NCBI GenBank assembly: GCA_000961845.1
Contig: LADZ01000022.1
Location: 1 to 33,328, forward strand
Direction of reading: 5' to 3'
DNA: 33,328 nucleotides
DNA from: Flavobacteriales bacterium BRH_c54
Lineage (GTDB): Bacteria > Bacteroidota > Bacteroidia > Flavobacteriales_E > Vicingaceae
In this document: in pieces, positions 1 to 33,328 of the stretch
Position numbering within the stretch: position 1 is the stretch's first letter
Layout of the letters: each line of letters begins with the position of its first letter
Made by a program: the position numbers and the translations under genes
The notes under the pieces: model-generated
The model's input: the letters and a program-made list of their open reading frames with translations, nothing else
What the model was told of the DNA's origin: nothing
The model's database searches: none

Positions 1-1238
1 TCTGCTAATAAACCCTCAATTTCTGTCAGTTTTGTTTTAGGATATTGTTCATCAGGTTTAACTCCTAATGCCTCATTGTATTTCCCCTTAGCTGCATCAT
101 ATTCTTTTGCCGCTAATGCTTTATCAGCCGCTGCAATTGCTGCATTATACTTTTCTTGTTTAGCTTTTTCTTCTGCCTCTTTTTTAGCAATTTCTGCTAA
201 TACCGCTTCAATTTCTTTTAATTTTGTTTTAGGATAGGCTTCAAAATCTTTAAGTGCTGCAGCTTTCTGAAAATCTATTTTTGCTTTTTCATAATCTTTA
301 TTAATCATATAAGCATCTCCGGAGGTAATTAAATCATTATATTCTTTATCGGTTTTTTCTTTATTCTTAATAATATCGTCAATCTCTTTAATTTTATTTT
401 GCGGATAAGCTTCATTAGGTTTGTAGCTAATTGCAGCATTATACTCCATTTTAGCTTTTTCCCAGTTTCTTTCTTTAAAAGCAGCATCGGCACGTTCTAT
501 TGCTGTTGTATATCTAGCATTTGCTTCATTTGCTGCGGCTAATTCATCGGCTATTAATCCTAATTGAAATTGAGGATATGTTTCACTCGGTAATAACTTA
601 GCGGCCTGTTCGTATAACGGCTTTGCTTCTACATATTTTTTAGCATTAAAAAGTTTATCTGCGGAAGCTATTACTGTAGCATATTCTTTCTCTTTTGCTT
701 TTCTGGCAGCTTCTTGTTCTTTACGTTTCTGCTCATGATCTTTTTTAAGTTGCTCTAATTCTTTTTGTATCGATTTAGTATAATTCGGATCGTAATCCAT
801 ATATCCATAAGCAGGATCAAAAGCTACTTTTGCGATTGGTTTATCTAAAATAGAAACATCTAGCCCCTCAACCTCTTCAAAAAGATTCATTTCCATAGGA
901 AATTCGAAGCCATACTTAGCATCTTCTGGCGGTACATTTTTAGTAGAAAACTCTATTTTTTTTCCTGTAAATCCCGGTTTAGAAAACTCGACTAAATAAA
1001 CAGCATCTGGCGGTAATTCCAATACAAATTCTCCATTTGCAGGAGTATTAATTGTCTTCCAAACTGCTCCATTACGTTTAATAGTAATGGTTACTCCTTC
1101 AAATCTTTTCTTCGTATCTTCATTTTTCACTGTCCCCTTAACATCTAACTTCCACTGAGCTTTTAATTCAGGAGAATACATCAGCATTGAAATCATCAAT
1201 ACCAACAATGAGATTATATGTTTATTTCTAATCAACAT
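1..1238 (-). CDS. Secreted repeat protein with carboxypeptidase-regulatory-like N-terminus, partial
   Basis: An open frame of 412 codons runs without a stop from an ATG at 1238 off the left edge, so the C-terminus is missing. Residues 1-28 form a signal peptide (basic start, hydrophobic stretch, end near LKAQ). Residues about 29-115 look like a carboxypeptidase regulatory-like/SpaA-type beta sandwich (motifs KGTVKN, PANGEF, FSKPGFTGKK). A charged helical linker (about 145-175) follows. The rest consists of imperfect helical repeats of roughly 60 residues resembling TPRs, each ending in a YP-x-x-K/Q-x-K/L-x-x-I motif (ETYPQ, EAYPQ, EAYPK, EQYPK). I infer an exported, probably cell-surface or periplasmic scaffold protein. 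The specific function is not recognised. A GATATTTG sequence just upstream resembles a -7 box with one mismatch. Confidence 0.8.
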   Translation of the reverse strand, partial: MLIRNKHIISLLVLMISMLMYSPELKAQWKLDVKGTVKNEDTKKRFEGVTITIKRNGAVWKTINTPANGEFVLELPPDAVYLVEFSKPGFTGKKIEFSTKNVPPEDAKYGFEFPMEMNLFEEVEGLDVSILDKPIAKVAFDPAYGYMDYDPNYTKSIQKELEQLKKDHEQKRKEQEAARKAKEKEYATVIASADKLFNAKKYVEAKPLYEQAAKLLPSETYPQFQLGLIADELAAANEANARYTTAIERADAAFKERNWEKAKMEYNAAISYKPNEAYPQNKIKEIDDIIKNKEKTDKEYNDLITSGDAYMINKDYEKAKIDFQKAAALKDFEAYPKTKLKEIEAVLAEIAKKEAEEKAKQEKYNAAIAAADKALAAKEYDAAKGKYNEALGVKPDEQYPKTKLTEIEGLLA

Positions 1239-1365
1239 AAAGATAACTTACAAATATCGTAATTCCATATTAAAAACGAAAATAAGTTTAATAAAGTGTT
1301 AAACATTCATTTACATCTTATTAACGATATTTAGATGCAAAAACTGTGAAAGTTGAATAACTAAT

Positions 1366-2118
1366 TTAGAAAGATTGTGCAATTACTAGGAAATCAGCTG
1401 CTTTAAGTGATGCACCACCAATTAAACCTCCATCAATATCGGGATTGGCAAAAAGTTCTTTTGCGTTGGATGCATTACAACTTCCTCCGTAAAGAATAGA
1501 ACAGTTTTGAGCCACTGCTTCATTATAAAATTCTTTTAATACCTTACGAATAAATGCGTGCATTTCTTGAGCTTGTTCTGCTGTAGCAGTAACACCTGTA
1601 CCTATTGCCCAAACAGGCTCATAAGCTATTACTACATTTTTAATTTCATTTTCATTCAAATGAAAAAGTCCTTCTTTTAGTTGTTGCTCAACCACATTAA
1701 AATGATTGTTTTCCTCTCTTTCTGAAAGCAATTCTCCACAACAAAAAATAGGAGATAAATCAGCAGCTAATGCTCTATTTATTTTTTCTGCAATAATTGC
1801 ATTGGTTTCGTAATAATAAGTTCTTCTTTCAGAATGACCAACAATAACATAATTTGCTCCACAAGATTTTATCATTTGTGCAGCTATTTCCCCTGTATAT
1901 GCTCCTGATTCATGTTCAGAACAGTTTTGAGCTCCTAAAGCTATAGCAGAATTTCCTAATTGTTCTTTAAATAAAGGAATGTATAAAGCAGGAGGATTAA
2001 TAATTAAAGTAACATCGGAAACATCTTTTTCTACTAATTGAATATCTTGTAGCAATTGTTTGGCTTCATCTAATTGCAAATTCATTTTCCAATTTCCGGC
2101 AACTATTTTTTTTCGCAT
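1366..2118 (-). CDS. tpiA: Triosephosphate isomerase
   Basis: This is a full-length 250-aa TIM-barrel enzyme that interconverts dihydroxyacetone phosphate and glyceraldehyde 3-phosphate in glycolysis and gluconeogenesis. The substrate-binding N9 and K11 lie in GNWKMN. The electrophilic histidine H95 is in VIVGHSERR, and the catalytic base E167 is in YEPVWAIGTG, which begins the flexible loop 6. The phosphate-binding ends LYGGS and GGLIGGASL are both intact. The length is normal for the family. The gene starts 33 bases after the stop of the ABC permease gene, so it is probably the last gene of the DUF1599-DoxX-permease-tpiA operon. The identification is secure. Confidence 0.98.
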   Translation of the reverse strand: MRKKIVAGNWKMNLQLDEAKQLLQDIQLVEKDVSDVTLIINPPALYIPLFKEQLGNSAIALGAQNCSEHESGAYTGEIAAQMIKSCGANYVIVGHSERRTYYYETNAIIAEKINRALAADLSPIFCCGELLSEREENNHFNVVEQQLKEGLFHLNENEIKNVVIAYEPVWAIGTGVTATAEQAQEMHAFIRKVLKEFYNEAVAQNCSILYGGSCNASNAKELFANPDIDGGLIGGASLKAADFLVIAQSF

Positions 2119-2151
2119 TTCTTCAATTGTATTGGTAAAATAATAATCAAT

Positions 2152-3237
2152 TTACTTAACTCTAACTCTTGGGTCGAGCATTCCGTAAACAATATCTACA
2201 ATAATATTTATAATCACAAAAATTGTTGATGTAAGTAAAACTCCTCCCATTACTATTGGTAAATCGTATTTTGTAAGTGCATCATACAACACCCAACCTA
2301 ACCCTTTCCAGGCAAATATCATTTCTACAAAAAGTGCTCCTGCCAATAAGCTGGCAAACATTCCTGAAACAGCCGTAACAACTGGATTTAAAGCATTTTT
2401 TAACGCATGTTTTATTACTACTACCATTTTAGATAATCCCTTGGCTCTTGCTGTTCTTATATAATCTTGCGACATTACATCAAGCATAGAGCTTCTAGTA
2501 AGTTGCAAGATGGCTGAAATTGGTCGAATACCTAATGTAAATGCAGGTAAAACAAGGTTACTTAATTTCAAAATCTCTCCATTACCCAAATCATCATACT
2601 CAAATAAACTTCCTGTCATATTAAACAAGTTTATGCCTGTAGCTTGCGGCAAGGCAAAACCTATTAACCAAGAAATAATAATAGCTGAATAAAAGGAAGG
2701 GATAGACATTCCCAACACCGATAAAAATAATAAGGTTTTATCTACCCAAGTATCTTTCATTAAAGAAGTTATAATTCCGAACAATACTCCAAAAAAAGAA
2801 GCAAATAATATCGCAGCTATTGCTAACACAGCGGTCTCCGGAAGATAATCGAGTAATATTTCCGAAACTTGCCGCTTAGTTTGATAAGACCGCCTCAGAT
2901 AAGGTGTTTTTGCTACTAAAACGTTGTTTTCTCCAAAAGTAAAAAGTGTAGAGTAGGAATATTTATTATCATCTAAATACAAATAATGTTCTTCGTCTGT
3001 ACTATGAACAGAAATAGGTGACAAATCATTCAGATACATTACAAACTGCGTTGAAAGTGTTTGATCTAGTCCTAAATCTTTTTGGATAACTCTTAGCGAT
3101 TCTTCATCTGCTCTTTGTCCCATAAGCATACGAGCAGGATCGCCCGGCAATACGTTAAAAAGCAAAAACACTACTGTAATAACTCCCGCTAATACTAATA
3201 GTCCGTACAATATTCTTTTAGTGATAAACCGTGACAC
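2152..3237 (-). CDS. ABC transporter permease, DppB/OppB family
   Basis: This 361-aa inner-membrane permease belongs to the peptide/nickel (type I) ABC importer class. An N-terminal membrane helix (about 9-29) is followed by the family signature FNVLPGDPAR. The remaining helices lie between about 130 and 358. The cytoplasmic EAA-type loop that docks the ATPase is at about 251-283 (SQDYIRTARAKGLS). Residues about 73-120 are a polar, tyrosine- and serine-rich periplasmic segment between the first two helices. No second permease, ATPase or binding protein is encoded nearby, so substrate and partners are unknown. The gene lies six bases downstream of the DoxX-like gene and is probably cotranscribed with it. 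Confidence 0.9.
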   Translation of the reverse strand: MSRFITKRILYGLLVLAGVITVVFLLFNVLPGDPARMLMGQRADEESLRVIQKDLGLDQTLSTQFVMYLNDLSPISVHSTDEEHYLYLDDNKYSYSTLFTFGENNVLVAKTPYLRRSYQTKRQVSEILLDYLPETAVLAIAAILFASFFGVLFGIITSLMKDTWVDKTLLFLSVLGMSIPSFYSAIIISWLIGFALPQATGINLFNMTGSLFEYDDLGNGEILKLSNLVLPAFTLGIRPISAILQLTRSSMLDVMSQDYIRTARAKGLSKMVVVIKHALKNALNPVVTAVSGMFASLLAGALFVEMIFAWKGLGWVLYDALTKYDLPIVMGGVLLTSTIFVIINIIVDIVYGMLDPRVRVK

Positions 3238-3243
3238 TATCCG

Positions 3244-4722
3244 TTATTTTGTTAATATTTGATTTTTAACATCTTCATAATTTGGCAAATCGTTGGCATG
3301 CCATTTTGCCAATACCTTCCCTTGTTGCAACAACACTATTCCAGGATTTGCTCTAACAATTGTTTTCAATGTAATGGCATCACAAGAATAAAAATCATAA
3401 TTTACTTGATGTTTACCTTTAAAAACCTCCACATTATCATTTGATGAAGCTGTTAATCCGATAAAATAATGTCCTTCTTTAAAACATTGGTCGGCAAATG
3501 TATTAATTTTTTTGATTGCTTGTTCATCCGTTTTTTTAATATCATAAGCTATCATCATAAATAAATACCCCGGATCATTCATGTAATCCTGTGTATAGTC
3601 GTATTCATCTGCTCCAATTATTGTAAAGTCTGTAATAGCTGCTTTATCTCCAATAGAAATAAGTTTAGTGGTTCTGTCAGAAAACTCATAGTTTTCATCA
3701 TCCCAAGGATAATTAACTTCTGTAAATTCCTCAACTTTTCCGGTAGTTTTATTTTTATAATAAAAAATATTTTCGAAAACATCCGGCTTAGCTCCTTCAG
3801 GCAATTTCATTTGCTCAGGAATACTTTTTCCTATTGCATAAGGTCTGTAATCTTTTACAGGAAGGTGATTGTAAGTATAGTTAATAAAGATTAGGGTAAT
3901 AAGCGTTACCAAGCCAATAATTATCCATTGGTTTACTTCTTTTTTGAAGAACTTTTTAATAGCATAATATGCTCCAAAACCAATTAGTGTAAATAAAACT
4001 GGAAAGTACCACCCGAATACCCATGAAAGTAAAATAACACCAACTATTCCTCCGGATAAAAGAATAATATCATCTTGCATGGTATTCAGCTTAATTTTAT
4101 TTCTATAAAAGAATATTGGAATAAGGAGAACTATCAATGCGAAATCTTTAAAAAATGATTCCCAAGGTGTTAAACTTCTACCTAAAGAACCTTTCATAGC
4201 ATCTCCAAAACAACCGCAATCGGTAACACATTGAACAGGCATTTCTTCTTTATAAACTACAATTTCACTGGTCTCTTCTACTACAACAATTTTACTATCT
4301 GCTTCAGCTCTTTCTATCATTCTAGCATGTTCCGGAGAATTTACTTGTACTTCAGTTAAATTAGTATAGGTTGCAGAAGTATCGCAAGTAGCGGTATGTA
4401 AGGTTAAGAAAAAGAACATAATGGTTAGTGCCAATAAGGAATAAAGTGTTAACTTAATTTTAGTAGCAAAAAGCAACATAAAACCAAGAATTACTTCGGC
4501 AGCACACATAATAATAGCTATTCCCAAAGCATATTCCATTAAAAATTCTAATGAAAAAGTATCCCAACCGAACCAATCTCTAATTCTGTAAGCTAATGCT
4601 CCGTTTTCAAAATATTCTTCTAGTTTATAGCTAAATCCTAAGGTATCATTAGCTTTTATTAATCCGGAAACAATAAATAAAGCTCCAACTAAAATACGAC
4701 AAATATTCACCAATAATTTCAT
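3244..4722 (-). CDS. BT_3928-type DoxX family membrane protein with thioredoxin-like C-terminus
   Basis: The protein has 492 residues. The N-terminal half has a DoxX/MauE-like helix bundle (helices near 5-22, 62-86 and 92-110) and further helices at about 192-206 and 218-285. Between the helices lies a cysteine cluster, C165, C169 and C171, in the motif VTDCGCFGDA, which is typical of the Bacteroidota BT_3928 family. The C-terminal 180 residues resemble a thioredoxin fold (FKGKHQVNYDFYSCDA, ANPGIVLLQQGKVLAKW) but lack a CxxC active site. A role in membrane redox or protein-thiol chemistry is inference; no substrate is known to me. It sits between the DUF1599 gene (12 bases upstream) and the permease gene (6 bases downstream), which indicates one operon. 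Confidence 0.85.
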   Translation of the reverse strand: MKLLVNICRILVGALFIVSGLIKANDTLGFSYKLEEYFENGALAYRIRDWFGWDTFSLEFLMEYALGIAIIMCAAEVILGFMLLFATKIKLTLYSLLALTIMFFFLTLHTATCDTSATYTNLTEVQVNSPEHARMIERAEADSKIVVVEETSEIVVYKEEMPVQCVTDCGCFGDAMKGSLGRSLTPWESFFKDFALIVLLIPIFFYRNKIKLNTMQDDIILLSGGIVGVILLSWVFGWYFPVLFTLIGFGAYYAIKKFFKKEVNQWIIIGLVTLITLIFINYTYNHLPVKDYRPYAIGKSIPEQMKLPEGAKPDVFENIFYYKNKTTGKVEEFTEVNYPWDDENYEFSDRTTKLISIGDKAAITDFTIIGADEYDYTQDYMNDPGYLFMMIAYDIKKTDEQAIKKINTFADQCFKEGHYFIGLTASSNDNVEVFKGKHQVNYDFYSCDAITLKTIVRANPGIVLLQQGKVLAKWHANDLPNYEDVKNQILTK

Positions 4723-4734
4723 CTGTTTACTTTT

Positions 4735-5280
4735 TTATTTGTTCTTAAACTCTAGTTTAATTAAAGCAAAAACTGCATAATTAATCATATCGAAATAGTT
4801 AGCATCTATTCCTTCAGAAATTAATGTTTTGCCTTTGTTATCTTCTATTTGTTTGGTTCTTAGCAGTTTCATCAAAATTAAATCTGTTAATGAACTAATT
4901 CTCATATCTCTCCAAGCCTCACCATAATCGTGATTTTTGTTTTGCATCAATTCTTTTGCTTCTAAAAAATATTTTGAATACAATTTTACTGCTTCTTCTT
5001 CGGGTAATTCGGTGTTTTCATTGTAGCCTAATTCTAGCTGAACTAATGCCATAATGCAATAATTTACTATTCCGATGTATTCAGATTTTACATCTTCCTT
5101 AATTTTACTTTCACCAACTTCTTCAAGCGTTCTGATTCTTTTTGCTTTAATAAAAATTTGATCGGTTAATGAACTTGTTCGTAAAATTCGCCAAGCACTG
5201 CCATAGTCTTTCATTTTTTTCGTAAATATGTCAGAGCAAATTTTTATTATCACATCGTATTGTTTATCGGTTTTATTCAT
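4735..5280 (-). CDS. DUF1599 protein with two tandem copies of the domain
   Basis: This 181-aa soluble protein consists of two copies of one helical domain. The first carries KDYGSAWRILRTSSLTD (about 24-40), the second HDYGEAWRDMRISSLTD (about 117-133). Each is followed by a lysine/arginine-rich helix and an x-NY-x-x-x-ALxxLE-type ending (VNYCIMALVQLEL and INYAVFALIKLEF). The period is 93 residues. The domain matches what is called DUF1599, described in some databases as a nucleotide-modification-associated domain; its activity is not established to my knowledge. The conserved D-Y-G, W and R residues could form a ligand pocket (inference). It is the first gene of the operon that runs to tpiA and it diverges from folP across 23 bases. 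Confidence 0.88.
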   Translation of the reverse strand: MNKTDKQYDVIIKICSDIFTKKMKDYGSAWRILRTSSLTDQIFIKAKRIRTLEEVGESKIKEDVKSEYIGIVNYCIMALVQLELGYNENTELPEEEAVKLYSKYFLEAKELMQNKNHDYGEAWRDMRISSLTDLILMKLLRTKQIEDNKGKTLISEGIDANYFDMINYAVFALIKLEFKNK

Positions 5281-5303
5281 ATTAACTTATACACTTTATT
5301 TTC

Positions 5304-6176
5304 ATGAAAAAAGAAAAACGGAAAGATACATTATTTTTAAAAAATACACTTATAAATTGCAAAGGTAATTTATTAAATTTAGACGAACCATGCATAATGG
5401 GCATATTAAATGTAACTCCTGACTCATTTTTTGATGGTGGCAGCTATCTATCGGAGGAAGAAATTGTTACACAAGTAAAAAAACACTTAGATGAAGGTGC
5501 TGCCATTATTGATGTTGGCGGATATTCTACCAAACCGGGAGCCGCTTTTGTTAGTGAAGAAGAGGAGTTGAACAGGGTGTTGCCTATCGTTAAGTTAATT
5601 CATCAGGAATTTCCTGAGTGCATTATTTCTATTGATACCTTTAGGAGTAAAATTGCCGAAAAAGCTATTGAAAACGGAGCAAGTATTATCAACGATATTT
5701 CTGCGGGAAGCATGGATAAGCAGCTTTTCGATTGTGTTGCCAGTTTAAATGTTCCTTACATTTTAATGCACATGCAGGGCACTCCTGAAAATATGCAAAA
5801 AGCTCCCTCCTACAAAAATGTTACGCAAGAAGTAATGTATTTCTTGTCTGAAAAAGTAGATATCCTCACTAAAAAAGGAGTAAATGACATTATTATGGAC
5901 CCCGGATTTGGTTTTGGCAAAACAGTAGAACACAATTACGAGCTAATGCATCATTTAGCCGATTTCAACATTTTTGAATTGCCCATTTTAGTTGGTGTTT
6001 CCCGAAAATCTATGATTAACAAAGTTATTAAAACTACTCCTAAAGAAGCCTTGAATGGAACTACTGTACTAAACACCATTGCTTTAATGAAAGGAGCAAA
6101 CATCCTTAGGGTACATGATGTAAAAGCCGCCAAAGAAGCTATTTTGATTACGGAACAGATAAAGATGAGTAATTAA
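5304..6176 (+). CDS. folP: Dihydropteroate synthase
   Basis: A 290-aa TIM-barrel enzyme that joins 6-hydroxymethyl-7,8-dihydropterin pyrophosphate to p-aminobenzoate in folate synthesis, the target of sulfonamides. All family motifs are present: GILNVTPDSFFDGG (33-46), DVGGYSTKPGA (70-80), SIDTFRS with the pterin-binding D111, IINDISAG (N130, D131), DPGFGFGK (199-206), the SRK motif at 233-235 and RVHDVK near the C-terminus. About 15 residues before the usual INCKG beginning are extra. No other ATG is available before the core, so the start at 5304 is kept. The gene diverges from the DUF1599 gene with only 23 bases between the start codons. Confidence 0.97.
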   Translation: MKKEKRKDTLFLKNTLINCKGNLLNLDEPCIMGILNVTPDSFFDGGSYLSEEEIVTQVKKHLDEGAAIIDVGGYSTKPGAAFVSEEEELNRVLPIVKLIHQEFPECIISIDTFRSKIAEKAIENGASIINDISAGSMDKQLFDCVASLNVPYILMHMQGTPENMQKAPSYKNVTQEVMYFLSEKVDILTKKGVNDIIMDPGFGFGKTVEHNYELMHHLADFNIFELPILVGVSRKSMINKVIKTTPKEALNGTTVLNTIALMKGANILRVHDVKAAKEAILITEQIKMSN

Positions 6177-6251
6177 GAATCTTTTAAATTATTCTACGCA
6201 AATGCTTGAAACAGAGAATTGGTTATACTTAAAGGAGGTAAGGGTTTTAAT

Positions 6252-6719
6252 TCATTTTACACCTTGTTGTGCATAGTTTATTAATTCTTTCCATTGTTGT
6301 GTAGTCTTCTCAATACTTAGGTATCCATCTTGGTATGATGTTTTGGTTTCCTTCCTTTTCCAGAATTGTAGAGGGATAGTAGCAGTTGTTCCGAGATTTA
6401 TTGACTTCCCATTATCCAATTCAATTTCCACTTTAGTCTTAAAAATTCTAGAACCTTTAAAGTATTCAGTGATTTTCTTTCTTTTAGTCAGCAATAAGAA
6501 AAATGTGTCTACAGCATCTTCCATTGAATCAAAGTCAAAATCATAATGTATATGATTCATTCCGAAACCGATAGTTAATTCTTTATCATCACTTGAAATC
6601 CAGAACCCAGTGTCTCCAAGAGCAAGGTGACTTCCTTCATCATATTCAATAATATCCTTCTGAAATTCTTCTTTCAAGAAAGTACTCATTTTTTCAAACA
6701 GGTATTGATTAAATTTCAT
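6252..6719 (-). CDS. Hypothetical protein, 155 aa
   Basis: I do not recognise this family. The protein is soluble and acidic to neutral, with no signal peptide or membrane helix. It begins with an amphipathic helix (KFNQYLFEKMSTFLKEEFQ), then alternating strands (HLALGDTGFWISSDDKELTI, GFGMNHIHYDFDFDS), an acidic helix, a KKITEY segment, more strands and a C-terminal helix. That layout is reminiscent of small single-domain proteins of the immunity or SMI1 type, but there is no motif to support such a call. It converges with folP and stands alone. A 9-base inverted repeat (GGAGGTAAG at 6234-6242, CTTACCTCC at 6743-6751) flanks it. Base composition resembles its neighbours. The coding call is supported by length and a canonical ATG. 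Confidence 0.7.
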   Translation of the reverse strand: MKFNQYLFEKMSTFLKEEFQKDIIEYDEGSHLALGDTGFWISSDDKELTIGFGMNHIHYDFDFDSMEDAVDTFFLLLTKRKKITEYFKGSRIFKTKVEIELDNGKSINLGTTATIPLQFWKRKETKTSYQDGYLSIEKTTQQWKELINYAQQGVK

Positions 6720-6811
6720 AGTTCAATTATCCACACTAAATTCTTACCTCCAAATGTAATAATATCTATTTAAATTGTAATGTTTTAGCTTATTATTAGT
6801 GCTTTAGGTCT

Positions 6812-7513
6812 TTAACAATCCTGTACAAAAGGACGTTCTACATTAATTTTTGGGCTAATATAAGGAATATTTAAATTTAAGCCTCTAAGGATAAACAATA
6901 CCCCTATAATGATAATTAAAATTGGAAAGAATTTTCTGATTTTATTTCTGATAGCAACACTTACCACGCTTGCTAACTGCGTAGCTAAAAAAATTAATGG
7001 AAGTGTTCCTAAACCAAAAGCAGCCATAAACCATACGCTTTTATAAACATCGCCTAAGGCAATGGCAGAACCTATGGCGGTGTAGACCAATCCGCAAGGT
7101 AAAAAACCATTTAAAAAGCCTATAAACCACAAGTTGTGAAGTGATGAAGATTTTAATAAAGCTCCTAATTTTTGCTTCACAAAAGCTATTTGTTGATAGA
7201 CAAAACTTGTTGGTGATAAATTATTCAACCATTTGGAAGGAATTAACACTCCTAAGATTAAAATACTTCCGATTAAAATAGATAAAAATTGTTGGGAAGA
7301 TGCAGTTTTAATGCCCTGACCAAAAAAGCCAAATACAAAACCTAACATACTATAGGTTACTATTCTGCCAAAATTATAAGTTAAAGCCCCTACAATTCTA
7401 TACCCTACACTGCTATTTTTTAAGGGTAATGCAAAAGCTATTGGTCCGCACATGCCAATACAGTGCAAACTACCCAAAAATCCTAAAACAAAACCTACGA
7501 TTAAAATTTCCAT
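6812..7513 (-). CDS. TauE/SafE-like (DsbD_2/UreH family) membrane protein of the cbb3 locus
   Basis: A 233-aa protein with about six membrane helices. Helix 1 ends in the motif GSLHCIGMCGP (C18 and C22), and a later helix carries GFLNGFLPCGLVYTA. These paired cysteine motifs mark the cytochrome c biogenesis/DsbD_2 membrane family, usually annotated as sulfite exporter TauE/SafE or urease accessory UreH. In Bacteroidota it commonly follows ccoH. I infer a role in supplying copper or reducing power for assembly of the oxidase rather than sulfite export. It is the last gene of the cco operon, 12 bases after ccoH, and no clear terminator hairpin follows. Confidence 0.85.
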   Translation of the reverse strand: MEILIVGFVLGFLGSLHCIGMCGPIAFALPLKNSSVGYRIVGALTYNFGRIVTYSMLGFVFGFFGQGIKTASSQQFLSILIGSILILGVLIPSKWLNNLSPTSFVYQQIAFVKQKLGALLKSSSLHNLWFIGFLNGFLPCGLVYTAIGSAIALGDVYKSVWFMAAFGLGTLPLIFLATQLASVVSVAIRNKIRKFFPILIIIIGVLFILRGLNLNIPYISPKINVERPFVQDC

Positions 7514-7525
7514 TGACGGAGTTTT

Positions 7526-7963
7526 TTACAATTCTACTGTAAGCTCACTGTAATAAGCATTCCCGGCATTTTGCCATTCTATTCTGAGCTTATACATGCC
7601 TGTTGAGAACAAGTCTAAAGGATAAACTAATGTCTTACTTTCTGATGTGAAATCAACTGATTGATCTAAATTTGCATCTGAAGGTTTAAAGAAATTAATA
7701 TTGCCTTTTATCTCTCCTTCTACTTCGCTTGGAAAAATCAATTGCAATTTATCATTTTCAATTTTATAGCTAACTTGTTCTTCAAAATGACTTTTCGTAA
7801 GTGCTTCTTTATCTTTCAATCCTTGAAAAGCTAATTCTTTTTCGTAATAATCTTCTGTAACTAAATCTACATTTTGTTGACTTGCTTTAAAAACCATAGC
7901 ACTCATAGACGCTACAAATAGTGTTATGAAAATTACGATGCCTGTTCCCCAATTAAATTTCAT
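7526..7963 (-). CDS. ccoH: cbb3 oxidase assembly protein CcoH (FixH family)
   Basis: A 145-aa protein with one N-terminal membrane anchor (about 5-27, starting MKFNWGTGIVIFITLFV) and an extracytoplasmic beta-rich domain. The segment DLVTEDYYEKELAFQ (about 34-48) is the FixH signature (V-x-x-x-YYE-x-x). CcoH is a single-span factor needed for stable assembly of CcoP with the CcoNO core. Its ATG overlaps the ccoG stop by one base (TAATG), which indicates translational coupling. It lies between ccoG and the TauE-like gene, as expected for this locus. Confidence 0.92.
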   Translation of the reverse strand: MKFNWGTGIVIFITLFVASMSAMVFKASQQNVDLVTEDYYEKELAFQGLKDKEALTKSHFEEQVSYKIENDKLQLIFPSEVEGEIKGNINFFKPSDANLDQSVDFTSESKTLVYPLDLFSTGMYKLRIEWQNAGNAYYSELTVEL

Positions 7964-9381
7964 TATTTAGTAGTGTTAGGTCCTAAAAAAGAGGTTTCAT
8001 TTTCATGAATAAGCTCTCCTCTATTGTAAATACCAATTTTAATAGTGGTAGATTTTTCTTTCAAATCCTCTTTTAAGATATTTACAAAAAATGCTTGTTG
8101 GTTGCTTTTTCCTTTTTCAAGTCTTAAAGTATCCATTCCAACCATTTTTATTTCACCATCCATGTTTTCAAGTTCAAAGGTAAGCTTTAAATCTTTATTG
8201 GATTTATTTACCACTTTAACATTATATAAGTTACTGATAAAGCCATTTTCTTGTTCTTGATACAACATTCCCGGAGTTCTTAAAATACTAGCCTCCATAC
8301 TTCCTCTCAAGGTAAACAAATAAATAATAAATCCAACAAGAATAATTAACACGGCTGTATATGCCTTGGCTCTTGTAGTAAAAAATTGTCTTTTATTTTC
8401 GGCAATTGCATTTTCGGAATCAATTCTAATTAAGCCTTTTTCAAGTCCAACATTTTCCATCATGTAATCGCAAGCATCTATACATGCTGTACAATTAATA
8501 CATTCTAATTGCGTACCATTTCTAATGTCAATTCCTGTGGGACAAACATCTACACATTGATGACAATCTATACAATCTCCTTTATTTTCTGATGCTCTGT
8601 CTTCATTTTTCTTGAATTTAGCTCTTTTTTCTCCACGAATATAATCGTAAGCTACTACCAAAGAATTCCTATCGAGCATAACACCTTGTAACCTACCGTA
8701 AGGACAAACTATCAAACAAACCTGCTCTCTAAACCATGCAAATACAAAGAAAAATACCCAGCTAAAAACTAGTATGGAAATAAAGCCTACAAGATGTTCC
8801 TGAATAGGAGATGTTTGAATTCTTACCAACTCATCTGAACCAATAATATACGCCAAAAAAGTATGGGCTATAATTACTGATATTAAATAAAACAAGCTAT
8901 ATTTAAAAACTCTTTTAACTATTTTTTGAGTGTTCCAAGCTTGTTTTTTTAATTGAATTTGTTGTTTATAATCGCCATCTATCCAATACTCAATTTTTCT
9001 AAAAACCATTTCCATAAAAATGGTTTGCGGACAAATCCACCCACAAAAAACCCTACCATAAACAGCAGTAAACAGCACGATAAAAATAACCATGGTTATC
9101 ATTATCAAAGCAAAGAGAAAAAAATCCTGCGGCCAAAAAACCTGACCAAATAACACAAACTTACGCTCAATAATATTGAACATTAAAAGCGGCTCACCAT
9201 CAATTTTTATCCACGGATTAGCAAATAATATAATTAACAGTAAGTAACTTAAATAAGTTCTGTAGTTGGTAAACTTACCTTTAGGCTTTTTTGGAAAAAG
9301 CCATTTCCTTTTCCCCTCATCATCAACTGTTGTAATTCTGTTTCTGAATGAAGCATTATCGTTTGATGTATTTGCTTCCAT
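7963..9381 (-). CDS. ccoG: cbb3 oxidase accessory protein CcoG (FixG/RdxA), polyferredoxin
   Basis: A 472-aa membrane iron-sulfur protein. Helices lie near 43-58, 85-107, 162-182, 197-216 and 338-357. Between them is the CGWICPQT motif (C113, C117) and VCLIVCPYGRLQG (C222, C226). The ferredoxin region carries two full 4Fe-4S ligand sets, C270/C273/C276/C280 and C294/C297/C300/C304. The C-terminal about 110 residues form an Ig-like extracytoplasmic domain typical of CcoG. The family is implicated in Cu(II) reduction during copper insertion into the CcoN active site. It starts 21 bases after ccoP and overlaps ccoH by one base. All expected ligands are present. Confidence 0.96.
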   Translation of the reverse strand: MEANTSNDNASFRNRITTVDDEGKRKWLFPKKPKGKFTNYRTYLSYLLLIILFANPWIKIDGEPLLMFNIIERKFVLFGQVFWPQDFFLFALIMITMVIFIVLFTAVYGRVFCGWICPQTIFMEMVFRKIEYWIDGDYKQQIQLKKQAWNTQKIVKRVFKYSLFYLISVIIAHTFLAYIIGSDELVRIQTSPIQEHLVGFISILVFSWVFFFVFAWFREQVCLIVCPYGRLQGVMLDRNSLVVAYDYIRGEKRAKFKKNEDRASENKGDCIDCHQCVDVCPTGIDIRNGTQLECINCTACIDACDYMMENVGLEKGLIRIDSENAIAENKRQFFTTRAKAYTAVLIILVGFIIYLFTLRGSMEASILRTPGMLYQEQENGFISNLYNVKVVNKSNKDLKLTFELENMDGEIKMVGMDTLRLEKGKSNQQAFFVNILKEDLKEKSTTIKIGIYNRGELIHENETSFLGPNTTK

Positions 9382-9402
9382 TTTACTTAAAATTTATTGG
9401 TA

Positions 9403-9996
9403 TTAATTCACTTTTTCGCCCTGAGGCTCTTTTCCACCCTCTACATTTTTACCTGCAAACTCGTTCAAAATATAACTAGCAACATTTTGCATTTGTTCTG
9501 GGTTTAATTGTGCTTCCCAAGGAATCATACCTTTTTCAGGAACACCATATTTAACCACTTTAAAAACTTCATTAATACTGTTTCCGTGTATCCAATAATC
9601 ATCGGTAAAATTTGGTCCTACTCCACCACCACCATTTACGGCATGACAAGCAACACAGTTTTTTTCATAAATAGCTTTACCATCTGCTAATTTATCAGCA
9701 TCTGTAACTAATACAACTGTATTTTCATCTACAGCAGCACCATGTTCTTTTTGGTAAGCTTCAATTTTTTCTGCAGCTACAGCATATTCTGCTTTTAACT
9801 CATCTTGCTGCTTAAATTTTCCCATTCCAAAAAACATAATAACGTATATTATTGAAAAAATTATTGTTCCATAGAACATGTACAGCCACCATGGCGGAAG
9901 TGCGTTATCTAATTCAATTATACCATCATATTCATGGTCTGTAACGTTACTATCCAAACCTTCAATTATTTCTGATTTTTCGATTTTATTTTCCAT
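9403..9996 (-). CDS. ccoP: cbb3 oxidase subunit CcoP, single-haem form
   Basis: A 197-aa membrane-anchored cytochrome c. The N-terminal CcoP domain has the motif HEYDGIIELDNALPPWW (21-37), followed by one membrane helix (about 38-58). After an alpha-helical linker comes one class I cytochrome c domain: haem site CVACH (C114, C117, H118), GVGPNF (126-131) and the probable axial methionine M157 in KGMIPW. Canonical CcoP subunits of Proteobacteria are about 300 aa with two such domains. Here there is room and sequence for only one. It takes electrons from soluble or membrane cytochromes to CcoO/CcoN. It is 19 bases from ccoQ upstream and 21 from ccoG downstream. Confidence 0.94.
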   Translation of the reverse strand: MENKIEKSEIIEGLDSNVTDHEYDGIIELDNALPPWWLYMFYGTIIFSIIYVIMFFGMGKFKQQDELKAEYAVAAEKIEAYQKEHGAAVDENTVVLVTDADKLADGKAIYEKNCVACHAVNGGGGVGPNFTDDYWIHGNSINEVFKVVKYGVPEKGMIPWEAQLNPEQMQNVASYILNEFAGKNVEGGKEPQGEKVN

Positions 9997-10015
9997 GATT
10001 CCTTAGTTATAAGCG

Positions 10016-10198
10016 TTATTTTTTTATATTATCATCTTCTAGTGGTAACTTTTCCATATAATCTACATATTGTTTTTTGGTAGTTATTACCCAAACTAAC
10101 AATCCGATAAAAAAGAGGAAAAAGATAACCAGTGAAATAATTGGAAAGATTTCTATCCCTCCAATTGTTTCCATATTATGTTTTATAAATTTTAGCAT
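10016..10198 (-). CDS. ccoQ: cbb3 oxidase small subunit CcoQ-like
   Basis: A 60-aa single-span protein. A short N-terminal helix is followed by a hydrophobic stretch at about 17-43 and a charged cytoplasmic tail containing KKQYVDYMEKLPLEDD. Size, topology and position between ccoNO and ccoP fit CcoQ, which stabilises the oxidase. Sequence identity within CcoQ is always low, so the call rests mostly on position. The 19-base gaps on both sides indicate cotranscription. Confidence 0.85.
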   Translation of the reverse strand: MLKFIKHNMETIGGIEIFPIISLVIFFLFFIGLLVWVITTKKQYVDYMEKLPLEDDNIKK

Positions 10199-10217
10199 AG
10201 CTTTATTTTTTTCTGAA

Positions 10218-12344
10218 TTATTTTTCTACGTCTGCTCCTAACCTTTGTAAGTAAGCAATAAGAGCAATAATTTCTTTATTAGCATCCGCTTTCTCAATTC
10301 CCTCAGTTTTTAGTTGCTCTGCTATTTCATTGGCTTGTTTTTTCAAATCTTCAATAGCTTGTTGGTCATAACCTTCCGCATAAGGAACTCCCAGCGTTTG
10401 CATTGCTCTAATTTTTGCAGGCGTACTTTCTATGTCTATGTCTTTTTCTAACATCCAAGGATAAGAAGGCATAATAGAACCTGGCGACATACTTGTTGGG
10501 TTTTCCATGTGGTTATAATGCCAAGAGTGAGATTTTCTTAACTTTTTAGAACCTTCTCTAGCCAAATCCGGCCCTGTTCTTTTCGAACCCCACTGGAACG
10601 GATGGTCATAAACAAATTCACCAGATTTTGAATAATCCCCATATCTTTCCACCTCATGTCTGAATGGTCGAATCATTTGTGAGTGACAATTATAACATCC
10701 TTCTTTCACATAAATATCTCTACCTTGTAATTCAAGAGGTGTATATGGTTTTACTGCCTCAATGGTTGGCACATTAGATTTTACCAAGAAGGTAGGCACC
10801 ATTTCTACAGCTCCTCCAATTAATATTACAATTAATGAAAATATTAACAATTTAACTGGCTTTCTTTCAATAACTCTATGCCAGTGTTCTCCTTTATGAG
10901 GAGCATAAACAGGTTCTAAAGCAGGAGCTTCGGCAGCTTCATTATTTACAAACTGACCTTGTTTTACAGTTTTAATGATGTTATAAATCATCAATAATAC
11001 TCCAACTAAATACAATGTTCCTCCAATACTTCTAGTCATATACATAGGAACAATCTCTGTAACTGTTTCTAAGAAGTTAGGATATTTTAAATATCCATCA
11101 GTAGTAAACTCTTGCCACATTAAATATTGTGTAAATCCTGCAAAGTATAATGGCACAGCATAAACTAATATCCCTATAGTTCCTACCCAAAAGTGAACTC
11201 CGGCCAATTTTTCAGAATATAATTTAGTATTAAACATTCTAGGAATAAGCCAATACAACATCCCAAAAGTTAGGAATCCGTTCCAACCCAACGCTCCAAT
11301 ATGAACGTGTCCAACCGTCCAATCTGTATAATGACTAATCGCATTTACACTTTTTAACGATAACATTGGACCTTCAAAAGTTGCCATACCATAAGCAGTA
11401 ACTGCAACCACAAAGAATTTCAATACAGCACTATCTCTAACTTTATCCCAAGCACCACGAAGTGTTAATAATCCATTAATCATACCTCCCCAAGATGGAG
11501 CAATAAGCATTACCGAAAACACCACACCTAACGTTTGAGCCCACTCCGGTAGAGACGTATATAATAAATGGTGAGGTCCGGCCCAAATATATAGGAATAT
11601 TAACGCCCAAAAGTGAATAATAGATAGTTTATAAGAGTAAACCGGTCGTTGTGCTGCTTTTGGCAGAAAATAATACATTAATCCTAAATAAGGCGTTGTT
11701 AAAAAGAAAGCAACAGCATTATGTCCGTACCACCATTGTACTAACGCATCTTGAACACCTGCATACCATGAGTAACTTTTCATAAAGCTTACAGGCAATT
11801 CAAAGGAATTTACAAGGTGCAAAACTGCCACAGTCACAAAAGTGGCTATGTAAAACCAAATGGCAACATACAAATGTCTTTCTCTTCTTTGTAATATAGT
11901 TGCAAACATGTTCCATCCAAAAACTACCCAAATTAAAGTAATAGCTATATCTATTGGCCATTCTAATTCAGCATATTCCTTTCCGGTTGTAAACCCTGCT
12001 AATAAGGTTATTGCTGCGGAGACAATAATTAACTGCCATCCCCAGAAATTGATTAAACTTAATGTATCACTCCACATCCTAGTCTTAAGCAACCTTTGTA
12101 AAGAGTAATAAACCCCGGTAAAAATTCCATTACCCACAAATGCAAAAATTACTGCATTGGTATGCAAAGGTCTGGTTCTACCAAAGGTGGTAAACTCATA
12201 ATTAAAATTTAATGCCGGAATATACATTTGAAGTGCTACAAGCAATCCAACTAACATTCCTACTACGCCCCAAAAAATAGTTGCATAAGCGAATAGTTTT
12301 ACGATCTTATTGTCATAAAAAAACTTTTCTGTTTGCTGTGTCAT
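10218..12344 (-). CDS. ccoNO: Fused cbb3 cytochrome oxidase subunits I and II (CcoN-CcoO)
   Basis: A 708-aa fusion. Residues 1 to about 465 are the catalytic CcoN subunit with 12 helices; residues about 490-708 are the membrane-anchored monohaem cytochrome CcoO. In CcoN the low-spin haem b ligands H61 and H348 (in VGHVHIG), the high-spin b3 ligand H346, the CuB ligands H208, H258 and H259 (in YIWAGPHH) and the cbb3-specific cross-linked tyrosine Y252 are all present. In CcoO the haem site is CYNCH (C550, C553, H554) and the probable axial methionine is M625 in GSIMPSYP. The enzyme reduces O2 with high affinity and pumps protons. The fusion is frequent in Bacteroidota. It follows ccoS by 12 bases. 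Confidence 0.97.
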   Translation of the reverse strand: MTQQTEKFFYDNKIVKLFAYATIFWGVVGMLVGLLVALQMYIPALNFNYEFTTFGRTRPLHTNAVIFAFVGNGIFTGVYYSLQRLLKTRMWSDTLSLINFWGWQLIIVSAAITLLAGFTTGKEYAELEWPIDIAITLIWVVFGWNMFATILQRRERHLYVAIWFYIATFVTVAVLHLVNSFELPVSFMKSYSWYAGVQDALVQWWYGHNAVAFFLTTPYLGLMYYFLPKAAQRPVYSYKLSIIHFWALIFLYIWAGPHHLLYTSLPEWAQTLGVVFSVMLIAPSWGGMINGLLTLRGAWDKVRDSAVLKFFVVAVTAYGMATFEGPMLSLKSVNAISHYTDWTVGHVHIGALGWNGFLTFGMLYWLIPRMFNTKLYSEKLAGVHFWVGTIGILVYAVPLYFAGFTQYLMWQEFTTDGYLKYPNFLETVTEIVPMYMTRSIGGTLYLVGVLLMIYNIIKTVKQGQFVNNEAAEAPALEPVYAPHKGEHWHRVIERKPVKLLIFSLIVILIGGAVEMVPTFLVKSNVPTIEAVKPYTPLELQGRDIYVKEGCYNCHSQMIRPFRHEVERYGDYSKSGEFVYDHPFQWGSKRTGPDLAREGSKKLRKSHSWHYNHMENPTSMSPGSIMPSYPWMLEKDIDIESTPAKIRAMQTLGVPYAEGYDQQAIEDLKKQANEIAEQLKTEGIEKADANKEIIALIAYLQRLGADVEK

Positions 12345-12356
12345 AATTTATAAAGT

Positions 12357-12524
12357 TTATTTTGATTGATTTTTTGTTTCTTTTATCTCATCATCAAAAA
12401 GCATTCGCATTGATGGTGTATAATCATCTTCGTATTGCCCATCTTTTACAGACCAAACAAATGCTACCAGAAAACTGATAGCTACCGCTAAACTTACAAT
12501 GATTAATATAAATAGTACGCTCAT
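12357..12524 (-). CDS. ccoS: cbb3 oxidase maturation protein CcoS
   Basis: A 55-aa protein that begins MSVLFILIIVSLAVAISF, with one N-terminal membrane helix, then the CcoS signature FVWSVKDGQYEDDYTPSMR and a short polar tail. The stop codon is at 12357-12359. CcoS is required for cofactor insertion into the oxidase. The gene lies between ccoI and ccoNO, as is usual, and starts 93 bases downstream of the ccoI stop. A candidate FNR-regulated promoter lies directly upstream (12534-12577), with a predicted leader of only about five bases. Length and motif are normal for the family. Confidence 0.93.
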   Translation of the reverse strand: MSVLFILIIVSLAVAISFLVAFVWSVKDGQYEDDYTPSMRMLFDDEIKETKNQSK

Positions 12525-12533
12525 AATTTTCGG

Positions 12534-12577
12534 TAAAAGTATTACGAGTAAACTTAAAAAAACATGACTTTTGTCAA
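12534..12577 (-). promoter_or_regulatory. Candidate FNR-type promoter of ccoS-ccoNOQPGH
   Basis: The palindrome ATGACTTTTGTCAA lies at 12564-12577 (read on the minus strand TTGACAAAAGTCAT). It is close to the FNR/CRP-family consensus TTGAT-N4-ATCAA. Exactly 22 bases downstream is TACTTTTA (12541 down to 12534), one mismatch from the Bacteroidota -7 box TAnnTTTG. The palindrome centre would fall near -41.5, the class II activator position. The transcript start would be about five bases before the ccoS ATG. Confidence 0.6.
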
Positions 12578-12617
12578 ATTAACTAATGTCTTTTGGTGTT
12601 TCATTTTATGTTTCAAA

Positions 12618-15029
12618 TCAATCTACTTTCATCAACTTAGCAGAAAGGTTGGTTGCAACAGTTACAAAAACCACCACTGTAATTGAGCTCAAAGGCATTA
12701 AAATAGCTGCTAACACAGGAGACATTAAGCCTTGTACTGCAAAACTTAATCCCACAATATTGTATAAAAACGAAATAATAAAACTTGCAATAACTATATT
12801 GATACTCGTTTTGGCATACTTAAAAAACAAAGGTAATTTCTCAAAAACTTCAGCATCTAAAATGGCATCACATGCCGGAGAAAATGTATTTATATCTTCA
12901 GAAATAGAAATACCTACATTGCTTTGTTTTAAAGCCCCGGCATCATTTAATCCATCACCAATCATAGCTACTTTTTCATTTTGCTGTTGTAGTTCTTTAA
13001 TGTACCTAAGTTTTTGCTCGGGAGTTTGATTAAATAAAAAAGTATTTTCTTTAGAAAAATACACCAACAACCTTTGCTGTTCACTATCATTATCTCCCGA
13101 TACTAAATGGAGCTTAAAATATTGTTGCAACTGATTGATTACTTTTTTTAGGTTTTTTCTGTACGCATTTTCTAACTGAAACCTTCCTAATAATTTATTG
13201 TCAATTTTTACATAAACTACAGATGTTGTTGCAGCATCTTCTTTTGTAGTTTCAACAAAATTGGCAGAACCTATTTTCACCTTTTTTCCATTTACTGTTG
13301 CAACAATTCCTTTACCCAACACTTCTTCAAAATCTTTTGTTTCTATTATTTGGTAATTTTCTAATGTTGAAAAAACTAATTTACTAAGTGGATGTGATGA
13401 TTGTCTTAATAACGAAGCTACCGCATTTAATTCATCGTTATTCATTTGCTCTCCAATATAAGAAATAGAGGAATTTGCTGCCTGCGTAAGTGTTCCTGTT
13501 TTATCAAAAACTATCGTGCTAATTTTTGCTAGTTGTTCTATAACAGATGCATTTTTAAGATACAATTTATTTCTACCGAAAATTCTCAACACATTTCCAA
13601 AAGTAAATGGTGCGGATAAAGCCAACGCACAAGGGCAGGCAATAATTAAAACCGATGTAAAAGCATGTATAGCAATTTTCTTATCAATATTCCACCAATA
13701 AAACAAGCTGCCCAAGGCTATTACAATAATTATTAAGGTAAAATACTTACTAATGACATTAGTTATTCCTGCAAACTGATCCTGATTTTGTTTGGTAAAA
13801 GCTTCATCATTCCACAATTGAGTTAAGTAAGAATTAGAAATTTCTTTCAGTACTTTTAATTGTATGGCTTCTCCTTTTTGTTTTCCTCCGGCATAAATTT
13901 TTGTACCCACTTTAATCTCCACTGGTAAGGATTCACCTGTAACAAAACTATTATCAATTTTTGCTTCACCTGCTGTCAATTGTGCATCTACTGGAATAAT
14001 CTCATTATTTCTTATTAAAATAACATCGCCTTTTTTAAGTTCAGAAACAGCAATACTCACTTCCTCTCCACTTTCTTTAATAATGGTTGAAGATATTGGA
14101 AAATAAGATTTATAATCCCGCTCAAAAGATAGTACTGCATAGGTTTTTTGCTGAAAGACTTTTCCCAACAACATAAAAAAAATCAATCCTGCCAACGAAT
14201 CTAAATATCCCGCTCCTTGGTGAGTTACAATTTCATAAACACTTCTGAAAAACAGCGCTATTACTCCCAACACAATGGGAATATCTATGTTAATGGTTTT
14301 ATGTTTTATAGCTACCCATGCCGATTTTAAATAATCTGATGCACTATACACCAACACAGGGAAGGAAAGTAAAATATTGATGTATCCAAAGAATTTGGCA
14401 AAAGAAAGTTCTTTTATGTCGTCTAGTCCAAAATATTCGGGCAAACTCAGCATCATAATATTACCAAAAGCAAATCCGGCAATACCTAGCTTATACACTA
14501 AACTTCTGTCTATTTTATACTTTTTATCTTTTGATGTATCTGAGAAATTAATTTCAGGCTCGTAACCTATTGAAGCCAGTAATTCCACCAATTGCCTTAA
14601 CGAAAGTTGATGATAATTGAAAGACAGTTTAAGTTCTTTTTTTAGAAAGTTAATTCTCGATGAAAATACATGTGGATTTAGTTTGTATAAATTCTCTAAC
14701 AACCAAACACAAGAACTACAATGAACTTGTGGTAAATAGAAAGTAACCAACATTCTTTCCTCATCTTTAAAATCAATTAATTTTTCTACTATTTCTTGAT
14801 TTTCGAGGTACTCGTGTTTTTTAGAAACATTTTTTGGCGGAGAAATTCCAGGTGTTTTTTCTAAATCATAATAATTACATAAATCATTCTGATTAAGAAT
14901 TTCATAAACAGATTTACACCCTACGCAACAAAAAGACTTACTATCGAAAACCAATGTTTCTTCCAAACAATCTTCACCACAATGGTAACAAGTCGTTTTT
15001 TGCTTTGTATACGTTTTTTCTGCTTGCAT
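12618..15029 (-). CDS. ccoI: Copper-translocating P1B-type ATPase CcoI (FixI)
   Basis: An 803-aa pump that exports copper to the periplasm for assembly of the cbb3 oxidase. Order of parts: an N-terminal cysteine-rich metal-binding segment (C14/C17 and C34/C35/C38), a heavy-metal domain with CSSC (C104, C107), eight membrane helices, actuator motif TGES (364-367), the ion-binding CPC (465-467), phosphorylation site DKTGTLT (D509), HP (546-547) and the hinge GDGLNDAGAL (691-700). The N-terminal cysteine domain and the setting beside ccoS and ccoN separate it from general CopA pumps. Its start at 15029 would give an almost leaderless mRNA from the candidate FNR-type promoter. The 93-base gap to ccoS contains a second such promoter. 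Confidence 0.95.
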   Translation of the reverse strand: MQAEKTYTKQKTTCYHCGEDCLEETLVFDSKSFCCVGCKSVYEILNQNDLCNYYDLEKTPGISPPKNVSKKHEYLENQEIVEKLIDFKDEERMLVTFYLPQVHCSSCVWLLENLYKLNPHVFSSRINFLKKELKLSFNYHQLSLRQLVELLASIGYEPEINFSDTSKDKKYKIDRSLVYKLGIAGFAFGNIMMLSLPEYFGLDDIKELSFAKFFGYINILLSFPVLVYSASDYLKSAWVAIKHKTINIDIPIVLGVIALFFRSVYEIVTHQGAGYLDSLAGLIFFMLLGKVFQQKTYAVLSFERDYKSYFPISSTIIKESGEEVSIAVSELKKGDVILIRNNEIIPVDAQLTAGEAKIDNSFVTGESLPVEIKVGTKIYAGGKQKGEAIQLKVLKEISNSYLTQLWNDEAFTKQNQDQFAGITNVISKYFTLIIIVIALGSLFYWWNIDKKIAIHAFTSVLIIACPCALALSAPFTFGNVLRIFGRNKLYLKNASVIEQLAKISTIVFDKTGTLTQAANSSISYIGEQMNNDELNAVASLLRQSSHPLSKLVFSTLENYQIIETKDFEEVLGKGIVATVNGKKVKIGSANFVETTKEDAATTSVVYVKIDNKLLGRFQLENAYRKNLKKVINQLQQYFKLHLVSGDNDSEQQRLLVYFSKENTFLFNQTPEQKLRYIKELQQQNEKVAMIGDGLNDAGALKQSNVGISISEDINTFSPACDAILDAEVFEKLPLFFKYAKTSINIVIASFIISFLYNIVGLSFAVQGLMSPVLAAILMPLSSITVVVFVTVATNLSAKLMKVD

Positions 15030-15036
15030 ATAAATG

Positions 15037-15080
15037 CAAAATTCAGTGGTTTTAATTTATAAAACCATGAATTTTGTCAT
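15037..15080 (-). promoter_or_regulatory. Candidate FNR-type promoter of ccoI
   Basis: The palindrome ATGAATTTTGTCAT at 15067-15080 (minus strand ATGACAAAATTCAT) matches the ccoS-side box at 12 of 14 positions. As at ccoS, exactly 22 bases separate it from a -7-like box, GAATTTTG (15044 down to 15037), one mismatch from TAnnTTTG. The implied start of transcription is within a few bases of the ccoI ATG. The shared geometry is the main support. Confidence 0.58.
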
Positions 15081-15108
15081 TTTATTTTTGAGGGAAACAC
15101 TGCTTAAA

Positions 15109-16395
15109 TTATTTATTCATTAAGCGAATGGTTCCATTATGATGATATGCTTTTCCACTTACATCATAAGTTACCACTTTCCATAAGTAAATATCGTTTG
15201 GAAGTTGTTCTCCTGAGTTGTTTAGCTTACCATTCCATGGTTTAGATTTATCAGTAGTTTCATAAATTAACTTGCCGCTTTTATCGGTAATAATCATTTT
15301 GAAATTTACATCCCAACCTAATAATGCTTTAGGAATAAATGTTTGATTTTCTTCAATAGAACTATTAGGAATAAATCCTGATGGAGCTAACAAATCCATA
15401 TCTAAGGTAATTTCCACAGATTTAGTAAACTCCACATAACAACCTGATTGGTGAGTAAGCATTAGTGTTACATCATAAGTTCCTTTGTCTTCAAAAACAA
15501 AACTTGGTGTTACTTCTGTAGATGTTCTTCCATCATTCGTTTTCCACAAATAAGCGCTAATGTTTTGGTTTTCTGTTTTAAGCGTTGTGGCGGGATAAGA
15601 AAATTTATTTTTATCGTGAGCTAATGCCTCTTCTGTATAAGTAAAATCTTTAGTTGGTGTTGGAAGAATGGTTACACTTCCTACATCTTCAACTGTTTTT
15701 TGTTTGGTTTCATTGTTTACAACAGTTAATGTTACCTCATAATTTCCTGCTTTATCATATACATGATGTGGTTGTGCATTATTTGATGTTGTTCCATCAC
15801 CAAAATCCCATAAATAAGATGGGTTATAAGCATTAACTTTTGATTTGAATACTACTTGCTGACCTAAACATACTGTTGAGCTCAACACTTCCGCCTGTAC
15901 ATTTAAATCTGCAACAGTGTTGTTATTGTTTTCAGGCGTTTTATTATCAACTATTTCTTTTTGTTTAATATCTTCAACCAACAAAGGTGTTTTTTCTTCC
16001 GATAATTGCTCTGTTATTTTTTCATCAATAACTTGAGTTTGGTTAGCATGATTTTCCTGAATATTATTTTCGTTGTTGGTAGTATTAATAGTTGTATTAT
16101 TTGTATTGGAAGTTTCTTCCTTAATTAAAGGAGCTTGTTCGTTAGTATTAACTTCTGTTGAATAATTTTCTATACTATTTTTATCATCCATATTATTATT
16201 GGAGATAAAGTAAGCAGAAACAGCTACCACAGCAACAACTGAAGCTGCAATAGCAATATTTTTAATGTATTGAACATTTTTTAACGAATTTAATTTAGCA
16301 TCCATCTCATTCCAATGGGCTTCATTAAAAGGAACTTCGTGTTGTTCAATTTTGTCTTTTATTAATTTTTCGAATTTATCCATGTTTTTGGGCAT
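15109..16395 (-). CDS. Anti-sigma-like membrane protein with two PKD domains and a CHU_C-type C-terminus
   Basis: A 428-aa protein. Residues 1-44 are a charged helical region like those that open Bacteroidota anti-sigma and ECF-linked membrane proteins (DKFEKLIKDKIEQHE, HWNEMDAKL). One membrane helix spans about 45-64. A low-complexity Asn/Thr/Glu linker (70-160) follows. PKD domain 1 lies at about 165-245 (YLWDFGDGTT), PKD domain 2 at about 248-330 (YLWKTNDGRT). The C-terminus (331-428) resembles the gliding-motility CHU_C domain (DKSGKLIYET, PWNGKLNNSG, DIYLW, GTIRLMNK). Its gene overlaps the sigma factor gene by 20 bases. A second ATG at 16383 (Met5) is an equally good or better start. I infer an extracytoplasmic sensor that holds the sigma factor; this is not proven. 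Confidence 0.85.
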   Translation of the reverse strand: MPKNMDKFEKLIKDKIEQHEVPFNEAHWNEMDAKLNSLKNVQYIKNIAIAASVVAVVAVSAYFISNNNMDDKNSIENYSTEVNTNEQAPLIKEETSNTNNTTINTTNNENNIQENHANQTQVIDEKITEQLSEEKTPLLVEDIKQKEIVDNKTPENNNNTVADLNVQAEVLSSTVCLGQQVVFKSKVNAYNPSYLWDFGDGTTSNNAQPHHVYDKAGNYEVTLTVVNNETKQKTVEDVGSVTILPTPTKDFTYTEEALAHDKNKFSYPATTLKTENQNISAYLWKTNDGRTSTEVTPSFVFEDKGTYDVTLMLTHQSGCYVEFTKSVEITLDMDLLAPSGFIPNSSIEENQTFIPKALLGWDVNFKMIITDKSGKLIYETTDKSKPWNGKLNNSGEQLPNDIYLWKVVTYDVSGKAYHHNGTIRLMNK

Positions 16396-16945
16396 TCTTT
16401 TTTTCTAATATTTGTCTTAAGTTTCTTTTTGCTTTGGCTAAGTTAGATTTAGATGTTCCTTCATTTATTTCTAGTTCGTCTGCAATTTCTTTGTGGGAGT
16501 AACCTTCTAGCACATACAAGTTAAAAACTGTTCTGTAAACAGGGGTTAATTCTTGAATGGCTTCCATAATTACTTCTACTCCAAAATTGCTGTAAATACT
16601 TTCTGCACTTTCTGAATAATTAGCATCTAAAATGTAATTATCTTCATCTTCTACAAAATATACGCCTTTGTTTTTTCTATAACAATCTATGGCAGTATTT
16701 ACAATTATCCTTCTTACCCAACCTTCTAAAGAACCTTTAAAATTATAACTTTTAAGATGTTGAAAAACCTTAACAAATCCATCTTGCAACACATCTTTGG
16801 CTTCATCTGTATTATTGGCATAACGATAACAAACACTCATCATTTTCCCATAGTACATCTTATACAGCTCTTTTTGAGCTTGCCTGTTGCCTTTAACACA
16901 TTCGTTAACAAGACGTTCTAATTTATCTTGATCTTCTCGATCCAT
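16376..16945 (-). CDS. ECF-type RNA polymerase sigma-70 factor
   Basis: A 189-aa sigma factor with only regions 2 and 4. Region 2 spans about 25-95 and includes DEAKDVLQDGFVKVFQHL and the DNA-melting/-10-binding segment GWVRRIIVNTAIDCYRK. Region 4 spans about 128-180, with the helix-turn-helix YSHKEIADELEINEGTSKS and the helix LAKAKRNLRQIL. It directs RNA polymerase to a small set of promoters. Its stop codon lies inside the next gene, whose product has an anti-sigma-like N-terminus, so the two are probably translationally coupled. An ECF-like promoter lies just upstream, which suggests autoregulation. Confidence 0.95.
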   Translation of the reverse strand: MDREDQDKLERLVNECVKGNRQAQKELYKMYYGKMMSVCYRYANNTDEAKDVLQDGFVKVFQHLKSYNFKGSLEGWVRRIIVNTAIDCYRKNKGVYFVEDEDNYILDANYSESAESIYSNFGVEVIMEAIQELTPVYRTVFNLYVLEGYSHKEIADELEINEGTSKSNLAKAKRNLRQILEKKNAQKHG

Positions 16946-16960
16946 TTAATTTTATCTTAA

Positions 16961-16986
16961 GACGTTATTATGTTGGTTCGGTTGCC
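16961..16986 (-). promoter_or_regulatory. Candidate autoregulatory ECF promoter of the sigma factor gene
   Basis: On the minus strand GGCAACC (16986 down to 16980) is separated by exactly 15 bases from CGTC (16964 down to 16961). These match the general ECF promoter pattern of an AAC-containing -35 element and a CGT-containing -10 element. The predicted start of transcription is about ten bases before the ATG at 16945. Confidence 0.5.
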
Positions 16987-17024
16987 TTGTGGCGAAAATA
17001 TCAATAAATTTTGAAATTATAAAC

Positions 17025-17061
17025 AACACAACCATTTCAAATAATTTGAAATGGTTGTGTT
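17025..17061 (-). terminator. Long hairpin terminator after the DUF3078 gene
   Basis: A perfect inverted repeat, 17025-17041 paired with 17045-17061, encloses a loop of only three bases. It lies 35 bases after the DUF3078 stop. On the minus strand it is followed by a T-rich tail (TGTTTATAATTTC), so it probably ends that transcript. The tail is not a clean T run, so efficiency is uncertain. Confidence 0.65.
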
Positions 17062-17095
17062 TAATATTTAGGTAAAATTAATTTAGGTAAGGTGT

Positions 17096-18070
17096 TTAGA
17101 ATTTGTAATTCAACCCTACTCCTAATATTTCTTTAAATTGAACTCGTGGTCCGGCTCCATCTAAAACACCATCGTTATTTCTATCAACAGCAATATCAAT
17201 ATCATGATCATAAATTAACTGAGTAGATACAGTTGCTGAGATGAATTTATTTACTTTAAGTGAGAGTAATAATTCCCAATTTACATCAATATGTGCTGGT
17301 TCTTCGGTATAATTAGAAAAAGCATCGAAACGGGTTTCTAAGTTAATGTTTTCCATTATTTCTTTTTTATACATCACTCTTATATACCCCCCGTATTCAG
17401 CTCTAAGCATTTTACCATTTTTAATTTTATTTCCTAAAAGATCAAATTCTGCTGGGTCAACACCAAAAGCACCGGCATCTGCTAAGGTTTTATCATTTAC
17501 TATAGTCATTCTTGCAGTAAAAGGAGATATAAAAGCCGTAAAATTATCATGCGGCTTATAGTCCATACCGATAGCCGCTAATGCATAAGCAGGAGCTAAA
17601 AAAGTAGATATTTCTGTTGAATCGTCAGGATAGTTATAACCTGCTGCAAATTGCGTTTTAAAATTAACCAAAGCAGCGTAGTACCATCTTTCGGTTGCTT
17701 TATATCCGTATTTCGACATAAAATCTATTCTGTCATCTGTTTTTCTCACTCCACCTTCATCTCCTTGCTTTAACATACCGTAAGCTAGGTTAAGTGTATT
17801 GTCCCAAGATGAACGACCTTTTTTGTAGTTAGCAAAAGTGCTAAGCAACCCATTTACAGCTACAGAGTTTTCACCACCGGCAGCCCAATTGGTAAAACTA
17901 GCTTGTGTTAAGTTAACTCCAAGTACACCGCCTGCTTTCCAACCATCTAAACTATCTGATTCTTGAGCTTTTATTATTTTTTCTGCTTCGGTTAATTCTT
18001 CATCAACAACTTGGGCAGTTATTCCCGTACTTACAAGCAACATCATGGCTGCATAAATGATTTTTTTCAT
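17096..18070 (-). CDS. DUF3078 outer-membrane-like protein
   Basis: A 324-aa exported protein. A signal peptide (about 1-19, ending GITA before QVVDE) precedes the DUF3078 signature GWKAGGVLGVNLTQASFTNWAAGGENS (42-68). The rest is rich in alternating strands with aromatic ends (STFANYKKGRSSWDNTLNLAYG, RWYYAALVNFKTQF, MLRAEYGGYIRVMYKK) and ends in NYKF, as is typical of beta-barrel outer-membrane proteins. The family is widespread in Bacteroidota but has no assigned function. It follows the mscS gene by 35 bases and is probably cotranscribed; a hairpin terminator follows. Confidence 0.9.
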   Translation of the reverse strand: MKKIIYAAMMLLVSTGITAQVVDEELTEAEKIIKAQESDSLDGWKAGGVLGVNLTQASFTNWAAGGENSVAVNGLLSTFANYKKGRSSWDNTLNLAYGMLKQGDEGGVRKTDDRIDFMSKYGYKATERWYYAALVNFKTQFAAGYNYPDDSTEISTFLAPAYALAAIGMDYKPHDNFTAFISPFTARMTIVNDKTLADAGAFGVDPAEFDLLGNKIKNGKMLRAEYGGYIRVMYKKEIMENINLETRFDAFSNYTEEPAHIDVNWELLLSLKVNKFISATVSTQLIYDHDIDIAVDRNNDGVLDGAGPRVQFKEILGVGLNYKF

Positions 18071-18105
18071 TATGTATTTTCTAATTTATTTTTGAATTAT
18101 TTGAA

Positions 18106-18930
18106 TTATTTATTATTATGAACATGAACATCCATTTGTGGGAATGGAATATTTAATCCTTCCTCATTAAATGTATTATACACTTTTTCATTCATATCGA
18201 AAAAAACTGTCCAATAATCAGGAGCTTTTACCCAGACTCTTACAACAAAATTAACTGAACTATCTGCCAAAGCAGAAACCGCTATAAACGGATCAGGGTC
18301 TTTTAAAATCAACTCATTTTCATCAATCAGTTTTTGTAATACTTCTTTTGCTTTTTCTGTACTATCTCCATAAGCTATTCCGAAAGTCCAATCTACTCTT
18401 CTTAATGGCTCTGTTGAGTAATTGGTTAATGAACCTGTTGATAATCCACCATTAGGAATAATTATGGTTTTATTATCTGGCGTTGTTAATATGGTATTAA
18501 ATATTTGAATCCCCTTTACAGTTCCGCTATAGCCCTGTGCATCTATAAAATCTCCCACTTTAAATGGTTTAAAGATTAATAAAATCACACCCCCTGCAAA
18601 GTTTTGTAGTGTTCCAGACAATGCCAAACCAACTGCCAAACCAGCTGCTCCTAAAATGGCTATAAAAGAAGTCATTTCAATCTCTAACATGCTCATCACA
18701 CTAATAACCAATAGTGTTTTTAACATTACACTTACTATACTTGAGAAGAAAGGCTTTAATGAAGGATCTATTTTTCTGTTCTCTAGAAAGTTTTTAAATG
18801 ATTTGTTTAATCCTTTAATAATAAAAAGTCCAACTATTAATACTGCTAATGCTCCTAATAATTTAGGTCCATAAGTCATTATTAATTCTGCGGCTAAATC
18901 GTAATACTTTGTAACATCAATGTTTTCCAT
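18106..18930 (-). CDS. Small-conductance mechanosensitive channel, MscS family
   Basis: A 274-aa channel close in size to E. coli MscS (286 aa). Three helices lie near 22-41, 63-84 and 88-122. The pore helix has the glycine/alanine-packed motif AAGLAVGLALSGTLQNFAGG (95-114), followed by IFKPFKVGDFI and the beta domain (GTVKGIQIFNTILTTPDNK, IIIPNGGLSTGSLTNYS), then the C-terminal alpha-beta domain ending FPQMDVHVHN. It opens under membrane tension to release solutes after osmotic downshock. A clear TAATTTTG -7 box and a short palindrome lie in its 59-base upstream gap. Confidence 0.95.
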   Translation of the reverse strand: MENIDVTKYYDLAAELIMTYGPKLLGALAVLIVGLFIIKGLNKSFKNFLENRKIDPSLKPFFSSIVSVMLKTLLVISVMSMLEIEMTSFIAILGAAGLAVGLALSGTLQNFAGGVILLIFKPFKVGDFIDAQGYSGTVKGIQIFNTILTTPDNKTIIIPNGGLSTGSLTNYSTEPLRRVDWTFGIAYGDSTEKAKEVLQKLIDENELILKDPDPFIAVSALADSSVNFVVRVWVKAPDYWTVFFDMNEKVYNTFNEEGLNIPFPQMDVHVHNNK

Positions 18931-18937
18931 GATTTAA

Positions 18938-18965
18938 TCTAATTTTTTAATTAGATGCAAAATTA
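18938..18965 (-). promoter_or_regulatory. Candidate promoter and palindrome upstream of the mscS gene
   Basis: A perfect -7 box TAATTTTG lies at 18965 down to 18958, 27 bases before the ATG. Just downstream is a palindrome with arms TCTAATT (18938-18944) and AATTAGA (18949-18955), which would overlap the predicted start of transcription. No matching TTG at the usual -33 spacing was found. Confidence 0.5.
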
Positions 18966-18989
18966 AAGAATTCAGGAGTTTTTGTTAAA

Positions 18990-19922
18990 TTATTTTAAGG
19001 TAAACTTGGTTTTACCTATATCAACACCATCAGCATAAACTTCTACATTATACTCCCCAACAGGAAATTCATCTATCTTAACCCAGTCAATGGTTACTTG
19101 CATGTCTTCATTTTTGTAATCGATTTCTTTTTTAGAAGAGTATAATCCTCTTACTCCATTAAAATCAAATTTATTAGAATCGTCTGTTTTTTCAGATAAA
19201 ACTCTTCCATCAGGAGTAAGGATTCTAACATAAATCCATTTTTTACCGGGTTTAGTAATGGTATTTTTCTGTACCGTAAATGATGTTCTGATTTTATCTA
19301 CCTTTTTAGCTCTGTCCATTTCTTTTCCGGTATTATCATTTTTTACTTTTACACCGTAAGATTTCAATCCTAAAGTTTTCAAATGAGAAGCAACAGTAAC
19401 CAGTGTATTTAAATCTTCATTCTTCTCAGTCAATTCTTGGGCTTTCTTCTGTTCGTTAGACAATTGATTTTTAACTGTTTTATTCTCATCTGTCAGTTTA
19501 TTATTCAATTGGTTTAACGAATCTATTTGCACCACATAGCCTTTCATTATTTTGCGAAGAGTTTCAGTTTCTTTTTTCAATTGATAAATAGTCCAATCTT
19601 TACCTTTAGCCTTTTTTATCAATTCTTCAATTTTTGCTTTTTCGGCAGCTAGTTCGGCACTCAATTCTTGATTATCTGTTTCTAAATCTTCATATTTTTT
19701 AAGCATTTCTTCCAATTCAGCTTGCACCTGATCTCTTTCAGTAGAAACTTCTGTATAAGCAACTTCTCCTTTGTCAATTGCTTTTTTCAATTCCAGATTT
19801 TGCCAAATAAGATAACCACAAAAGCCCAATAACAAAATGATAATAACCATCATAAATTTATTATTCTTATTTCCAGTTGGCTTATCTTGAACAACCGCTT
19901 TATTTGTTTCTTTCGATTCCAT
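18990..19922 (-). CDS. Membrane-anchored coiled-coil protein
   Basis: A 310-aa protein of a type common in Flavobacteriales but with no function that I can name. A short cytoplasmic tail is followed by one membrane helix (about 23-42, NKFMMVIIILLLGFCGYLIW). Residues about 45-180 form a long, charged coiled coil with heptad-like spacing. The C-terminal about 120 residues look like a beta sandwich (KTLGLKSYGVKVKND, GKKWIYVRILTPDGRVLSEK, FPVGEYNVEVYADGVDIG). I infer an extracytoplasmic spacer carrying a small binding domain. It is not related in obvious ways to its neighbours, and a TAATTTTG -7 box upstream (19959 down to 19952) suggests its own promoter. Confidence 0.8.
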   Translation of the reverse strand: MESKETNKAVVQDKPTGNKNNKFMMVIIILLLGFCGYLIWQNLELKKAIDKGEVAYTEVSTERDQVQAELEEMLKKYEDLETDNQELSAELAAEKAKIEELIKKAKGKDWTIYQLKKETETLRKIMKGYVVQIDSLNQLNNKLTDENKTVKNQLSNEQKKAQELTEKNEDLNTLVTVASHLKTLGLKSYGVKVKNDNTGKEMDRAKKVDKIRTSFTVQKNTITKPGKKWIYVRILTPDGRVLSEKTDDSNKFDFNGVRGLYSSKKEIDYKNEDMQVTIDWVKIDEFPVGEYNVEVYADGVDIGKTKFTLK

Positions 19923-19951
19923 AACACTTATTTTATTAAAAAAATATATCT

Positions 19952-19959
19952 CAAAATTA
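19952..19959 (-). promoter_or_regulatory. Candidate -7 box of the coiled-coil gene
   Basis: A perfect match to TAnnTTTG (TAATTTTG on the minus strand) lies 29 bases before the ATG at 19922. It sits in an AT-only context, so chance occurrence is possible. No good -33 TTG was seen. Confidence 0.4.
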
Positions 19960-20030
19960 TACTATAATATTGTTTTGTTAATAGTTATTAGCTAAAGTTA
20001 TGCAGATATTTTTGTGTAAAACAACGATGT

Positions 20031-20067
20031 AAAAAAAGCTTCCAAGAAATATTTCCTGAAAGCTTTT
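20031..20067 (-). terminator. Rho-independent terminator after the TonB-family gene
   Basis: Arms AAAAGCTT and AAGCTTTT, extended by partly paired CC/GG positions, form a hairpin that on the minus strand ends in a run of seven T residues (20037 down to 20031). It lies 20 bases after the stop codon at 20089. Confidence 0.8.
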
Positions 20068-20088
20068 CTATGGTATATAGCTTTATAA

Positions 20089-20796
20089 TTACGTAATTAT
20101 CTTAAAGCTAATTGGCATAACATATATTACTTTAACTGCTCGTCCATTTTGTTTTCCTGGCAACCAATTCGGCATGGATTTAATCACTCTAATCGCTTCA
20201 GCATCCAAAGCTTCATTGACGCCTTTTTTTATTTTCACATCTGTAATTTCGCCTTTTTTGCCCACCACAAATTCCACATACACTTTTCCTTCAACTCCTA
20301 TTTGTTTTTCCCTTTTAGGGTATTTAATATTGTTAGATAAATATTCATACAATGCTTTATTTCCTCCAACAAAGCCAGGCATTTCTTCAGCAAAATTTAA
20401 TGGTGCTGACTCAACTTCAACAGGCTCAACAGGCACCCATTTTTCATCAAACTTTGGTACTTCATAAGGTGTTTCTTTTTCAGTAGGTTTTTCTATTGCT
20501 GTATTGTTATCTACAATTATAAACTTATTAGGGTCTGGTTTGAAGGTTTTTTCCACTTTTACTTCTGGTTTTATAGTTTCTAATGTAATTATTGGAGGAA
20601 GAATTTCCCCATTATCATCAACTACAACTTTACCTTTTAATTCTTTCACAGAATAATAAGTCGTCCATTCAAATGCAAAGAACGTAAGCGAACAACTGAT
20701 TAATAGTCCTAATTGAAAATAAACAAATCTCATTCGTTCATTTTTCTTGGTGGTTTTTTGAAAATGGTTCATGACTTTATGGTTTTGGTTAGACAT
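20089..20796 (-). CDS. Energy transducer TonB-family protein
   Basis: A 235-aa protein. One membrane helix lies at about 23-44 (MRFVYFQLGLLISCSLTFFAF). A periplasmic linker rich in Pro, Glu, Lys and Val (60-135) is typical of TonB spacers. The C-terminal TonB domain spans about 145-235: GNKALYEYLSNNIKYP, GVEGKVYVEFVVGKKGEI and the final strands ALDAEAIRVIKSMPNWLPG and AVKVIYVMPISF. It would couple the proton-motive force to outer-membrane transport. No exbB, exbD or TonB-dependent receptor gene is nearby, so its receptor is unknown. It has its own terminator and lies divergent from the DUF4153 gene. Confidence 0.93.
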   Translation of the reverse strand: MSNQNHKVMNHFQKTTKKNERMRFVYFQLGLLISCSLTFFAFEWTTYYSVKELKGKVVVDDNGEILPPIITLETIKPEVKVEKTFKPDPNKFIIVDNNTAIEKPTEKETPYEVPKFDEKWVPVEPVEVESAPLNFAEEMPGFVGGNKALYEYLSNNIKYPKREKQIGVEGKVYVEFVVGKKGEITDVKIKKGVNEALDAEAIRVIKSMPNWLPGKQNGRAVKVIYVMPISFKIIT

Positions 20797-20882
20797 TTAT
20801 AATAACTTAAAAATTATATAGTTTAGTACATAGATGCATAAAATTTATTATTTTCACAATTATTTTTAACTAAAAAAAGAAC

Positions 20883-22808
20883 ATGAAACTTCCTTCTATT
20901 CAATACCTTCAGGAAAAAGCTGTAACTGCCTTAAAAAGATTTCCGCTAAGCATAGTCTCAGCAACTATTGGAGTAGTTTGTGCTATTTATTTGATAGAGC
21001 ATGAGCATTATCAAGGCAATTTGTTTCCGATTATCAATCTAATGCTTTGTGCTGCTTTAGGTATTCCTTTATTTTTTTGTGTTACTGTTTTTAGTGAAAA
21101 GCTAAATTTTTCTTTCAAAATAAAAACTTTACTCAGCTTAATAGCCACCTTAATTTTAGTGGGTATTTATTTTAGCTTACCTAATTCTGATGAATCTTTT
21201 AATACCACCCTTCCTTATATAAGATACGCTATTTACAACATTACTATTCATTTATTAGTTGCCTTTGCACCTTTTATTCTTAAAAAAGAAATTAATGGTT
21301 TTTGGCAATACAACAAAGTGCTATTTATTAGGTTTTTAACTTCTGTATTATATTCCGGATTTTTATACGTTGGAATTGTATTGGCGTTGGTTTCCTTAAA
21401 TTTATTGTTTGATGTAAAAATTCGTGATCAGTTTTATTTTGAGTTTTGGGTAATCATTGCAGGTTTGTTTAACACTTGGTTTTTTACTGCCGGAATGCCA
21501 AAATCTTTAACCAATTTAGATAATAACTATGAATACCCCGCAGGATTAAAGATTTTTTCTCAGTACATATTACTACCATTATTAATGCTATACTTACTAA
21601 TTTTATATGGTTATGGTATTAAAATATTTGCAGTTTGGGACTGGCCAAAAGGAATTGTTTCTTACTTGATAGTTTGCGTAGCTATATTAGGAATTCTAAA
21701 CTTCTTGTTGATTTATCCTTATTCCAAACAAAAAGAAAACAAATGGATTGCCTCTTTCTCTAGGGCATACTATTTTATTTTACTTCCCTTAATCATTATG
21801 TTATTCATTGCTATTAACATGCGAATTGGAGATTATGGCATTACCATAAATCGATATATTATTTTATTATTGGGGTGTTGGCTTACACTGGTGGCTATCT
21901 ACTTTGCCATTGGTAAAACCAATATTAAATTTATTCCCATTTCACTTTTCACAGCTATATTAATAACATCTTTTGGTCCTTGGGGAATGTTTTCTGTAAG
22001 CGAAAACAGCCAAGTAAACAGACTAAAAACCATTTTAGAAACACACCAATTATTAGAAAATAATAACATTACAAAAGAACAAGCTATAGATAGCATTTCT
22101 TACAACTATAATCATGAATTTAAAGCCCAAAACGAACTACTACTACCCGACTCAATTAAAAACGATATAAAATCTATTTTAGATTATTTAAACGACCATC
22201 ATGGGCTAACCAAAATAAAACCTTGGTTTAATAATAATTATGATACTGAAATTGCAAGTTTTAATCAAGACAAAAGAAAATGGGAAAGAGTAAATGAAGC
22301 TAAAGTGTATATGAATGCTTTAGGGTTAGAGTATACCCATCATTACACGAATAATAATCAAACTTATTTTTCTTTTTCAGCAGAAAATATGCATGACAAA
22401 GTGTTGGATATTTCCGGCTTTGATTATCAAGTTAAATTAAACAGCAACTACAACAATCTAGAAAGTTTAAAAACTTTCCAAATAAACAACAAGGAATATG
22501 AAATAAAAATACAAACCAGCGAACACATGTTGCTTTTACTTAAAAACAAACAGCTTAAAAGTACCTTGAACTATAGTGGAATCGTTAAAAATTTAATGGA
22601 TAAGTACAAAAATTCGAACAACACCTATAATCTTCCTATAGATGAAATGACAATAATATCTGAAACAAAAGAAATTAAATTAAAGTTTATTTTTGATAAC
22701 ATTAATATAGAAACTCCCGACAACACCTTAAAAACAAGCTATCTGAGCGGAACTCTATTACTTAAAATAAATGAAGAAACACCTTTAAACACGAAAGAAT
22801 TAGAATAA
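20883..22808 (+). CDS. DUF4153 integral membrane protein
   Basis: A 641-aa protein. Residues about 20-370 hold some ten to twelve membrane helices with the DUF4153 pattern (FPLSIVSATIGVVCAIYLIEHE at the start; YNITIHLLVAFAPF; PLLMLYLLILYGYGIKI; TSFGPWGMFSVSENSQ at the end of the last helix). The remaining about 270 residues form a soluble domain with many Asn and Lys residues and no recognised motif (ENNNITKEQAIDSISYN, YMNALGLEYTHHY). The family is common in Bacteroidota and has no established function. The start ATG at 20883 fits the first amphipathic segment. It shares an 86-base divergent region with the TonB-family gene. Confidence 0.88.
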   Translation: MKLPSIQYLQEKAVTALKRFPLSIVSATIGVVCAIYLIEHEHYQGNLFPIINLMLCAALGIPLFFCVTVFSEKLNFSFKIKTLLSLIATLILVGIYFSLPNSDESFNTTLPYIRYAIYNITIHLLVAFAPFILKKEINGFWQYNKVLFIRFLTSVLYSGFLYVGIVLALVSLNLLFDVKIRDQFYFEFWVIIAGLFNTWFFTAGMPKSLTNLDNNYEYPAGLKIFSQYILLPLLMLYLLILYGYGIKIFAVWDWPKGIVSYLIVCVAILGILNFLLIYPYSKQKENKWIASFSRAYYFILLPLIIMLFIAINMRIGDYGITINRYIILLLGCWLTLVAIYFAIGKTNIKFIPISLFTAILITSFGPWGMFSVSENSQVNRLKTILETHQLLENNNITKEQAIDSISYNYNHEFKAQNELLLPDSIKNDIKSILDYLNDHHGLTKIKPWFNNNYDTEIASFNQDKRKWERVNEAKVYMNALGLEYTHHYTNNNQTYFSFSAENMHDKVLDISGFDYQVKLNSNYNNLESLKTFQINNKEYEIKIQTSEHMLLLLKNKQLKSTLNYSGIVKNLMDKYKNSNNTYNLPIDEMTIISETKEIKLKFIFDNINIETPDNTLKTSYLSGTLLLKINEETPLNTKELE

Positions 22809-22876
22809 AAACTTCATTAAAAATAAAAAAGTGATTAGTTACTTAAAAAAAATGAAATCGATTGAAAAAAAATTCC

Positions 22877-22884
22877 TAAGTTTG
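22877..22884 (+). promoter_or_regulatory. Candidate -7 box upstream of rpmG
   Basis: TAAGTTTG is a perfect match to the Bacteroidota -7 consensus TAnnTTTG and lies 28 bases before the rpmG ATG. A TTG at 22862-22864 is only 12 bases upstream, too close for a standard -33 element. Confidence 0.45.
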
Positions 22885-22911
22885 CAGTCCAATTTTTAAA
22901 AGGTATATAAA

Positions 22912-23094
22912 ATGGCAAAGAAAGGAAATAGAATTCAAGTAATCATGGAATGCACAGAGCACAAAAATAGTGGTATGCCTGGAACTTCAAGATACATTAC
23001 TACAAAAAACAAAAAAAATACTCCTGATAGAGTTGAATTAAAAAAATACAACCCTATCTTGAAGAAAGTTACCGTACATAAAGAAATTAAATAA
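22912..23094 (+). CDS. rpmG: 50S ribosomal protein L33
   Basis: A 60-aa basic protein starting [20 protein letters not shown], with [24 protein letters not shown] in the middle, the standard L33 signature. It has only one cysteine (in MECTEH), so it is the zinc-free (C-minus) form. It is a component of the large ribosomal subunit near the tRNA exit site. The gene is followed after 46 bases by the DUF4295 gene and then by ftsY, the usual order in Bacteroidota. The usual rpmB (L28) directly upstream is absent here. Confidence 0.96.
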
Positions 23095-23140
23095 TTAGGA
23101 ATTTTCATAAAAAAGAAAATTTCAAATAAACCAAATAGTT

Positions 23141-23293
23141 ATGGCAAAGAAAACCGTTGGAACAGTACAAAAAGAAGGTGGAAAGAACTACACTAAAGTT
23201 ATTAAAATGGTTAAGTCTCCAAAATCAGGAGCTTATGCTTTTAAGGAAGAAATCGTTACAAAAGATAAAGTAGAAGATTTTTTCAAAAAATAA
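23141..23293 (+). CDS. DUF4295 small basic protein
   Basis: A 50-aa lysine-rich protein beginning MAKKTVGTVQKEGGKNYTKV and ending KVEDFFKK. It matches DUF4295, a small conserved Bacteroidota family nearly always encoded directly after rpmG. Size, charge and neighbourhood suggest a ribosome-associated protein, but that role is inference. It is too short for a 60-aa cutoff yet has a clear ATG, and a strong terminator follows its stop at 23291-23293. Confidence 0.92.
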   Translation: MAKKTVGTVQKEGGKNYTKVIKMVKSPKSGAYAFKEEIVTKDKVEDFFKK

Positions 23294-23327
23294 ATAACAT
23301 CTTTTTTCTTAAAAAAACACTTTATTT

Positions 23328-23363
23328 AGCTTCTTTCTTGTAGTCAAGGGAGAAGCTTTTTTT
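23328..23363 (+). terminator. Rho-independent terminator after rpmG-DUF4295
   Basis: Stem AGCTTCT (23328-23334) with AGAAGCT (23351-23357), followed by seven T residues up to 23363. It separates the ribosomal gene pair from ftsY. Confidence 0.82.
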
Positions 23364-23450
23364 ATTTCCAATCATTCAAACCTATCAGGATTATCAAAAC
23401 TTTAATCCTAATTTTAACCACTCAAATACAAACACTAATAAATAGCATAA

Positions 23451-24404
23451 ATGTCGTTTTTCAAAATATTTTCAAAAGAAAAGAAAGAGGTGCTTGACGA
23501 AGGTTTAACCAAAACCAAAGAAAACTTTTTTTCAAAATTATCTAAAGCTGTTGCCGGAAAATCTAAAGTTGATAGTGAAATATTAGACAACCTTGAAGAA
23601 ATTCTAGTAACCTCTGATGTTGGTGTAAACACTACCCTAAAAATTATTGAAAAAATTGAAGATAGGGTCGCTAGAGATAAATACTTAGGAACTGACGAAC
23701 TTAACAAAATACTACGAGAGGAAATCACCGCCCTTTTAGAAGAAAATAATACTGAAAATTATACCGATTTTACTATACCTCAACAAGATGAACCTTATGT
23801 AATTATGGTAGTTGGTGTTAATGGTGTTGGAAAAACTACCACCATAGGAAAACTGGCTCACCAACTTAAAAAAACTGGTAAAAAAGTAATGCTGGGGGCC
23901 TCAGATACTTTTAGAGCAGCGGCTGTTGATCAACTTAAAATTTGGGCTCAACGAGTAGATGTTCCTATTGTAGAACAAGGAATGAATGCTGACCCTGCTT
24001 CTGTAGCTTTTGACACCCTACAGTCTGCAAAAGCGAAGGGAATGGATGTCGTAATTATTGATACTGCAGGAAGGTTACATAACAAAATCAACTTGATGAA
24101 TGAACTTTCAAAAATAAAAAATGTAATGAAGAAAGTTATTCCTAATGCTCCTCACGAGATTTTATTGGTGTTAGATGGTTCTACTGGTCAAAACGCTTAC
24201 GAACAGGCCAAACAATTTTCTTTAGCTACAGAAATTAATGCCTTAGCCATTACTAAACTTGATGGAACTGCTAAAGGTGGTGTTGTTATTGGTATTTCCG
24301 ACCAATTTAAAATTCCTGTAAAATACATTGGTGTTGGCGAAGGAATAGAACATCTACAAGTTTTTAATAAAGTTGAATTTGTTGATTCTTTGTTTAAAGA
24401 ATAA
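23451..24404 (+). CDS. ftsY: Signal recognition particle receptor FtsY
   Basis: A 317-aa SRP GTPase that docks ribosome-SRP complexes at the membrane for cotranslational insertion. The acidic A domain is short (about 20 residues), leaving an NG core. Motifs are G1 GVNGVGKT (122-129), G2 DTFRAAA (152-158), G3 DTAGR (204-208), G4 TKLDGTAKGG (268-277) and the closing GVGEGIEHL (295-302). Length is normal for Bacteroidota. The gene follows the rpmG-DUF4295 pair, as in relatives, but the rimO gene that often comes next is replaced by a nuclease gene. Confidence 0.97.
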   Translation: MSFFKIFSKEKKEVLDEGLTKTKENFFSKLSKAVAGKSKVDSEILDNLEEILVTSDVGVNTTLKIIEKIEDRVARDKYLGTDELNKILREEITALLEENNTENYTDFTIPQQDEPYVIMVVGVNGVGKTTTIGKLAHQLKKTGKKVMLGASDTFRAAAVDQLKIWAQRVDVPIVEQGMNADPASVAFDTLQSAKAKGMDVVIIDTAGRLHNKINLMNELSKIKNVMKKVIPNAPHEILLVLDGSTGQNAYEQAKQFSLATEINALAITKLDGTAKGGVVIGISDQFKIPVKYIGVGEGIEHLQVFNKVEFVDSLFKE

Positions 24405-24474
24405 TAATCTACACTTAACTTCTATAGCACAATTATTGTTAGCTTTAACCTTCTAAAGTCTAATACCTATTTTA

Positions 24475-25770
24475 ATGCTAAAATTCAGCTACCATCTATT
24501 TTTCCCTCTTATTTTACTAATAAACACTTCTGTTTTTACACAAACTTCTGAAGAAAAAATTAATAACTTAACAGAAGAAATAAACCAACTTGACCAACAA
24601 AAAGAACAACTTTACCAAAAGTTGGAAACCTATAAACTTACAAAGCTTCGTGAAGATTTATATAAATACGGTTTACCTAAAGCCAACGATAATGAAGAAA
24701 TTATTCATCATGCTGCTATGAGTTTGGTTTATTCCGAACCACACGAACAAGCCAAATGGGTTGCCCATATTATTTTGCCCGATATTATTAACGGGAAAAC
24801 AGGTAGGACAAACGATTTTAGAGAAGACTCGTTAGTTAAAACAGGTTCGGCAACCGAGATAGATTATTTTCTTAAAACTAAAAAGGAAGATGGTAATTAT
24901 GAGTATGATGGATTTGGCTACGACAGAGGACATCTAGCTCCTTCAGCAGATTTTAGATGGAGCAAAAAAGCACTTTCAGAATCATATTTTTATTCTAATA
25001 TGTCACCACAATTAGCAGAATTTAACAGAGAAAAATGGGGAGAATTGGAAGATATCTTAAGAGGCTACATCTACAACAATCCAACTACACAGCTTTATGT
25101 TGTTACCGGTCCATTATTAAACGATACGCTTCCTAAAATTGAAAGGAGCGTTAATAAAGTTAGTATTCCGGCATATTATTACAAAGTGGTAATGGATTTA
25201 ACTAACCAAAAGGCTATTGGGTTTATAATGCCCAATCAAAAAATTAACTACCCTTTAAACAATTATGCTGTAAGTATTGATGAAGTTGAAACTGCTACAG
25301 GCATTGATTTTTTCTACCAAGTAGAAGATGAACAAGAAAATGCATTGGAAAGTCAGAAAAACATCACAGATTGGTTGCCGGAAAAACAAAAAAATGATGT
25401 CCAACCACTTTACCAACCCGACTTGCCTAAAGGTGTCTATAATACTATACAAGCCAAAAGATTAATGGGTAGCAATAGAAAAGTTACTATTGCCGGAACA
25501 GTTGTTAGCTCCAAAGAAACCCGCAACGGACATTTATTTTTAAACTTAGATATTAATTATCCTAACCATATTTTTACCATTGCTATTTGGAAACAAAATA
25601 TATTAAACTTTAGTTATAACCCACACGATATGCTTTTACATCAAACCATTTATGTAACCGGAAAAATTGCTGATTTTGACGGAATTCCTACCATGATTTT
25701 AGATAATGAAAAGGCCATTGAAATTCAAGCAAAAGAAAAATACAAGTTGGTAATTGGTGATGAAGATTAA
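24475..25770 (+). CDS. Secreted DNA/RNA non-specific endonuclease (NUC1 family) with C-terminal OB-like domain
   Basis: A 431-aa exported nuclease. A signal peptide (about 1-22) leads into a short coiled coil (24-60). The beta-beta-alpha-metal nuclease core spans about 85-290. It carries the catalytic DRGH motif (D150 to H153, in YDRGHLAPSADF) and the metal-binding asparagines in the segments SNMSPQ (N175) and FNREKW (N184). The C-terminal segment about 330-420 reads like an OB fold (VTIAGTVVSSKETRNGHLFLN, QTIYVTGKIADFDGIPTM). The enzyme would cut extracellular or periplasmic nucleic acid, perhaps for nutrient supply. The OB domain may aid nucleic-acid binding (inference). Transcribed alone or with ftsY, 70 bases downstream of it. 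Confidence 0.93.
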   Translation: MLKFSYHLFFPLILLINTSVFTQTSEEKINNLTEEINQLDQQKEQLYQKLETYKLTKLREDLYKYGLPKANDNEEIIHHAAMSLVYSEPHEQAKWVAHIILPDIINGKTGRTNDFREDSLVKTGSATEIDYFLKTKKEDGNYEYDGFGYDRGHLAPSADFRWSKKALSESYFYSNMSPQLAEFNREKWGELEDILRGYIYNNPTTQLYVVTGPLLNDTLPKIERSVNKVSIPAYYYKVVMDLTNQKAIGFIMPNQKINYPLNNYAVSIDEVETATGIDFFYQVEDEQENALESQKNITDWLPEKQKNDVQPLYQPDLPKGVYNTIQAKRLMGSNRKVTIAGTVVSSKETRNGHLFLNLDINYPNHIFTIAIWKQNILNFSYNPHDMLLHQTIYVTGKIADFDGIPTMILDNEKAIEIQAKEKYKLVIGDED

Positions 25771-25832
25771 CATTACCTCTTCTTAATTATTTAAAATTCC
25801 TCCAACTATTTTTCAATACATTACCCACAAAA

Positions 25833-25864
25833 AAAATCCTTAGAAGAAGACTCCTAAGGATTTT
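25833..25864. terminator. Bidirectional terminator between the nuclease gene and rplS
   Basis: Perfect 11-base arms AAAATCCTTAG (25833-25843) and CTAAGGATTTT (25854-25864) with a ten-base loop. The minus-strand reading has the longer T run (eight T residues), so it mainly serves rplS. The plus reading has four T residues. Confidence 0.85.
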
Positions 25865-25891
25865 AACCATATCTAAACTATTATTATAAGC

Positions 25892-26248
25892 TTATTTTTT
25901 AACCATTTTCTTTTCTCTAATACGAGCAGACTTACCTGTTCTTTCTCTTAGATAGAAAATTCTAGCTCTTCTTACATTACCATGTTTGTTCACTTCTATT
26001 TTCTCAATAAATGGAGAAGCAAATGGGAAAACTCTTTCTACACCAATTCCACCAGACATTTTTCTAATAGTAAATGTTTCATTAGCTCCTGAGTTTCTTC
26101 TTTGAAGTACTACTCCTTGAAAAAACTGAGTTCTTTCTTTATTACCTTCTTTAATTTTATAATATACAGTAATCGTATCTCCTGATTTGAATTCAGGGTA
26201 TTGATTTATCTGAGACAAATCATTTTCTACAAATTTAATAGCTTCCAT
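25892..26248 (-). CDS. rplS: 50S ribosomal protein L19
   Basis: A 118-aa basic protein located at the 30S-50S interface. Diagnostic segments are [55 protein letters not shown] and [11 protein letters not shown]. The open frame extends upstream to a TTG at 26281, but the ATG at 26248 gives [13 protein letters not shown], the usual L19 beginning, and the normal length, so this start is chosen. The gene stands alone, ahead of a strong bidirectional terminator. Confidence 0.96.
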
Positions 26249-26416
26249 ATCTTTTATTTTTTGTCCTAAAAAGGGTTGCAAATTTATACATTAAATATTA
26301 GTTCGCAAGTAATATTTTAAAAATAATTTTCACGTTTTTACAATTTGGCAAAAGTCTTTAAAAATCAATAACTTAGATTATTTTCTAGTCTAACTGTTAG
26401 TGTGAAAATTACTATT

Positions 26417-26797
26417 TTATTGATTTTGCTTGCTATAAGAGGCGTGTTTTATCAATACATCCATAGGTACTATTTCTAAGGTTTTTTCGTTGGTAGCTTC
26501 TAACACTACTTTTGGAGCCGCATCATTTTCATAAGCCTCTAAAAAACGAGCCGCACATAAACACCATTTATCTCCAGGCTTTAATCCTTTAAAATCCCAT
26601 TCCGGAACTGGAGTTATTAAATCATTTCCTACATTATAAGAAAAATCTAAAAATTCAGCTGTAACCTCAACGCAAACAGTGTGTACTCCACTATCTGTTT
26701 CATCTGTATTACAACACCCGTCTCTAAAAAATCCTGTTAACGGGTTATTACTACAAGCAATTAGTGGCTCTCCGAATATGTTTAGTTGTTGTTCCAT
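26417..26797 (-). CDS. DUF2237 family protein
   Basis: A 126-aa soluble protein with the DUF2237 hallmark LNIFGEPLIACSNNPLTGFFRDGCCNT (about 5-31), then DSGVHTVCVEVTAEFLDFS, GNDLITPVPEWDFKGLKPGD and KWCLCAARFLEA. Five cysteines, several in the conserved GCC and CLCA motifs, suggest metal or redox chemistry, but no activity is established to my knowledge. The frame can be extended to a GTG at 26881. The ATG at 26797 matches the family's normal start and length and is preferred. A 15-base palindrome lies 21 bases upstream of it. Confidence 0.9.
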   Translation of the reverse strand: MEQQLNIFGEPLIACSNNPLTGFFRDGCCNTDETDSGVHTVCVEVTAEFLDFSYNVGNDLITPVPEWDFKGLKPGDKWCLCAARFLEAYENDAAPKVVLEATNEKTLEIVPMDVLIKHASYSKQNQ

Positions 26798-26818
26798 TTG
26801 TTTAAAATATTTTACATC

Positions 26819-26833
26819 ACTCCTATTAGGAGT
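26819..26833. promoter_or_regulatory. Palindrome upstream of the DUF2237 gene, possible operator
   Basis: ACTCCTATTAGGAGT is a perfect 7-1-7 palindrome ending 21 bases before the chosen ATG. The one-base spacer is too small for a stable RNA hairpin, so a dimeric regulator site is the more likely use, if any. Confidence 0.35.
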
Positions 26834-26961
26834 TTTTGAGTATCTTTTTTCCACTACATTTACGTTGGATCGAACATACAAACAAATTAATTAAAATTAC
26901 AATTAAAAAAATATTTTTCCAGCTTTATATATGTTCACCAACTTAATAAAAAAACGCTAAG

Positions 26962-28770
26962 TTATTCATTTTCATCATTTCTCTTAGCTTCCTCCATTAA
27001 TTGTTTTTCGTGCATTTTATAATAAGCTCCTTTGGCATTAAGCAACTCATTGTGTGTACCAAACTCTACCATTTTTCCATCTTCCAGCACTACAATTTTA
27101 TCTGCATTTCTAACTGTTGAAACTCTATGACTCACAATAATAGAAGTTTTATCTTCCATCACTCTTTTTAAGTTGTTTAAAATAGCATCTTCGGTTTCTG
27201 TATCTACAGCCGATAAACAATCATCAAAAATTAAAATCTTTGGCGATTTTATAATGGCTCTGGCTATTGAAATACGTTGTTTTTGTCCACCTGACAAAGT
27301 TACTCCTCTTTCTCCCACTCTTGTTTTAAATCCTTTATCAAATTCTTTTATACTAGCATAAATAACAGCATCTTTGGCTGCTTGCTCTATTATCTTTTTT
27401 TCAGGTAATCTGTTTTTATAGCCAAAAGCTATATTATTTTCAATAGTATCAGAAAATAAAAACACATCTTGAGGCACGTACCCCACATTTTCTCTAAAAT
27501 GATTTAAATTGATTTCTTTAATGTTTTTATTATCTATCAAAATTGCTCCTTCGTTTAAGTCATAATTTCTTAATAAAAGGTTTACTACCGTAGATTTTCC
27601 TGAACCTGTCCTCCCAACAATCGCTAATGTTTCTCCTTGTTTTACTTTAAAAGAAATGTTTTTCAATGCATTTATTCCTGATTCGGGATAGGTAAACGAA
27701 ACGTTATTAAATTCAATATCACCTTTAACTTCTTCTATTTTATCTGTGGGATTTTTAATTTTGGATTTCGTGTTTAAGAATTCATTTATTCTCTCCTGAG
27801 ATGCTGATGCTCTTTGAATAATTGAAGAAACCCAACCTATTGCTGTTACCGGCCAGGTTAGCATATTAATATAAATTACAAACTCCAAAATATTTCCCTT
27901 GGTAATGTTTCCTGCAATGTATTCTTGTCCGCCAATGTAAATGGTAAAAATGGTACTTAAACCAATTAACAACAACATTGTTGGAGCAAAATAAGCGTTA
28001 GTTCTTACCAAATTCATAGAAAGACTTCGATAATTTTCATTTTGTTTATTCAGCTCTTTGTTAAAATAATCTTCTTTTACAAAAGATTTAATAATTCTAA
28101 TTCCAGAATAAGTTTCTTGCGTAAGCGTTGTAATATCTGATAATTTGGCTTGTACTTTTGAACTTTGCTGATTGATTACATTGCTAACATAATAAATAAT
28201 GATAGATAAAATTGGCAAAGGAATAAGTGAATACATGGTAAGTTTTACACTAATGGAAAACATAATAGGTACAACAATTACAAACAATACAATCAAATTT
28301 AAACTGTACATAATTCCCGGTCCCAAATACATTCTTACTTTGGTAACATCTTCACTAATACGGTTCATAATATCACCTGTATTATTAGACTTATAAAAAG
28401 AAGCATCTAAATCTTGATAATGGTTATACACCTCATTTTTTAAATCATATTCTACCAAACGAGACATGATAATAATGGTTTGACGCATAAAAAAAGTAAA
28501 AGCACCTTTTATTATTGCCGCAATAAACACAATAGCTCCATAAATTAAAACTACTTTGGTAAGCGGAACTCCATCCATATATTCCGTTAAAAAAGATGTA
28601 TCTGTAATTTCAATTCCTTTAAGTTTTGCCTCAACTAAATCTAACGCCTCTCTAATAAGTTGAGCAGGATAAACCGCAAAAATATTCGACAGCACAATAA
28701 ACACAAACCCAAATAGCAATCTGTATTTATATTTAAACAAATATTTATTAAGGTATTTAAGCGACTTCAT
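26962..28770 (-). CDS. ABC exporter half-transporter (MdlA/YheI-like), degenerate catalytic site
   Basis: A 602-aa fused membrane-ATPase protein. Six helices lie within about 15-315. The nucleotide-binding domain spans about 350-590: A-loop tyrosine near FTYPESG, Walker A GRTGSGKS (386-393), Q-loop VPQDVF (Q434), signature LSGGQ (492-496), Walker B ILIFDD (512-517) and switch SHR near 560. The residue after the Walker B aspartate is Asp rather than the catalytic Glu (LIFDDCLSAVD), as in MdlA, YheI/BmrC and other heterodimer partners with one degenerate site. No second half-transporter gene lies in the window. It may export lipids or drugs; the substrate cannot be told. Confidence 0.93.
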   Translation of the reverse strand: MKSLKYLNKYLFKYKYRLLFGFVFIVLSNIFAVYPAQLIREALDLVEAKLKGIEITDTSFLTEYMDGVPLTKVVLIYGAIVFIAAIIKGAFTFFMRQTIIIMSRLVEYDLKNEVYNHYQDLDASFYKSNNTGDIMNRISEDVTKVRMYLGPGIMYSLNLIVLFVIVVPIMFSISVKLTMYSLIPLPILSIIIYYVSNVINQQSSKVQAKLSDITTLTQETYSGIRIIKSFVKEDYFNKELNKQNENYRSLSMNLVRTNAYFAPTMLLLIGLSTIFTIYIGGQEYIAGNITKGNILEFVIYINMLTWPVTAIGWVSSIIQRASASQERINEFLNTKSKIKNPTDKIEEVKGDIEFNNVSFTYPESGINALKNISFKVKQGETLAIVGRTGSGKSTVVNLLLRNYDLNEGAILIDNKNIKEINLNHFRENVGYVPQDVFLFSDTIENNIAFGYKNRLPEKKIIEQAAKDAVIYASIKEFDKGFKTRVGERGVTLSGGQKQRISIARAIIKSPKILIFDDCLSAVDTETEDAILNNLKRVMEDKTSIIVSHRVSTVRNADKIVVLEDGKMVEFGTHNELLNAKGAYYKMHEKQLMEEAKRNDENE

Positions 28771-28933
28771 TCAAAAAAAATTAACCATTATAAATTGAAG
28801 AAAAAAAGCTGTATTAACAAGAAAACACTAATTTTGGAACCTGATAATATCCTTCTTTTATTAATTACAAAATTAGGGATTAATATTAGAAACTAAACAC
28901 GAAACAAACTCATTAAATAATAAAATAAAAGAC

Positions 28934-30022
28934 ATGACAGCAGTTAAAGAACAAGCATTTGCTGAAAATCCGGTTATTAGCCACATGACTACTACCGACC
29001 ATGAACAGTTAGTTTTTTGCCAAGATAATGCAACAGGCTTAAAAGCTATTATTGCCATTCATAACACCACTTTGGGTCCGGCTTTAGGCGGAACAAGAAT
29101 GTGGATGTACAATAACGAAGCTGAAGCTATCAATGATGTACTGAGACTCTCAAGAGGAATGTCTTACAAAAATAGCTTGGCAGGTTTGAACCTTGGTGGT
29201 GGAAAAGCTGTTATCATTGGTGATTCAAGAACTCAAAAAAATGAAGCTTTATTCAGAAGGTTTGGAAAGTTTGTAAATTCACTTGGTGGCAAATATATTA
29301 CTGCCGAAGATGTTGGTATTTCTCCTCAAGATATGACTTGGGTAAATATGGAAACGAATCATGTTGCCGGGTTACCCGGAAAAAGTGGAGATCCTTCTCC
29401 TGTTACTGCTTACGGTGTTTATGTAGGTATGAAAGCCGCTGCTAAAGCTCAATTTGGTAGCGACTCATTAGCAGGTAAAAAAATTGCTGTGCAAGGTGTT
29501 GGTCATGTTGGACAATATTTAGTAGAACACTTAACCAAAGAAGGTGCTAACGTTTTTATCTCTGATATTCATGAAACTACTTTAAAAAATATTGCTCAAA
29601 AATTTGGTTCACAAGTAGTAGGTTTAGACGAAATTTATGATTTAGACATGGACATTTATGCTCCTTGTGCATTAGGAGCAACTATAAATGATGATACTTT
29701 ATCTCGTTTAAAATGTAGCATAATTGCCGGTGCAGCCAATAACCAATTAAAAGAAGAAAGAAAACATGGCGAAGCAGTAATGCAAAAAGGTATGATTTAC
29801 ACTCCTGATTTTATGTTGAATGCAGGTGGTGTTATTAATTGTTATGCTGAAGTAAAAGAACTTTCTCCAGAATGGGCAATGGCTAAAGCAGAAGATATTT
29901 ATAATACTACAGCAACTATAATTAAACGTTCTCAAGATGAGAACATTCCAACTTATGCTATTGCTAATAAAATGGCAGAAGAACGTATTGAAGCGATAGG
30001 TAAAATAAAACTTTCGTTTTAA
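28934..30022 (+). CDS. Leucine dehydrogenase (Glu/Leu/Phe/Val dehydrogenase family)
   Basis: A 362-aa NAD-dependent enzyme that oxidatively deaminates branched-chain amino acids (or runs in reverse). The substrate half has LGGTRMWMYNNEAEAI (51-66), the lysines K79 and K91 in MSYKNSLAGLNLGGGKAV, and catalytic D126 in TAEDVGIS, all as in Bacillus leucine dehydrogenase. The cofactor half has the GxGxxG fingerprint GVGHVG (188-193) and acidic D216 region ISDIHE. The N-terminus is about ten residues longer than in Bacillus. It links leucine, isoleucine and valine catabolism to branched 2-oxo acids, precursors of iso-fatty acids. A strong terminator follows. Confidence 0.95.
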   Translation: MTAVKEQAFAENPVISHMTTTDHEQLVFCQDNATGLKAIIAIHNTTLGPALGGTRMWMYNNEAEAINDVLRLSRGMSYKNSLAGLNLGGGKAVIIGDSRTQKNEALFRRFGKFVNSLGGKYITAEDVGISPQDMTWVNMETNHVAGLPGKSGDPSPVTAYGVYVGMKAAAKAQFGSDSLAGKKIAVQGVGHVGQYLVEHLTKEGANVFISDIHETTLKNIAQKFGSQVVGLDEIYDLDMDIYAPCALGATINDDTLSRLKCSIIAGAANNQLKEERKHGEAVMQKGMIYTPDFMLNAGGVINCYAEVKELSPEWAMAKAEDIYNTTATIIKRSQDENIPTYAIANKMAEERIEAIGKIKLSF

Positions 30023-30042
30023 AATAATTCAATTTCATCACT

Positions 30043-30078
30043 CACCTCCTTCAAACGAGAAGGAGGTGTTTTTTTTTT
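30043..30078 (+). terminator. Strong rho-independent terminator between leucine dehydrogenase and nusB
   Basis: Arms CACCTCCTTC (30043-30052) and GAAGGAGGTG (30059-30068), a six-base loop and ten T residues (30069-30078). It ends only 23 bases before the nusB ATG. Confidence 0.92.
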
Positions 30079-30101
30079 AATCTTGACTTTAAACTTGATA
30101 A

Positions 30102-31049
30102 ATGATTAGCAGAAGGTATTTACGAATAAAAACATTTCAAGCACTTTATGCTTACTTCCACTCGGGGAGCGACAATCAACAAAAAATAGAAAAAGACCTC
30201 TTTCATAGTTTTGAAAGAATGCACGATTTGTATCTTTTATTCCTAACTATTGGTGATGAACTTATTCATTATTCTAAGCTTAAAAACGAAGAAGCCAAAC
30301 AAAAAAGATTGCCTTCAGCCGAGGATTTGAATCCTAACACAAAATTTATAGACAATGCTGTTTTTAAAATTCTAAGTGAAAACACTAAACTAAAAACAGC
30401 AATAAACAATAAAAAACTGTTGTGGAGTAACGATCAGGAGTTATTAGTAAAACTAATGAACTTTATGAGAAAACACCCTGTTTATGAGGAATACATGTCC
30501 ACCAAAAACAGCAGTTTTGAAGAAGATAAGAAATTTGCCGTAGCCATTTTCAAAAAAATTATTGCCGAAAACGATTTTTTCATTTCTGAAATAAGCGAAA
30601 AAAGTATTTATTGGGGCTACGATGAAATAGACTTTGTGTTGAGTATGGTAATTAAAACCATCAAAAAAATTGATGCAAAAGGAGATAATTCAGCTATTAT
30701 AATGCCTGTTTACAGTGATGAAGAAGATGATATTGAATTTGTAAAAACGCTTTTTAGGGAAACCATAAAAAATGAAGCTGAAAATGCTCAACTAATTGCC
30801 AATAAAACCAAAAATTGGGAAATTGAAAGAATTGCCATGGTAGATATTTTATTGATGAAAATGGCATTAACAGAATTAACTGCCTTCAAATCTATTCCGG
30901 TAAAAGTTACCTTAAACGAATACATCGATTTATCTAAAGGTTATAGTACTCCTAAAAGTAAAATTTTCGTTAATGGAATTCTTGACAAACTAATTGACGA
31001 TCTCACTACAAGCGGTGAAATAAAGAAAACCGGCAGAGGACTAATGTAG
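30102..31049 (+). CDS. nusB: Transcription antitermination factor NusB, long form
   Basis: A 315-aa protein, more than twice the E. coli length (139), as is usual in Bacteroidota. The N-terminus begins MISRRYLRIKTFQALYAY, a NusB-type helix. The C-terminal part (about 205-305) holds the rest of the NusB fold: FVKTLFRETIKNE, WEIERIAMVDILLMKMALTEL, IPVKVTLNEYIDLSKGYS and KIFVNGILDKL. The intervening about 150 residues are a lineage-specific helical insert. NusB with NusE binds boxA RNA and supports transcription of rRNA operons. The gene starts just after a strong terminator, with a -7-like TAATCTTG at 30078-30085 that overlaps the T run. Confidence 0.93.
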   Translation: MISRRYLRIKTFQALYAYFHSGSDNQQKIEKDLFHSFERMHDLYLLFLTIGDELIHYSKLKNEEAKQKRLPSAEDLNPNTKFIDNAVFKILSENTKLKTAINNKKLLWSNDQELLVKLMNFMRKHPVYEEYMSTKNSSFEEDKKFAVAIFKKIIAENDFFISEISEKSIYWGYDEIDFVLSMVIKTIKKIDAKGDNSAIIMPVYSDEEDDIEFVKTLFRETIKNEAENAQLIANKTKNWEIERIAMVDILLMKMALTELTAFKSIPVKVTLNEYIDLSKGYSTPKSKIFVNGILDKLIDDLTTSGEIKKTGRGLM

Positions 31050-31081
31050 GTTTGGCGTTTCAAGTTTAAATCAAACAATAA

Positions 31082-31113
31082 AAAAGCTGCTCAGATTACT
31101 CCGAGCAGCTTTT
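31082..31113. terminator. Bidirectional terminator between nusB and trxA
   Basis: Perfect 11-base arms AAAAGCTGCTC (31082-31092) and GAGCAGCTTTT (31103-31113) with a ten-base loop between convergent genes. The minus-strand tail has six T residues. Confidence 0.87.
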
Positions 31114-31142
31114 AAAACAATTAACTAAAATTTAAAAACTTA

Positions 31143-31460
31143 TTATAAAATAGCATCTAATTTAGCTGCTAATGTCTGTTTTGGCACTGCACCAACTTGT
31201 TTATCTACTACCTCACCATTTTTCATAAATAAAATAGTTGGGATATTTCTAATTCCAAACTTAGCAGCTACTTCAGGGTTGTTATCTACATCAACTTTAC
31301 CAATTACTGCTTTACCTTCGTAATCGTTAGCTAATTCTTCAACAATTGGCCCTACCATTCTACATGGTCCACACCATTCTGCCCAAAAATCTACTAATAC
31401 TGCTTTGTCTGATTTTAAAACTTTTTCTTCAAAGTTTGCGTCTGTTAATTCTAATGCCAT
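31143..31460 (-). CDS. trxA: Thioredoxin
   Basis: A 105-aa single-domain thioredoxin that reduces protein disulfides in the cytoplasm. The active site is WAEWCGPCRM with C30 and C33. The buried aspartate lies in VLVDFWA (D24), and the cis-proline is in IRNIPTILF (P74). No signal peptide is present. It converges with nusB across a shared terminator. A perfect TAATTTTG -7 box 40 bases upstream gives it its own promoter, independent of dnaE. Confidence 0.97.
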   Translation of the reverse strand: MALELTDANFEEKVLKSDKAVLVDFWAEWCGPCRMVGPIVEELANDYEGKAVIGKVDVDNNPEVAAKFGIRNIPTILFMKNGEVVDKQVGAVPKQTLAAKLDAIL

Positions 31461-31500
31461 AATATTATCTTTTTAAATTATTTTCCTGATTTCTTCTGTC

Positions 31501-31508
31501 CAAAATTA
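31501..31508 (-). promoter_or_regulatory. Candidate -7 box of trxA
   Basis: TAATTTTG on the minus strand matches the consensus TAnnTTTG exactly, 40 bases upstream of the ATG. The start of transcription is expected near 31495. No clear -33 element at standard spacing. Confidence 0.5.
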
Positions 31509-31568
31509 CAATTAATAAATCAATTTACTTTGTAACAAATATTACAATTCTTTGATTTTTATACTTTT

Positions 31569-33328
31569 TTAACTTTCCGAAATTTTATACTTAATCTGAT
31601 ATAAATTTTCTAATTTTTCTAAAAATTCATTAGATACTTCTACCTTCTTAGTCCTAGAGTTCATGTTTACCACTCCATGTTCGTCATCTTGCACCATTAA
31701 CCTAAAAGGCACGTTGCCTTGATGTTGCTCTATAATCGTTTCTATCTCTTCAAACAAATCTGTAGTTAATGTTTTGTTGGTTAACGAAATAATTACTCTT
31801 TTGGTTCTTTTCTCTCTTACCTCAGAAAGCAGTTGAATGCTAGCAATCTTAAACTCAACATCATTATCTTCTTTTGCCCATTGTCTGGGCTGAATTTTTC
31901 CTTTAATAAACAAATATTGTCCTTCTAAGAAATAAGGTTTATGTTTTACATATTCTTCTCCAAAAACAAAGAAATCATGCGAACCTTCATAATCTTCCAC
32001 TTTAAGAATACCGAAAGGTTTTCCGTTTTTAGTCATTCTCTCTTCTGCTCCTGTACAAATACCAGCAATGGCTAATTCTTTCCCTTTATTTTCTAGCGTA
32101 TTTTTAACATCACTTAAATTCCCTCTACAAAAGCTTTGCATTTCTAACTTAAAATCATCTAACGGATGTCCGGAAATAAAAATCCCCACCACTTCTTTTT
32201 CAGCATTTAGCTTTTTTAGTGTACTCCATTCTTCGCAATGTGGCAATTGAGGTTCGTCAACTTCTTCTTCAACCTCCACCATATCAAACATAGATACTTG
32301 AGCAGAGTTAGCATTATCCTGAAATTTATTACCAAATTTTATAGCCATTTCTAAAAAAGTACCTTTATTATCGTACTCAGCAAAATATTGAGCTCTGTGC
32401 GTATTAGGAAACGAATCGAAAGCTCCTGCCAATGCTAAACTTTCTAAGGTTTTTTTATTGGCTGATCTTAAATCTATTCTTTTTGTTAAATCAAAAATGG
32501 AAGAATAAGCACCATTCTTTTTTCTTTCTTCAATAATACATTCTACGGCTCTTTCTCCTACGCCTTTTATAGCTCCTAATCCAAAACGTATTTCTCCATT
32601 AGCATTTACCGTAAATTTATATACCGATTCATTTACATCAGGACCAAGCACCTTAATTTTCATGCGTTTACACTCATCCATAAAAAAAGTAACCTGATCA
32701 ATATTGTTCATGTTGTTACTTAACACAGATGCCATGTACTCTGCAGGATAATGAGCTTTTAAATAAGCTGTTTGAAATGCTATCCAAGCATAACAAGTAG
32801 AGTGAGATTTATTAAATGCGTAGGCTGCAAAGGCTTCCCAATCTTTCCAAATTTTTTCTAGTTTATCTTCCGGATGGCCTTTTTCTTTAGCTTGCTCAAT
32901 AAATTGGGGCTTCATTTTATCCAGCACCGCAATTTGCTTTTTACCCATCGCTTTTCTAAGCATATCGGCTTCACCTTTGGTAAAATCAGCTAATTTTTGA
33001 GAAAGTAACATTACCTGCTCCTGATAAACTGTAATTCCATAAGTTTCTTTTAAGTATTCCTCCATTTCAGGAAGATCATAAATCACTTCTTCCTCCCCAT
33101 GTTTCCTCTTCACAAAAGAAGGAATATACTCTATCGGTCCTGGACGATAAAGTGCATTCATCGCAATTAAATCTGCAAAAACAGTAGGTTTTAAATCCTT
33201 AAGATACTTTTGCATACCGTCCGACTCATACTGAAATATACCATTGGTAGCTCCTTTCTGAAAAAGTTCATAGGTTTTTTCATCTTCAATATCAAATTGC
33301 TCGGGGTCTAACTCAATACCATGTTTAT
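31569..33328 (-). CDS. dnaE: DNA polymerase III alpha subunit, C-terminal part
   Basis: An open frame continues in phase to the right edge, so the 5' part is missing; about 586 residues are visible. The visible sequence begins KHGIELDPEQFD, then QKGATNGIFQYES and MNALYRPGP (fingers), SHSTCYAWIAFQTAYLKAHYP, a helix-hairpin-helix region with GAIKGVGERAVE, and an OB fold near ELAIAGICTGAEERM and GQYLFIKGKIQPRQW. The PHP domain and the catalytic aspartates lie beyond the window. It is the replicative polymerase. The ATG at 33215 is internal and not the true start. trxA follows 108 bases downstream with its own promoter. Confidence 0.97.
   Translation of the reverse strand, partial: KHGIELDPEQFDIEDEKTYELFQKGATNGIFQYESDGMQKYLKDLKPTVFADLIAMNALYRPGPIEYIPSFVKRKHGEEEVIYDLPEMEEYLKETYGITVYQEQVMLLSQKLADFTKGEADMLRKAMGKKQIAVLDKMKPQFIEQAKEKGHPEDKLEKIWKDWEAFAAYAFNKSHSTCYAWIAFQTAYLKAHYPAEYMASVLSNNMNNIDQVTFFMDECKRMKIKVLGPDVNESVYKFTVNANGEIRFGLGAIKGVGERAVECIIEERKKNGAYSSIFDLTKRIDLRSANKKTLESLALAGAFDSFPNTHRAQYFAEYDNKGTFLEMAIKFGNKFQDNANSAQVSMFDMVEVEEEVDEPQLPHCEEWSTLKKLNAEKEVVGIFISGHPLDDFKLEMQSFCRGNLSDVKNTLENKGKELAIAGICTGAEERMTKNGKPFGILKVEDYEGSHDFFVFGEEYVKHKPYFLEGQYLFIKGKIQPRQWAKEDNDVEFKIASIQLLSEVREKRTKRVIISLTNKTLTTDLFEEIETIIEQHQGNVPFRLMVQDDEHGVVNMNSRTKKVEVSNEFLEKLENLYQIKYKISES

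Follow-up and report, generated by a model that had tools for sequence, protein, structure and literature searches.

A conserved pair of predicted class II FNR-type promoters upstream of ccoI and ccoS in a Flavobacteriales bacterium

The cbb3 oxidase locus of Flavobacteriales bacterium BRH_c54 (Vicingaceae; GCA_000961845.1) carries a conserved pair of predicted class II FNR-type promoters, one upstream of ccoI and one upstream of ccoS, within the window studied here, that is, the whole analysed stretch of 33,328 nt from contig LADZ01000022.1. Very probably, these are two activator-dependent promoters driving ccoI and ccoS-ccoNO-ccoP-ccoG-ccoH, respectively, under an oxygen-responsive FNR-like dimer, most likely of the protein L001 encoded elsewhere in the same genome. 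This reading builds on the two sites, their fixed spacing and their conservation, on a regulator gene with its characteristic cysteines, and on the position of this gene beside and divergent from ccoI in relatives, all of which are directly observed.

The promoter elements and cco genes described next all lie on the minus strand. 5' of ccoI, the FNR-like near-palindrome ATGACAAAATTCAT (15067..15080) is followed by a 22-nt spacer (15045..15066), whose sequence is scarcely conserved among the selected promoters, and by the -7 box GAATTTTG (15037..15044); transcription would start at 15032, 4 nt past the box, leaving a leader of 3 nt before the ATG at 15029. The gene itself (12618..15029) encodes the 803-aa copper-transporting P-type ATPase for cbb3 assembly (Pfam E1-E2_ATPase and ATPase-cat_bd). 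Likewise, 5' of ccoS, the near-palindrome TTGACAAAAGTCAT (12564..12577), a 22-nt spacer (12542..12563) and the -7 box TACTTTTA (12534..12541) lead to a predicted start at 12529 and a leader of 5 nt before the ATG at 12524. The ccoS gene (12357..12524; cbb3 maturation protein of 55 aa, Pfam FixS) is followed by ccoNO (10218..12344), in which ccoN and ccoO form a single 708-aa frame (COX1 plus FixO), and by ccoP-like (9403..9996; FixP_N, Cytochrome_CBB3), ccoG-like (7963..9381; FixG_C, Fer4_18), and ccoH-like (7526..7963; FixH) genes. Upstream of ccoI stands a gene for a PKD/CHU_C type IX secretion protein (15109-16395), in a place where many relatives carry an fnr-like gene.

The geometry reported in a first-pass annotation of this DNA was reproduced in full: the two 14-mers are found at their minus-strand places and are identical at 12 of 14 positions, a box begins exactly 22 nt after each of them, and each box has one mismatch to TAnnTTTG, thus sharing 5 of 6 letters with the Bacteroidota sigma-A box. 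Each near-palindrome is imperfect, with 4 of 5 arm pairs matching. Once the box is set at -12 to -5, its position in the start mapping of F. psychrophilum (PMC9723704), both palindrome centres, earlier proposed to lie near -41.5, fall at exactly this position.

Class II promoters of FNR and CRP in E. coli are characterized by a dyad that is centred on -41.5 and precedes the -10 type element by 22 bp, where the activator replaces the upstream promoter element. Both promoters described here, with their starts placed from the boxes, have the same -41.5 dyad and 22-bp spacing, and the activator would likewise take the place of the upstream element. Since the 22-bp class II spacing is known from E. 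coli FNR and CRP, the spacing rule to the -7 box, which had been put forward as the new part, is not in itself new. The two systems differ in the downstream element (TATAAT in E. coli versus TAnnTTTG), the half-site, and the recognition helix (GLTVETISR versus GTATESVIR by alignment). The earlier likening of the sites to the FNR/CRP consensus stands for the TGAnnnnnnTCA core, which is all that TTGACAAAAGTCAT and ATGACAAAATTCAT have in common with the FNR consensus TTGATnnnnATCAA, but not for the half-site, which is (A/C/T)TGA(C/T) rather than a clean FNR TTGAT.

As bare words, the palindromes are about as frequent in the window as expected by chance: TTGACN4GTCAA with up to two mismatches occurs 16 times versus 17.7 expected, WTGACAAAANTCAT with up to three mismatches 76 times versus 70.7 expected, and the only zero-mismatch matches to WTGACAAAANTCAT are the ccoI and ccoS sites. 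Because these counts are at chance level, the word alone is no evidence, and its significance rests on position and conservation instead. These were assessed in 120 genomes including the own one, 104 of which matched ccoI; besides the own locus, those of 69 relatives whose matches were ccoI-like were used, whereas 34 genomes were set aside because they matched through distant P-type ATPases only. One locus (G042) is without a ccoI start, leaving 69 for ccoI, and one more has less than 120 nt upstream, leaving 68, while CcoS was accepted at E <= 1e-8 in 56 of the 70 loci. With the own genome counted, TGAN6TCA occurs within 120 nt upstream of ccoI in 45/68 loci (dinucleotide-shuffle mean 2.8, maximum 12) and of ccoS in 49/56 (mean 2.3, maximum 8). 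A TTTG placed for an 8-nt box starting 22 nt after the palindrome is found in 27/68 and 28/56 loci, respectively, where shuffling yields means of 0.02 and 0.01 with a maximum of 1, and the next commonest spacing is seen in just 3 ccoI and 5 ccoS loci. Chance similarity in AT-rich DNA, an explanation that the chance-level frequency of the bare word in the window would favour, was rejected on this comparison of the conserved arrangement with shuffles, and the fixed spacing together with the conservation makes it exceedingly improbable.

Beyond the window's family, the arrangement at spacing 22 recurs in 17/30 ccoS and 9/39 ccoI promoters, so that ccoS is the better conserved of the two there. 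If the box end is relaxed to TTT[AG], for which the background rate is 2.6 %, 28/69 ccoI and 38/56 ccoS promoters fit, the latter spanning 17 families, and a box at exactly 22 is absent from the other 41/69 and 18/56. Among 15 loci of a named collection (Flavobacteriaceae and others), ccoS was matched in 13 and fits in 10 of them, two of these ten (L139 and L138) being, as judged by length, duplicates of G002 and G004 contigs, and ccoI fits at 22 in 3/15, with the TTT one base further in 5 more. A phylum-wide search gave a match in 88/118 genomes, with few matches in those outside the class. Relatives have thus kept the palindromes and, most notably, the distance of 22 nt between palindrome and box, so that the FNR-like reading passes the conservation check proposed in the first-pass annotation.

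A preference for this spacing is also seen genome-wide. In the 119 relatives, HTGAYN4RTCAD followed by TTTG gives 951 matches at spacing 22 versus 121 for the reversed pattern, and 290 versus 139 at spacing 24; per genome, 98 are richer at 22, 13 at 24, and 8 are equal. As the count at spacing 24 exceeds its own control, part of the palindrome signal is independent of the 22-nt spacing. The own genome contains 11 exact matches versus 1 for the reversed pattern.

Bacteroidota sigma-A promoters possess a TTTG element at -33. A protein bound at -41.5 could block rather than activate transcription, as the site overlaps the position that such an element would occupy. We regard this repressor reading as highly unlikely: the exact 22-nt spacing and the imperfect boxes suit class II activation instead, a tandem site at -63.5 (see below) fits activation better than repression, and no TTTG lies 17-21 nt before the box in any of the fitting promoters (0/28 ccoI, 0/38 ccoS), a partial test only, since this stretch overlaps the selected palindrome, which fixes some of its letters.

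Taking the box position from F. psychrophilum, the predicted leaders of 3 nt (ccoI) and 5 nt (ccoS) would correspond to the nearly leaderless mRNAs previously suggested for the two genes. However, the median predicted leader in relatives is 7 nt for ccoI (28 promoters) and 13 nt for ccoS (38 promoters), so that near-leaderless mRNA is no general rule for ccoS. In F. psychrophilum, the median leader is 24 nt, with 5.5 % leaderless (PMC9723704).

What protein could read these sites? The window holds no CRP/FNR gene, as noted earlier, and the seven cNMP_binding matches of the genome are all on other contigs. Among them is L001 on contig C33 (G000:C33:8511-9218), a 236-aa FNR-like protein and the kind of Crp/Fnr-family member that the first-pass annotation had proposed to seek, whose orthologues adjoin ccoI in relatives. 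By Pfam it belongs to the Crp/Fnr superfamily (cNMP_binding 84.5 bits, HTH_Crp_2 61 bits, both over the cut-offs), and it aligns to solved FNR chains at ~1e-23; with 110.4 bits against the NCBIfam model PRK11161 Fnr (cut-off 228), it is FNR-like rather than filed as Fnr. Like FNR, it has three N-terminal cysteines and a central one (C10, C13, C22, and C113, forming CxxCx8C plus the central cysteine), from which a [4Fe-4S] cluster is predicted; the third N-terminal cysteine is differently spaced in the aligned solved FNR chain (CxxCx5C). These four residues are kept in 29, 29, 28, and 28 of 30 homologous loci, respectively (G034 is shortened and G049 unaligned).

The L001 orthologue is divergent from ccoI, at a distance of 45-154 nt, in 15 genomes belonging to the window's family, an arrangement not seen in the window's own genus (G000-G005). 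In one of the 15 (G034:C2; L104, L165), a stop interrupts this fnr-like neighbour of ccoI in the assembly. Furthermore, 11 of the 15 named loci have an FNR-like gene divergent beside ccoI. The proteins encoded there (L140-L146 and L148-L151) all keep CxxC, C59, and C113 and lack the third N-terminal cysteine (11/11), a pattern that possibly represents another set of cluster ligands.

A paralogue, chiefly L002 (C30:19620-20321), might read the same promoters instead of L001, or several regulators might do so in turn as a cascade. L002 and L003 bear cysteine sets similar to that of L001, L002 having CxxC...C plus a central cysteine and the similar helix GTTTETSIRML, and the L002 ATG is preceded at 17 nt by an exact class II site, because of which L002 may be a second step. 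Against L002 as the reader, best matching identifies L001 as the orthologue, and in 8 of the 15 genomes (G007, G009, G010, G012, G014, G019, G021, and G022) the lone L001-like match (E <= 1e-20) is the very neighbour of ccoI, where the palindrome is present upstream of ccoI in 8/8 and TTTG at exactly 22 in 6/8. We therefore give the paralogue a minor though real chance. Adjoining L002, and under an exact class II site of its own, is the gene for a 154-aa cNMP-binding protein without HTH (L004; G000:C30:20506-20757).

With L001 as the most likely regulator, and since both sites recur with the same layout in many families, an FNR-like protein probably switches cbb3 at low oxygen. We infer how this would work, from the Fe-S cluster and its response to oxygen to DNA binding, the start sites, and the choice of the acting paralogue: at low oxygen, the cysteine-bound cluster would stay intact and permit dimer formation; the dimer would bind (A/C/T)TGA(C/T)N4(A/G)TCA(T) centred at -41.5, stand in for the -33 element, and recruit RNA polymerase to the weak TAnnTTTG-like box 22 nt downstream, so that oxidase and copper-loading ATPase would be made together. 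Several observations weigh against this model: the promoters with no box at exactly 22, above all those of ccoI outside the family; the place of the regulator gene away from ccoI in the own genus; the low Fnr score of L001 and the deviating spacing of its third N-terminal cysteine; the two further cysteine-bearing paralogues; and the loss of that third cysteine in the regulators of the named Flavobacteriaceae. In F. psychrophilum, whose sigma-A promoters have the same TAnnTTTG box, cbb3 is strongly upregulated under oxygen limitation, and the main text of that study leaves Crp unmentioned (PMC9723704).

The exact matches in the own genome name candidate targets, several of which are typical of low oxygen and some not. 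Exact sites precede feoA, a DUF4920 gene, and a DinB-type gene; two lie before a di-haem CCP/MauG protein gene with a small gene, and another is 186 nt from a tryptophanase-like gene. At C61:14057, the exact site shares 44 bases with the site before cysH in G004, and C32:12218 is a further exact match. An exact class II site is also located at G000:C63:14540-14583, 116 nt before the gene of a 153-aa protein without Pfam or NCBIfam match. Of 63 one-mismatch matches, four (L121, L128, L129, and L132) were picked by eye; they include sites before hemA, moaCB, and the gene of a haem-binding protein, which are therefore examples rather than a regulon.

These targets also bear on the nature of the signal, as a CRP-like or HcpR-like sensor of carbon or nitric oxide could use the sites with oxygen not being the input. 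For instance, TTGACnnnnGTCAA, the word predicted for HcpR in delta-proteobacteria and two cyanobacteria, differs by a single base from the ccoS site; for HcpR2 of Bacteroides, in contrast, the word GTAACnnnnGTTAC and hcp as the sole target are predicted (PMC1274295). A microbiome study predicted a role as MalR-like carbon sensors for the CRP/FNR homologues in a Flavobacteriales genome (PMC8510549), and some word matches here precede non-respiratory genes (DinB, tryptophanase-like). Nevertheless, the FNR-type cysteines, the oxygen-limited induction of cbb3 in a flavobacterium (PMC9723704), and the candidate targets feoA, di-haem protein, hemA, and moaCB all argue for oxygen, and we consider a sensor of another signal unlikely.

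Many ccoS promoters possess a second palindrome. Pairs of palindromes at an offset of exactly 22 occur in 17/56 ccoS and 5/69 ccoI upstream regions, with other offsets seen once each; by a looser score, 21 of the 45 ccoS promoters having a -41.5 site show a second one 22 bp upstream, and no other offset between 14 and 39 is found in more than 2 ccoS promoters. In L102, L103, L096, L053, and other ccoS regions, the upstream palindrome is usually the better of the two; in G067, the near site is weak (5/8 letters).

In several families, a different kind of regulator is found near ccoI. A regulator of ~350 aa is encoded on the same strand within ~0.7 kb of ccoI in G048, G094, G054, and G098 (and, broken by stops, in G101), and at 2-4 kb in G084, G086, G093, and G056. 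The long regulators tested (5/5) combine Response_reg, cNMP_binding, and HTH_Crp_2 domains, as exemplified near ccoI by L102:4653-5708, L064:4831-5892, L043:3435-4496, L055:10622-11689, and L073:1425-2474, and the tested neighbours of the fusion genes (4/4) are PAS-HisKA-HATPase kinases. The fusions are without the cysteines, but their helices (GTSTESVIRTL, GTATETVIRAL) match that of L001 (GTATESVIRLL); in G066, too, the regulator has the helix and no cysteines. Near-full-length matches to the fusion occur in 56/120 genomes. Since the receiver-CRP/FNR fusion near ccoI keeps the same DNA-reading helix, gene layout and helix identity suggest that sensors were swapped under a conserved promoter. 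To compare promoters by sensor class, the classes were based on one L001-like match (E <= 1e-20) and on whether a full-length match to the fusion accompanies it, 2/10 and 2/17 promoters being unscorable: tandem ccoS promoters occur in 13/15 fusion-only genomes versus 2/8 FNR-like-only genomes (Fisher p 0.006, kinship ignored), and, within the window's family, in 4/5 versus 0/6. Tentatively, and with rather less than even confidence, these sequence patterns could reflect a class-wide cbb3 promoter module, in which TGAYN4RTCA at -41.5 (in many lineages with a second copy 22 bp upstream) and the helix GTATExxIR are kept and the sensors are exchangeable, namely a cysteine-cluster FNR in the window's family and a PAS-kinase-fed receiver in others, the single or tandem layout following the sensor type.

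In rhizobia, a Crp/Fnr-family activator of the FixLJ-FixK or FnrN type turns on the fixNOQP cbb3 genes at low oxygen. Our model is alike in that a Crp/Fnr-family activator is predicted for the cbb3 genes at low oxygen. In contrast to the separate rhizobial FixJ and FixK, some families here unite receiver and Crp/Fnr activator in a single protein, whose gene adjoins that of a PAS kinase, and the window's family has a cysteine-bearing FNR-like protein. Neither a described FNR/cbb3 site in Bacteroidota nor a fusion of receiver and Crp/Fnr parts at cbb3 turned up in a literature search, which, with subscription papers thinly covered, is weak evidence of absence.

For the Bacteroidota, in which few regulators have known sites, the finding provides a promoter rule readable from sequence, consisting of the word, the 22-nt spacing, and the box, and it names a likely activator together with candidate co-regulated genes for iron uptake, haem, molybdopterin, and a di-haem protein. 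If the receiver fusion is what it seems, it and the PAS kinase would condense the rhizobial FixL-FixJ-FixK cascade to two proteins, the receiver having been fused directly onto the Crp/Fnr activator. Moreover, should the sensor swap hold, these bacteria would offer a natural experiment in promoter adaptation, in which the input of the regulator was changed while its DNA-reading helix was kept.
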